From assembly GCA_004764695.1 (NCBI GenBank), contig SMSO01000037.1, forward strand, positions 1,596,247-1,660,246: a DNA stretch of 64,000 nt, in the 5' to 3' direction. This document shows, piece by piece, positions 1 to 64,000 of this stretch. Each line of letters opens with the position of its first letter. Position 1 is the first letter of the stretch. The position numbers and the translations under genes are program-made. A model generated the notes under the pieces. That model did no database searches, was not told the DNA's origin, and saw only the letters and a list, made by a program, of their open reading frames with translations. Origin of the DNA: Schizochytrium sp. TIO01 (taxonomy: Eukaryota > Sar > Bigyra > Thraustochytrida > Thraustochytriidae).

Positions 1-66
1 ATGAGGGCATAATTCATGAATTATGTCCTGAATGTAGGAAGAATCAGAGTTTATCGATAAATTGAA

Positions 67-3000
67 TCACACTGATTCTGAGTCACAGGATTCGGTGGAC
101 CATGCTGCAATGGCACGATGGAGCTTGTTTGGGAAAACGTCTGGTTCAACATGAACATTGGTGAAATCCATTCCTGTTACAATCCAGCGATCTAGTAATT
201 CTGGTAACTCCCAGGGCCCACGTCGATCAAAGATAACTGGTTGATCCATTGGCTCTCCACTAAATGCCCGGAGGCTGAGCCGCTTCGAAAGTCTGTCAGT
301 CGGCAGGTCTTCGTACTTGATCGTTTGAGCAACCTCTGAGCGAATTTGGCGTTCCCACTCTGGCCAAGATACCAACCACTGCTCGAACTGCTCGTCCGTG
401 ACGCTCAATGCAGCTTCTTTAGCCACGTTAATGTCCTCTTCCGTGACGTTCACAAACGAACGGTAGAGCATAGCTACAGCGGAGACTGGAAGATCAAGCT
501 CTTCCCGAAGTGAAATTTCATAGCGAAGATACACACATACATCATCTTGAGTAGCACCCGGATGGTGCGCAGCATGTTCTCGAACGATTTGAAGCCTCAT
601 TACCCTTTTCCCTAAAGCGCGAAGAGCCTCACGGTCTCCTCTTGCATTTATAACAAGGGTGATTAAATACATATCATTGAGCGCCCAGATAGGTTTGTCT
701 GAACAAGAATCGATTGCGTCAGAGATTCGGGACAAAAGCTCTTCACGAACACCATCAGGATCATCTTGCAAAGTTTGAAGAAGTTCCACCACCCGCTTAG
801 CTAGTCCTTCTCGTAGATCTGGACGACGAAACTCAGCACTTCGCAACAGAAGGTTCAAGAAGGCTAATACAGAGGAGTGATAAAAGGAATCTAATACTTC
901 TTGAAGAGACAAATGAGATTCTAGGTGTGCTTCATCTTCCCAAAACTTCACAGCCTCTTCCAGAGTCTGGTGTTGTCGTGGTCGACCACCCTTCGAGTCA
1001 CCGAGATCGAGCTCAAGCAAGGTAAATAAAGCGCCGCACCTCGCACGGAGAATCTCAAGATCGAAATCTCTACCAATAGGAGAGGTTTCATCTACTACAA
1101 TACTCTGTGCATGTCGAATAACTGAGTCAGGAAGAGTGTCCAAGCTGCTGCAATTAGTGATCTTGATGCTGGAGGTCACACGGACGGACTCTGGGACTAC
1201 TTGCAACTCAGGGTTATCTTCCATGGTAAGAATACGGACTCGAAGGCGCTCAGGAAGGTGAACAAGACGTGTACAATCGCAAATATCAAGTGATTGACGA
1301 ACTCGAATATTCGGCGGGAGTTCGACAAGTGATGGTAGTTTTCGCAACGCAAGCGAGCCTCTCAGGTTTATCACGTCTGGCAAAAGCTCCAAACTTGGAC
1401 AAGAGTCAACGCGAAGGTTGCCTCGGCAGACCAAATCAGAAGGCAAACTGATCAGATTGAGGCATTGGTATACCACGAGGTCGCCAACTTGAATACCATG
1501 AGGAATCGTAAGCATGCCACACTGCTCTATACGTAGAACTCGCTTCACCTTGAAAGTTGAGCCTGAGGTTTCGAGTTGCGAGCATTGTACAATATGACAC
1601 ATGTCGACATTCATTCCTTCCGGAAGCTTCATGAGCCCAACATTTCTTAACGAGACACTTTGCCTACCACTTGGATTAAAAAATGAACTTGGGAGTGAAT
1701 TCAGATTTGTACAGCTGTATATAGAGCACTTTTCACGAACTTGTACTCCCTCAAGAATATGCGTAAGGGAGGGCATATTCTTAATATAAATAGTGTCAAC
1801 ACGAACACCTGATGGAATTGCTTCAAGGGGGCAGCGTTTTGCTTTGAACAAATTTCGTACTACCAAATCTTCAGGTAAGTCATACAGTTCAGTACAACCT
1901 GCTATAATCAGTTCAGACACCTGTAGGCCTTTTGGTAGTGTACGCAAGGGAGTGCTGCGAATACGAAGGTGCTCATTGATGCGTAAATGTCCCAGTTCAT
2001 TTAGGCTCTCGCAATGTTCAATAACGAGTTTCTCCAACTGTAAGATGTCAGGCAACTGTCTGAGAGATTTACAATGGGTCAACACGAGTGTCTCTGACAC
2101 TTGTATACTTTCAATACTTTCGAGATGAGCGCAGTGGTGTATCTCAAAGTGGAGAAGATCGATTACAGTTGGCAATTCCGTAATTAACGGCAGACCGTCC
2201 AAAACCAGCATTGTGCTGATCCGCATATCTGCGGGAAGGAACTGGAGGTTTGGACAACGTTTGACCACTAGTGTTGAAAGACTCAGGTTAGCTGGGAGCT
2301 CTGATATTTCGATGCAATCTTCAAGATGAATACCTATACCTTGCCATGGAAAGTTTGATGAAAAATGTATTGCGCTTGGCCACTTGCGTAAGGTAAGTTG
2401 ACCACAAAATCGTATTCCCTTTCCAAGGGTGAGGGTTGAGGATGTATGATGTTCGAGTTTCAAACCATCAATTGTAACTGTGTTCGAAATATCTACTGAT
2501 CCCTGACTTCGGTGATGGACTTCGAGATGAATCCACTTAAGTAATGCAGTGAGAACAGCAAGGTCTGAGTGGACCAGCTTTAGGCCCACGGCTGTAAGAC
2601 GGAAGCTTTCAAGATCAATAGCAGTCCCATGTAGTAGAATTTCCCTGCAACGCTCAGCTCGGTGTTCAATCGACATAGATAAGAGAAAAGTAAAGAGGCT
2701 CTCCAAAGTCTTTGACGCATCATTGCCTTGAGAGAAAGCAATTGATGTCAGCGTGTTGGACTTGGCAACTAATCCAACGAGCGGTGTAAGTTGTTCTGAC
2801 GCCAAATTGCATTCTTGAATGCGCAGTTTCTGAATGCTGTTATGCTTTTCTAAGGCATTTGTAAGTTTTCCCATTGTGCTTAGAGACATCGGAGTGCGTA
2901 CGAAATCTAGTTCCTGAAGCCCAACATTTCTTCCAATGCTCTCTGCGAAGGATGTAAAGCCGCTAACTGACATCGTCTTTTCAGCTTCCTCTGTGCAGAA

Positions 3001-5286
3001 TCTTAATTTCTCTACCCGTAAAGACTTGAGTTCTTCCATTGCAAGCGTGTCACAGAGACCTGCCCACGGCATACCAAGATCACCCGCTGATACTTTGATC
3101 TCGAGCTTCCTCAAAGTAAACGGTGAGGTGGCTGTAATTGCCCCAAGCATTGCATCCAACAGATCAGTAGAGCTGGTTACTTCTAGTTCGTGGATTCCGC
3201 CCAAGCCAGATCGAAAGGCACGCATGAAATGCTGCTTGTGCGAAGTCGAGTCAATGCATACACAAAGTCTAGATGATGATCGGGATGCCAGCGACTTCAT
3301 GAAGCGTTGAGCATAACCAGCTCTCTCGGCTGCTGTACAAGCTGGTGCCGACGAAGGACCCTGACTAAGATTCAACCGGCGAAGTTTAGATATTGTCCCA
3401 TCTTCAGTTCCGAAAGCAGGTAAGTCACGTAATGCTTCCTTGTACAAATTGTTGCTACCAAGATCAAGCGATTGTAGTGAAACATTTTCCTGTAATGCTG
3501 CAGAAATAATATCCCAACCTTCATTAATTGAATTGTAACTTAAGTCGAGGTGCTTAAGCACAGCATTTTGGCGTAGCATGTGTTGCAAAGAATCAGTAAA
3601 GTCCTCAGTGAGGCAGTTTGATGCTAAATTGAGGCCTATAAGACGATGATTTTCAGAGAGCTGCACCATTGCAATTCGCCCAAGAAGGTCGTTGATTTCG
3701 TTTGCAGAGAGGTCCAAAAATAATAATCTAGAGTCCGGACCTAGGAGATCTATCCATGGTGGTGCCACTGTGTCTTCAGCATTTCCAGCAGGGACAATAC
3801 CTGAGATACCAACCAAATTTTTACTCAGGTTGAGAGATTGCAGATCGCCTTTTCGATAGACCAGAGCAGCAGCTAAGTCTCCAGCGCCGCGGTCCGATAT
3901 TCCAGTGTCACTGAGATCAAGAGAGATAAGGGACGGTAAAACCCCGTTAACAAGCTCTTTACATAGCGCCGTGCAGCCGGAGTCCCCAAGCTTGCTCTGC
4001 GAAAGATCGAGATGCCGGACACCATGAAAGGATCGGCAAAGAAGAGTTACGCTATGTGGCCTTTGGTTACTCTCCAGGCATGTCAGCCCAGAGAGCAGCA
4101 ACGAGCGCACTGAATTATTACTACGTCTTTCGGAAATCTTCCGCAGCGCTGAGCGAAATGAATTCTCCTTTTGACGTGCCAACCAGCTAGAAATAGGGGT
4201 CGCCTGGGCATATGGTTCGAATGTGAAATTTGGCCCAAGGTTGACTGTTACCGATGAAACATGGTGACGTGCAGAGGCCACTGAAAGTGCAGGGACAATA
4301 CCTTTCCAAAGAGCAAAGTCGTTAAATGCAAGGCCACACGGTTTCTGCCATTGACCATTTACGCTGAAATACATGACTTTTTGATCCAGGTCAACATAGC
4401 AACCAATAATATCGCCCGTTTTGCATCGTCGGCCAAACTCTTCCGCACGAGAATCGGCGATAATCTGAGCCTGAGAAGGGTCGTAAGCCCAACTGTAGAG
4501 GTTGTCGCCAACACCAGCCCCATGACCATCTTCAAAAGATGTTGCAACCCACCAAGTATCTGTCCACCCGATTCGGGCAGATGCCCATGAAGCCTCTCCA
4601 CACCACCCTGAGAGATCAACTTCGTAGTAAAAGCACCCTCGCCCTGTACGAAGTGGAGCCATTTCTTTGAGTGCTACAGTTGTAAAAGCCCCAGAAAAGG
4701 TGATATGAACTTTGCCATCTCCAGAACGCTCAAATTCGGCAGATCCAGACAGAACTTTGAACGGAGCCTGTCCCGATACCTCGTATGTTGAGGATAAATT
4801 AAGGCCTTCGCATGACGAGGTTCTATTTGCATCGATCAAGAGTGAAGCAAGGGTTTGTCCACTGAGAAACTCAGCGCCCTCAAGGTTAATAATGCGAGGA
4901 GCGTGATTTCCGCGTAGCGTTTTGGACAACTGCGCACTAACTTTTGTGGACAAAGTGCACCGTGAAAGATCAAGAAGATCAAATGTTTTTGTTTTGCGTA
5001 ATGCTGACCACAATTCGCGGCTATCAAGAAATCGGACTAGAAGATCATCTGGGCTTACAATTGCACCAAATTCATCCTGTGTGAGCATATAGAGGATTGC
5101 TCGCCGCAGGTGGATGTCCTTTTCGCCTTCAAGTTCATGGACACCATCGCCAAGGCCCAGTCGATCTTTATGACGTGATTCTGTAACCATGAGAGCTCTT
5201 TCACCAAGAAATCGTGCAACACCTGCAACTATACTGTTGCGTGTAAATGTAACGCGACGACTTCGCCGCTTTGACCCGTCGCTCAT
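67..5286 (-). CDS. LRR-SPRY-LRR protein with a C-terminal bacterial-type NEL E3 ubiquitin ligase-like domain
   Basis: Single exon, 1739 residues. From the N-terminus: a basic start and unassigned segment (1-210); a SPRY/B30.2-like domain (about 213-353, with GRGCFYYEV, RIGWTD and YFSVNGQW); ribonuclease-inhibitor-type LRRs of about 28 residues (about 390-640, repeated LxxLDLSxN); a divergent LRR-like stretch (640-960); then 19 full plus one partial short repeats of 19-23 residues (994-1390, pattern LPxxLxVxxLxIxxCxxL). These short repeats resemble LRRs of bacterial IpaH/SspH-class effectors. The C-terminus (about 1440-1672) is all-helical and has the NEL landmarks: a CSDK motif (Cys1528, Asp1530; the family's catalytic CxD), then LNDM, a VYLRYEISLREELDLP stretch, LYRSF and a WPEWERQI segment. 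NEL proteins transfer ubiquitin through a Cys thioester, and the LRRs choose the substrate. No signal peptide or membrane helix is seen. LRR and SPRY calls are strong; NEL is a by-eye family match that I consider likely. Activity and substrate are unknown. Confidence 0.85.
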   Translation of the reverse strand: MSDGSKRRSRRVTFTRNSIVAGVARFLGERALMVTESRHKDRLGLGDGVHELEGEKDIHLRRAILYMLTQDEFGAIVSPDDLLVRFLDSRELWSALRKTKTFDLLDLSRCTLSTKVSAQLSKTLRGNHAPRIINLEGAEFLSGQTLASLLIDANRTSSCEGLNLSSTYEVSGQAPFKVLSGSAEFERSGDGKVHITFSGAFTTVALKEMAPLRTGRGCFYYEVDLSGWCGEASWASARIGWTDTWWVATSFEDGHGAGVGDNLYSWAYDPSQAQIIADSRAEEFGRRCKTGDIIGCYVDLDQKVMYFSVNGQWQKPCGLAFNDFALWKGIVPALSVASARHHVSSVTVNLGPNFTFEPYAQATPISSWLARQKENSFRSALRKISERRSNNSVRSLLLSGLTCLESNQRPHSVTLLCRSFHGVRHLDLSQSKLGDSGCTALCKELVNGVLPSLISLDLSDTGISDRGAGDLAAALVYRKGDLQSLNLSKNLVGISGIVPAGNAEDTVAPPWIDLLGPDSRLLFLDLSANEINDLLGRIAMVQLSENHRLIGLNLASNCLTEDFTDSLQHMLRQNAVLKHLDLSYNSINEGWDIISAALQENVSLQSLDLGSNNLYKEALRDLPAFGTEDGTISKLRRLNLSQGPSSAPACTAAERAGYAQRFMKSLASRSSSRLCVCIDSTSHKQHFMRAFRSGLGGIHELEVTSSTDLLDAMLGAITATSPFTLRKLEIKVSAGDLGMPWAGLCDTLAMEELKSLRVEKLRFCTEEAEKTMSVSGFTSFAESIGRNVGLQELDFVRTPMSLSTMGKLTNALEKHNSIQKLRIQECNLASEQLTPLVGLVAKSNTLTSIAFSQGNDASKTLESLFTFLLSMSIEHRAERCREILLHGTAIDLESFRLTAVGLKLVHSDLAVLTALLKWIHLEVHHRSQGSVDISNTVTIDGLKLEHHTSSTLTLGKGIRFCGQLTLRKWPSAIHFSSNFPWQGIGIHLEDCIEISELPANLSLSTLVVKRCPNLQFLPADMRISTMLVLDGLPLITELPTVIDLLHFEIHHCAHLESIESIQVSETLVLTHCKSLRQLPDILQLEKLVIEHCESLNELGHLRINEHLRIRSTPLRTLPKGLQVSELIIAGCTELYDLPEDLVVRNLFKAKRCPLEAIPSGVRVDTIYIKNMPSLTHILEGVQVREKCSIYSCTNLNSLPSSFFNPSGRQSVSLRNVGLMKLPEGMNVDMCHIVQCSQLETSGSTFKVKRVLRIEQCGMLTIPHGIQVGDLVVYQCLNLISLPSDLVCRGNLRVDSCPSLELLPDVINLRGSLALRKLPSLVELPPNIRVRQSLDICDCTRLVHLPERLRVRILTMEDNPELQVVPESVRVTSSIKITNCSSLDTLPDSVIRHAQSIVVDETSPIGRDFDLEILRARCGALFTLLELDLGDSKGGRPRQHQTLEEAVKFWEDEAHLESHLSLQEVLDSFYHSSVLAFLNLLLRSAEFRRPDLREGLAKRVVELLQTLQDDPDGVREELLSRISDAIDSCSDKPIWALNDMYLITLVINARGDREALRALGKRVMRLQIVREHAAHHPGATQDDVCVYLRYEISLREELDLPVSAVAMLYRSFVNVTEEDINVAKEAALSVTDEQFEQWLVSWPEWERQIRSEVAQTIKYEDLPTDRLSKRLSLRAFSGEPMDQPVIFDRRGPWELPELLDRWIVTGMDFTNVHVEPDVFPNKLHRAIAAWSTESCDSESV

Positions 5287-5602
5287 TTTTGTTTGTCTCT
5301 CTTGAGTTTCAAAGATGTCCTATAGGTGGTCTCAATATTGCAGCCCTGCTCCTCTCGTACAGACCGATGACAGTGACTTGAGTGGCAACCTTCACGTTTA
5401 TATTGTGCTACTCCGGTAAGGACCTACTTTTGGGACGTCTCAAAAAATGAAGCAGTCACTTCTTCGAACTGCTGAGTTAATGCCGATGAGTTGAATACCT
5501 TTTCCACGGCACTGACAACACTTGACCTTCAAGCTGTTGTCCCGGATTTGTGTTCTGCAATGTTGTTCTTTTCACGGGTCTAACTCAATGGTTTGCTGCT
5601 TT

Positions 5603-5643
5603 GCTTGTTTGCATATGTGCTTGTTTGCATATGTGCTTGTTTG
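5603..5643. repeat. 16-bp tandem repeat, about 2.5 copies
   Basis: The unit GCTTGTTTGCATATGT is repeated twice exactly, followed by a partial third copy. It lies about 320 bp upstream of the LRR-NEL start codon. Confidence 0.8.
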
Positions 5644-6222
5644 TCGTCACCAACTTGCAGAAACACAGTCCGCAAATTTGACGGATTACCTGTTTTTCCT
5701 TACCAATTTTTTAATTTTTTTAATTTTATTTATTTATTGTTTTTTTCTTTTTGAAGTCGAATAAGTGAGTGATGATGAGAGTGACAAATAACCCAAGGCC
5801 TGAATTAGACTTGCGTTGCTGGGATCATCGAAGCACGAAGAAGACCTTTCATTCGGGCGGGGAAAATCTCAACCTAAACAGCAGATGGGAGAAGGTGATG
5901 AAGATGACGATTATGCTGACATGACTTGCTGCATTTGTTGAGAGCGATTTGCTAGGGAATGGGGGGAGAACGTCCTCCCAGCTCGAGCGAGTGAAGAAAC
6001 ACAACGAGGTCGATCGACAGAATTGATTGGCTCCCTCGCGCGACCGTGGCCTTGAAACTTGCGCGCTCACCTGGCCACTTCCTTCTTTTGGAATGCACAC
6101 CTTATCCCATCTCAACTAAGAACACTAGGTACTATGATGATGCCTCAGAACGACACATTAACATTACCAGGAACTTCGGATTGAATACGTACGCGTGTTC
6201 GAGTCTACTCCCCCTAAGTGGG

Positions 6223-6295
6223 TATCTATCTATCTACCTACCTACATACATACATAAATACATTACATACATACCTACTCACCTCATACCTACTC
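6223..6295. repeat. Compound tetranucleotide microsatellite (TATC/TACC/TACA)
   Basis: A run of TATC units passes into TACC and then imperfect TACA units. It lies within the spacer and is related to the purer TACC tract about 0.9 kb downstream. Confidence 0.8.
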
Positions 6296-7110
6296 GGCCT
6301 ACCACATGGCCATCATGAAAGGATTTGAGGCTTATGATGGTGCAACATTCAAGTTGGTGTTTAAGTTCCTTTTCTTTTCTGATCAATTTATTACTCTGTC
6401 CGAGTCTGATTCCACAGTAAGCCTTTTTTTTCTTTTCTCTTTCCTTTGATTGATGTTTATAAAAAATTAACTCAGTGATGGGTAGGGAAACAGGTAGCAG
6501 CATTAGAGGATAGCTTGCAATACTAGAGCTAAGTTATGTCACCCTCCTTTGAAATACAAAGTTAAAAGCAACACCGTGACTACCACCAGTAAGGGAAAGT
6601 AGTGGTAGGAAACAATGTCAGGGTTGTCCAATTTGTGAAATACAATGAATCAAGACCAAATAGAGTCCTGGAACGCTGCTTGCGGCGGCTAAAGGGTGAC
6701 GGCGATGCTCACTTCCCTAGGTAGCAATTTCTGGATGACTCTAGAGCTAAAAAATCTATTAACTTCAAAATAATCTATAAGTTTTTATCTGGGAGTGAAG
6801 ATAGTTCACAAAGTACCTACTACTACTGTTTGCAGTAATGACCACCATTGTTAACTAGCGCCCGACACTGATCTGCACGTGCTGGATCACTATTTTAAAA
6901 AGTTGATGGTAAATATGAGATGTTGCTGGTTTTTGAATAATATAAAAGAAATCGAGGTGCAAAATGGTTCTCTGGCGCATCACCGCTTTATGTGATGCAG
7001 CCTATGAAGATCACGGATCATCAGGCATCACGGTTGCGGGTGGCTTACTCAGAATTTGAGGAGGACTTGTCTTACCGTTCTGCCACCCTCTCACTCGAAT
7101 AGTAGGTATC

Positions 7111-7153
7111 TACCTACCTACCTACCTACCTACCTACCTACCTACCTACCTAC
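7111..7153. repeat. (TACC)n microsatellite, about 10 copies
   Basis: Perfect TACC tandem array in a non-coding spacer. Short TACC/GGTA runs recur elsewhere in the window's spacers. Confidence 0.9.
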
Positions 7154-9143
7154 TCTTTTTAAATTTAAAACTTATTTCTAAAAAAACAAAACAAAAAACG
7201 CTACGTATAAAGCTGGCAGGCTGCTCGTCTCGTCATAAAGTTATGGGCTGTTGGTAAGGTAGCAGTCGCTAGTAGACGCCTACCTGCCTCGTAGCACTTT
7301 AGGTAGGAATTTTAAAGCTTAGCCTATGCATGTATAGAGAAACCAGAGTATCTTGTTAGCGGCTTGTTTGAACTGCTCACACACCTTCTTTCCTACTAAT
7401 ATGATGATTCTCGACACTTAAGGGAGAGCAGAATAGCTTGAATCTTCGGTGAGCAGAGCTATAGCATTAGCGAAGGTCCATAATACTTTATGCCTCTTCC
7501 GATTTAAGGACTTTATGGAGTTAATTCCAGCTTTTGAACAACATCATGATTTCCTCAAATAAGGAGACCTGCTCCTATGCAATACTAGATAGTTGTGGGT
7601 TGCGCATTGGTCAATTAAACATATCCGAGCACTTGCATCTACAACTGCAAGTCTATACTATTCTTTTAATAGTGGACTAGTAGATAATGCTTACGTACAC
7701 TAGTTAGGACTCATTTTTATCTTTCTTCTCATTTCTCAAGTTTGAGCGTGCGCCAATAATTTAATTTGCAGATTGATATGTTTTACTCCGAAAAACTTAG
7801 ATCCGTCTGCTATTATGCGAACCATCATGAGATCCCTCTTTCAATGACCAAATGGCATCTGCATTTTTTACTTGACATTTGGCGTTAACTGCAAGGTAAT
7901 CGTCGTGCAATAGAGTTATAGAGTTTTCTGTTTTGCCCAGAAGTTCACCTCATAAAAGGTTTGCCAACAAAGTGATCCCAACTTTGAAGATGCCATTGGA
8001 AAAGAAGAGCTGCGTAACTTGCAAATACCGTACACTTACCTCCTTATGGGAGACTATCGAACACTAATGATCTCCCAATTGCACCAATTAGAATTGTTGG
8101 CTGATTGCAAAACTAAGAATAGCCCTGAACTATATTTAATGTCAAGTCGTTCTCACTGAGATATCTAGTACTACCTACTTGAAGGTGTAGCGAGTGAGCT
8201 TATTGGTTGTGTGCAATTTGCAAGTTAAAGTGAAATTTTGCAAGGAAATGTCTGCCTTATTGGTCTTAAAAGTGAATTACATGGAAACTCTGTAGGGTGC
8301 AATATTGGAAATTAAAGGTATCGGGGTACCAGGCCATGAGCAAAACTTGAATTCCTTCGTGTGCGTGATCTCTACTTTGAGACCTGATTTGAACTCGTCT
8401 TTTAAACTCTAAGCATGCGTTTTACAGGTCTCGGTTACTGCAAATGAATAGTATTCTTTGTGGTCATGAAGATACTTTCATTTGAGTGTATGTTTGGCCC
8501 AGGGAGTTCGAGATCGTGCGACAAGGAATCTGCATTTGGTTTGCGTCATTTCAGAATATTCATCGCTGTCATTATGCAAGAAGACTCGCACTACAATGAA
8601 AAAAAGCATCTTGCTATTCCCCACACGAATTTAGTCACAGATCATTCTCTTATTTAAAGTTGATTGACAGAGGCATACAATTTATTCTACTCAGCATATC
8701 GCGTTTTAAAATGATGAAGATAGAGTATACTCTTCTGTTATTTCAAAATGTATAATCCATCGATGGCGCTAGATATTAACAGGTAGTATTTAAAAGATAC
8801 AGTGATCACTATATAAATTTGCCGCTGCACTGACCTACTTGTCGTACTTTATTTTTTAAATACACCTTCAATAGAGATTTCGTTTTGGAACTGGCTAGGC
8901 AACTTAACCAACGTGACTGTGTATGTAGCGTATAGTCGAAAACAACGACAACGATTACAACGACAAAGGCAACTAAGGTCCTAACTACTGCTAGTAATGG
9001 GTATGCACTGCTAAAACGTTACATTAAAAAAATAAAATAAGTCAGGATTTGAAAAGCCCAAGCCCATAGCAAAGGAAAGGCAATTTAAAATACTCAACAG
9101 ATACGAAAGATCCATCCAGGAGGATAATAGACACTGTCACACA

Positions 9144-10066
9144 ATGGCGCCTGCCGCGCTGCAGGAGGCAGCAGATGCTTTGGCTTCCGTCTCAGAAAAC
9201 GACAAGTGGAATGCAGTAAAGGTACGTGAGGCAAAACCAGTAGAGTATTTTATACTGGATTCAACCACCAGGAAAGGAGACTTGCGAACAGCCAGCCCTT
9301 GGCAGAGAGAGCCTGGTTTGTTGAGACTCAGCTCACGTGCATACCTCGATCGAGGCTTTTGCATTACTACAGCCCATTGAAGGTTCAGATTGCTGTGCTA
9401 TAGTGCGCAAAAAGCATATATCTTGATACCGTGCTTCTTCAAATAAGATCACTAACATTTTGCGCAAGTTTATTGAAAACACAGCTCACTCTATTATTCA
9501 ATGCAGTGATTGGTTTCGGGTTCTTCATTGGATCTCTATTTCTAGACTCGAAATGGGGCAGTGGAGCATCTTTTCAAGCTGTTTTCACCTCTATGATTCA
9601 TGAAGTTTACACTTTGTATGTGCTGCATCTAGTAAACCGTCAAGATATTGGAGGTCAAGCTGATTTCCTGGGAGGAATCAATGTAATGATGAACGTTCTT
9701 CTTCTGCAAACTGCGGCCCTATGGGGGGACTTAGCCGGCGGACTTAACATTACCAACGGGACTATCTGTATTGTAGAGGCTTCTACTTCAGAACGCTTTA
9801 TTGCTGTAGTCTCAACCCTCCTTTTTATTGTTCATCTGGCCCTTACAGGTATGGTCGTCTTTTGGAGGAATGATCTTGTGCGTAACACAACATATGTTCA
9901 ATACAACCAGCCTGCAGATTTTGAAGCTGGTCATCACAGCAGGGTAGATGTGCAAGCTAACATAAATGCATCCCCGAGTTACCAAAGCGGTGGTCACCCC
10001 GGAAATCAGCAACATCCCAAGAGACAATTTATTATTGATGATGAAGATGCAGACGCAGAACTGTGA
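9144..10066 (+). CDS. Spliced four-helix membrane protein of unknown function
   Basis: Proposed join(9144..9221, 9485..10066), 219 residues. Exon 1 encodes 26 residues starting at an ATG and ends at AAG|GTACGTGAG. The 263-nt intron ends at AACACAG, with a CTAAC branch-point-like motif at 9452-9456, 28 nt before the AG. Both junctions are phase 0. Exon 2 encodes four hydrophobic segments: LTLLFNAVIGFGFFIGSLFL, a second around FQAVFTSMIHEVYTLYVLHL, a third around INVMMNVLLLQTAALWG, and a fourth around FIAVVSTLLFIVHLALTGMVVFW. A polar, acidic C-terminal tail of about 60 residues ends in DDEDADAEL. No signal peptide or known family is recognised. The long open stretch in exon 2 has no ATG before its first helix, which supports splicing to exon 1. 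The exact acceptor is inferred. Confidence 0.6.
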
Positions 10067-11254
10067 ATCAAGGCAATGGTCTGTACGTAGCTACCAAAGT
10101 CTCTCTCGAAAGAGTGCTTGGAACTACTTGCTCACTCAATGTTCTCGTAGGAAAGTAACTCGAAATCAGCATTGTGTAGTTAAAGATTGATTATGACAAG
10201 CAAGTTTTCTTAACGCTATGAGATGGTCCAACATTGTATCACGGTAGGAATGTAATTTCTCTGTGAGAAGTTGCTCGATCATTCGCTTTACAAGAACAAT
10301 TCGGCACTTGGCATAACTTCAGCATCATGTTTACTTGGCCAAGTATTATAAAGTCGAAAGGTCTATACTCCTTGAGGCTGTTAAGTTTCGCACAGGTTTT
10401 TAATTTGTCTCCATTTTGGTCGCGCACAGAGGTCTAACTGCTACGAAAGTCCAATCTATATTACCATATTGCACCGCAAGAAGGCCTCCAGTTTCCATAA
10501 TGATCATTTTTCTATATGATAGATTTTAAAGAAGCAGATAATTTCAGGCCCTTGGCGCTTCCAATTGCGTTCGACGTTATTACGTTATTACCTTTTGCCT
10601 TCTATGGTAGTCTGAGAATGGTAGTGACGCGTTTGTCCTGGTACGTGTTTAACCACTTGGTTTTGGAAAAGTACAATTGATGAAGGTGATGTCAATTGAA
10701 AAAGTAGACTCTACTTCACCAATTATCAATCTAATACAAACGGAATTTTGATGACAAACGGGCATTATTGTGGTGAAATGCGGTACCTATATCGGAGGTT
10801 TATTCTCCATACCAGATGTTAGGCCCACTTGAGCAACAAACACCCTTTCTTTTTCCCTTTACTCAATTAGAATTACAAGTCATGATAGACCAGCGAAGTT
10901 CAAATACTTCGTGTTTAGCTGAGCAAGCTATTACAATTGCCTCCTGTCCGATTGCCACTCTCTGGCTATAGCCAGAGGAGAATACTTTGCAAATTATTTC
11001 TCTAAGTATAGTTCTTTGGGAATACTCCCCGTGTTCCCTGTATACCCGTTTCGCCTTATTGAAATCGCTATGTGGTAGTAATAAATAGACAACGTCAAAC
11101 TAGCAGGTGTACTTAGGCAAGAGCGCATTTTAACCTGAAGATTCATCAAATCAGCACATAGAGGGCATCGGCCTCATATATAGAACCACGTGGCAAGGTA
11201 TTACTGCTCGAAATACGCTGTTGCGGAGCTTGGGCAAGTACTCTTGCAAACACA
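10067..11254. other. Intergenic region, no gene recognised
   Basis: A 1.2-kb AT-rich spacer between two same-strand genes. Only short open frames without coding character are present. It should contain the 3' end of the membrane-protein transcript and the promoter of the next gene. Confidence 0.5.
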
Positions 11255-11779
11255 ATGGACCAGAGTTTGCGAGAAATGGAAACTGGGCTACAGCTCTTGG
11301 ACCTCGTTGTGGAGCAGAATCGGGCCCGCAAAAGAGAGGCTTCCAGGAGAGCAGCCTGGGCTATTGAAGATGTGAACAAGTACTCAGAGCAACAATGTTG
11401 CGTTGAACACGATGAAGAGTCTAAATACTTATCTGGTCGGTTGGATGGAGCATATAAGCAGTCTAATTCTGCAAATAATACTCACCACGAAGAAGTCAAG
11501 AGCGAGGAACGTGACACTCAGACTTTATCCTGGGTCGCAGCAAGCCTCACTAAATCTGATCCTATCCGAGGAGAAGAATTCACAGTATATGCACCCAAGC
11601 AACTGTGTTTATCAGATGTGATGGCGCGCCGATCTCGGGTCAAGCAATTAGCTTTAACGCCCCCACCTGTACAGCTGCGTAAACCGCAGCCAACCCCATC
11701 TCTCATAGAACGTAATGAGGCCAGAAAAAAGCAAGAGGACAGCTTGCCCGAGTGGGTGCAATCTCGCCTTTTATCATAG
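11255..11779 (+). CDS. Small charged protein of unknown function
   Basis: 174 residues, start context CACAATGG. The N-terminal 50 residues are predicted helical and rich in E, R and L (MDQSLREMETGLQLLDLV), possibly a short coiled coil. The middle is polar and probably disordered. The C-terminal third is Pro/Arg/Lys-rich (TPPPVQLRKPQPTPS) and ends in a short Trp-containing segment, PEWVQSRLLS. There is no signal peptide, membrane helix or family I recognise. The stop codon lies 161 bp from that of the convergent gene. The length and non-random composition argue for a real gene, but there is no homology support. Confidence 0.5.
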   Translation: MDQSLREMETGLQLLDLVVEQNRARKREASRRAAWAIEDVNKYSEQQCCVEHDEESKYLSGRLDGAYKQSNSANNTHHEEVKSEERDTQTLSWVAASLTKSDPIRGEEFTVYAPKQLCLSDVMARRSRVKQLALTPPPVQLRKPQPTPSLIERNEARKKQEDSLPEWVQSRLLS

Positions 11780-11940
11780 AAATTTATTACGAAAGGGACG
11801 AATTCTACGAATTTCATTCTAGAATTGACACTTGTCCTCTCTAAAACTAAATGCGAGCATTATGTCACACTTCCATTTTACCTAGATTAACAAAGGATGT
11901 GAGTGGCGAAATTATTAATAATGTAACATATTATTATTTC

Positions 11941-14900
11941 CTAAAAGTCTATCGCAGGCTCGTGCTTTTGCTTCGCGCTTAATTGATGAGGGCGATTAGG
12001 GTTCTTTGCATGCGACATGTTGTAACATCTTCTGCAATAAAAGTCAACAAGTCCACACTCAATGCAGAATTTGCTTGCAATCTCTTTTTTACACATAACA
12101 CACATTTCGGGTGAGTCTTTGACAAGGCGAGCGTACGGTTTCCGCACGATTGTATGATCCACAGGTCGTGGATGAGCTGCTTCAAAGCAGTCAAGACAAA
12201 AGTGTTTTGCGCATGTGTCACAACGGATTATTGCCAGCTGCAAATTGCAGGTCAAACATTGCAAAAAACCCGGAGGTTTGGTTGAACTACTGGTCCAAGG
12301 TGTTACATTATTCTGATAGCTCCATTGACCGTCTGCATCGCAACGTACAACCCACTCAGGTACCCGTAAATCTTTGCGAGGTCCTAAGTTAAGCGGTTTT
12401 GTCCATGAAGATTTCCGAGATTGAGTATTATAGTAATACATTTTCCCGGTGTAAGGATCAACACGCTTCATATATACTGACTTGATAAGCTCATGAACAG
12501 CCATTCGAGCCTTTCGTACCCGCCATGCTGCCTGCACTTTCCGACCAGCCCAGATCAGGCGCTTTTTATCAATTTCTTGCTGTTTGAGGCGCTCGACTTC
12601 GTCTTTTGCAACCTGAACCATTGAAGCTACATAGTTGGTTCGCGCAATACTCATAGCTTCCTTCATTGATAGAGAAGATGCTGTTACCTTTTCTCCGGTC
12701 TCAGGATTGTAAAAAAAGTATGTTTGAAAGACTGGATCAAACATTTTTTTCCACTCTGCTCCCTCTTCGTTAGCGGTGTCTTCTGTACCATCTTTTCTTG
12801 CCAGTCGATCAGCATCATTTTGAATTTTTTCAGCTTCACGCTCAAGTTGTTCTTTTCCATCCCTTGTTCTAGCGAAAGTTTCAGCTTCTCTTTTCGCATC
12901 TTGAATTGCTTTTTCCATAACGGTGGCAAATGCATCTTCAATATCTTTCTCCTCACGAGCAAGAATATCTGCTTTATAGTTTGCCCGGTTCTCCTCTTGA
13001 CGACGCAATATTGTGCGACGTTCATAGCCAGCAAAGGCTCTTTCGCGCTCCCGCTCCCATCGCATTTCTTCTTCTAGGGCTGCTTGACGCTCTTGCTCTA
13101 ACGCGTCTTGCAGTGCTTGTTCTTCCTCAGCCTCCCGTCTGCGAGCCTCGGCAATTTGGTGATCAACCTCCTCAAGTTCTTTGGACAGAATTTGTTGGCG
13201 CATCAGTGATCTTTCCTCCTCAAATTTCCTTTTGTCAACGATCGTGCGAACATTGTCCCTCCATGTTTCGTATACACGTCGTTCGAGGCGTCTGTGCCAA
13301 ATCGTTCGCAGACGTCTAAACTGCCGCCGCAAGTGTGCTTCTCGACGCCAGCCGTGCAATATACGTTCCAGTTGCCATGTTGAATACAAGCGCTTTGCTT
13401 TGCGAACTTGAACTATTTGAAACCTCTTTTCGCGTTCATGAGCCTCTTTCCATAGGTGCATAGATTGAGTAAACAATACCCGAGCGGCAAATCGGTCAGC
13501 CATAGAGTTTCGCCATCGATCAAACTTCTTCCGCTCAGCGAACAACTCTAAAGACCGCAACCCAATCTGCTTTCGTCGAAACATATAAAAAGCCGCGCCT
13601 TGCTTAAGTCTTATTCGTGAAATTGCAACAGCTTTCCACCTGTCAAAGCGCATCTGCAAAGTGTTTGGCCGGACGACCCGATTCCAAAAATTACGAGCCT
13701 CCATCCAGCGAATCTTTAAATTGATTTTCTCAAAAGAGTCGTGCGTTTCCTCAACGCGCTCCGCCCGAACCCGAACTCTAATTTCAGGAGACAAACGATC
13801 CCAAGCGAGTTTGCTGAGAAGTGTTTGTAGTGTTCGGTGTTCGTAGTTGGCAACAATATTTCGAACCACATCGTCTTCCGTGAGTTCTACTTGTACCGCA
13901 GCTCTTATCCATCGAGTTTCCTCTTGGCTGGGGCCTGTGTGAAATGAAAGCATCAAGCCATGCCCCCCGCCATGTACTTTATCATCGAGTGGGTCTTCCT
14001 TAAAGTCCCTGTACCTTCGCACCTGGGCCACTCGAAGAAAATCCAGAAGACGACACGCGTCTGTTTCGTCAGACACAATTACACCGTGCGTTTGTGGTGA
14101 CAAGGTGCAAAATAATGGCCATGCCTGACTTGCTAGAAACTCTCGCTGGTGTGGAAGAGCAAAAGTACAGAGCATTGCCCAAAGCCTATCCAACGTAAGC
14201 AGTTGTCGATGGTCTGTAAGACAACGAAACATTGCGCTTAATCGTTCTCGCAGTGACCGTCTGGGCAAATACACCACTTCTAAATGGCACAAGAACTCCC
14301 TCCAATCAACCAAGGTATCTGCATCTTCGTCCATAGCCAAAAAACAAAGTTCTAACGCTTCCATCACTTGTTGACGCTGCTCCCGGTCGAGCGCAAAATT
14401 ATCCACGTATGCATTTCTCAAAGATGCCGAGTTGACGTGATATCTCGGCATAGCCTTGGAGAACGCTACATCTAGAGGCGGGGCGAACCGATGTTCAGGC
14501 GAGGAGCGCAAGTTGTGTAGAAATTGAAGCGCCTGCCACTTTCTGTGGCTAGCATCTCGCCACGCTGCACGACGAGCAGCTGTGCGCTGGTAACGACGGT
14601 CACGTAGAAATGATGCATAGCCCCTTGACTCATTTTGTCGATGGTAGTCTCTTCTCAGGGATCCAAGGAGCTTACTTTGGTAGACCTGGTAAGAGTGAGC
14701 TGCGTTTTTTACTCTATGCTGTGCGGCAAAAGCTCCCTCACTCTCATGTATATGTCCGTCATGGAGTTGTGGTGCCCTCTGCCGCTTACAATTCTTATCT
14801 ACAAGTATTGGGAGGCCAGTAAACCCTGATAGTCGCTCCTCGAATTGATTTGATGCTATTGCTTCGGGAAAGTCGCGTCCAATAGGTACTAGATGTGTTT

Positions 14901-15060
14901 TTTTTAGCACCAAGTACGAAGACTTCTCTGAAGCAGAACATGTTGCTCTGCTCGGGTTGGCGTCCATAGTCGGCACTGAAAGCTTCTTTGCCATATTTGA
15001 GCTCGAGGGCAACGCCTTCCAGGGCGGTTGTGGGAGGATTTTATCCAACTCATCGGGCAT
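11941..15060 (-). CDS. EF-hand/Sfi1-like/coiled-coil/IQ/WW/B-box scaffold protein, probably ciliary or centrosomal
   Basis: 1039 residues, single exon. Domains in order: a basic N-terminal region; an EF-hand-like loop (243-255, DEDADTLVDWREF); a Trp/Arg-rich helical region (about 450-605) with spaced FDRW, HLW, HGW and YETW motifs resembling Sfi1-type centrin-binding repeats; a long E/R-rich coiled coil (610-755); a degenerate WW-like segment (768-795); an IQ-like helix (838-858); a good WW domain (862-890, YYYNTQSRKSSWTKP); a further WW-like segment (901-931); and two consecutive B-box-type zinc fingers (935-971 and 987-1027, CxxC...CxxC...H). Sfi1-like repeats plus WW and B-box suggest a scaffold at basal body or axoneme; the role is inference. 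No RING finger precedes the B-boxes, so it is not a classical TRIM ligase. Convergent with the small gene at 11255-11779. Confidence 0.85.
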   Translation of the reverse strand: MPDELDKILPQPPWKALPSSSNMAKKLSVPTMDANPSRATCSASEKSSYLVLKKTHLVPIGRDFPEAIASNQFEERLSGFTGLPILVDKNCKRQRAPQLHDGHIHESEGAFAAQHRVKNAAHSYQVYQSKLLGSLRRDYHRQNESRGYASFLRDRRYQRTAARRAAWRDASHRKWQALQFLHNLRSSPEHRFAPPLDVAFSKAMPRYHVNSASLRNAYVDNFALDREQRQQVMEALELCFLAMDEDADTLVDWREFLCHLEVVYLPRRSLRERLSAMFRCLTDHRQLLTLDRLWAMLCTFALPHQREFLASQAWPLFCTLSPQTHGVIVSDETDACRLLDFLRVAQVRRYRDFKEDPLDDKVHGGGHGLMLSFHTGPSQEETRWIRAAVQVELTEDDVVRNIVANYEHRTLQTLLSKLAWDRLSPEIRVRVRAERVEETHDSFEKINLKIRWMEARNFWNRVVRPNTLQMRFDRWKAVAISRIRLKQGAAFYMFRRKQIGLRSLELFAERKKFDRWRNSMADRFAARVLFTQSMHLWKEAHEREKRFQIVQVRKAKRLYSTWQLERILHGWRREAHLRRQFRRLRTIWHRRLERRVYETWRDNVRTIVDKRKFEEERSLMRQQILSKELEEVDHQIAEARRREAEEEQALQDALEQERQAALEEEMRWERERERAFAGYERRTILRRQEENRANYKADILAREEKDIEDAFATVMEKAIQDAKREAETFARTRDGKEQLEREAEKIQNDADRLARKDGTEDTANEEGAEWKKMFDPVFQTYFFYNPETGEKVTASSLSMKEAMSIARTNYVASMVQVAKDEVERLKQQEIDKKRLIWAGRKVQAAWRVRKARMAVHELIKSVYMKRVDPYTGKMYYYNTQSRKSSWTKPLNLGPRKDLRVPEWVVRCDADGQWSYQNNVTPWTSSSTKPPGFLQCLTCNLQLAIIRCDTCAKHFCLDCFEAAHPRPVDHTIVRKPYARLVKDSPEMCVMCKKEIASKFCIECGLVDFYCRRCYNMSHAKNPNRPHQLSAKQKHEPAIDF

Positions 15061-15970
15061 GGGTTTGGCTCGTCTGGGCTTTCTTAAATTTGCAAAACTC
15101 TAACTCATTTTGAAGGGGTTTGTCCCGATATCTCCATATATACTTTTTAACGGAAAGAATTAGATCAATCAGTAATACTGGGAGCATTGGTTAGTGAACC
15201 ATAGCCAGCTACTATGATAGGTATAGTAGTCAAGAATGACTCCTTGTATATTATTATTATTTATATTTTTTTATCTCAAGGGGTTGGATTCTACGATAAA
15301 TTTGAAGACGACCCGTCATCAACGATAATTGAAGATTCACTTTGAGTTCGACCTTGAAGTTGTCAAGCTCTCCCCACAATTCCTTAAACAAAACCAAGTT
15401 TGACACCCTACTTTCTTCAAGCCAATAAATTCCAAACATGATGGAGGGATGAGGAACAGCAACAAGGTGAATTTGATCAGGGAGCCTGAAGAAAGGCACT
15501 TCTGTATTGAAATTCTAGGAGATTATTCTCATATATTATTTTTATTTGGCTACGTAACGATTTTCAATTTACCAAGAAACCAAGGGAATTTTCGTGAAAA
15601 AGGAAGACAAAGTTTTGATGCGTTGTTTACGTAGGTATGAGAGTTATCAACATATCCTGATACGATATCAATCCGTTTGGGGATATGCAAAACAGGACAG
15701 AAAACAGTGAAGAAAGCGCCTTTGTTCGTTTGAATATCATATGAAAAAGCTAGCCTTCATACCTCATAGCTATTGAGAAAGGTAGTTATCGATCCTGCGT
15801 CACAAACCTCTTGATAAAGGAATCGACTCAGATGGAAGGGAAGACATGTAGATTGGTGTATTCTGAGAATTCACTATAGAATTCAGAAGTCGCGTTGCAG
15901 TGTAAGATTCAATTCAGCGGGAATCTTATTGAAGACGGGAAGATAGGAGACTTGCCTATTTTCGCCAGAT
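15061..15970. other. Intergenic region, no gene recognised
   Basis: 0.9 kb between two minus-strand genes. It is expected to hold the promoter of the WW/B-box gene and the 3' end of the SPX-VTC transcript. Short open frames here look random. Confidence 0.5.
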
Positions 15971-18169
15971 TTACACGCGAATCGTTGCGCCCTCAAACAA
16001 GTAGAGCAGGAAGATGGATGTGAGGGCGACCATCAGAACAGCGCCCAAGAGAAATGGGCCAACCTCATCGTGGAACTCTCCCTGGCGAGCGTGAAGGTTG
16101 CGTCCACGCCAGTAGTACGTAGCCAGGGCATAACCAATGAAAATAATAGCAACAGGCAGCAGCAGCATACCAACAATCCGTGCGCCTTCATGACCCATGG
16201 AAGTGGGGTCATCGCCGGGGGCCTCGCCACCACCAAAACCAAGCAAAGCAGCACTAATGGAGCCCATAGTAATAGCCATCGAAAGCCAGTTAAGAAGGGT
16301 GCGCTCGTTGGCAAAGAAGACCTTGGGTTCAATCTTGGTGGGCACCTTGCGTGGCTTAGACAGAGTCTCTGTCTTAGAGGAACGAAAGCAAGGGCCGCAA
16401 ATCCAAGAGAAAAATCCAGTAGGACGGTGGACAAAGACAAACTCCTCGGAGGCATCATCGCCATTCAAAGGATGGGACTCAGACGGGTTGAGAGTTCCAT
16501 AACCCGCAGCCTTGTGCTTAGCACCAACCACAGAGTCTTTACGCTCCATGAGCTGAATAGTTTCCGCAGGACCGAAGGCAAAGGGGTATTTCTTTCGATC
16601 GTTCTTGCCATTAGATGCCTCTCCAAGGAGACTACGGCGCTTTTGCACAGGTTGCGAGCGAAGCATGGAGGGACGGATTGATTCATCATCCACCCAGTAC
16701 GGTACAGCTTGGACATCCTCAGAGAGAAGAGTGGCTACACCATGTACAAACTTGGAAAACTTCGCAACGCGGGTGCAAAGCCCAGACTCAAGAAGGTCAG
16801 TGACCCATGCAGGTGCTTCTTCGCCCTCCTTGAGAGAAAGCTTCACCTCCAGAACAGCGTGCGGGAACTGAGTGTACTCAGTGGGCGGGAGTACGAGAGA
16901 GGGGTTGCGGTACCAACGCTTTTCCGTAGCGCAGTCCGGGCCAACCTTGGGGTTTTCAGTAATCATGGCAAGGTTGGTATCCAAGGAGATGCGCACGGTG
17001 GGGTCAAAAGGAATCTGGTAGGCCACACGGTTGTAGACAGTGCGCATGGTAGGGCGCAGCTGCTTGGAGTCGATTTGCTGGTAAATTTCGGTAAAGAGAC
17101 GACGGACGTTCTCCATGTCAGCCTCAGAGGAGTTCTTGGCACGCATCTGGGCCAGCTTGTCCTCCACGGTGAACTCTCCGCGAAGAAAAGGCATAACTTC
17201 GTGCTCCTTGAGGGTGAAACGCTCCTTCACAGAAACATCACCGGTCCAGGAGTCACGATGCGTCTTGCGCTCAACAAAGACCAATTCAGGCTCTTGGGTA
17301 GCATACCAGCGGAAGCGGATTGCAATGGCGTTTGGCGTTTTGTCAAGGCGGCCGTGGTAGAGCTCCAGCTGAGTGTTGTCAAAGTACACCGAGGAGCAGA
17401 ACTGAGAGTCGCCTTGCAAGGCGTCAAGGTTATGCTGAAAGACCGGCAAGTGCTGCAGCACAATGTGCTTAACCTTAGAGATATCCTCGGTACGCACCCA
17501 GTATTTGGTGGTACTACGGACAAAGTTTTGCGCAGTGGTACCTTCATTCTTACCTGAACGGTCACCACGAAGACGGGCATGAATCTGACTCAGGTAAACA
17601 AACACCTTACTGTAATCATGGCGCACCCAGCGCTGGCTATGCAAGCGCATGATGTAGAAGCGGCGGCACGGTGTGGGTAGCTGCTTATCGTGCTTCTTCA
17701 GAATCTTGTGGAAGCCGAGGTAATTGAGGTTGGCAAACTTTTCAATGCGAAGAAAGTCATCTCCAAGCTTGGTGGCCTCCTCAAGGCATTTTTTGCGGTC
17801 CTCCTCGCTAAGCTTGGAGATATCAATATCAACGCCAACACGGGCTTCAAGAGCGTCTGTCTTCTTCTTGATAGATTGTAGCTCTCCATGAGTGAAGTCA
17901 TCAATCTTTTTCATCTCGGCCTCGAGAAATGTAAAGAAGTCAGCCTCGGTGATGTCTTGACCCTCGAACTTGCCATAGATCCCCTGGTTGGGAACCGTAC
18001 TAAGCGAGGTAACACGCTCACCGTAGCCACTCTTTCCGATATCAACGTCCAGGCCAGTAGACTCCACAGCAGCCAAAGCCTTGATCATGGCTTTGAGCCG
18101 CTTGTAGTCAACATAATATGACTCCCATCCTTCAACGCGCTGCGCCTCGAGGTACTGTCCGAACTTCAT
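15971..18169 (-). CDS. VTC4: SPX-VTC-DUF202 polyphosphate polymerase (VTC4-like)
   Basis: 732 residues. It makes inorganic polyphosphate from ATP and moves it into vacuoles or acidocalcisomes. The SPX domain (1 to about 170) starts canonically with MKFGQYLEAQ and has the basic cluster KILKKHDK (155-162) that in SPX proteins binds inositol (pyro)phosphates. The VTC tunnel domain (about 215-490) keeps the expected charged residues: RFRW (R285, R287), VERKTHRD (K302, H304), the R376/R381 pair, LEVKL (E441, K443) and K473. After a polar linker, a DUF202 module (about 614-730) gives three membrane helices, opened by ANERTLLNWLS. The order and length match yeast Vtc4, and the active-site residues look intact, so this should be the catalytic subunit. 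No separate VTC1-like gene is seen in the window. Confidence 0.93.
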   Translation of the reverse strand: MKFGQYLEAQRVEGWESYYVDYKRLKAMIKALAAVESTGLDVDIGKSGYGERVTSLSTVPNQGIYGKFEGQDITEADFFTFLEAEMKKIDDFTHGELQSIKKKTDALEARVGVDIDISKLSEEDRKKCLEEATKLGDDFLRIEKFANLNYLGFHKILKKHDKQLPTPCRRFYIMRLHSQRWVRHDYSKVFVYLSQIHARLRGDRSGKNEGTTAQNFVRSTTKYWVRTEDISKVKHIVLQHLPVFQHNLDALQGDSQFCSSVYFDNTQLELYHGRLDKTPNAIAIRFRWYATQEPELVFVERKTHRDSWTGDVSVKERFTLKEHEVMPFLRGEFTVEDKLAQMRAKNSSEADMENVRRLFTEIYQQIDSKQLRPTMRTVYNRVAYQIPFDPTVRISLDTNLAMITENPKVGPDCATEKRWYRNPSLVLPPTEYTQFPHAVLEVKLSLKEGEEAPAWVTDLLESGLCTRVAKFSKFVHGVATLLSEDVQAVPYWVDDESIRPSMLRSQPVQKRRSLLGEASNGKNDRKKYPFAFGPAETIQLMERKDSVVGAKHKAAGYGTLNPSESHPLNGDDASEEFVFVHRPTGFFSWICGPCFRSSKTETLSKPRKVPTKIEPKVFFANERTLLNWLSMAITMGSISAALLGFGGGEAPGDDPTSMGHEGARIVGMLLLPVAIIFIGYALATYYWRGRNLHARQGEFHDEVGPFLLGAVLMVALTSIFLLYLFEGATIRV

Positions 18170-21021
18170 CGTGCTAAGGACTCTGCCCTATCCACCACGC
18201 TTCACCTGACGGTGGCCTTTATGTCTTGTGCTGCTCTACCTTGCAGCCGCGTGCTCGTCCGGAAGACAAGCGACAACAAGGATCTGCTTTTGCCTTTTGT
18301 CGCTTCAAGTTGTCTCTTTATTTTTTTGATATCTACTCTTTTCTATCAAAAATGCTTATGACTCGAAAGGATTTTTATTCCATTTGAATTTTTTTAAATG
18401 TTTAAGATAAGAGAGATGTAATCACTTCATCTTGAAAGCTGTAAAAAAACACTACACTATTAGGTAGGATAGAATAGATAGGTACATATTACTGTATGCT
18501 ATATATTTTTGTCTGCCTTAGTTTTAATTAAACAAATAAGTAGAAGGAAAGAAAAAGGTAGTGGTGGGCATCTATGTAAATATTTTAATGAAAGTTTTTT
18601 TAAAGCTCGTTGCTACTGGTTGATTACATACTTGATTAAGTACATTATTTGAGCCTCTACCAATCGCTCCTACCAGGCTTTAATTTTATAAAATCGATAA
18701 AACTTTTAATAATTAAAATAATAAGACCCGGTCATAATATTAATTGCCTTGTTACTAGCATAATTGGTATAAACCTCATTCGGGCGGCTTTATTCCTTTC
18801 AGATGCTTATTCATCGATTTCTGTTTTTTTACGCACAATCAATAAGTGTCAGACTGTGTTTGATCCCCCACTTTGATCTACGAATCATGTTTTGTGTATC
18901 CCCAAGCCCGCGCATCACAATTCTCTAACAATGGCAAGGCATCAGCCATTCTAGATGGGTATCTTCGCATACTATATTCTACATCAGTCAGCTCCTTACG
19001 TTGATTCTTTTAATTAAACAGAAAATATTTATCATTTCGTCAGAACACTCGCAATCCTACTACCTTTGAAAACTAAGTGGGTGATTCAAACCCATGCTTG
19101 TTAGAAAGGGGGGGGGGCTATGAAAGAAACTATTGAATAGCTCCCTCCATGATAGAAATATAGTCCTTCTCCTTGCAATATTCAATTGATTCTCTTTTTC
19201 CATGTGCATTCATCTCTGAGCAAATCGAAATGATTCATAGCTGTTGATCAATCCATTGATCAGGGAATCGATCAGTGAGTCAGTCTGAATGCATGAAAAT
19301 GAATGAATCATAGATACAGGAGGTTTCCTTTGTACTTGTTAAAAGAATGTTTTGATCCTCGATTCGCCCCAGAGAAAAAGCCTCCTCAAGTTCGAGTAAT
19401 AATATACCTATGTTGTTGTCTTCGAGTTGAAAAATAATAATAAACCTTTAAAAACGATAATAATAATAAGAACAAATGTTCTTAAAGCCAAAAACTAACC
19501 CTAATAAAAAAGAATAGGTATAAGCCGATTTTTTTATTTTTATTTTTAAATTTAAAAATTAACTTTGAATGAATTACAATGCTATACTATAGATACTAAC
19601 TGGGTTTTTATCAACTGTTTCGTACATCTTGATAGAGCTGCTGCCCGTACTTAAGGCCTCGATTTTCTGAATCAGTCAAAACGTTTTGACGTCCAAAGGT
19701 TTCCCACGAAGAGCACGATATAGAGTCTAGGAGACTTGAGGTAACCATCAAAGTTAAGAGTCACAATGGCTAAAGCAACTGACGCAAACTTTCTTGCATT
19801 TGATCGTTTAAGAATGAGAATGCCGTGACTGATTGATGATGAACGATGCCTTTTTTCTCCACTTCGAGTTCACCCTCCTCACCATATTCAAGATTATCTT
19901 ATTTCTTCGTTCTGAGATGATTTTTTTAAAATAAATATTTTAATTAAAGTAAATATATGTATATATAGGCCTATACATTGAAGCCATGGTAGCCAAAAAT
20001 ACTATTTGAGCTTAGCTGCAGCCCTGCAATTACGACTAATGATAAATGTATTTATAGTGGTATGTTATTTCATATGATGTTGGCAAAACCATAAAAATTG
20101 TTGCTAGTCATTATAAAATGCCAATGAATTCCTCGTTGGGGTTTTAAGTCCTAAGCATAGTTGTGGACAATAAGTTGGCAATGATTTAGTTTTAGAGTAT
20201 TTCTATAATATTCAAGCAGCACAGGTAAAACGAGATCCCTTGAAATAGTTGGTCAGGGTGACCTTGTTCAAGACTCTTCAAGATTATCAAATTTTGTCTT
20301 TAAACAAGATTTTTTTTAAAATAGGGAAGGTTGCAGCAACCTTAGTACTCCGACTCGAGCTTCTTTTGAAAAGCATGTGTACTAGGCCTAGTCTCCAAAT
20401 GAAAGAAATACAGACCATGTAAGCAAAAAAGGTCGTTTCTCGTTCATCTTGAATAGCTTCCCCCATATCCATGAGTAAACAAAGCTTCTCGGTTCAAACA
20501 GTCATGACATGATCCATATCTTTTTTCTGAGTTTCGATACAAGTGTCTCCCATTTTTCTTTTTCATAGACAGATCATCACAATCACACCCAAAGACCCCA
20601 AAACAATCGAAAAACCACGACTCTAAGATTAAACACCCTGTGGTCTGTGTGGCTTACGCAACAAATTCCCCTCCATTGTAAAGTTGCACACCTCAACTTC
20701 AATTGCTTGCCATGGCTTAGCTTAGAGGACAGCCGACGCTGTTTCCAATTAGAACAACTAGAATAACGATCAATGTCTACTCTACATTTTGCCATGCTTT
20801 TATCTGCAATTATATATATACATTTGAGAGATAGGCATACGTTTTTACTTGAGTTATTACTCAAGTGAAATGTCTAATTTTAGATTTTTAAAATTAAAAG
20901 GCTGGCTCGTGAGGGAGTACTACAGGCCACATCCCTCTGCACTTTCTATCAAATTGCAAGAAATAAAAATGTGAAGATTTACTAGTACCTGCCTAGTAAT
21001 TAAGTATTAAATAAATTTATT

Positions 21022-21043
21022 AAAAAAAAAAAAAAAAAAAAAA
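21022..21043. repeat. A22 homopolymer
   Basis: 22 consecutive A in AT-rich spacer. It could be an old retroposition tail, but no target-site duplication or recognisable upstream sequence was seen, so it is listed only as a simple repeat. Confidence 0.8.
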
Positions 21044-23380
21044 CTGAAATGATGGTTGGCGAGGGAGAAGTGACCTTTAAAAAAAGGAAGATGAGAAATT
21101 CTGATGCACTGAAAGTGAAGAGGGACTAGATTCGATTTCCATTTGATTGTGAATAGTATGGACGATGAACTGCATATGCAATTTGTGGTATCGTGGAACC
21201 TGGGACCTAGTCAGAGCTAGCTAGCATGCAGAAAAGCTCAGGCAAGGACTCAGAGAGAGAGAGAAACTTGAGCTACTTGAACGCGAAAGCTGCGATTGCA
21301 GATAGCCATTGTGCCCAAGCCCTTAGGTTCGGAGCCAGCACCTTTGCAATATCATATTGTGCGATGACGAAACCAAAACAACAACTGCTCCTAGTAAGGA
21401 GCGCGTGGTCGCAAGCATTGAATCTTCTCCGCAGGAATTTGTTGGCCATCCACGGCAGTCCAATGACAAGTTGTCAGCCTACGCTCAGCTCTTTCCGAAG
21501 CTGGGGGCATCAAGAATTGACTGAGCGCGAGAGAGGAGCATTGCTGATTTGACTGACGGTGGCTTATAGAATGTTGGCAGTGGAAACCTTGACACCACGA
21601 ACACCTGGAAATTAAGAAGCACTTGGCAGACGCGACTAGATTCCATGGTACCTTGGAAGCTAGCTTTTACAGGGCAATCAGTGGCATAGAAACGCGGAGG
21701 GCCCTTTGGTGTGAATAGATCAGTGCCGAATCGCAATCGCCGAAAAGGACATGGAGGCCGCGGCACCGCATCGCTGCCAGAGAACGCCACTCAACACTAC
21801 CTAAACTATTGGGAACCTCTGGAGAACTTCAGCCACAAAGAAATGAGTGAAGGAGACCGACCACTGAAGCGCCTGGTGTCCTCATGAAAGAAAAAAGAAG
21901 ATTACAGTGCTCAAGAATACTGCTAAAAGGACGCAACCCTTCGATGTCATTCTAACTCTCACTACTTGGATGTATATGTATATATATATATGTATGAAAA
22001 TTAAAGATTTGAATGAGACCATGGTGCCACAGGAATTATGAGCATGGAAAGAATTAGGAGGGGGAAAGGTATGGGAACTTTTTCCTTTTGCTTGAGCCTC
22101 CTTCCTTGTAAGAGCATGCCCACAGAGACCAGCGAGAAAAAACAAAACATATATTCACTCCTGTTTATTAGCAGAAAGAACTTGCGAAATGCCAGGAAAT
22201 TAGATGATTAGAGCCATACTAGTAAGTTTCTGCTTTTGGCTAACTATATAGGTAAGTAGACATCGTCGTATTCGGCGAAACCATGGTTGCCTTCACTTTT
22301 CCCCTTTTCGCTCCTCCCCTCGCGAATGCGAGTAATTTTGTTTGAGGATATCTTGTTCAGAAATTTAGGGAAGGCGAGACTTGAGTTTCTCAGTCAGGTA
22401 AAGCGTTTGTTATTTATGCCCCCTGCATGAGCTAGCTGATTTTACTTTCTCTTTGCCAAAATCACCCTCTGTAAAATTTAAACTTTTAATCTGAGGACCA
22501 CAGATTTATTGCTGATACGCTGTTAGTTTTGACTTCTCCACATATGCAATATGGGTAAATTCTTGAGTCAAACGATTGATGGGTATAGTCTCTAACTAGC
22601 GAGAGTGTCACATATATGACGAGACTCATATATGTAAGTGGGTATGGTTATGGTGTTATCATATTTTTCGTTGTAGAGCTATTATGGAGCAAGAGCAGAA
22701 GCTAGAAATCAATTGAAATCGCCAGTAAAACCTAGACGCTATGTTGATTTCCACCAAAATAAGAATAAATAGCAGGGAGAGTGGTACTTCAATCTGAGAT
22801 ATGTATAATGCATAATTCTTCTGCTAATTCAGACTACCTGCATCATATTTGAACTTGTACTTGTTTTGAGAAAAAATATTGAAAGATGCATTGTCTGCTT
22901 CTCCAGATTTAACCGCAATAGTATGTTAGGTTAGGCAATTAATGTTCCTTCCTACACAAGACGGGTGATCTGGACTCAACAATGTAAGACTTAATATCAC
23001 AAATAAATTAATCCCATCAATATCAATGTGCTGCCACTCTTATCTGTCTATTGCTTAACGGAAGCAACCGTTTCTGAGCTTCTCAACAAAAATCTTAATT
23101 TACGCCTTGTCCCTTGCTATTTCTTGCAACTGCCTTATATTTTAAGAGCAAGCAGAGTATAGGAGATTTAGCCAGCTCTGTACCTGATAATCATTTGAGA
23201 GCCATTTACCATTCAGCGAAAAACGATAACGCTTCATGGGCAGGAAAAATCAAGACATAGTCCATTGGCATGCTGACAGAGTCGGTCGTGACCATTTATT
23301 AGGTAACTAATCAACTTAAAGATAAATAGATAGGCACGTATGTATAGTACTCTACGAACTAAAAGGTAGGTAGTACAGTA

Positions 23381-23387
23381 TATAAAT
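23381..23387 (+). promoter_or_regulatory. Possible TATA box
   Basis: TATAAAT lies 88 bp upstream of the ATG at 23475, a plausible distance for a core promoter with a short leader. This is sequence resemblance only, in an AT-rich background where chance matches are common. Confidence 0.25.
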
Positions 23388-23474
23388 GCTGCAGATACAA
23401 TATTCTATCAAGCTATCACTTCTGCAAGCGCAGCTTTACTTGCAGAGCAAACTCGCAAGCAAACTCGCCTTGCA

Positions 23475-24275
23475 ATGACAGGTGAGTCGGTAGAGGCAAA
23501 ACCAGAACGGCCGCTTGCACCCTTTGGCTGGAATCTTGTCGGGGTGACCCTACGTGAGGCTTTACGAGGGCTCCAAGACGACGATGGACTTTCTGACGAG
23601 GCCTCTCGGCTCGCCGAAGACCAGCTAGAACTGTCGATGCAAGCAGCAGTATCGCAAGCCGTGGCTGCTGACTTTGCAGCACAAGAACAAACTGCAGAAG
23701 CTTTGCTTGGAGAACGCCCTCGCAAGCGAAGACGTGAGCGAAAAGGAACGATGCGTGAGGCACCTGCAGGGCATCGTGTGAAGCTTCAGCCCGCTGCGAA
23801 CTTGCAAGCGCAAGTGAAAACATTCAAGATACTTAACGGAGACATTGCCTTTGAATTGAAAGATGTACGATTAACTACCCACCATTGCGGGATCTATCAT
23901 TGTGAAGAGGCTGGGTTAATAGCCGCAAACCCCCATAAGAACAAGCAAGACATCTCACATGGCCTTGGTCTGTGGACACCTGTCAAGATGCACAATGCAG
24001 GTTCAAAGACCAACCAGACAGGTCTTGTTGAAAGTAAAAATATAGCATCTGCTTCGTGTTTGAGTTCAAATAATAAGGAAACGAAAACAAGAGAAGATAA
24101 TATCCATAATTCTGATAGGAACAGCAACAATAAGAACCTTACCAATCACAAAGATGACACTGATGCTGGTGGACCATATAATAGCAGAGATGACAACCCA
24201 GTATCTCCATCATCTGCATCTTCACCGGAATCGTCTCCAGGGTCTTTGCGTGGTGTTTTTGTAGATTCTGAGTAG
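23475..24275 (+). CDS. Hypothetical nuclear-type protein, low-complexity C-terminus
   Basis: 266 residues. The first 90 are Ala/Glu/Leu-rich and probably helical (QAAVSQAVAADFAAQEQ), followed by a basic nuclear-localisation-like cluster PRKRRRERKG (about 81-90). A short hydrophobic/Cys-His segment follows (TTHHCGIYHCEEAGL). The last 100 residues are Asn/Lys/Asp/Ser-rich and look disordered. No family is recognised. The start codon is followed at once by a donor-like CAG|GTGAGT, but the frame stays open with coding-like composition, so I prefer an unspliced gene. It converges with CPSF2, leaving only 52 bp between stops, so the 3' UTRs probably overlap. Confidence 0.55.
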   Translation: MTGESVEAKPERPLAPFGWNLVGVTLREALRGLQDDDGLSDEASRLAEDQLELSMQAAVSQAVAADFAAQEQTAEALLGERPRKRRRERKGTMREAPAGHRVKLQPAANLQAQVKTFKILNGDIAFELKDVRLTTHHCGIYHCEEAGLIAANPHKNKQDISHGLGLWTPVKMHNAGSKTNQTGLVESKNIASASCLSSNNKETKTREDNIHNSDRNSNNKNLTNHKDDTDAGGPYNSRDDNPVSPSSASSPESSPGSLRGVFVDSE

Positions 24276-24327
24276 AGCAGCTTTGATTCTGGCCTCATCC
24301 ATCCCCATTCTTTTAAACAGTTGTCTG

Positions 24328-27186
24328 TTATACCTGAATATATGAACTGTAGACTATTTCACGAACTTTAAAGTATGTTGCTGAAACAGGCCCTTCAACA
24401 AGAACCTGTTGTCCTCCATTTTCCAACAAGACTGTTACAGAATCCTTGCAAACAATGTAATTGTCCACCAGTCTTGGGTCGACCTCGTCTTTAAACTCCT
24501 CAAGTTTCTTGAAGATCTCATACTTTGATACTGAAGTGAATACCAACTGCGGTTCTTCTGACCGAGCCTTTGGCTCAGGAAGCGGACGTATTACTGGCAT
24601 TCGTGCGCGGCCTGTATTGAGCATAGCTGTGCCTGAAACAGTACCGTCAAGAGCAGTAGCGTCCTCCAGGGGTTCAACAAGCCCCTCTACATAACGAATG
24701 CCGATGCGAGTCGGACCAACATTTCCAGCTCCCCTGGATCGACGAGCCTTTTTGGTGTCACCAAGCATCAACGCACGCGGCGCACTGTATAGAGGATAAG
24801 CTGAGTCAAAGAGACCACGATCAAGCTCAACACGCCACATTCCTACATCAGATGAAACGTCCACGGTCTCGCTAATTTGTGGGCCCACTGCAGTTTGAAT
24901 TGCACTATCTAAACAACGTTGAACCATATTTTTCGTATCTTCATCGGTTCCATGGACGATGACAACCTTGCGTAGACCTGTAGGCTTGAGAAGCCCGACA
25001 ACATGCATAATATCAAGGCCACTTGCTCGTCCTTCCATATCTACGAATGCAAGAGAGCATCGCAAATACAATGGCACATCTTCCGTTACGCATGTTCGTG
25101 GGAGATTTTGCCGCCTTTCCCGAGGAAGGAGTGCGTCCATAAGTGCGTTGCCTTGCTCACGGCGACGCTTACGTCGTTTCCGAACTGGCTCCCCTTCACC
25201 TCCTGCTCCAGGTTCACCGCCCTCAGTACCTTCCACAGTGGCACCTCCGCCTGCAACAGACTCGCTATCGAGATCATCATCACTTGCTCCGTAAGGGTCA
25301 TCATCATCATCATTGATAGCCCCGTTACCAGCCTCATTTCCATCCTTTGCCTCGGCAGTACCAGTACCTTCAGCTGTACCAGTGCCACCAATCATATAGT
25401 CTTCGTCTCGAATAACCTCGCCATATTCATCCCAACGCTTTGTTCGTTCGGGCTCGTAAGCGCTAAACATGCTTCGGCTCGCATCAGAAGAGCGACTCGC
25501 AAATACTGCGAAAAGGCCTCCGCCAGTGCGCGCAGCATCATCACTGGTAGCTTGAGTTGAACTTTGTTGGCGAACCAAAGCTGCAGTTGGGCGGCCATTG
25601 TTTCCAGTATCACCAGGTGCCCCGAGAGCAGCTCCGTTCGTAGCGACCTCACTGGAAGCTGGGACGCCTTCTTCCTCTGCTCCACCATCTTGCTCAATCA
25701 TTTTATCGATGTCAAGATCCTCTTCCATACCATCCATTGCCATATCATCACGAAGTGCCTTGGCCTCCTCTTCTCTGTGCTTGCGACGCATTTCTGCCTG
25801 GACTCTCTCGCGCTGCTCCATGCGCCAACGTACGAGGTCCTGACCAGTTTTGTACTCCCAGTGTGGCATTGCCAGCTCTACTCGCATGTTGGCTGTCTGG
25901 AGCTGGTCTGTTCGTTGAGACTGTAGCTCATCATAGAATCGTCGGGCCAAGGAATCACGAACCATTGAACGATCCGTAAGAAGAACCATGTGGCCCTCAG
26001 TGGATCCATAGTAAGCCAATAGTTGGCGGGCGGCACCGCTTTCGAGAGAGCTTGAGGATGCCAGGACGACCTTTGGGTCGCGGATGTTATGGACTTGCTC
26101 CACTGTAGCAACGACTTGAACGTGACTTAATTCAAATGGGTTGCGGCGGGTTTTTTCAAATTCCGCTGCAATATCCTTGTGCATATATTCGATATTAGTT
26201 CGGGCAAAGTCAAGAACAGAAGCGGCAGAAGTAACGAGAACGATAGGGTAAGTGAGCTTGTTCTTAGTAAAGTACGAGTCAAGAACATAAAGAAGCTCAA
26301 GCAAACGGCCACCACTATCAACAGGCATGAGAACGTTGCGGTTACGGCGAAGTACAGTAAGGACTTTACGCCAGAGGTCTTCGCGCCGCCGCATCATATC
26401 ACGTGCTGGTCTACGAAAGTTATATGCGTCTGTAATCATAAGAGTAGGTTTGAGACGATCAATCTTAGAGAACATGCCTTCAAGGTGACTATCACGGGCG
26501 TGGTTAAAGTCTACCGCATATAGAATAACGTCAGGTTCGCGACGAATACGCCACATGGCCCCACCGAGGATTCGTCCTGCAGCAAGAGCGTCGATCTCAA
26601 TTGGGCTGACAGACTTACCACGGACGGTAATTGGGAACTCGTAACCGATGTCTTTGATACGTTGCTCGAGCACGTCCACGTCATCGAGGTCAAAGGCATC
26701 GAAGGGGCGCTCCCTAGCGCGAGAGATGTAAGCATCATAGAGGAACTGAATTCCCAACTGTTTTGTCGGATTTGTCATGTAGATTGCAGCAGATTCGTTC
26801 AATTTGAACTCTTTCATGACGTATGGAAGACCTCCCATGTGCTCGAGATCAGCGAAGCTGATGAGAACGAGATCAACAGTGGGAACCACAGCGCGAAGAG
26901 GTTCAAGAATAGCAGGGTCAAAGTTGTCATTCCATCCGCAGTCCAACAGGATGCGAGTGTCATCGATCTGCAAAAGATACGCCAGAGGGTCTTCATTGTG
27001 GGCTCCGCACAGCGGCGTGAAAAGCACGCGCTCGTCCATAGAGCTCGGCTCCTGATCATGGCCACGGGCCTCCACAAGTGCATTGCTTCCACCCTGGGCA
27101 GCAGTGCTCTCCTCACGCGAAGGAGCAGGAGGAGAGCTCTCACGAGCAGCACCGTTGCTGGTCGCCTCGCCATCCTCAGAAGCCAT
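24328..27186 (-). CDS. CPSF2: Cleavage and polyadenylation specificity factor subunit 2 (CPSF100-like)
   Basis: 952 residues. The family is the non-catalytic partner of the CPSF73 endonuclease in the mRNA 3'-end cleavage complex. A disordered N-terminal extension (1-52) precedes a metallo-beta-lactamase fold (about 54-250) with the family signature LLDCGWNDNFD (80-90). The metal-binding HxHxDH motif is replaced by FADLEHMGGL (111-120), as expected for the pseudo-enzyme CPSF100 rather than CPSF73. A beta-CASP domain follows (about 285-420), then a charged helix (450-485), a long acidic/Gly-rich disordered insert (490-665), a basic cluster RKRRKRRR (669-676), and the conserved C-terminal RMMBL-type region (about 700-790, KVVIVHGTDED). 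Human CPSF100 is shorter; the extra length is in the N-terminus and insert. It converges with the gene at 23475. Confidence 0.92.
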   Translation of the reverse strand: MASEDGEATSNGAARESSPPAPSREESTAAQGGSNALVEARGHDQEPSSMDERVLFTPLCGAHNEDPLAYLLQIDDTRILLDCGWNDNFDPAILEPLRAVVPTVDLVLISFADLEHMGGLPYVMKEFKLNESAAIYMTNPTKQLGIQFLYDAYISRARERPFDAFDLDDVDVLEQRIKDIGYEFPITVRGKSVSPIEIDALAAGRILGGAMWRIRREPDVILYAVDFNHARDSHLEGMFSKIDRLKPTLMITDAYNFRRPARDMMRRREDLWRKVLTVLRRNRNVLMPVDSGGRLLELLYVLDSYFTKNKLTYPIVLVTSAASVLDFARTNIEYMHKDIAAEFEKTRRNPFELSHVQVVATVEQVHNIRDPKVVLASSSSLESGAARQLLAYYGSTEGHMVLLTDRSMVRDSLARRFYDELQSQRTDQLQTANMRVELAMPHWEYKTGQDLVRWRMEQRERVQAEMRRKHREEEAKALRDDMAMDGMEEDLDIDKMIEQDGGAEEEGVPASSEVATNGAALGAPGDTGNNGRPTAALVRQQSSTQATSDDAARTGGGLFAVFASRSSDASRSMFSAYEPERTKRWDEYGEVIRDEDYMIGGTGTAEGTGTAEAKDGNEAGNGAINDDDDDPYGASDDDLDSESVAGGGATVEGTEGGEPGAGGEGEPVRKRRKRRREQGNALMDALLPRERRQNLPRTCVTEDVPLYLRCSLAFVDMEGRASGLDIMHVVGLLKPTGLRKVVIVHGTDEDTKNMVQRCLDSAIQTAVGPQISETVDVSSDVGMWRVELDRGLFDSAYPLYSAPRALMLGDTKKARRSRGAGNVGPTRIGIRYVEGLVEPLEDATALDGTVSGTAMLNTGRARMPVIRPLPEPKARSEEPQLVFTSVSKYEIFKKLEEFKDEVDPRLVDNYIVCKDSVTVLLENGGQQVLVEGPVSATYFKVREIVYSSYIQV

Positions 27187-27229
27187 GACGAAGGCAAGAG
27201 AAAGGGTTGCCTGAAGAAGTCTAACGAAT

Positions 27230-27230
<1 letters not shown>

Positions 27231-27260
<30 letters not shown>
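27231..27260. repeat. (AT)n microsatellite, about 15 copies
   Basis: A near-perfect alternating AT run immediately upstream of the CPSF2 coding start, probably within its 5' UTR or core promoter. Confidence 0.9.
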
Positions 27261-28622
27261 CGCTCCTGACTCGCACGCCTATCCAGATATGCGAAGAGAG
27301 CAGGGCACGTAGTTGCCCAGACTGAGATTGAGATTGATTGAGGTTGAGTTTGATTGAGGAAGTCACCAAATTATAAACAATGAAATCAGTAAGCAATGAA
27401 AAAATGAAAAAAATGAGAGGTGTCTAGCTATGTATTAGTGGCTACATACTACCCAGGGAGGAACCTATCCTATTAGTAGCTATTCTTATAGTCTTGCTTC
27501 ATATGAATTTTTATTAGGCCAAGGCGTCTCACGGAGTGCCTGGAAATCAGCACAACAAAAGCAGGCGACAATTACTTTAGAGTTTAGGAGACACTCATTG
27601 ATAAATTGAACTTGGGTATTAGTCTAGTTTTGATCCGGCAGTTATTGTATTGATGATGAGAATGATGATATCTGATGCATAACTCACTTCACACTTATCC
27701 TCTTCAGGAAAACGTTCACATTCACGTTTAAGTATTTCTTCATCAATCGCGTATAGGCCATACACGATGCATTTTCAATCTTGAACCATATTTGGCAGGA
27801 CCCTATGACAATACCCATAAAGAATAATATATGGACATGAACAGTAGTGCGAAATGTTCTATTTGCTTGATGTACATTTATTTAGGAGAATTAGCTTTCA
27901 AATTCAAAATCGAATTTTCAGTAAAGATGAAGTTCTAACCACAAGTTTTCGCAGCTCATAATTTCGATGTCATGATGGCAATAACTTTGCGCGTCTTTGA
28001 ACTTCATGCGAAGCCATAATCCAGACATCTCTAGGAGTTATTGCAAGATTTGGAATGTTGAAGGCAGTGAATCAGAAAATGAACATTTAGAATAGCAAAC
28101 GACAAATGACCTATTACTGATCATAAAATTGCGGCAATTAAGTGGCTATCTTTGCGTACTGGCTTTGAACTCATTCTGTAATACTGTTCATTACAATATC
28201 ATACAGTTCACGAGAATGCAATTAGAATAGAACTTAACTACCGATTGGTAGCCATAATAGAGTCTTGATTCACACATTTGCTTACATCCCTCTATGTTGG
28301 GTTTCCCTCCGCAAGGGTCTAAATGTAACATGTTATTGTCAGTATATTCCTCTTTCGCATCTGCCGCCAATATCAGATTCAGTTTCTCTATTATAGACTT
28401 TGCATCTTTTTCACACAGTAAAAGGTAAGCCTATATGAAAATTAGGAATTGCAGACCTCACTGTTAACTTGTAGTACGTGTTCATTGGATAAGCACAATT
28501 CTTAATGAAGGAGTTCCACGGTGCCACAACACCTTAATGCCGAATTCTGATATAGTCCTATGCAGGTCTTACTATTTCATTAATAATCTCGCTTCCAACC
28601 AGCTGTGCCATCCCCTTAGACT

Positions 28623-28654
28623 AAACCAAACCAAACCAAACCAAACCAAACCAA
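28623..28654. repeat. (AAACC)n array, about 6 copies
   Basis: Perfect pentanucleotide repeat 80 bp upstream of the Yae1-like ATG. It does not match any common telomere repeat. Confidence 0.85.
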
Positions 28655-28733
28655 TTGGGCCTATATTTCTGTCTCACAAACTTCTCTTGGCTTGATCCCC
28701 CTTTCCCTGTCTCATAATTCATATTTCTTCGCA

Positions 28734-29117
28734 ATGTCTGCTTCTGACCGTGAGATGGCTGCCATGGCACGTCGTTTGCGTGCCCTTGGTGTTCAAGATG
28801 GTGTTGCTGCGGAAGAGACTGACAATGCGGCGGTGGACGCTGCCTTCGACGCAGGCTTTGGTCCTGCCTTTGCACGTGCGGCTGGTGTGGGCAGAGCACT
28901 GGGAAGGTTGCGTGTGGTAGCAAACCCGCCTTCACATGAGGCGAAACAGCTGTATGCAGTGGCAGCACAAAGAAGGTTCACGGAGGGTCAAGACGCAGAG
29001 AGAGCGCTAACGGAGAAAGTACCTGCGCTTAAAGCGCTGAGGGAAGGTCTTGGAGAATGCAGCAGCGGAAATAGTGGCTGCAAGATTACTCAAGTCGAGA
29101 CAGAGAACATTGCGTGA
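28734..29117 (+). CDS. Yae1/Lto1-like protein
   Basis: 127 residues from the ATG at 28734 (context TTCGCAATGTC). An upstream in-frame ATG at 28692 would add 14 hydrophobic residues and is less likely. Residues 18-65 show the spaced Gly/aromatic pattern of the Yae1 N-terminal domain: LGVQDGVAAEE, then AFDAGFGPAF, then GVGRALGRLR. In yeast and human, Yae1 with Lto1 is the adaptor that brings the cytosolic Fe-S targeting complex to the ribosome-recycling ATPase Rli1/ABCE1. The remaining 60 residues are polar helical, ending in a short unconserved tail. The Gly pattern is degenerate, so Yae1 versus Lto1 cannot be decided. Confidence 0.6.
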   Translation: MSASDREMAAMARRLRALGVQDGVAAEETDNAAVDAAFDAGFGPAFARAAGVGRALGRLRVVANPPSHEAKQLYAVAAQRRFTEGQDAERALTEKVPALKALREGLGECSSGNSGCKITQVETENIA

Positions 29118-29776
29118 GATGACAACTTCATGCACGACAGCGAATCTGCTCGGGTAAAATTCCTAGCTATCGGAACGAGTTGTCAGTAGTTTAACGCGAA
29201 GGTCCATGATTTCTTATTCATCGCACTTTTTTAAACACATGTCGAATATGGCATACATGTCAATGAGTCTGAATGGATTCCTCGAAAGATGGATGCCAAC
29301 AAGAATATTACCATGAGCTCAAAGAGCTGGGCCAGGTAATCGTAAAATTTATGCAGATGTAGAGACCTTGTGGGTGATGAAAATGTGGAAGCAGTGAATG
29401 GATGAATGATTGAGTGTACGGTGTTTTGACTGCGAAAACGCGCGGGAGTTGTGGCATATTAGAAACAAATGCAATTGCAGACAATATTCGCGTATACCAT
29501 GAATAAATGTCAACAGCGAGGAAACTCAAAAGTTTTATCCTCATGCCTAGTCATTGCAATATTTTGTTTCATTTATTTATTCGGCTACTAGCTGGCGTGC
29601 AACGGGAACTGATGCTATTGACTGTTTACTATACAATTCATGCTGGGTTCTACCTTAAGTCATCGCACCATGCTTGATCAAGATGTTTGGAAAAAACAAA
29701 AGCTTATCACAAGAGGATCAAGCTATCATTTCTTTTGTTTGGATATCATTGTAAATCAAAGGTACTCAGCAAGATT
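29118..29776. other. Intergenic region between convergent genes
   Basis: 0.66 kb holding the 3' ends of the Yae1-like gene and the Tudor-like gene. No gene recognised. Confidence 0.5.
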
Positions 29777-32113
29777 TTAATGAGGAATAATCTCAGCCAG
29801 AGGAGGCTGCAAGATTTCCTTTAGCCACTTCGCCAACCCATGCATACTCCATGAATTGGAAATAGGCATTGACACCCCATTGAGAATTCTCTTCAACACT
29901 TCGTCTTCCACTTCTTTGGTGGGGTCATAAAGGCAAGTCTGGGCGAAGACTATGGCCTCCTCAATAGTAAGCCTCTCACAGCCAGGCCACTGGCTCATCC
30001 TTTGAGTCTTATTTTGGTTCCATATTGCGCTGCGCTCAGCAGTATTTAATGCTTGTAATAATGGAAGTAAAACTTTTTGTGCAGGCAACAGTTTCTCTTG
30101 GAATGTCTTCATATCTATATCCTGTCGCCAATGAGAAATACAAGCTCCTTTTAGCGGTAATGATTTGTCTAGGACTATAAACGAACACTGGACATAACCA
30201 TTCCCTAGGCGAGATGAACGAGTAACTTCTGCTTGATTAATGATGTCTGCGAGGTTCCACGCACTTGACTCCTGGCTGTCTTGTATACTCGGAGTAGCTA
30301 ATACAATTAACAGCGAGTTGTCTGCTTGTGTGTGAAGCAAGTCCCAAATCAGTGCTCCCCTCCTTTCATACTCTGGAATAATAGTCAAAGTTTCAAAATT
30401 TTCAAGACTAACTCGCTCAAATTGGTGTTCTTGGAGTTTTGTGCGTAATTCCGCACGAAACTCGGGTGACGGGAAGGGACTATGCTCGCCCCGAAGCTCA
30501 CAATCGAAACGCCTTGAGTTCAGTGTGTCTTCATTAATGTCCCTGCCCTTATCTACAATAGTAGAATTACCACCAAGCTCCCAAACTACACACTTGCCGG
30601 GGTATACACGCGCACAATACTCCACTTGTTTTAAAAAGTGCATATCGGATTCACATAATGGCGTTAATAGCAGTATAATTACATGTGCAACTTGGATTGC
30701 TTGGTGACAACAATCGTCTAATATCTGCGAGTGAGTTACTGTCGAGCCACTTGAAGACAGTGCCTGCGCACATAAACTCAAGGGTTTTGCATCTAGTTCT
30801 GCACTGATGAAGTGCACTTTGGATACCGGAATAACTTTGAATTGATGACTTGCAGGTCTACATGAAGCATCAATACAAGCTAGAATTGGCCCCTGCTCGC
30901 AAAAAGCCCGAAGAAATATTTTATCGGACGTTGATTTTGTGAGAATACGGACGTTTGATTCACTGTGCGCACAAATCACACGAGGTAAACACAGAAGTGG
31001 TGCACCTTCCCGAGCCGTCAAGTACCAGAACATTCCCTCTGGAGGTGTGCAAAGCAATCTAATTTTGATTTCATACCATGGGCCATCGGTTCTGTTTAGC
31101 TGAATGCATTCTATCTCCATCAATGAACAGGGGTTATCATTGGATAACCTACCATTACTTGCGTGTGGTTTGTTTACCTTTACAATTTGGTCCGATGAAA
31201 CTAAAGGTGTCCTTACATTTCCATTTTGGTTGCCTTCTTGCTTCGTATAGTTTGTTTTCTCATCTTTTCTTTCAGGTTGACTCGGTGCAACTCTATGAGC
31301 AAAGTTCAGGCCACTATTATTTTTATGATCCTTAGGTTCGTCTGAAGGGGTCTCAATTTGAGCGAGTATGGATTCCGAAGGTTCGCTTGTATCAGTAACA
31401 TGGACTAAATTCTGTCGTGGCGGTGGCTTTCCCAAAACTTTAGGTCTTCCTTGCGGTGGTGGACGATCGCGCTTGAGAACAGAAGCTGTAGGAGGGCCAG
31501 GGGGAGGTGGGGGTTGCTTTTTTAAGTTTGTGACAAGATTCTTTCCTCCACTATGCAATGCTTTAGACATGTTTAACAGAAAATAATGAAATGTACGAAC
31601 CTCGGGTTCAGTGAAGTCTTCAAGAAAAGGGAGTCCACACGACTTCAGTGAGTCAATAAGCTTCTCAATGCGATCATGCTTCTCAGCATTTGTTAACTGC
31701 CCTCTACGAATCCTGGATCGTGGTATAGCAAAGACTTGTTCTCCTGAGTCTAAGTCTACATCGTATGAATTGTCTGCGTTAACCCTTCTCACTACTCCAG
31801 GTTGCCATTTGCCGATGACACCATGGCGTGTTTCGACCTTTTGGTTGGTCTCAAACGATCTGATAGTAGCATGCTGGTCTTGGGAAATCTGAATCTTACT
31901 TTTCGTGGTTTTGTTGAATTTAGATGATGTAGATTTATTCGACAAAGATGAGGAAGAGGATCCTAGCGAAGACGAAGATTTAGAGTGCTCCAGGTTAAAT
32001 TTAGACTCTCGTCTCCGGATTGTCTCTTGTTGCCTTGCCTGGGGCGATGGCAAAACGTCAATGCTATACTCTTGCGCCCAAGATCGTAAACTCTTTGGCC
32101 GCATTAGAACCAT
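29777..32113 (-). CDS. Tudor-like domain protein of unknown function
   Basis: 778 residues from the ATG at 32113. The open frame extends upstream only through a Cys-rich stretch with no ATG, so this start (or the Met three codons later) is preferred. Numbered from this start: a Ser-rich low-complexity region (about 38-65); a Tudor/agenet-like strand pattern (about 93-136, with GKWQPGVVRRVNADNSYDVD), which in other proteins binds methylated residues; a helical segment (about 145-185); a polyproline tract (about 200-232, QPPPPPGPP) that could bind profilin or SH3/WW partners; a disordered linker; and a C-terminal half (about 330-778) of mixed alpha/beta composition with several Cys. I recognise no family for the C-terminal half. 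No signal peptide or membrane helix. Confidence 0.7.
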   Translation of the reverse strand: MVLMRPKSLRSWAQEYSIDVLPSPQARQQETIRRRESKFNLEHSKSSSSLGSSSSSLSNKSTSSKFNKTTKSKIQISQDQHATIRSFETNQKVETRHGVIGKWQPGVVRRVNADNSYDVDLDSGEQVFAIPRSRIRRGQLTNAEKHDRIEKLIDSLKSCGLPFLEDFTEPEVRTFHYFLLNMSKALHSGGKNLVTNLKKQPPPPPGPPTASVLKRDRPPPQGRPKVLGKPPPRQNLVHVTDTSEPSESILAQIETPSDEPKDHKNNSGLNFAHRVAPSQPERKDEKTNYTKQEGNQNGNVRTPLVSSDQIVKVNKPHASNGRLSNDNPCSLMEIECIQLNRTDGPWYEIKIRLLCTPPEGMFWYLTAREGAPLLCLPRVICAHSESNVRILTKSTSDKIFLRAFCEQGPILACIDASCRPASHQFKVIPVSKVHFISAELDAKPLSLCAQALSSSGSTVTHSQILDDCCHQAIQVAHVIILLLTPLCESDMHFLKQVEYCARVYPGKCVVWELGGNSTIVDKGRDINEDTLNSRRFDCELRGEHSPFPSPEFRAELRTKLQEHQFERVSLENFETLTIIPEYERRGALIWDLLHTQADNSLLIVLATPSIQDSQESSAWNLADIINQAEVTRSSRLGNGYVQCSFIVLDKSLPLKGACISHWRQDIDMKTFQEKLLPAQKVLLPLLQALNTAERSAIWNQNKTQRMSQWPGCERLTIEEAIVFAQTCLYDPTKEVEDEVLKRILNGVSMPISNSWSMHGLAKWLKEILQPPLAEIIPH

Positions 32114-33443
32114 GATGCATGTGGTATTGACTGGAAGGAAATAAACTGTCTTTCTTGCAACCCTTAACCCTGCCTGGCGAAGAGTGTCGTTGTTCTGACA
32201 GCAGCAACAGTTTTCGCCACAAGCCAACCTTCTCCGCTTCTCTTGCAGCGTCGAACTTTATAACATTTCAATTTTTCAAATCGCAGAGTAAATACTATGA
32301 AAGTTATCCGTTGCACGCTTCCCGCATATGAACAACGTTTGATTAAGGTATCTCGATAGTCACCAATAACCACTGATTTCTAGCGCCTGTTTCCGAGGGT
32401 TGCAGGGCCCTATTCCATAGGATATATATTTCCCAATTGTGAAGTAAAGGAAATTGGTTACATAGATAACGCGAGCCTCAATGAGAGCCTAGAGGAGAGG
32501 AGCGTAATGAAAAGAAAAGAGACCTTTCAATTTTTAGCATGTTGTTGTTAGGAATACACTGCATCAAACAGTACTGGTACACAATCGATGTAGCACCTAG
32601 GTACTATCATCCTCATCCTTGTACCAAACCTGCTTCTTCTACCTGCCTACCTCAGCAGTACCATAACGTCCAGGATGAGCCTGGCCGAACGCCATCTTTA
32701 GTTAGACTCAAGATCGCTCCGAATTTCAAGGAAATGAAATGATAACTAACATTATCCCGCTTCCTGAGCGGGGGTAATGGCAGGGAGGACACACGGAGAT
32801 GCTCAACTCTTCAATCTCACGTGGTAGATAGGAGCCTAAATAGCTAATGAATTGCGGCTAAAATTTCATATCAAAGTCATCAGAGAGACGAAAACTTCGC
32901 GTAACCTCTTAATATTTAGTGCGATACAATGATCGGACTCGGCCAAGTCCTTCCTCCCTTTTCACCAGGTGTCTTAGTCATTACTACCCACCCACCCAAT
33001 TTGATCTGCAAGAGAGGTTATGAAAACAGGACCGATGAGCTCCGTAGAATAAATGTGAGGGCTTCGAGTCAAGCCTCGCAGATAGCTGGCAGTGCAGAAG
33101 CCTCAACGTTGGCGTTAGATTGCGCGCGCTGTGCTTATCATTATCCATTCTCACAACATGCATATTTTTACAAAAAGTTTTATTCCTCTTCTTCTTCGAA
33201 TGGGGAACTAATGAGTTCCTTTTATACTTTGCATGAGACATATAATAGGCTAGGTACTACCTACAATAGAGGTGTAAACTTTTGTAGGTTTCTATCTAAG
33301 ATAGAGATGCTCGACAAGAGCAACATATCTGCAAGCAGAAATTAAAGCAAACCTCGAATTAGGTGGTGCGCTTAGCAAGCCTGTTTTTCACGTCGCAAGA
33401 GGAAAGGGAATAACGTGTATAGCGTTTGCCATATTTGGCCATA
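32114..33443. other. Intergenic region between divergent genes
   Basis: 1.3 kb spanning the upstream regions of the Tudor-like gene and the CoA-transferase gene. Open frames of 60-140 codons are present but have no recognisable features. Confidence 0.5.
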
Positions 33444-35023
33444 ATGCTGGCCAAGATCTCGCTCCGAACTCTTCAGAGTTCGATCGTGCAGCGATCTAGA
33501 CAAGTATCACCCTCGGTTACTGCAGCTTTTAGCCTGGGAACTCCTGCTATGGGAGACCGCACGATGTCAACTTCAAGCGCAGGCTCGCAAAACAGTGAAG
33601 TGCCCCTAATGATGGAAGGTATGAGGGTTATTGAGGTAAGTACAAAACAGGTTGGATACCACATGATGCACAACTGAGATGGGGATTTTACCCTTTTAAA
33701 TCAAGCACTAACATACTCTCTACTCACGTTGACTGCTTGAGTTTTTTTGGCCCCGCTGGATGCTTTGAATGGAAAATAATTTCCTTTATTTGTATACAGG
33801 TTGCAAATGTTCTGGCAGGACCTAGTGTTGGCCAATTCCTTGCTGAGCTTGGAGCTGAAGTGATTAAGGTTGAGTCTCCTGTGACAAATGGAGATGTCAC
33901 GCGCACTTGGCGCTTGGGTAGTGAACCCCTTGAGGAAGATGTCACGGCTTACTTTTCAACATGTAATCTTGGTAAGAAGAGCATGGTTGTGGATCTCAGT
34001 AAAGAGGATGGACGCCAAATCCTTCGTGACCTTGCTCAGAATGCGGACTGTTTTCTAGCGAGCTTCAAACCCGGAGACGCTGAAAAGCTTGGTGTCGATG
34101 CAGAGACACTTTGCAAGCTTAACCCCCGCCTTGTGTATGCCCAGATTACTGGGTATGGCCTTGACAACCCACGTGCTGGCTACGATGCTGTTATTCAAGC
34201 CGAATCTGGGTTTCAATTTATGAATGGCACTCCTGATGGAGAACCAGTGAAGATGCCAGTTGCCTTGATTGATGTTATGACTGCTCATCAACTCAAGCAA
34301 GCAATTCTGCTGCAACTTTGGCGTCGCGAGCGTACTGGCAAAGGAGGAGCTGTCAATGTATCATTGATTTCATCTGCAGTATCTGGACTTGCAAACCAGG
34401 CAATGAACTATTTGAAAGAAGGAGTCATCCCTCAACGTATGGGCAGCGATCATCCTTCGATTGCGCCATATGGTACTCTGTACAAGAGTCAAAACCCTGA
34501 AGAACTCCTTACTCTTGGAGTTGGCACAAACAGTCAATTCCGTGCCCTATGTGAAGTCCTTGGCCATTCGGAATGGGCAGATGACATTCGCTTCAGCACA
34601 AATCCCAATCGTTGCGCCAATCGCACGGAGCTCAATACGTTTTTGCAGTCGGAGATGTCCAAATGGGACCGAAAAGAACTTCTGACTCAGCTTCAAGCAA
34701 AGAAAGTACCCTGTGGAGGAGTTAACAATATGCAGGCAGCCTTTGACGCCCCGGAGGCTCAGGAAGTAGTTGTCATGCGCCCAGCCACCGATGAAGAGCT
34801 AAAAACCAAGAAGCATTTGCATCAATTCAAGGGAAATCAACCAATTGGACTTCGCCAAGCTGTATGGAAGGGAGCTGGCAACGAGGGCTTAGATGCGTTC
34901 GCTAGAAAGTTCTCATCCCCACCTAAATACGGCGAACATACTGAGGAAATCTTGAAAACCATCCTTGGCAAGTCCGAAGAGGATGCTCAGCGTCTTAAAG
35001 ACATGTTCCATAGTAAGAAGTAA
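33444..35023 (+). CDS. Class III (CaiB/BaiF) CoA-transferase, mitochondrial, SUGCT-like
   Basis: Proposed join(33444..33635, 33800..35023), 471 residues. The junction ATTGAG|GTAAGT to TATACAG|GTTGCA (phase 0) restores the family N-terminus MEGMRVIEVANVLAGPSVGQ, running on into LGAEVIKVE. The 164-nt intron contains CTAAC at 33708. Residues 1 to about 40 are rich in R, S and A with few acids (MLAKISLRTLQSS), typical of a mitochondrial presequence. The conserved nucleophile Asp is D222 in ALIDVMTAHQ, followed by RRERTGKGG. Class III enzymes move CoA between carboxylic acids through an aspartyl-CoA thioester. Mitochondrial members of this length include succinyl-CoA:glutarate CoA-transferase (lysine breakdown). 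The substrate cannot be read from sequence, so glutarate is inference. Confidence 0.92.
33636..33799 (+). other. Spliceosomal intron of the CoA-transferase gene
   Basis: GTAAGT donor and TATACAG acceptor, with a pyrimidine-rich stretch before the AG. Removal joins two halves of a conserved motif without a frame change, which makes this the best supported intron in the window. Confidence 0.9.
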
Positions 35024-35322
35024 TTCTGTTAGTGTCTAGAGCTGTACATGGCCATGACTTTGACTACTTTCCTAGACTAAGAATTGAAAGAACGCCGCAA
35101 CGGGGGGTACACGTTCAAGAAAACAAACTTGCGAGGTTAATAGATCTTTTCTGTTAGCTTTATCAGTGTGATGTGGCACTTGAGCCTTTAAAAAAAAAAT
35201 AAGTTTACAACACATACAACAAGAAAGTTCTAATGTCGTGTGATATACGTTATTGAACATCTTAACTTCTCACATGCAAAACAACAATTTAAAAAACATA
35301 TATATAAGTTCCTAAACTTAAT
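35024..35322. other. Short intergenic region between convergent genes
   Basis: About 300 bp carrying the 3' ends of the CoA-transferase and multi-CH genes. It is AT-rich, with an A9 run and a TA tract. No gene. Confidence 0.5.
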
Positions 35323-38300
35323 CTACGCATAGCATCGCCGCATTTGATCCAAAAGTCCTACCCAAACAGAGACCTTTCCGGCAGCAAGTTCCCTCTCTTT
35401 CCACAGATAATCAGGAGGCATTCGTTTATTCTTTTGAAGCTGGGAAAGTGCGCTGCGCAGGTTGTTAAGACTTGCAGCAGTAGTTTTAGGGCGCTGCTGA
35501 ACACCAGGAAGGCCGCCGCGTAGCCGTGTTAGCTTTTCTACCAAAGCGCACAAAACAGTGCCATCATTTAGAGTTGGGATTACACCGTTAACATCTCGTA
35601 AGGACTCTATATCTCGCACTGGCACCGGACAAACACGCTGCAACCAGTGAATGATAGCATCAACCTGTCCCTTTGAATGTTCATCTGTCCTCTCCGGCTC
35701 TGTATTCGGCCTTGCAATATCTCTTGAAGGATTCCAAGAATGGATGTCAGAGTGTTGGCGTTGCGATGTACTTCGACCAGTACTTGGCCGGGGCACGATA
35801 TCCTTCGTATATCGAGTCGAAGACTCTCCTTTTGGGGCCAAAATACTGCTAGCAGATGATTTCTTTGATGCTTCGTTCTGTTGATTATTGTACAATAGAT
35901 GTCCCCAGGGGCTAGGATGGGTAGATTCATCTCTCAAGTCTACCGAATCAGAGACTGTGGAAGGCACGATTTCCCTAGCAACAGTCTTTTGAAAATTATG
36001 ACGACTGTAAAGAGCTACATCATTAGTTGTGAATGGTGATGGCCAAATATCTGCCCCTGCATCTCTTCGAACCTTAACCGACAGGTCTGAAAATCCTGAT
36101 GTAACTTCTGGAGGTATATTTGCACTCTCAACCAGGTCTTCAGTTATAACTTCATGTTTTCGAGAAGATTTCGCTTCCACATTGTCATAGATACCGAGGA
36201 AAGGAGATTCACCAGGCACCGACCCAGAAGGGCGTGGCAAAGCACCAGCATGAAAACGATGTAAATCCTCAAGGATTCCCAAAAGAGCCAGACGATCGGC
36301 ATTAAAAAGGCCATCGCCAGCAAAAAGAAATCTTCGACCCATTGAATTTTGTTTGCGTAAGAAATCAAGTATCTTCTCAACATTCCCTCGTTCAACTTGC
36401 GGAGTACAAGCTGGAAAAATCAAACCTCTGATGTTAGGGGATTGACCACCTTGAATAGCACGTATTACACTTGCCAACATGGCTCCATCGGAGCAAGCCT
36501 TCCGAAGCGCAGGCGGCCCTAGCAAAGACTTTATTTGTCCACTTACTCCAAACTCTTCAAGCACCCCAAGGCCATTAAGCCACTTAATTAGAGCAGTCTC
36601 TAATTCGCCGAGTTGGGCAGCGCTGTACGGAAGCAATCTCTGGAGGTATTGGTCTGCGCCTTGAGTAACTTCCACCGTCGGTTGTTTACTTTTATCTGCC
36701 TTGCTTGCAACAAGATCTGAGCTAGAATTTCCAGAAGGCACAATATCTTGGTGACGACGCCGATATGTGCGATCAAGGCGCTCTGTTTGCGTCTCAAATT
36801 GTGTGTCATCATCTTCCTCGAGTTGCTTGTGAATGTGTTGATCCCGCTCTCGAGCTCGGACTGCCTTTTTTCGCTTGCGTTCAACGTCCACACTACTCTG
36901 TATCTTAGAAAAGGCTTTACGCAAGGTCCTCACGAGATACCAGAAATCTTGCTCTCGACCGCGTACAAGGTTAACTGCATCCACCTCAAGAAGAGCTTCG
37001 AGAAGCTTTGCCTTTGAGGACTTAAGTCGAGGTTGCATATTAAAAACAGCCTCACGCATAGCATTGATGGCAGCAGTATTAAGCGAGATTGCGTGTTGCA
37101 ATGATGTGATCTGAAGTTCTTGCAGCTTAGACTTTTCTATGAGAAGTCGCGCGTCATCGCTCAATAAGGAAAACAAACTGACTAGGAGCCTGCCGTTGAA
37201 TCTTGGATCCTCTAATAGTGAAATCTGACTTGCTTCCCCGGGCACGCTAAGACCCAAATCTCGCATCCATGAAGCTAGTTCAGATATCGTTTCAGGGCTC
37301 AAATGTTCGCGTGGCTGCTTTTGTATCGAAGAAGAGTTTGTGCTTGCCGGAAATTGGATCTGTGGAGGCACTACAGGTGGTATTACTGGGTTTACCTGCG
37401 AAGCTTGCCTTGAAGCAGTCTTTTGTTGATAAAGTTGTGAAGGCATCATCGAAACCTTCATAGTCTGAGATTTGGCATGGAAGCCGTTTCCTGCAGTGAG
37501 AAGGACTTTGCGTCCTTTCGTAGGCATCTGTGCAACAACTTGTTTATCCTTCTGGTTTTGGCAATACGCTCCTCGCTCCTGGTCAATAGAGGTTTGTTCT
37601 TGGAAAAGGGGAATCGTTGAGGTTTGATGTTTCGCAGCAGGTCTCGAACTAGAATATTTGGTAGCTTGCTCTCTATGTTCTACTCCTTTACTAAATTTGG
37701 ATTTCGATTCGAAAGGTAGGTCTACACATGAGCGAAGGTCCTCTAGAAGTTCCCAAATAATAGCAGGTGGATCCATGCGAACAATTTTCTCCGCAGAATA
37801 AAGATGACGATAGTTCATTTTGGGAATCGAGCGAAATACTTCTAGAGCGATATTTACATTTTTGATACGCGCAGCAATAGTTCTTGGGTCTAAGTTAACT
37901 CCACGATAGAAGAGTTGCTTAATAATGTTGCCACCAGGTAACACAAAGACCTTTTCTATAGCTGGATGTTTGTGCTTGCTTACAATCCCCCCTATACAGT
38001 GTATCTCGATAAGACGAGCAAGTTCTGACAGAAGGATTCCATCACTAAAGATCGCTCCAACATACTCTGTGGCACCATATTTCTTGTTTAGTTCAAGTCC
38101 AGGTGCTCGGAGAGGTACTTGAGACTTTTCTAATCGACGTAAAAGTTTAATAATAATATTTGGCCTCAGAACCCAATCAAACGAAAGCAAGTACCCAGCA
38201 TTCAGCCCACGGGCATTTTGTCTGAGTCTTTCAAGTTGCGTACGAACTGCCCCTGGATGTGTAGCTATCAGATGCTCAGGTCCACAATAATCCTCATCCT

Positions 38301-39087
38301 TTGCGCAAATTCTGGAATTAGTTCTATCTGACAAAACGTCGCTTTTCTTCGCACCAAGGTTATTCTTTTCACGCTGTGTTTTTGAGATAGAATCTGGTTT
38401 CTTCGACATCCTAATGGGTGATGTTTTGTTTGGTGAAGTTACATCGCCCCCCCCAGCCTCATCAACAGCTACAGATGCGTTCCACGCAGGACGTGGGCCC
38501 AAGGGTTTAGTTGTGAATTGCATGACTGGCTGAGCACTTTGCTTACCTGCATTTCGAGCGACACTGCGAGACTGTTGATTCCGAGTCGCTTCAGTGGTAT
38601 GTCTAGGGTCTTTGGCTGATGCCATTCTATGTTGTTGCTGACGGACGCTGGCTTTAGGAGGCGCCATAGGAGGCGCCATGTTTGCGTGACTTTCAGATTG
38701 AAGGAGGAGTTCGTCATGTAATGCTCTCAGCAAAGCGACAACAAGTTTCTCCCAGGACCCCCCAAACGCGTGTGCAGCAATTTGAGAAGGATGTCCAGCT
38801 CCTCTGCATGCCTGCGCCACACGCTCATCAAAACTTGCCACGATTCGCATGGCAGCGCTGAGGTTCTTGATAGCATCCTCCTCATTAAAAATTGGTTCAA
38901 CAACCTTGATCTGCACGCCAGGTTTTGTCAAACATGCCAAATGACACAGTAGAACTCCGTCCCTCAGATCCTCCAATTCGTCCACGAGAAGTGCCTCAGG
39001 AATCACAGTGCCGAGACTGTTGATCCAGTGGATCAGTACCGCGGCAGAGGTCGGTGGCCCTTTTTTCCCAGCGCTTTTTGCAGCCAT
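35323..39087 (-). CDS. Multi-calponin-homology (CH) domain protein
   Basis: 1254 residues, single exon. Five CH-like helical modules are separated by disordered linkers: about 14-130 (VLIHWINSLG, DLRDGVLLCHLA), 306-455 (FSDGILLSELARL, KNVNIALEVF), 598-730 (LASWMRDLGL, GRLLVSLFSLL), 826-948 (ALIKWLNGLG, DGAMLASVIRAI) and 1139-1252 (AIIHWLQRV, LNDGTVLCALVEKL). Modules 1, 2 and 5 keep the DGxxLxxL core best; 3 and 4 are more degenerate. An R/K/E-rich helix (730-780) may be a coiled coil. CH domains bind actin or, in the ciliary/spindle class, microtubules and IFT partners. Its divergent neighbour is an IQCH-like ciliary protein, so a cytoskeletal or axonemal role is plausible inference. It does not match the paired-CH layout of fimbrin or alpha-actinin. 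Confidence 0.8.
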   Translation of the reverse strand: MAAKSAGKKGPPTSAAVLIHWINSLGTVIPEALLVDELEDLRDGVLLCHLACLTKPGVQIKVVEPIFNEEDAIKNLSAAMRIVASFDERVAQACRGAGHPSQIAAHAFGGSWEKLVVALLRALHDELLLQSESHANMAPPMAPPKASVRQQQHRMASAKDPRHTTEATRNQQSRSVARNAGKQSAQPVMQFTTKPLGPRPAWNASVAVDEAGGGDVTSPNKTSPIRMSKKPDSISKTQREKNNLGAKKSDVLSDRTNSRICAKDEDYCGPEHLIATHPGAVRTQLERLRQNARGLNAGYLLSFDWVLRPNIIIKLLRRLEKSQVPLRAPGLELNKKYGATEYVGAIFSDGILLSELARLIEIHCIGGIVSKHKHPAIEKVFVLPGGNIIKQLFYRGVNLDPRTIAARIKNVNIALEVFRSIPKMNYRHLYSAEKIVRMDPPAIIWELLEDLRSCVDLPFESKSKFSKGVEHREQATKYSSSRPAAKHQTSTIPLFQEQTSIDQERGAYCQNQKDKQVVAQMPTKGRKVLLTAGNGFHAKSQTMKVSMMPSQLYQQKTASRQASQVNPVIPPVVPPQIQFPASTNSSSIQKQPREHLSPETISELASWMRDLGLSVPGEASQISLLEDPRFNGRLLVSLFSLLSDDARLLIEKSKLQELQITSLQHAISLNTAAINAMREAVFNMQPRLKSSKAKLLEALLEVDAVNLVRGREQDFWYLVRTLRKAFSKIQSSVDVERKRKKAVRARERDQHIHKQLEEDDDTQFETQTERLDRTYRRRHQDIVPSGNSSSDLVASKADKSKQPTVEVTQGADQYLQRLLPYSAAQLGELETALIKWLNGLGVLEEFGVSGQIKSLLGPPALRKACSDGAMLASVIRAIQGGQSPNIRGLIFPACTPQVERGNVEKILDFLRKQNSMGRRFLFAGDGLFNADRLALLGILEDLHRFHAGALPRPSGSVPGESPFLGIYDNVEAKSSRKHEVITEDLVESANIPPEVTSGFSDLSVKVRRDAGADIWPSPFTTNDVALYSRHNFQKTVAREIVPSTVSDSVDLRDESTHPSPWGHLLYNNQQNEASKKSSASSILAPKGESSTRYTKDIVPRPSTGRSTSQRQHSDIHSWNPSRDIARPNTEPERTDEHSKGQVDAIIHWLQRVCPVPVRDIESLRDVNGVIPTLNDGTVLCALVEKLTRLRGGLPGVQQRPKTTAASLNNLRSALSQLQKNKRMPPDYLWKERELAAGKVSVWVGLLDQMRRCYA

Positions 39088-40495
39088 TCCACCAACGGCG
39101 ACAGAGCGACGGCACTTCTCACGTCCGGCCCAAAGAGTCTTGTGGTTCTGGACGCCCTCCTATCAGGGATTTTCGGGAGGACCGGATCGTCTGGGCTTTG
39201 CCAGAATTGCACGTGGTGGTTGTGTCTCGTCAGAATGGGAGTAGGTATTTAAACATGGTCTGCCAAGTGAATACTGGCGAGTACTAGTAAGCACCTAGCC
39301 TCTCCTCTCTAAGACCACTATTACCTACTACTATACTCATGATAACGAACCGGAAATAAAAAGCAGAGGCTCAAGTCTTACTCGTGGGCAAGTTTTCAGA
39401 AAGTCTCCTTACTCAAGAAACTAGACACTTATTAAATCCGAAATCAAGGCATATTGAAGACGCAACTGTATAGGATGTAAAATCGCATAGATTACGCATG
39501 TGTGAAGTGAATTTCTACCGTGGTATGTGTCTTGTTGCAACATCTACTTTTAAGCATTTGTGGAGGCTTCTAAAGGTAAAATGCAAACCTATATTAGAAT
39601 TTAGATCATCAGAACTTGTGATCGCAAATACAAGTCAGTCTAACCATCCATCTAATATCCATTCCTTAAAGCATGATGGTTCCCTTTGACACAGTGAACA
39701 TAATTTTTTCTACATTCAAGATTTGAGGGCTTCCTATGCTCGGTTTGTTTTTCTGTATTCCCTGGGTTCCCATAATTATTTCCGTTCATTCGCACACCAT
39801 GTTTAATTGTTATTGTTGTTTTCAAAACATTAAAAAATATATATATATAACAAAAATGTAAAATAAATATATCATTGAACTGACAACTTACAAGAACTCA
39901 ATCACGCTGAGAAAAGTATGTCAGCAGTATCATGCTTATGCCATCTTGAATTATATTGAACAACTTTTGAAGTCTGCAGGCCGCTGATTTAAAATAAAAG
40001 ATGTTTTCATTGTTGTTTTAGTTTTGGTCCTATTGTACCATGAATCTAGTAAAAATGCTAATACCCTTAACAGTTTTAGGCTTCACAAAGCTTAGACTGT
40101 GCTCGTAACACAAACTTTTACAGAGCTAGCATGATGCCAAAACAATGGCATATCAGTGTGTACTATGGTTCTCAGGACCTAAGTGAAGGCCTGTTGCACG
40201 CAAAATGAAGAGGGGAAAGCAGCCAAGACGAGGAGAAGTTGCCTATGCCTGAGGAGAGGCCAGATCGGAGTTTTGGTAAATAATTGTGGCATCAAAGCAA
40301 ACATCTGTTTGAAAGGAATCTCTGTTGCAAGCAGCAATTGTGCCGAGAAATATTACATTCTGGCAGATTAAATCGTTGCAAACGATTGCTATAGCACTTC
40401 GAAAAAACCAGACGGCGTGATTATTAGCTGGCAGGTACAGCGCGAGGCGTGAACAAATCAGTGCAGGAAAACAGGTGACTTAGACATTTCCTGCA
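39088..40495. other. Intergenic region between divergent genes (multi-CH and IQCH-like)
   Basis: 1.4 kb AT-rich spacer with TA and A tracts near 39830-39870. It could serve as a shared regulatory region for the two probable cytoskeletal genes. A 60-codon frame at 40183 has no recognisable product. Confidence 0.5.
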
Positions 40496-43400
40496 ATGAT
40501 GGAAGGTTTATCCTCGAACGTCAACGATGTGGATGAAGCCATTCAGTTGCGGCACGTCCATGATGTGGGAAGAATTCTTTTGGATGTGGAAAACGAGTTT
40601 GGCAAGCTACGAGATGCAATTCGCCACTCAAGTGGTTCTGATCAGACCTCTGATGATATTGATGATATTTTGTCGAAGGCAGAGCATGAGCTTCGTCAAA
40701 AAGCAGACCTTATTCTCTCAAGTTCACTCAATTCGAAGCTTGCCAAAATTTCCACCCCCTCACCAGGGTCACCAGGTGGATTTCGCAAGTCCCGAGTCCG
40801 ACGCTCTCCACGGACTCACAGCGCAGAAGAAACTTACCGACCTGGAGTTAAAACTACAACAGCCTCGCATCATATGACTGACATGGACCATCTATTGAAT
40901 GAATTTCGATTACAACATGAGAAACAAAAGAAAGAGCTATCACAACAAATCGGTAGCGCAGGCACTGTAAGACAGGAAGGAGATTCTCGACAAGGACGGG
41001 CTCACGGTGGACAAAATTCTATTGTAGGAAAGCAAAGGCCAGTCGGATCGAGTCTCGCCAGGCGTAAAGTAATTGTTGATGCAAGCGGAGAGAACAGTAG
41101 AACTGGTGAGTCAAACGAGCGAGACAATAATAAAGAGCTTGCAACATCGATCACTCATGATCCTGCACAACTCTATCCATGGTCCCAGAACCACGCCAGC
41201 TCAAAGGCCAAGGTAGCGATGGCGTGTGAAACGACAGAGATGAATGCCAGCTTTAAACTCGACTTAGACAGTGCACTTCAGACAAAGGCCTCAACCTTGC
41301 AAGGGGGCAAGGATGGAAGCAAGAACGGAGGTCAAACATCTGTGCAAGCTGTAAAGCTGAATCAACAGCTTCAACTTAATGGTCCCTTGGATGTTAGCAA
41401 TCAAAAGAGCAAGCATGAAGTCATTATGGCTAAAGAGGAGAGCTTAGGGGATAGTGTCTTACGAATTTACGAATATGAAACGAAAATGAGAGCTAATGGT
41501 CTCTATGCGTTTATGATTCGCAATGGGGCCACTATGACAAGAACGTCAGGTTTCTTAGCCTACAAACGCATGTTTGAGTCGGAGTGGGGTGCTATTAGTC
41601 AATTAATTACTCAAACGGAGCGTTTACTGTCAAAATATGCTGTAGAAATCGCATACATTAATGGCGGGAAGCTTGCAGAACTTGCGAAGGATCAAATGTC
41701 AAGACATACAGAATCCGAAATTTTGGCTTGCGTTTTCAACGAAGATCAGGTTCGCAGTACCGTAACGCTTCCTGGAAGGGCGTTTACAACAGGCACAGAA
41801 GAAGCCAGCGAGCTTGCAGCCTCTGCTATACAAGCGGCCTACCGAGGTAGTTGCGATCGTAGAAAGTACGAAGCTCATAAGTCACGCGATCATGCGGCCC
41901 GAATAATTGTGAATATTATTCGCGTATCTGCTTTGAAAAATAAACTTGCACGGAGATTATCACGCAAATGGGCCACAGAGGAAGCAGTCTTCCAAGCTCG
42001 ACAAAGAAAATTTATCGAAGACTGGAAATCTATACGACAGTCTAAGCGTACGATTGTACACATTCCATCGCTGTCGTATGCAGAGCACTTACGCCTGCCT
42101 ATTAATCGTCTTAGCATTCTTCAAAACCTTCAGCTAAGTCGTCTATGTGACTTGGCAATTCGTGATGTAGATATTGTATATGTATCGCCTTTTCCTTTGC
42201 CGTCTGAGATCCGTACTTACTACGAGAATCTTTTGCAACTACGCGGTGTGTCAAATGTTGCTGGTAGGCTTCATATCGTGGTGCCAGAGAATGCCCACCG
42301 CTTTCCTCAGCATATGTCACTTGCATCCACTTTGCGATATTCTCCCAAGGCCATATCCAGAATTCGCGCACTTGTTGAGTCGAAGCCTGCATACATTGTT
42401 CCAAACCATGTTGGTGAGGAAGACCGAACCCTAGCGTTAGCGCTTAATCTACCCCTCCTCGCTCCCGAGCCTGATGTCGCAGCATTGTACAGCACAAAGT
42501 CGGGTGCAAAGCAAGTTTTTGTGGAAGCAGAGGTCAACGTACCTGTTGGAGCGTATGATATTTTTGAGGAAACTGAGATTTATAGCACTTTAGCAAAGCT
42601 AGTGGCGGCAAATCTCGATGTCGATCGCTGGCTGTTGAAGATTGACGATGAAATTGATGGTCGGGGTATTGCCCTGCTTGATATGAACAAATTTCGGGTA
42701 GTTCAAAGGGTTCGTGTTGAACGTTCTCAGCAAACAGCAAAAAGTCAGATCGGCAAAGCTTATTGGAGCAGAAGTGATGTACAAGAGCGAGCAAGGGCCA
42801 AACTTGAAGAGGGCTTCAAACAGGAGTTGCGAGTTCGGGCAGAAGTTAAATGCCCAGCGGTATATAGAACATGGGGTGATTTTCTTTTAGCTTTTACTCG
42901 CGTCGGCGGTGTAATTGAAGCAATGCCAGAGCAAGTAGAGAACGTCGTGACAGTATCGGTACTTATTGAGCCCGATGGTGCAACACGATTTATTTGTGCT
43001 CAAGATAAGATTCACTCACGGCAAGCGCCGTTTCAAAGTGTAGGTTCTGTCTTTCCGCAAACCCAAATCCCTCATGCCGCTCTTCGTAGTGCTTCTTATG
43101 CAGTTGCGAAGGTTTTGCACCAACGGGGAGTGCTGGGAAATGTGTCGATCGACTATCTAGCATTCTTAGACCCAAATGTTCAGTCATTGCGTTTATGGGC
43201 TCTCGGACTAAACCTCCGAGTTACTCAGCCTCTAGCTTCCTTTCGCTTCTTCGACTTCTTGCTTGGTGGATATACAGAAGAGACCGGACAATATAAAATT
43301 TCAATGGAGAAGCAGTCTCCAACCAAAGGCGAAACTAGTATTAAGGAAACACAAACACGCGCGTTCGCAATGATTTGCCCATTGCATCACCCAAATTTAG

Positions 43401-43825
43401 CTACAATGTCCTACTCTCATTTTTTCAATGCTTGCCGTCGACACGGGATAAGTTATGACCTCCGAGCCATGCAAGGTATAGCCTTCGAATTAGCGGATAG
43501 CCTTTCTGCTGGGGTCATAGGCGTTTTGAGTATTAATAAAGACGCTACCCAGGCAGGTATTCAACTGCAACGCAGTTTTAACTTTATGTACAAGTTTGCT
43601 GGCTCATATGTTCAACAGAGTTTAGAGGATCAAATTTTTGATGGCACATGCACATTTTCTGATGCGTTAGCAGTTTCCAAACGACTTGTCGCCAACGCTG
43701 AAGCTCGGTTTCGCCAAGAAGTAGAAAATCAAAGAACTCTGGAGCGTACACAACAAAGACTATTAAAGCAGCAACGTGCAATCAACCCGGACTCCTCAGA
43801 TGGAGATGACGGAGAAGACTTGTGA
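40496..43825 (+). CDS. IQCH: IQ motif-containing protein H (IQCH)-like
   Basis: 1109 residues, starting MMEG (two adjacent ATGs). Residues 1-320 are polar, mostly disordered, with a short coiled coil (130-152). One IQ motif (442-461, SAIQAAYRGSCDRRKY) is the expected calmodulin/centrin site. The region from about 520 to 900 is the conserved IQCH core: LSYAEHLRLPINRLS, a Rossmann-like segment (VDIVYVSPFPLP, RLHIVVPENAHRFP), and an ATP-grasp-like stretch (VGAYDIFEE, then WLLKIDDEIDGRGIALLD at 712-729). A helical C-terminus ends with an E/R/Q-rich helix. Animal IQCH is about 1030 residues and is linked to sperm and axonemal function. Its molecular activity is not established, so enzymatic action through the ATP-grasp-like fold is inference. 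Confidence 0.85.
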   Translation: MMEGLSSNVNDVDEAIQLRHVHDVGRILLDVENEFGKLRDAIRHSSGSDQTSDDIDDILSKAEHELRQKADLILSSSLNSKLAKISTPSPGSPGGFRKSRVRRSPRTHSAEETYRPGVKTTTASHHMTDMDHLLNEFRLQHEKQKKELSQQIGSAGTVRQEGDSRQGRAHGGQNSIVGKQRPVGSSLARRKVIVDASGENSRTGESNERDNNKELATSITHDPAQLYPWSQNHASSKAKVAMACETTEMNASFKLDLDSALQTKASTLQGGKDGSKNGGQTSVQAVKLNQQLQLNGPLDVSNQKSKHEVIMAKEESLGDSVLRIYEYETKMRANGLYAFMIRNGATMTRTSGFLAYKRMFESEWGAISQLITQTERLLSKYAVEIAYINGGKLAELAKDQMSRHTESEILACVFNEDQVRSTVTLPGRAFTTGTEEASELAASAIQAAYRGSCDRRKYEAHKSRDHAARIIVNIIRVSALKNKLARRLSRKWATEEAVFQARQRKFIEDWKSIRQSKRTIVHIPSLSYAEHLRLPINRLSILQNLQLSRLCDLAIRDVDIVYVSPFPLPSEIRTYYENLLQLRGVSNVAGRLHIVVPENAHRFPQHMSLASTLRYSPKAISRIRALVESKPAYIVPNHVGEEDRTLALALNLPLLAPEPDVAALYSTKSGAKQVFVEAEVNVPVGAYDIFEETEIYSTLAKLVAANLDVDRWLLKIDDEIDGRGIALLDMNKFRVVQRVRVERSQQTAKSQIGKAYWSRSDVQERARAKLEEGFKQELRVRAEVKCPAVYRTWGDFLLAFTRVGGVIEAMPEQVENVVTVSVLIEPDGATRFICAQDKIHSRQAPFQSVGSVFPQTQIPHAALRSASYAVAKVLHQRGVLGNVSIDYLAFLDPNVQSLRLWALGLNLRVTQPLASFRFFDFLLGGYTEETGQYKISMEKQSPTKGETSIKETQTRAFAMICPLHHPNLATMSYSHFFNACRRHGISYDLRAMQGIAFELADSLSAGVIGVLSINKDATQAGIQLQRSFNFMYKFAGSYVQQSLEDQIFDGTCTFSDALAVSKRLVANAEARFRQEVENQRTLERTQQRLLKQQRAINPDSSDGDDGEDL

Positions 43826-44227
43826 GGCTGAATTCAAGGTCTACGCATTAATTCTCTCAGGGCATTAGTCGGAGTTCTTCAAGGCAAGGAATAGGAAAAT
43901 ATTCATGAAAATAATCCAATACCCATCGCATAAGAAAATATAGGCAATCTATGAACATCGTAACGTTGATGCATAAGTGAAAGATGATAGATATATTTTG
44001 TACTTTTTAGCTTGCTAGACCATAATACCAAAACAAAGTAGGCCAAAGCCGCGACCTCAAAACAGGCGCCTTGCTGCAGGGTATCTTCTACAGATGCAAG
44101 TGGCACTGACTAAACATGTAAGGCTGGTTAAAAAGAAAGAATGTGTACTACAGGGTAGAGGAGGATACTTTTATCGTCCAAGCGAATCAGCTGGAAAGAG
44201 ATCTACGTGCTAATGCAATCCATGAGT
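43826..44227. other. Intergenic region between convergent genes
   Basis: 0.4 kb carrying the 3' ends of the IQCH-like and Cys-rich genes. Nothing else seen. Confidence 0.5.
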
Positions 44228-44968
44228 TTAAACTTTGCACTCAGGAAGAATGAGGCCGCGGGCATCCATGGCAAGCTTGCGAAGATCTTCGAGAAGAGCA
44301 GCAGTGCTGGCGTGATCCATGGCGACCTTGCCAAGGTCGTAAGCGAGCTTGACACCAATGTCCTGAAGCATCTTGTTGCATGTGGCCTGAGTTTGGCAGC
44401 AAAGAGCACCTACTGAGATAGGGTAGATACCTCCACAAGGCTCAAGACAAATGGGCCCCACGCCCTCACCACCTGTTGCGCACTTAGGGTAGCAAATTCC
44501 GAGCTGATCATCCTCAGTGACGTTGTTGCAAGGGTACATGTGAATGCCCTTGACACGTTCAGTGAATTGACGCCAGCACACGCCAGAGTAAGTGCCTACA
44601 TTCTCGAGGTGGTCAAAGACATTGTTGACTCCAGAGTTGCGGCTCTGCATATGGTTCTCAGCGAGTTGCTTGTTGCCTTCCTGGCCATACACGTCAATGT
44701 TTTGGAAAAGCTCATCCTTGCTGATGTGATGCGAATAGCCAAAGTCATTGCAGGATCCTTGTACAACCTTTGCATTCTTGTAGCAAGGGTTCATCGGGTC
44801 AGAACGAGAGATGTGAATCACATCATCTCGGGCGCCTTCATAACAGAGCTTAACAGGCGACTCGCATGCTTCGGTAGGAACCCAGACATACTTGGTTGAG
44901 GCCTGGACCACTTCGACACTGCTCGCAATTACAGCAGCAGCTACAAGAATAACGGGAGCAAGCTTCAT
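44228..44968 (-). CDS. Secreted cysteine-rich protein
   Basis: 246 residues. A clear signal peptide (1 to about 23, MKLAPVILVAAAVIASSVEV) with a likely cut near QAS. The mature part has 14 Cys, an even number, consistent with disulphides. The C-terminal half has the pattern GICYPKCATGGEGVGPICLE followed by CGGIYPISVGALCC and TCNKM. Cys-rich modules with a GxCYxxC...GVGPxC layout occur in secreted proteins of several protists; that is recollection, not a search. No membrane helix or GPI-like tail. Codons are GC-rich at third positions compared with neighbours such as the Tudor-like and IQCH genes, suggesting strong expression. Function unknown; extracellular matrix or cell-wall association is possible. 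Confidence 0.8.
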   Translation of the reverse strand: MKLAPVILVAAAVIASSVEVVQASTKYVWVPTEACESPVKLCYEGARDDVIHISRSDPMNPCYKNAKVVQGSCNDFGYSHHISKDELFQNIDVYGQEGNKQLAENHMQSRNSGVNNVFDHLENVGTYSGVCWRQFTERVKGIHMYPCNNVTEDDQLGICYPKCATGGEGVGPICLEPCGGIYPISVGALCCQTQATCNKMLQDIGVKLAYDLGKVAMDHASTAALLEDLRKLAMDARGLILPECKV

Positions 44969-46015
44969 GGTTTAAGTTATGCGTGGAGCTCTCTAGCCTT
45001 GTGTGGATTTCGGGTGTTGCACAGTCCTGTTCTGTGGGTGATTTTTGAAAAAGTGTTTTGGTCAGGTTAGTTTCTGTTTGTCTACACTCGTGTGGCACCA
45101 CGACATCTTTCTCAATCTGCATTGAAACACGAATCATCACCACTCGTTTGAAGGCGAAGGCGAGCAGTGCTTGCAGATTCTATCTCCATGTCGCTCTTCA
45201 ATCTGGCAGAGCAACATGTATATCTTATACCAACAAGGTACGAACGAGCGAAGCCCGGGTAACGAATTCTCCTCGTCTCGCGTCCCTGGCACTGCAGAAC
45301 CTTGCGTGAAGGGCCAAAGCAGGTTGGGGACCTCATTGACGCAAGGTGACCCTTACATTCAACTGGGTAGTGCTTCAGAACCATCGTCGATACTCACCTG
45401 TTCACGTGTAAATCGTCAAGGTCGGAGAAGAAGATTTGCATATTCTTTTCTTGAAGAAGAAGAAAAGAAAAGAAGAATCCCTCAAAGAAAGAAAGATTGA
45501 AACTAAAGAAAGAAAAGTTCCTAAGTATCTATTACTACTTACTATTGTACACTAAGAAGCTTGCTATCTCGAATTACTCTTCTGCTCTCTAGAGTACCAT
45601 AGCAACACGTGGGTAAAGATTTTTTGACTAGTAGGAGGAGAGAGTAAGACAAACTGAGGATTTTGGGGCCTTTGAGCGCCGAAAAAGATTGTGCGTTATG
45701 GATAAGAATTCCTTCCCAAACTTTATACATCTGGCAAAGTGGGGGATAGTAGCACTGGTTTCAAACTTTCATAGAGGCGCACTGCGAGGATGTTCAAAAG
45801 TAGAGCAAGAAATTTATGAACACGTGTGAAAAAAGTAAAGTACTGAGATTTGTAATTCGGATGAGAGAGATGCAGGTGGAATGGAACCTTCAAAACCAGA
45901 TTTTTATTAAATGGACTCACACTGGCTATGCAATGGGTTGACGTGGACAGTGTGGCGCTGAGCTTTATTCATGGACCTGTTTAGTTTTAGAAATGCAGCA
46001 CTCAGATTGAGATAA
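44969..46015. other. Intergenic region, no gene recognised
   Basis: 1.0 kb between two minus-strand genes. It includes an A/G-rich (AAGAA) tract around 45425-45500. Short overlapping frames look random. Confidence 0.5.
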
Positions 46016-46915
46016 TCAAAGTCTAGAATTGATTGCCTTTGGTTTCTTTTTGTTACGGAGACTCTTAAAAAGATCTTTTCCGCCAAATTCATTGATAGAG
46101 AGTTGAATTTGCTCATTCTCCATGAGAAGGTGTTCATCCAACTTTTGCCTGAGCTGATAATTGAGAACCTTTTTTGAAATAGAGAGCTGGTTAGCAGGCT
46201 TAGAAGCGAGCTTGTCTGCGATTTCCAAAGTTCGGGGAAGGAGCTGTACTGGAGATACTACATCGTTAATGAGACCCCAAGACTCTGCCTTCTCAGCAGT
46301 TAACCAGTCTGTGGTGTAGATAAGCTCCTTAGCACGAACAGGTCCAACGACAAATGGAAGCACAAGGGAGGAGCTCAGCTCTGGCGTGAAGCCGATATCA
46401 ACAAATGGCCACTTAAATTTTGCATTTGTACTGCACACGACCATGTCAAAGTAACATAAGGCAATGTTTGCGCCCCCGCCTACAGCAATCCCATTGATAG
46501 CCCCGATGATAGGTTTAGGAAAATCCCAAAACGCCCTTGACTCTCGTGTGAATGCGTTATCTGTCTTCAGGTTGGGAGTTAAACCCCGACGACCATACTC
46601 CATAAATATATCTTCTGGAATATCAGGCTTATCGCTGCCACCTAGCGATGCTCCACTGCTAAATGCTCTTTCACCTTGGGCCGTCCATACTACAACTTTG
46701 ACATTAACATCCCTTCGACAGTGCTCCAGCAAGATAAACATTTCCTGGCGTGAGACAGCCGTCAGAGCATGCAAAGTTTTGGGTGTGGCAAATCGAACAA
46801 TGGCAACACCATTTACTCTCATCTCAAAAGTAAACGCCTGAAGGTTGTACTCTACTTTCGAGCCATCCTCACGATACAAAAACACCTTCGTTGCCTCTTG
46901 CGAAAAGCTATCCAT
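46016..46915 (-). CDS. Peroxisomal enoyl-CoA hydratase/isomerase (crotonase family)
   Basis: 299 residues. Crotonase fold: VAIVRFATPKTLHAL (about 37-51), an oxyanion-hole region with FSSGASLGGSD, the signature PIIGAINGIAVGGGANIAL (about 135-153), and KWPFVDIGFTPELSSSLVLP with the Glu of FTPE placed like the isomerase acid/base. The second hydratase Glu is not evident, so a delta3,delta2-enoyl-CoA isomerase (ECI-type) is the best guess. The C-terminus is exactly SRL, a canonical PTS1 signal, so the enzyme should be peroxisomal and act in beta-oxidation of unsaturated acyl-CoAs. An N-terminal extension of about 30 residues precedes the core. Confidence 0.9.
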   Translation of the reverse strand: MDSFSQEATKVFLYREDGSKVEYNLQAFTFEMRVNGVAIVRFATPKTLHALTAVSRQEMFILLEHCRRDVNVKVVVWTAQGERAFSSGASLGGSDKPDIPEDIFMEYGRRGLTPNLKTDNAFTRESRAFWDFPKPIIGAINGIAVGGGANIALCYFDMVVCSTNAKFKWPFVDIGFTPELSSSLVLPFVVGPVRAKELIYTTDWLTAEKAESWGLINDVVSPVQLLPRTLEIADKLASKPANQLSISKKVLNYQLRQKLDEHLLMENEQIQLSINEFGGKDLFKSLRNKKKPKAINSRL

Positions 46916-48572
46916 CGTCTCTCTGAGTATTTAAGTCTGGAAGTCTCGCTAGATTAAGTTTATCCAGAACCTCTGTGATTGTGAGCACTGTTGGCTCGCC
47001 AATCTCTTGCAGTTGCGCCTTCCCTGGCCTCCAGGCCTCCCTTCAGATTTCGCCTGAGTGAACTAAGTGGCAACGTTCGGGTTTTGCTTTCTTACAGCGC
47101 CGAAACAAAACATCATAAGGGGGGCGGACTCAAAGATAGAGAACCAGAACACTTCCTCCATTTTGATGACTGTGAGTCTTCAGTAAAATCTGAGCCAACT
47201 TGAGTACCTAGTGCCCATAAACCATGTGCAGAACAAGAGGTGTTACTTGAACCATTTTTGACATGAAGTAGCCCAGAAGAAGAATATCAAAGGTAGCTTT
47301 AGTTACTGTGATTATCCGAATTCTATCGAGTTATCATCTACTTCACAAATTATTCCCAACTCTTTGCTACTTGAATTCAATTACTATTCTACTGTTCTTA
47401 TTTGGCCTGGGTACCTACATATATATATAGGACAAAACCAAAAGCAAACCAAAAACCAAAAATCAAAAACCAAAACATGACTAGTCTGTGTTCTTTTGTA
47501 ATAATACATAGTCAATGTCATAACAAAAACTTTAAAGACTACTAAGCTTTGATAGGATAGGTCAGCATTCCTAGCTGCATAGTATATGTTACGTACTTCA
47601 TAGTACTTACTTTTTTTTATTTTCCCACACTCAATAAGTCTTAAACTTTAAACTGCTTAGATAGACCCCTAATGTGGGTACCTAGGAAATAATAATAGTA
47701 GGAGACAACTTAGTACAGACTACTAATGGACTTTAAAATTAAAAACAGTAAATACAGCCCTCAAAGAAACGAAGATCACATCCATACGCATATTTATATC
47801 CACCGAGCGAGGAGGCCGCTGCACTCGCGCGGCACTGGCGACAGCGCTGCTAGCGGTACCGGGCCGTGAGCACAGGCCTGATCATCCCTCAGTACGCTGG
47901 GAACTCGCGCTTATCGCTGACCGTGCGCCTCCCAAGAAGGCTTGCAGGCTGCGAAGGCGTCGTGAGCCCAAGTCTCTGCTCCAACTCATCTCTTATTAGT
48001 AACTACTATTGTGTAAGTAGCCTAAACATTGATAGTACAACCACTATTCGACAAATAACTCGCATAAGGCTAGTGCTAACGGGACACTCTTATTCGATAT
48101 CTACGGGTATCAATAGGAGTCTATTCTGGAGATTGATTAATTAATCGATTCATATTGTGGAGCAGAGGCGTCGGCAGTGCCTTGGTTGAATTCGCTTCTC
48201 TTGGCTTCGGAAAAGTTCTTCGTTTGGTTGGAAGCACCCAGTGCGAAGGCGGAGGAGGCGATCCCGATAGGCTACTTGTTTAATTGATTGGCATCGACCA
48301 GTTAAGTGCATTGCAATTGAAGGGGAATCGCGAACCTATCAATTCTTGTGGGCTGCAAGGCTGAGATAACCTTCAACTGGTTTGACGAATTTATATGTAG
48401 ACACCTTCACCGTAGCAGGACGTGGCATTAACAAAGGTAATAAGCATAAATTAAGCTTAATCTTGAGGTGTACGGCCTAAGAGGAGTCAGTACCGCCAAG
48501 GTATATTAATACAGGCGCAAGGGGAAAGAAGAAGCGACAGCGATCACGGTTTATTGTATTTTAGATTGCAAG
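46916..48572. other. Intergenic region between divergent genes
   Basis: 1.7 kb. Contains a CCAAAA-rich repeat at 47432-47477 and a short GC-rich patch near 47815-47960 with no recognisable product. Promoters of both flanking genes should be here. Confidence 0.5.
47432..47477. repeat. Imperfect (AAAACC)n-like low-complexity tract
   Basis: Repeated ACCAAAA units with small variations. Related in composition to the AAACC array near 28623. Confidence 0.7.
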
Positions 48573-51500
48573 ATGAACATGGACGATATGGAGCTGCTCG
48601 ACGTGGACTTTTCCATGACAAAAGAAGAACAAGAGCTTCTTGAAGCTGTTGAGGCTGATGGTGAATATGGTGAAAACGTTTTTGAAGATTCTTTGGATCC
48701 AAACCTTGCTTTTGATGCGCATTCCCGCCCTGGCGAAGACGATGATCTCGATATGCTTGACGACACGCACGCAAAAGATGAAAGTATCGAGCAACCACTT
48801 CAAAACCTTGCAGTCGATATAGCTCCTCCAGCTAGCTCAATCGATGACAATAAAACTGCTGCCTTCCGAAGTCAGCATGAATCCCTCACAAATTTCCCTA
48901 AAAGTGGTAAATCTTTGAAGATGCCAAACTCCTCCTCTTCCTCCTCTTCCTCTTCCTCAATCACTATTAAACCTGAAGAAATTGAATCTCTCCGCAAATT
49001 AGAACCTGTTATGGGTTTTAACTTGCAAATTGATGCTGCTCGTATCACCAGAAATGTTGGGGAGGCTAATGATGAAAGCACTTGGGAACCTTCAGACTCA
49101 GTCCACGCAATTTTGGAAAGTGCTGACGTTTCAACAAAAGATTCGCCAAGCTCTTCCGTTGCGCTTGCTGAAGCAGAAAAGCGCTTTACAGATATTATTA
49201 CTACTAGTTCTGATCCTTCTATCAAAGAATATGCTGACGGTGTCTTGCAATGGCGGACACGTGGGGCTGGACTCTTAGAGGTAGCAGCAACTCGAGGCTT
49301 TGTTCCTGCTCCAGCAGTTGCATCTTTAGTCTACGATTTTGTACAAAACGAGGAGATGAAATCTGTCCCATTATGCTTTGTTCCAGAAATTGAAGAACTG
49401 CTTAAAAATGTGAAAGCATATCAGGCTTGGGTTCGGGAATATCAAAACATCTTACCATATTTTCGAACCTCTCGTGCTGGGCGAAGAGGCACGAGGTCCC
49501 ATGATATTCCTAACTCCAAAAGAATGTCATGGGAAAGGTTTTGCGTAATGAGAGAAAGGGTTAAAAACGAGTTTCCATTACTTGATAGTGAACATTTGCG
49601 AAACCTGCGATCATTATCATCATTGGCAACCAGTTTAGCTGATGCAATTAGTGATGTGGTTGAGCGCTCCGGAGGTGCTTACCCTGCACGCCCTAGTTCC
49701 CGTGTCTTAGAACAACATTATCAGGAGGTAGACGAGAAATGCATTGCTATTGACGATATTCCAATCCTTGTACGAGGAGCTACTGACTTGATTCGATTGT
49801 GCAAAATGCGTAAATGGAGGCAATTAGCAAGGCGTAGCCTTTTACATCACAACTCTCGAGGGGCTGTGTCTTCTCTTGACGACGGAGCGGACGAGGAAAT
49901 GGTGCGTGCTAAATTAGTCTGGGCGGACCCAGGCGACCTTGCCATTGAAGACCTACAGGAACTTCATGATCTTGGCTTAGCTTGTGGAGCATTCCAGCGG
50001 GCTCCTACGGTTCCATTCTCCGGCAAACATCATCTTGTTTCAGAGTGCAAGGAGGAGCAGGTTCTTACCGAACGTTTGAGTGATTTGCGGGCGAAAACTG
50101 ATATTGCTCAGAAGAAGTACACTGATACTTTCCAGAAAATTGCTGAGATCTATAAACTACCTGAACGAACAACCGACAACAACTCTGCGGGCCATGTAGA
50201 CCGTTATAAGGGACCATCTGACGAAAGTGATGAAAATGCTATGGATATGGTTCAAGAGCTTTTCAGAATTGAGGAGTCATCATCTGGTATGTGTAGTGAA
50301 GCTGGAACTGGTCCAAAACAGGGACGGCACAGCAGCCACGTTCAGCATCTTGTTTGGTTTCCTGAACGTAACCAGGCTCATGTGCTGCTTGCATGTCTGC
50401 AATGGTACAAGATTTCGAAACCTCTCTTGGGTGAAATTCGACCAATACTCGAGGCTTGCATTACTGAAAACACTGAAGGTGCGCCTAGTAGAGAAATTGG
50501 AGAGTCCTTAGAAAAGCTGGAAACTGTCCTGCGTAACGGAGAAGAGGTGGGTCTGGGCTCAGCAAATCAAGCCAAAGCCCTGGCCCACGTTGGCGCAGAT
50601 CAGGATCGTGATGCAATTGGGGCTGCGCGAAGCTGCATAGAGTTTTTGGTTGAAGAGTATCATCTCGCAAAAGTTCTGTGGAATCGGGTTGACACAAAAC
50701 TTGCTTACGAAGTGGAGCGCTGGCGGCGCTCGCTTAAAGGTCATATACTTGAAGTCGAATGGGAGGAAAATGATTGGTATTTAGCTAAGGTTGCAGAATA
50801 CCGAAATCTCGATAAACTTCATTTTCTGGTGTATGACACTGGTGAAGTTGAAGCTATTCTTGTGAAGTGGGATGGCGAGGCACTATCAATGGATGGCCAA
50901 GACCGCATTGTGTGGCGTGAGGCACCACCTGATCGTGAATTTATAGTTTCAGCAGAGCAAGAAAAGGAGTTCAAAAAGCGCATTCGAAGCATGGTGCGGG
51001 AGCTTGACCGGGCCCATGCCAAGGCTCGTCGGAAAAATCCTAAACTGACCGATGCTCAAGATGGCGACCAAGATTCGTTGAGGATGGATACTGCGGGAAG
51101 AAATTTGAAGAATGGATCAAATGAGCAAGATCATATGTTGGAGAGGAACGTCGACAAATCACAGGAGGACAAGTCCCACGATGATGATGACGATGTCATG
51201 CAGAATGCATCCTCTTTCGAAGACCTTATTGTTGGTGATTTTATTAAAGTTGAATGGAAAGATGAATTTTGGCTCGGTGTTGTTCGAAAATTTGATAAGG
51301 AACATGGTTTGCACTGCGTGCTGTACGAGGATGGGAACTCTGAATATATGCGTCTTCATGAAGATGGTACAGCGCAGTCAAAAGATGGCGCAGAATCATT
51401 TTCATGGATCAATACCTCTGAGTCCTTCCACGTGAAGAAGAATGAACCCATTCCTGAGTTCCAAGAATCTGGGTCTGATGAGGAGGATGAGGACGGAGCC

Positions 51501-54482
51501 GAAGTAGGCGAGCAACAGAGTAATATTGAAGATAATATTGACGATGAAAATGTCAGTAAAGCCACACCTGTTTCAAGAGCCGAAGGCAATGAACAGGACA
51601 ATGAGGACGGGGAGTCTTCCCCCTCTGCCTCTGCTACAAAGGGTAGCCATGAGGAGGCTGGGGCAAGCGAAGATGAAGAGAACGAGGAGGAGGCTGATGA
51701 CAAGCTTGATGGAGAGGAGCAGTTACTAGGTCGCGGTAAACGTAGGAGGAGCAGTGTTGTTTTGTCTACTTCTTCAATAAAAAGACGTCTTCGCTCTGGA
51801 TCGCCTGGCAAGACTCAGCAAATCGAGAACATTACGAACAAGACTGAGAATAAGAAAGAAAAGAAACGCAAGTCTAAAGACAAGGAAAAGAAAAAGCGTA
51901 ACAGCAAAGACAAGGAGAAAAAATCGTTGAAGAAGTCAAGCGGACGTCAGATTATCCGCAAGGTACCACTTTCTTCCGTGGAGACCATGAAAAGATTACC
52001 ATCACAAGGTGGTAACGCAGTTGACCCAGCAGACTGGTTAGCACATATTCCTCGTGCAGGCGACCCTGCATCTAAAGATAGCGTGCTCGAAAAGAAACGC
52101 AAGTTGGGCCGTAAAGTGATTCGAAAAATAATCCAAGGTGGTATTACGGGCCCGCAACTTGCGGGAACTTCGGTGCTTGTGAGCATGTTATCTCGTGATG
52201 TGGAGAAAGCTATCTTTGTGAAATGTAACTTCTACTACTGGGATGAGCCTTCAACAAGATGGCGTCGTCGTGAGAATGCCAATATTGATTATGGGCAAAT
52301 GGTGCGTACAATCTGCACGAACTTGAAACAGAATGAGTCTTTGCTTAGGTCACTCGTCAACCGTGACCTGACCCCTACAAAACTTGTGCATATGAAAACC
52401 TCCGAACTTGCCGTTGAAGCTGTCCGACGCAAATTCGAACGCGAGGTCCAGCAAGTACGTCAGTCCAAGGTGGTAATTCCTACAAATGTTGTGGTCAGTT
52501 CCAACTTTGACAAGAAAACTCGTGCCTCAGAGAAACAAATACAAGACGAGGTAGCATCTTCAGAAGATCAAAGTTTGGCTAAGGCTCCCGCTCAGACTAA
52601 TTCACTCAGTTCTTCTCCTATTTTACCGGTGGCAAATGGCGATGAGGCAAAGCAAGACCACATTAAGCCTGCAACGAAATCCAGTCATCCGATTGACCTC
52701 AAGATTGCGGAAGCATATAAAGCTGAGACACAAGCGAGATTGCTTTCGCAAGAAAACAGATTCACGAAACTAAAACGTGCTTCATCTGTTTCAAATGCTG
52801 AGGCCTTGCCTTCTTTGCGGGAGGTGCTTCGAGAAGCCACTGAAAAGAGTACTTACAACGACAATGAGGAAGACAATGGTGGCGTAGCCAACATTAGCGA
52901 ATCTACAGCCACCTCCGAGAAGCTACAACGGAAGACGTGGCAAGGGAGATATCGGCACGAAAAGACCATTTTTACCCTCCGTCCCGACTCTGCCATCTAT
53001 GGGCCTGGAATTTCATTGCGGAAGAGGATTTTACCTAGTGTGATGCTAGGTACTCTTGGGCGTCAAGGTCAGAATCTACGCTTGCATGGTAACATGAAAC
53101 CTGAGAAAGTGTTAACTTATTTGCGTACAGTCGAAACACACCCACAATCCTCTCGACAATTCGTTGTGGCAGAGATGCAGGCTGGATCATCAAATGGCAC
53201 TTCGTTATGGAAAGAGTTAGTCAAATTGGATCGTGTTGGTATTGTAGAGTTCAGCAGCGGGGTTCAAGCGTATCTTATTCCTCCGCGTATGGTGTCTCAG
53301 TTCCCGCAAGTTCGGCCGTACATCCGCGATACAAACATGGGCGCTGCGGTAATTGTTGTGAAACCAGCTTCTATGCCAAATTTAACAGCACTTCTCTCGT
53401 GCTCGCCGCTCGAGATCGAGTCGGACCCGAAAACCCATGTTGGGCTTAAACAGGGGGACAAACCACAAAGTGGACCGTTTTCTACTGGTGGCACTGATCC
53501 TAAAAAGCCTTTAATGAACACTCGCGACCTTGCAGATCTTGTGAAGCGAGCTAAACGTCAGATGAAAGAGCCTTCTCTTCACACGAATTCTAACTTTGAC
53601 TTAGAGAAAGCAGAACATTCTAACACCCCTGTCTTGGTTGGCGGGGCTCAGCCTCCTGGTTTGCCACTGATTCCGCCACAGATGGCACAGTCATCTCCGG
53701 GAGCATTGCCACCTACTCTTTCAAGGTCTCCTGTGGCTCTAGTACCTCCTATTATTCCTTCACCTCCACCCAGTGCATTGCCACCTTCGATACCTCAACC
53801 CCCACTCGGAGTAATGCCTCCCTCAGGTCCCCCGAGTCTCCCTTCAGCTGCTGGCTTACAAGGGCTTTTGTCGTCTCTTCGTAAGTCGAGCCAGGTTCAA
53901 AAACAGAGCTCAGAACAGAGTTCGCACTCGCCTTCCGGTCATCCGAATTCGCGTGTGGCGGGATCATTGGAGTCAGATACTTACAAGTACTCTCGTCAAG
54001 GTAGTCGGGAGATGGATTCAAATACTACTGGTACCGCACACTCTGACCAACAGCATCATGGTTATTCACGCTCCGGCCCCTCAGACGCGGAGCGAGACTT
54101 TATTGCACAGACTGCGTCATATTGTACGCAGAATCAGGCACACGATGGCCCGAGTGCTTACCATCTACTTTCGCATCGTTTGCACGAATATCCATTTGCT
54201 AGACATGACCATTCTGACCATGGTGTTTTTCTGCATTATTTGAAATACTATGGCGAAAATTCTCCTACCAATGCTGTTCCTCCCTCAAACCCACGACAGT
54301 ATAGCCAACGTAGCGGATATAATCAGCATCAGCAACACCAGCGACAAGGTCAATATCGTGGTCAGCATTACAACCATGCCCAGCAATTTCAGCCGCATCA
54401 AGGTAACGGGCGATATCAACAGCCCAATCATCATCCACGCCAGCAACAGTTTCCAAATCACCAGCCCCGCCATCGCTATTAA
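48573..54482 (+). CDS. Tandem Tudor / TFIIS central domain / SPOC domain protein (PHF3-DIDO-Bye1-like)
   Basis: 1969 residues, single exon, nuclear by composition. Order: an acidic N-terminus; a Ser run (about 121-131); a helical region (about 240-420) with weak PLU-1-like character (FVPEIEELLKNVKAYQAWV); two Tudor/agenet-like domains (722-786, VEWEENDWYLAKVAEY; 887-948, VEWKDEFWLGVVRKF); an acidic stretch (967-1050); a K/E-rich basic stretch (1090-1125); a TFIIS central domain (about 1180-1303, ending DLTPTKLVHMKTSELA); a SPOC domain (about 1454-1600, starting KTWQGRYRHEK); a Pro-rich region (about 1690-1770); and a His/Gln/Tyr-rich prion-like tail (1890-1969). TFIIS-M plus SPOC is the mark of PHF3/DIDO/Bye1 proteins, which bind RNA polymerase II and its phosphorylated CTD during elongation. 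Those carry a PHD finger; none is seen here, and Tudors occupy the reader position. Confidence 0.88.
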   Translation: MNMDDMELLDVDFSMTKEEQELLEAVEADGEYGENVFEDSLDPNLAFDAHSRPGEDDDLDMLDDTHAKDESIEQPLQNLAVDIAPPASSIDDNKTAAFRSQHESLTNFPKSGKSLKMPNSSSSSSSSSSITIKPEEIESLRKLEPVMGFNLQIDAARITRNVGEANDESTWEPSDSVHAILESADVSTKDSPSSSVALAEAEKRFTDIITTSSDPSIKEYADGVLQWRTRGAGLLEVAATRGFVPAPAVASLVYDFVQNEEMKSVPLCFVPEIEELLKNVKAYQAWVREYQNILPYFRTSRAGRRGTRSHDIPNSKRMSWERFCVMRERVKNEFPLLDSEHLRNLRSLSSLATSLADAISDVVERSGGAYPARPSSRVLEQHYQEVDEKCIAIDDIPILVRGATDLIRLCKMRKWRQLARRSLLHHNSRGAVSSLDDGADEEMVRAKLVWADPGDLAIEDLQELHDLGLACGAFQRAPTVPFSGKHHLVSECKEEQVLTERLSDLRAKTDIAQKKYTDTFQKIAEIYKLPERTTDNNSAGHVDRYKGPSDESDENAMDMVQELFRIEESSSGMCSEAGTGPKQGRHSSHVQHLVWFPERNQAHVLLACLQWYKISKPLLGEIRPILEACITENTEGAPSREIGESLEKLETVLRNGEEVGLGSANQAKALAHVGADQDRDAIGAARSCIEFLVEEYHLAKVLWNRVDTKLAYEVERWRRSLKGHILEVEWEENDWYLAKVAEYRNLDKLHFLVYDTGEVEAILVKWDGEALSMDGQDRIVWREAPPDREFIVSAEQEKEFKKRIRSMVRELDRAHAKARRKNPKLTDAQDGDQDSLRMDTAGRNLKNGSNEQDHMLERNVDKSQEDKSHDDDDDVMQNASSFEDLIVGDFIKVEWKDEFWLGVVRKFDKEHGLHCVLYEDGNSEYMRLHEDGTAQSKDGAESFSWINTSESFHVKKNEPIPEFQESGSDEEDEDGAEVGEQQSNIEDNIDDENVSKATPVSRAEGNEQDNEDGESSPSASATKGSHEEAGASEDEENEEEADDKLDGEEQLLGRGKRRRSSVVLSTSSIKRRLRSGSPGKTQQIENITNKTENKKEKKRKSKDKEKKKRNSKDKEKKSLKKSSGRQIIRKVPLSSVETMKRLPSQGGNAVDPADWLAHIPRAGDPASKDSVLEKKRKLGRKVIRKIIQGGITGPQLAGTSVLVSMLSRDVEKAIFVKCNFYYWDEPSTRWRRRENANIDYGQMVRTICTNLKQNESLLRSLVNRDLTPTKLVHMKTSELAVEAVRRKFEREVQQVRQSKVVIPTNVVVSSNFDKKTRASEKQIQDEVASSEDQSLAKAPAQTNSLSSSPILPVANGDEAKQDHIKPATKSSHPIDLKIAEAYKAETQARLLSQENRFTKLKRASSVSNAEALPSLREVLREATEKSTYNDNEEDNGGVANISESTATSEKLQRKTWQGRYRHEKTIFTLRPDSAIYGPGISLRKRILPSVMLGTLGRQGQNLRLHGNMKPEKVLTYLRTVETHPQSSRQFVVAEMQAGSSNGTSLWKELVKLDRVGIVEFSSGVQAYLIPPRMVSQFPQVRPYIRDTNMGAAVIVVKPASMPNLTALLSCSPLEIESDPKTHVGLKQGDKPQSGPFSTGGTDPKKPLMNTRDLADLVKRAKRQMKEPSLHTNSNFDLEKAEHSNTPVLVGGAQPPGLPLIPPQMAQSSPGALPPTLSRSPVALVPPIIPSPPPSALPPSIPQPPLGVMPPSGPPSLPSAAGLQGLLSSLRKSSQVQKQSSEQSSHSPSGHPNSRVAGSLESDTYKYSRQGSREMDSNTTGTAHSDQQHHGYSRSGPSDAERDFIAQTASYCTQNQAHDGPSAYHLLSHRLHEYPFARHDHSDHGVFLHYLKYYGENSPTNAVPPSNPRQYSQRSGYNQHQQHQRQGQYRGQHYNHAQQFQPHQGNGRYQQPNHHPRQQQFPNHQPRHRY

Positions 54483-54887
54483 AGTCTGAAGAGACGTATC
54501 AATAGCTTTATTGAGATGGAATCCTGCATTTTAAAACAAAATAGCGCCAAGTCATATTTCATTTCTCATTAGATGAGAGATATAGCCTGAAAGGAATTAA
54601 TAATCTTAATCTTATCTAATTTTCTTGATTTGATCATTGTATTTCCATTTAGAAGAGTAAGCTGTACGGCAGTGAGTAAGTTCTGGAGAGTTACAATAGC
54701 AAAGGTGACTTTAATTATTTAAAAGTGGCCTAGTCGATGTTTTCTGTCAGTTCTTGATGCTGCAATGGCGCTGCCATGCTTTCTTGTTTTTATTTTTTTT
54801 CCTCTTCGGACTGAACTCGATTAGCTAGCTAACAGCTTTTTGAAAAACCTACTGAGAGACGCCTGGCTGTTCATCTGGTTGTCGGTT
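54483..54887. other. Intergenic region between convergent genes
   Basis: 0.4 kb AT-rich, carrying the 3' ends of the SPOC-protein and phosphomutase transcripts. No gene. Confidence 0.5.
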
Positions 54888-56798
54888 CTACTTAATAAGT
54901 TCCTTGAGCCATTCACCACGGATTCCATTTTCAACAAGATCATCAAGCTCAGCGCGGACCTTCTCAGGATCACTACCGCCCATTTCACAGTAGTACTTGA
55001 GCTTAGGCTCGGTACCACTCATGCGCAGAGTAACTACACAACCGTTCTCAAAAGTGAATGTGAGCATACTACTGCTTGAGGAAACAGGTAATGTTGGTTT
55101 GTTGTCTGGCTGGGAATTATCAAAACCAGGGCTGAGAAGGTCCCGCACGTACTTCACTTTGTACTTGCCACACGTTTCTACATATTTACCGTTGCCGCCA
55201 AGCGCGGCAAAAACGCGTTTGTTGGCCTCTACATCGCGGCTCAAGACATAGCCATTGTTGGTGATAAAGTATCCGTACTTCTTAGAGAGGTCGTCGTAGT
55301 AGTCTGCACATGTTTTGCCTTCCTTCTTCAGCTGGTTGGCCATTTCTGCAAACACTGCCATGCCCGAAATGCCGTCCTTATCTGGAACGATGTCTCCAAG
55401 GCAAAATCCAATGGCCTCCTCAAAACCAAAGATAACGTCGAATCCTTCGTCACGAAGCTCAATAGTGTGGTTTCCAATCCACTTGAAGCCCGTGAGGCAC
55501 TCATCGAAGCGGAACCCTTCCTTCTCACCCACTGCGCGAAGCATCTTGGAGGACACGGTGGAAGCAATCATTGCGACACCTTTGTCGTGTTTGACACGTT
55601 TCTTGGGCACGTCCTTTTCTTCCCCATCTTCATTAGTATCATCGCTCCCACTAGCTACCACATTCTGCTTATTTTTTTGCCAGTTAGTCCATTGCCACAC
55701 ACCAAGAAGGGTACCGATTTCGTTACCTGTGAAGACGCGCCAACCAGAGCCGTCCGTTTTCTTTTCTGCAACAGCGAGTCGATCTGCATCTGGGTCATTT
55801 GCAAGAATTAGAGTGCAGTCTTCGCTGTCAGCTGCTTCGATAGCCGGGTCTAGAGCGCCCTTCTCCTCCGGGTTCGGGAATGGGGTTGTTGGGAAGTCTG
55901 GGTCTGGCTCAACCTGAGCTGCCACAGGGACAAATGGGGGTAGTCCAAATGCCTCAAAGCTCTTGCGGGCCCACCTGTGGCCAACGCCGTGCATTGCTGA
56001 GTACGCAATCTTGAGCTCCGATGCAGCATTGTCTTCCTTAAACCTGCACAGCTTCCTCGCTACCTCCTCAAAGTACGCATCTGCCACCTCATCCAGCACG
56101 TCCTCTACAGCGCCCAAACTTTGGTCACCATTCGTTTTGTCGGCATCTTGGTCTTTGGCGGCCTCGAGCAGGTCCTCGAGCTTGGCTTTGCCAATTTGCT
56201 CGTCCCATGGTTCAAGATTGTCTTCGATAGACTTGGCAATACCTACATCATGGGGTGCGAGCAATTGTACGGCGTTTTCCCAGTAGATCTTAATGCCTCC
56301 ATCGGGCCTCGGGTTGTGGCTGCAGGTGACCATGATGCCAGCTGCAGCAGTGAAGCGCTGCACTGCGAAGGGAACCATAGGCGTGGCGACGATTTCACGC
56401 AGCAGAATCACCTTGACACCACGAAGTCTACACGCAGCGGCCATAATAGCTGCGAACCCGCGTGAGGTCAGTGTGCCGCGCTCGCGGTGGTCAAAGCCGA
56501 TGACCACACCACGCTTCTTGAGCACATCGCTGCCCAGATGTGACTCCAAATACTTCACCAGACCTTGTGCAGTCTGAAGAGCGGTCAGGTCGTTCACGCG
56601 TGCACAGCCAGGGCCCATCTCACCACGCAGACCTGCAGTACCAAAGGAGATTCGTGTCCCGAAGGCCTCGGTGAGTCCGGCAACATCATCTTCGGCGATG
56701 AGTCTCTCAACGCCACTTCGGGTCTCTTCGTTAGGATCCCAAGACACCCACTGTACAGCAGCGGATCGCAGAGACTCGAGGTCCATGGGGGCGGGCAT
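54888..56798 (-). CDS. PGM2: Phosphoglucomutase-2 / phosphopentomutase family enzyme
   Basis: 636 residues (human PGM2 is 612). Alpha-D-phosphohexomutase superfamily, cytosolic. An early SFGTAGLRGEMGPG motif (51-64); the phosphoserine loop TCSHNPRPDGGIKIYW (158-173) with catalytic Ser160; the Mg-binding loop DPDADR (335-340); the sugar-binding loop GFEEAIGFCLGD (458-469); and the phosphate-binding loop RMSGTEPK (592-599). All four active-site loops are intact. The GGIKIYW ending and total length point to the PGM2/PGM2L1 subfamily, which interconverts ribose-1-P and ribose-5-P as well as glucose-1-P and glucose-6-P. A charged insert (about 380-405) separates two domains and is not conserved. 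No targeting peptide. Confidence 0.93.
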   Translation of the reverse strand: MPAPMDLESLRSAAVQWVSWDPNEETRSGVERLIAEDDVAGLTEAFGTRISFGTAGLRGEMGPGCARVNDLTALQTAQGLVKYLESHLGSDVLKKRGVVIGFDHRERGTLTSRGFAAIMAAACRLRGVKVILLREIVATPMVPFAVQRFTAAAGIMVTCSHNPRPDGGIKIYWENAVQLLAPHDVGIAKSIEDNLEPWDEQIGKAKLEDLLEAAKDQDADKTNGDQSLGAVEDVLDEVADAYFEEVARKLCRFKEDNAASELKIAYSAMHGVGHRWARKSFEAFGLPPFVPVAAQVEPDPDFPTTPFPNPEEKGALDPAIEAADSEDCTLILANDPDADRLAVAEKKTDGSGWRVFTGNEIGTLLGVWQWTNWQKNKQNVVASGSDDTNEDGEEKDVPKKRVKHDKGVAMIASTVSSKMLRAVGEKEGFRFDECLTGFKWIGNHTIELRDEGFDVIFGFEEAIGFCLGDIVPDKDGISGMAVFAEMANQLKKEGKTCADYYDDLSKKYGYFITNNGYVLSRDVEANKRVFAALGGNGKYVETCGKYKVKYVRDLLSPGFDNSQPDNKPTLPVSSSSSMLTFTFENGCVVTLRMSGTEPKLKYYCEMGGSDPEKVRAELDDLVENGIRGEWLKELIK

Positions 56799-59700
56799 AG
56801 CTATTAGACCACGAGGCGAAGATGGTGGGCCCTTCCGAAACTAATCTCTATTCCAATTTGATGGCCCGCAAAACTGCGTCTTGATCTTCTAAGCCTGTAT
56901 GCTACTACGAAACGGAATATAGACACTCAAGCGGCCCTAGACTCGAGCAAAGACACAAAGAGGTGTCTGCGTAGCTGGTGTTGAACCTAGAGGAATGAGT
57001 GCAATCGGTGTTTGCCTGATTTGACGCTTCTTCTGCTCTGAAGGTGATTGTAAGGACAGAAGATATTATTTCATCTTGGCTTTTTCTAAATTAAAAAAAA
57101 GAGATTCATTACAAAAAAAATAAAAAAATAAAGATAATAATAATGGTAATATGAGACTCGTGAGACTCAATCTTTCTATTATCGTCATTGATCACAAAAG
57201 ATCCACTTATTGCTAGCAGTTCATTATAGGTATCATATATACATTATATATTTATAAAGTTCTTAAGCAGTAAAGAAACAGGTATATGGATTCTGTCTTA
57301 ATATCATTGGTTAACCTACTTGGCAGACTTGATTTTCATTAGGTTCATAATACGGCCATACTTGGGGCACTTCTGACTTTTGATAGTTGGTGCCAATGGG
57401 ATTGCTCTCACGCATTTTCTTATGTTTCGAGAGAAGTTGCTCAAACCTTCTTGAAATACTCTTTCCTTCCCATTTTAATAAAATACAATAAGACTATTAT
57501 CATATGATGTTTGTTGTTAAAAAAAAAAAGGAAGCAAGAAAGAAAAAAAGAGGGGAAAACAAAATCAATATGTAATAGAAAACGAGCTTCCAAGTAAGAA
57601 CTTCTTCAAAACGGAATGGAGGCTCCGTTGAACGTGGCGAGATGGGCGAATAAACGCTCTGCATCAAGGCTTTGGAGATAGGTTTTCGACAGACCTTGCT
57701 CTTACCATCACCAACTATATAGGTAGTATGTTACATTGAGATATGCGCGGTTGACCGTCGTGCGAACCTAAATGCTCTGGTAGTTCTTGGTTCTTGGTTC
57801 TGCTGATTCTGGTCCTAGTTCTTGATTAGGGCGGAAGATTGGGTGGACTGAGTATGCGCGCCAATGAGACGGGCTTCAAGCTGTGCAAGAGTGGCACTTG
57901 CAAAAGAAGACATGATTCAGGAGACTGTGCTACGGACAACAATAAAGCTTGCAGAAAACTGAAGTAGTTATTCCCTGACAAACGATCGATAAGAAGTATA
58001 GGGTAGAAGGAGGCTAAGGGGGGATCTGAAGCTCCGGACCAAGTCACAATCTTGTAGAATGACGCATATAATGCTAGCTAATATGATTATTGGTAAACGG
58101 CATTGTCAGCGCAGCTTAAAGTGCCTGGGCGAGAAGGGCTCTCAAGTGAGGTCGAGCTGGACGGCCAGACACAGCGAAGGATTCTCTCGAGGATGCAATT
58201 TGCCATGTTTCAGAGGGAAAAAACAAAAAACCAATCATAAATACATGAATAACTGGCCCATCCTAATAACATAGTCTAGTGGCTGCTTTGAGCAATGTGT
58301 AGATCTAAATTAATCTGGGTTAGCTCTAACGAACACCAAAATATGGAGCCGTATGATAGTAAATCATACATAAAGTTTGATGATGGTGTGGGCAACACAC
58401 ATAGCTAATCCGAATCTATCAAGTCTTCTAGTTGTGTGCATCTTCACGCAAACATAACCAGTATCATATTTATTATAAGTCCCTCAGTTGCTATCATAAG
58501 TCAAATTGGTCTAACAAGACCTGACGAAAGGTTTGCCTGGCTCATCGCAAGTCTATTCTTCCGGAAACTACTTCATGAATGGTATGTCCTGGCTAGAGCT
58601 GATTCTTCACGTTGGAATCTACTCGATGCAAGTGAATAATTGGCTTGGTAATAGATCCTACCTTCGAATTCTAAAATGTCAAACAAAGGACATACTCATG
58701 CTTACCAGATGAAACTTGTCCGAATAATGTATGCTGCATGATTTTGCTAATATGCATTAATACATATTTGAGAAGCTCTGCAAGAAATGTTTCTCTTAGC
58801 CAAACAAAAGTCAAGCAAATTCAACCTTTCAACGAAACACTCATACAAATTAGAGAGCCTAGCTAAATGCTTGTTATGTGTATCTCAGAACATCTTCCAC
58901 CAGCACTACAGTGCGTAAAAACTTTGTTGATGGAGCTAAAGTTTCCAAGGGTACTATCTATGTGCCAAATTTCGCAACGAAGAGACCTATGAACCGGTGG
59001 CTCCCAAACTTCTCTTCCGGTTCTCGCTTCCTCCTTAGCCCATTAGCTATGATACCCTTACTTACTCATTAGTACTCCGTGCTACATCGTAAAGACAGAG
59101 GAAGGAGCGAAAGAAGGCCAATCAAATAGAGTAGTCATGCTGGTGAACGAATTGGCTGCCTTTGGTGTTCGCACTCTCCACTCCTGTTTCCGAACGCCCT
59201 TCTTCCATGCAATAGTCATGAGAGCGGCTCAACGAACACTCCTTTCTGGTAATACCTAGCTAGAGCCTTTTCATCCAGTACGCTACCTACCGTGACGTAT
59301 TGATCGAGTGAAGCTATTCTGCAAAGAAGCCCTTATTCTGCAAAGAATCCCTTATTCTGCGAAGAAGCCCTTATTCTGCGAAGAAGCCCTTATTCTGCGA
59401 AGAAGATCAATCAATCCATCGATTAAACGACGTGTTTGTATCGAAGGGATTAGTAGTACTCTCCAAGATTACCTAATACTGGTTATGGGTGCGCTAGTCA
59501 TCAAGATGGCGCAGAGAACCATTGGTGACTAGTAGAAGAGCGAGCATCCAATCTCTTCCACAGTAGGGCAAAGAAGCAATACTGTAGAGTTCTCGAAGAC
59601 CTACTATAGAGAGTTCTCGTATACTGTAGTTTGGCATCTATGGTCTACTATTGAGCAAATAAAAATAAATGGAGGGAAAGAGCAGAAGTGTTGGTTCTGG

Positions 59701-60019
59701 CGTCTGCAATGAGTTCTGGCTCCTCCTGTCTACTACGCCGATTTGCGGTCGAGACAAATTGAGAGCTTTCGGCATTTGCATTGTCCAGCACTCTCGTCAT
59801 CCCACTCGCATCCTGCTTGCAATTGCATCATGATCCTATCGATGCCATCGCCATTGTTGTTTATGATGACCATCAACTATTAGAAGGCCCTATTACTAGA
59901 CTTAACAAAGGGGCAAATTGAGTGATTCTCGAGACAGAAGAGCCAAACAAAGTCCAAGGACCTAGCTCTTCGCTGCTGCGTCGAGCACTGAGCACTCAGT
60001 CGCGGGCCTTTCTCAAGCG
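56799..60019. other. AT-rich intergenic region between divergent genes
   Basis: 3.2 kb. A/T homopolymers are dense at 57075-57140 and 57515-57560, and a 19-bp tandem repeat lies at 59311. Only short open frames without features. Promoters of the phosphomutase and LSG1 genes should be at the two ends. Confidence 0.55.
59311..59405. repeat. 19-bp tandem repeat, 5 copies
   Basis: The unit CCCTTATTCTGCGAAGAAG is repeated with small changes (GCAAAGAAT in early copies). Copies 4 and 5 are identical. It lies about 0.6 kb upstream of the LSG1 start. Confidence 0.9.
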
Positions 60020-61987
60020 ATGGGAAAAGGCAAGAGCCACGGCGCTCGCCGTGGAGGCGGCACTCTGGGCGCCGCTCTTCTGAACGGTCAGAAGAAGAAC
60101 AAGCAGGCGCGTCGCGCTGCACGTCTCACCAGCGAGCACGAGGAGGAGACCATTGCTGCTTTGGGCTTCGGGAGTGTGGCGAAGTCCACCAAGTCTGTGA
60201 CGGAGACCAACCAGCTTGAGGCTTTCCTTGCTGATGCCCTCCTCTCTGGCCGTAACTTCGAGGCTCAGCGTGCCTCCCGTATCATCTCCCTTGCGGACGA
60301 TACCGAGATCGAAATCGGAGGTCAAGGTAATAATGACGATCTGGACAACCCCGTAGCGAACTTTTCGCGCCGTGTGGGTAGCGAATCGATGGGTTCGTTT
60401 GACTTTCGCAGTCTTCCCATTCCTCGCCGTCCTGCATGGACCCGCGATATGTCTGCCGCTGAGCTCGCGAGCAAGGAGCGTGAAGCTTTCCTTACGTGGC
60501 GTCGCCAGATCGCCGCCATGGAGGCCTCCAATGACAAGCTGCATGTGACTCCGTTTGAGAAGAACCTTGACTATTGGCGTCAACTCTGGCGTGTTGTGGA
60601 GCGTAGCGACCTCGTCGTGCAGGTCGTAGATGCTCGCAACCCGCTCCTCTTCCGTTGTGAGGATGTGGAGAACTTCACGCGTGAGCTCAGCCCCCACAAA
60701 CGGACCCTGCTGCTCGTTAACAAGGCTGACTATCTCCCTGATGACGTGCGCAACGCCTGGTGCACATACTTTAACGAGCGTCAGATTCCCTTCGTCTTTT
60801 TCTCTGCCAAGCGCGAGCAGAACAAGCTCGACGCTGGCGAAAAGAACGAGCCTGAGGACATTGACGTTCAGGCGAAGGCTAACACCAATAGACTCTTGCT
60901 CAGAGAGGAGCTCCTCAGTGTGCTTGAAGCGCTCACAGCGGAGGCCAAACCTAGTCGTGAGAACGGGGCGAATGCAGATGGCCAGGACGAAGCTGAGGAG
61001 GAGAAGGCCACACTGGGCATGATTGGATACCCTAATGTGGGTAAGAGTTCTGTGATCAATGTGATCGTAGGTGTGACGGCTACAGACCACTCTTCGACAA
61101 GAGTTTCTGTAGCAGCGACGCCCGGACATACAAAACACTTTCAAACACTTCATCTGTCAAAGAAGACAGTGCTGTGCGATTGCCCAGGACTTGTGTTCCC
61201 GACATTCATGAAAACAAAGGCGGACCTCCTATGCAACGGCATTCTGCCGATTGATGAGATCAGAGGAAGAGACTTCGTGCCAGCTATTGAGGTGCTTACA
61301 GACTGCTTGGACCGCAAGGTGTTTGAGGAGACCTACGCCATGCAGCTTCCGCTCGCACCGACTATTCGCAGGGTGAGTGCCGAGATGCTCATTGAAGAGT
61401 TCTGTAAAAAGCGCGGATACATGGGCAGTGGACATGACCGCTTTAACGAGTCTCACGGTGCACGTATTCTTTTGAAGGACTTTGTGCGTGGAAAACTTTG
61501 CTACTGCTGTCCGCCACCTGATGCCAACGAGGAGAACAAGGCCACAGTGCTCCTTTCCGCACCGGGCGTCGAGAAACCTGTTGCTGGTGCTGATCATCTG
61601 ATGGGACATGACACGATTGCTGAGGAGGAGTCTGATGATGATGAAGGTGATGACGATGACGATGACATGGAGATTCGTCCGCTTGTCTCTGGTGGCGTGA
61701 ACGTCTTGGATGAAGACCTGGAGGCCCAGCTGAGGATGCTCGAATTGGATGCCGATGCTTCGGATCAGCTCATTTATGACGAGACCACCAAGGTTGACAT
61801 TCACGCAAAAGCCAGCCGCACCAAGCGCCGCCATGGCCGCAAACACCGTAAAGCCCGCGACCCCGACCCATACTCAGCCAATAACTTCTTTTTGGCAAAA
61901 CAAACCGGCAAGAAGCACCAGGGCAAGGAGTTCACTCGCCTTGAGTTCAAGGGGCAGGCCGCACCTCCCCCCGCCGCTCCTCAGTAA
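60020..61987 (+). CDS. LSG1: Large subunit GTPase 1 (circularly permuted GTPase, 60S export/maturation)
   Basis: 655 residues (human LSG1 658). A basic N-terminus MGKGKSHGARRGGG with KKNKQARRAAR, then the permuted GTPase order: G4 NKAD (234-237) and G5 SAK (262-264) come first, followed by G1 GYPNVGKSS (336-344), a G2 Thr in AATPGHTKHFQT (about 365-376) and G3 DCPG (387-390). The YlqF/YawG-type core is followed by an acidic stretch (about 533-555) and a basic C-terminus (KASRTKRRHGRKHRKARD). LSG1 releases the export adaptor Nmd3 from cytoplasmic pre-60S subunits. The N-terminus, length and acidic insert favour LSG1 over nucleolar relatives NOG2/GNL3. Codons are strongly GC-ending, unlike most neighbours. 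Confidence 0.94.
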   Translation: MGKGKSHGARRGGGTLGAALLNGQKKNKQARRAARLTSEHEEETIAALGFGSVAKSTKSVTETNQLEAFLADALLSGRNFEAQRASRIISLADDTEIEIGGQGNNDDLDNPVANFSRRVGSESMGSFDFRSLPIPRRPAWTRDMSAAELASKEREAFLTWRRQIAAMEASNDKLHVTPFEKNLDYWRQLWRVVERSDLVVQVVDARNPLLFRCEDVENFTRELSPHKRTLLLVNKADYLPDDVRNAWCTYFNERQIPFVFFSAKREQNKLDAGEKNEPEDIDVQAKANTNRLLLREELLSVLEALTAEAKPSRENGANADGQDEAEEEKATLGMIGYPNVGKSSVINVIVGVTATDHSSTRVSVAATPGHTKHFQTLHLSKKTVLCDCPGLVFPTFMKTKADLLCNGILPIDEIRGRDFVPAIEVLTDCLDRKVFEETYAMQLPLAPTIRRVSAEMLIEEFCKKRGYMGSGHDRFNESHGARILLKDFVRGKLCYCCPPPDANEENKATVLLSAPGVEKPVAGADHLMGHDTIAEEESDDDEGDDDDDDMEIRPLVSGGVNVLDEDLEAQLRMLELDADASDQLIYDETTKVDIHAKASRTKRRHGRKHRKARDPDPYSANNFFLAKQTGKKHQGKEFTRLEFKGQAAPPPAAPQ

Positions 61988-64000
61988 CTAGCTAAATTAC
62001 TATAAAACTCACGTACCCGCCATCCCTGATCTTACATTCGTTTACCCATCTTGCTGACTACATACGATAATTATGTTTTCATCCCATTTTTGATATCCTT
62101 CTTCTTTATTCCATCCAATATTTGTTCTGACGAATCTCAAGATTGAATATCAATAGGTTTCACATTGGTCATGTAATTCCACCCTATATGTCGTGCTTCC
62201 AAACACATGCAACATGTTTGACTTTGATAAACTCGACACATAGCATGGATTGATTTCAAAAGAACTATTTTGTTTCGCTGTCCCTCCTAAGGAAATTTCA
62301 TGCAAAGACCGGTTGTGGTACTGTTATTCATGCACATGTGTCAGATATGATTTTATACATGAAGAAAGATAAACTACCATGAGATATTTACACACATGCG
62401 TGGAAGTCCATAGAAGACAGGAATCTCGCGTATATGAGTAAATGCCTCCTCGTGTAGCTAGTGTAAACTTGGGCATTCGTATGAAGGCCGTCAATGACAA
62501 CATCTGAGAATTAGTCGTCGGTACTTATCTATTTGTTTATTTATATATTCGTTAGGCTGGCGCTCATCCCTGATCCCCCACGGTCCTCACCACTCTTCAT
62601 CGAGTACTTTCGTTAACGCTCCAGCTTTGCAAACGTTGGAACGGACATAGTTCGCAACGGTGGAGGCTATTTAAAAATGTTGCAGAAAGTCTTCTCCTCT
62701 TTTATCTTTATTCTTATTTTTTTTTTAAAATTAAAAAAAATAGTTTTCAATTAAAGAGTTTATTTTATATTTTTATTTTTAAAGAAGAAGGAAAGTTTCA
62801 GCATTTCCCCCTAAAAATCAATGATATTTTAATGTAATCAAAAAACAAAGCAAAACATCAACACGTGTTCCATGACTTGTCGATGCGATCTGAGATCCCG
62901 CAGCGAGCTCAGTCTCTCTCCATGTTGTTTCGCCCAGCCCGAGTGTGTTTCCACTTCCCCTTCATGTTAACTCCTGGCAGTTTCCTCGTCTCTTCATCCA
63001 ACACTTTCGTTTCACCAGTCAGTACTCTGTAACGGATTCCCGTGCAGCTCGAGTCGAAATCGATATCGAAATCAATAAGAGTTGCAAGCTCACATAAACG
63101 GCATTTCCTCCAGGTCTCCTCCTTTTGCTCTCACTTCAAAGGCCTTCACAGTTGAGTTGAGCAAACTCGCACCACTTGTGGGCCCTCTCGAGCAAGTCTG
63201 TCGGCGGACTGCATTCCGAAACGATGCAGCGCTCCGCTTCTTTCAGGGCCTGGATCCGTTTGCTCTCGGCTCAGGATGTCCACAGCAGCCTCGGGCTCAA
63301 GCAAGTCCTGTCCTCCAGGGCTTTCTTGATCTCGGAACGACTTCGTTATCCGCAGCGCGGGAACTGTTCACAGCACAGGTTGGTTTTGGCGCGTACCTCT
63401 GCCACAATGGCGGCTGCGAGCTGATCGATTGCATGGGTTGTACATATAGCGCATGGAGGAGATCGATCTAGAGCAGGGCAAAGCTCCAGGAGCATCAAAG
63501 CTCAAGAGCGTGGCGATTCTCTAGAGAGCGATGGTCAACCAGGACATCGAGTGGGAGCTTCTTCAAGGGGCGTTGGTCATCATCGCCGTCAGCAGAGCGG
63601 ATCCTTCCTTGTTGACGCTGGTTGGCCTTGGCGTGGCAGATGCTGCATTTGCAGGTGACTGATTCCTTAGCCCATATGGCGCGGAACAGCAAGCCCAGGT
63701 GTCCTCAATGAACTTGGGATTGAGACACTGAGCTGAGTGGTGCGGATGTCCAGGTTCTGGCAAAGTCAACCAAGGTGGACCGTAGCTGCCTGCGCCCGTA
63801 CTTGTGCTCAAGCTGAGGCAGATGTAGCACGCCACATGCGCATGGAGTGTATGATGCGTTTATCTATGTGCTGTTTGGGCTGGGCTTCGCGAGAGGCAGA
63901 GCAGCCATCACCTCGAAGGCACGAGTCTCAGTGTCTTGGCACTCACTCCGCCATCTTCCCAGGTGAATATAGCTGCCTAGCTTGCCTGCCTGCCCGCCTG
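61988..64000. other. Terminal region, no convincing gene
   Basis: 2 kb. The first kilobase is AT-rich spacer with long A/T runs near 62710-62800. From about 63050 to the window edge the sequence becomes GC-richer and both strands carry short frames. On the minus strand (about 63495-63835) two adjacent frames read through Cys-containing, coding-like text but are interrupted by a stop and lack an ATG. This may be a degenerate coding remnant, an exon of a gene beyond the edge, or chance. Confidence 0.4.

Follow-up and report, generated by a model that had tools for sequence, protein, structure and literature searches.

A predicted family of NEL-type ubiquitin ligases with a U-box-like C-terminal domain in the thraustochytrid Schizochytrium sp. 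TIO01

Ligases of the NEL type (Pfam PF14496), including IpaH, SspH1, SspH2, SlrP, NopM, RipAW, and others, are described as effectors of bacteria that differ in structure from host E3 enzymes (PMC9320238, PMC12506513; here and below, papers are cited for their accessible passages). The domain is treated as bacterial in other reports as well (PMC6557245, PMC11354881). NEL proteins are predicted by databases for more than 900 species, which are not specified as bacterial or eukaryotic (PMC9320238). Besides the CxD motif with the catalytic cysteine, a second residue important for activity has been described, Asp397 in IpaH9.8 (PMC9320238). A helical C-terminal “thumb” of two helices binds E2-ubiquitin (PMC12506513), while the repeat domain restrains NEL until a substrate is bound (PMC12506513, PMC9320238).

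Neither a paper on a eukaryotic NEL family nor the phrase “eukaryotic NEL” was found among the matches listed in a search of the open-licence literature, and matches of eukaryotic proteins to PF14496 may already be recorded in public annotation resources. A printed claim of NEL-related sequence in a eukaryote exists for the green-alga KfNLR genes, where Kf presumably stands for Klebsormidium. These genes were claimed to bear bacteria-like NEL parts (PMC7145615), but the claim is based on a leucine-rich repeat (LRR) stretch of the ODAL superfamily called highly homologous to NEL, and the accessible text describes no CxD motif or catalytic domain. PF14496 was also among the profiles run on the Giardia proteome, though the term “NEL” does not occur in the accessible main text of that study (PMC7029713).

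The window, i.e., the whole stretch of 64,000 nucleotides that was analysed, lies at 1.6 Mb of a 5.0 Mb contig in an assembly of 64.06 Mb and 37 contigs. The gene in question occupies positions 67-5286 of the minus strand, as do all of its features listed below; it is a single uninterrupted open frame in the ORF listing and encodes 1739 aa, with the stop codon included in the coordinates. Its parts follow each other in the order SPRY, LRR, LPX-like repeats, NEL, and a U-box-like tail. The SPRY domain (aa 219-342; 4261-4632) matches PF00622 above the cut-off (E 8e-13, 49 bits), whereas the leucine-rich repeats (aa 451-615; 3442-3936), visible in the translation, match LRR_6, LRR_8, and LRR_4 weakly and, like the other Pfam LRR matches in the protein, below the cut-offs. 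Directly before NEL, an array of LPxxLxV / LxLxxCxxL repeats, a putative substrate-binding part, can be traced by motif spacing (aa ~986-1381; 1144-2331): 13 of its 18 motif-start spacings differ from a multiple of 20 residues by 2 or less and the other 5 by more, and Pfam recognises it only as LRR_EndoS at E 0.026. LPX repeats are typical of bacterial NEL effectors, which share with the protein described here the location of NEL towards the C-terminal end and, it seems, a ~20-residue LPX-like array before NEL. Because the ~20-residue LPxxL period resembles that of the bacterial repeats, it may be supposed by analogy that the array and NEL were acquired together. No long repeats (60 bases or more) are present within the window.

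The first-pass annotation of this DNA had assigned a helical NEL domain to positions 271-969 (aa 1440-1672) and matched Cys1528 and Asp1530 to the CxD of the active site, and both assignments have been borne out. PF14496 matches aa 1472-1654 (325-873) with E 1.8e-28 and 99.9 bits at a cut-off of 24, and the helical catalytic domain as a whole, delimited by the profile, the predicted helices, and the structural matches, covers aa 1442-1655 (322-963). In a phmmer search of PDB sequences, 12 of the 13 rows are IpaH, SspH1, SlrP, or SspH2 (best E 1.4e-11), the thirteenth (E 0.52) being an unrelated protein. An AlphaFold model of aa 1425-1739 based on a 17-row alignment (pLDDT 88.3, pTM 0.82) has the NEL helical fold when compared with NEL structures by Foldseek and VIA-align; NEL structures fill the nine top PDB rows in Foldseek (best E 5.8e-6), and the tenth row has E 3.0. 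Thus, the profile and structure matches on which the annotation made its proposal depend are both significant, and Cys1528 aligns with the catalytic cysteine as the annotation further demanded: in the phmmer alignment, SCSDK of the window protein faces SCEDR of the IpaH/SspH-type ligases, which places Cys1528 (codon 703-705), the predicted catalytic nucleophile, and Asp1530 (codon 697-699) on the CxD. Cys1528 also aligns with that of Bradyrhizobium NELs. As counted on the phmmer alignment, Asp1581 (codon 544-546) falls on Asp397 of IpaH9.8. The annotated stretch 271-969 reaches just the first four residues of the U-box-like part.

The window gene is not alone in its genome. A search of the assembly with PF14496 gave 19 places representing 18 loci on nine contigs, all 18 above the cut-off, while no match was obtained in any of 14 control genomes. 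An open frame of 23,648 residues around one NEL was rejected, as it runs through letters read N. Seventeen loci were aligned over NEL and the tail; the 18th (L025, C31:2872556-2873342) lies in two frames with one internal stop and the tail behind it, and was excluded. It may be a decaying copy or reflect an intron or a sequencing error. Three NEL genes (L013, L014, and L023) are clustered inside 17 kb at C24:1949952-1966773. The paralogues are 32-47% identical to the window copy and have 21 invariant columns, among them C104 and D106 of the alignment, i.e., Cys1528 and Asp1530, which are kept in 17 of 17; the equivalent of IpaH9.8 Asp397 is D in 16 of 17 and E in L018. Such retention of the catalytic residues throughout the aligned paralogues speaks against an inactive NEL that serves as a scaffold or adaptor. 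That reading might be favoured by the fact that ligase activity is a prediction and that one locus out of 18 is split between two frames, but it seems quite improbable.

Over NEL plus tail, pN is lower than pS in every one of the 136 pairs of aligned copies; over the tail part taken alone, the same holds for 134 of 136. This is consistent with purifying selection on the family but does not measure it strongly, since synonymous sites are near saturation even in the closest pair (pN 0.25, pS 0.88). In the three closest pairs, the NEL core has changed less (pN 0.21-0.25) than the tail (0.28-0.38).

Outside NEL and the tail, the family is variable. A Pfam scan of 12 of the 17 proteins detected NEL in all 12, SPRY in two (the window copy and L010), and armadillo repeats in one. 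The latter, L009:174-2087, combines NEL with armadillo repeats (Pfam Arm, E 4.6e-12) without an LRR match, an unusual partner in this family. In L019, the first Met comes late in the frame, so its start is uncertain. According to a hydropathy count, L012 (contig C13), L013, and L014 contain strongly hydrophobic segments within the first 190 residues, which suggests that they may be membrane-anchored NEL ligases. These SPRY, Arm, or hydrophobic N-terminal parts are additions as compared with the bacterial NELs. The same count, which is not a signal-peptide predictor, revealed no strongly hydrophobic stretch in the first 38 residues of any of the 17 proteins scored (16 aligned copies and the broken L025), the highest 19-residue mean being 0.88. 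The described NELs are injected effectors (PMC9320238), and proteins of this family might by the same token be secreted to act on other cells rather than on proteins of their own cell. The lack of a strongly hydrophobic start in all 17 scored proteins, the partners of cytosolic type (SPRY and Arm), and the size of the proteins, up to 1,986 aa, make this highly improbable. The described NELs are bacterial and secreted into a host, and neither trait is seen here: the assembly is eukaryotic and a strongly hydrophobic start is missing.

The annotation also held that the gene belongs to a eukaryotic chromosome and that contamination is unlikely, and everything examined agrees with this. The 18 loci are spread over nine contigs of 2.3-9.8 Mb, the window itself comes from a 5.0 Mb contig, and eight neighbouring frames scanned with Pfam gave, among other matches, SPX-VTC, Lactamase_B_6/Beta-Casp (metallo-beta-lactamase), CH, and an MMR_HSR1-family GTPase. 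One of these neighbours, at 15971-18169, has the composition SPX-VTC-DUF202 and resembles a subunit of a polyphosphate polymerase; it is ordinary. The genome contains 26 matches to E2 enzymes (UQ_con), five matches to U-box PF04564 outside the NEL tails, and 16 exact matches to the universal 18S start primer. Bacterial contamination of the assembly is contradicted by the number and spread of the loci, by the eukaryotic neighbours in the same window, and by the fusion of NEL to SPRY and Arm. It is contradicted, too, by the divergence from bacterial NELs, as the 17 unbroken loci score 79-109 bits with PF14496, less than 60% of the 196-247 bits reached in five Bradyrhizobium genomes. It is not a serious option.

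A distinctive feature of the family lies behind NEL. All 17 aligned paralogues have another domain there, ~60 residues long, for which a U-box-like fold is predicted. It is located at aa 1669-1728 (103-282) in the window copy and stands as far from the cysteine as the E2-ubiquitin thumb does in bacterial NELs. The tail is predicted as strand, strand, helix, strand instead of a helical thumb, and the protein is for this reason classed as a NEL variant, not as a plain member. With U-box and SP-RING domains (Prp19, AvrPtoB, U-box 2 of LubX, UBE4B, SIZ/PIAS), the tail shares the predicted fold, the topology, a hydrophobic loop 1, and a pattern close to L-x-G-x-x-M/I-x-D-P-V, which reads FSGEPMDQPV in the window copy. 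It differs from them in being attached to a cysteine-type NEL, while U-boxes work alone, and in being missed by the Pfam U-box model: even with E allowed up to 10, none of the 17 tails matches PF04564. Foldseek gives the tail weak E-values, though the rows shown belong to E2-binding ligase domains or to spliceosome chains. A profile comparison of the tails with the U-boxes of the same genome gave P 4.1e-4 (0 of 600 shuffles) but a probability of 34.7%, and the tail profile had a single match among PDB sequences, at E 0.55, which is no U-box. Matches of one tail member each to five Pfam families (best CheR_N, E 0.0011) were dismissed as chance. E2 contacts of U-boxes involve a hydrophobic residue at loop 1 and a proline at loop 2; in the tails, the loop-1 position is hydrophobic in 17 of 17, and the proline was seen by eye in the tail alignment in 6 of 17 and is absent from the window copy.

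Two readings of the family other than a composite ligase are bound up with this domain. Under the first, it is an ordinary NEL ligase in which the core alone docks E2 and catalyses, the tail being a cap or a protein-binding part that resembles a U-box. The failure of the Pfam U-box model, the weak Foldseek values, and the mostly missing loop-2 proline are all in its favour; nonetheless, it is the less likely explanation, because the tail occupies the position of the known E2-ubiquitin thumb, its structural neighbours are of the kind just named, and loop 1 is invariably hydrophobic. Under the second, the tail, by virtue of its predicted fold, acts as a RING/U-box ligase, and NEL is vestigial with an unused cysteine. 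This is very improbable given that all 17 paralogues keep the CxD and 16 of them have D as the Asp397 equivalent, although their identity to the window copy is 32-47%, and that the core changes less than the tail in the three closest pairs.

A search of the same genome with the window tail (E up to 1) gave 15 places, 14 in the frames of NEL genes and one in the broken copy; the last two of them score weakly (E 0.015 and 0.019), and the search missed three NEL loci. Bacterial matches, in turn, end at the edge of the tail. Of the 29 plasmid records found by tblastn (22 from Edwardsiella, four from Escherichia, one each from Serratia, Bradyrhizobium, and Salmonella; 35 places in all), every one has its best place ending at or before query residue 254 (aa 1678). 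These matches extend at most 10 residues into the U-box-like stretch and stop without reaching the conserved Pro-Val strand or the helix. A search of 398 genomes from the phylum of Bradyrhizobium with the 17-row model of NEL plus tail, in which at most five candidates were scored per genome, gave at least 18 places in at least nine genomes; PF14496 matches occur in the same nine genomes, and the 18 places all end at or before position 250 of the 341 in the model. The first conserved glycine of the tail (aa 1677) is at about position 251 of 331 by a separate count, while the search model has 341 positions, so these matches, too, stop at the edge of the U-box-like domain. From the confinement of tail matches to NEL loci and the end points of the bacterial matches, it appears, within the limits of these searches, that in this genome the tail goes together with NEL and takes the place of the bacterial thumb. 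For the C-terminal parts of Bradyrhizobium NELs, no relation to U-boxes was seen (P 0.27), nor a clear one to the tails of the eukaryotic family (P 0.045, 10 columns). No relative was found in phage records, nor in viral contigs and a first set of genome contigs scanned with patterns from the eukaryotic paralogues, the latter two negatives being weak since those patterns are narrow and derive from the eukaryotic copies.

Thus, the computed layer comprises a NEL core with its CxD, a tail predicted to be U-box-like, and variable N-termini (LRR-like, SPRY, armadillo) in a family of 18 loci. The reading that we consider probable is an endogenous eukaryotic E3 ligase of composite type. A charged E2 would dock on the U-box-like module, Cys1528 would accept ubiquitin by transthiolation, and Asp1530 and Asp1581 would tune the active site, like their counterparts in bacterial NELs. 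Ubiquitin would then pass to a lysine on the substrate, which the repeat, SPRY, or Arm part would hold, and the LRR-like array would keep NEL shut until the substrate binds. RBR ligases likewise combine an E2-docking RING-type module and a separate catalytic cysteine in one chain. The proposed division of labour is the same but reached from different parts: no RING1-IBR-RING2 modules were matched by Pfam in the 1739-aa protein at E up to 1, NEL would be the catalytic part, and the catalytic part comes first and the E2-docking part last. The transfer chemistry separate from RING that the first-pass annotation had foreseen is probably not simply so, as the 17 paralogues bear a U-box-like domain in place of the bacterial thumb.

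The family has a real chance of being a separate ligase class. We give about even weight to a broader view, in which it is a further eukaryotic class of cysteine-relay ligases (“NEL-U-box”), expanded in this lineage, with swappable LRR, SPRY, Arm, or membrane-type N-termini, possibly as receptors of substrates or intruders, and with the bacterial effectors as the other branch of one fold that uses different E2-docking modules. The recognition of intruders is a guess prompted by the variable LRR, SPRY, and Arm parts. If a eukaryote does run its own NEL family, NEL chemistry can be domesticated, the composite architecture would join the short list of cysteine-relay E3 classes, and nature would have provided an experiment to tell what part of NEL governs autoinhibition and the choice of E2.

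NEL probably entered this lineage by gene transfer, after which the thumb would have been replaced and the family expanded. The annotation had called for a phylogeny of the domain. In a tree of the 17 paralogues and four Bradyrhizobium rows, the eukaryotic rows are separate from the bacterial ones, but with this sampling and with 2 of 18 inner branches well supported, neither a donor nor a direction can be read from it. The median end branch is 0.44, and the long branches together with the weak inner support indicate that the family is either old or fast-evolving. A eukaryotic NEL family would also make the origin of the bacterial effectors testable: bacteria may have passed NEL to a eukaryote, or a eukaryote may have passed it to bacteria. 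In several genomes from the phylum of Bradyrhizobium, NEL matches lie in very long frames of ~1,400-2,430 aa, with up to seven matches per genome, and most matches in other genomes of this phylum are in frames of ~600-830 aa.
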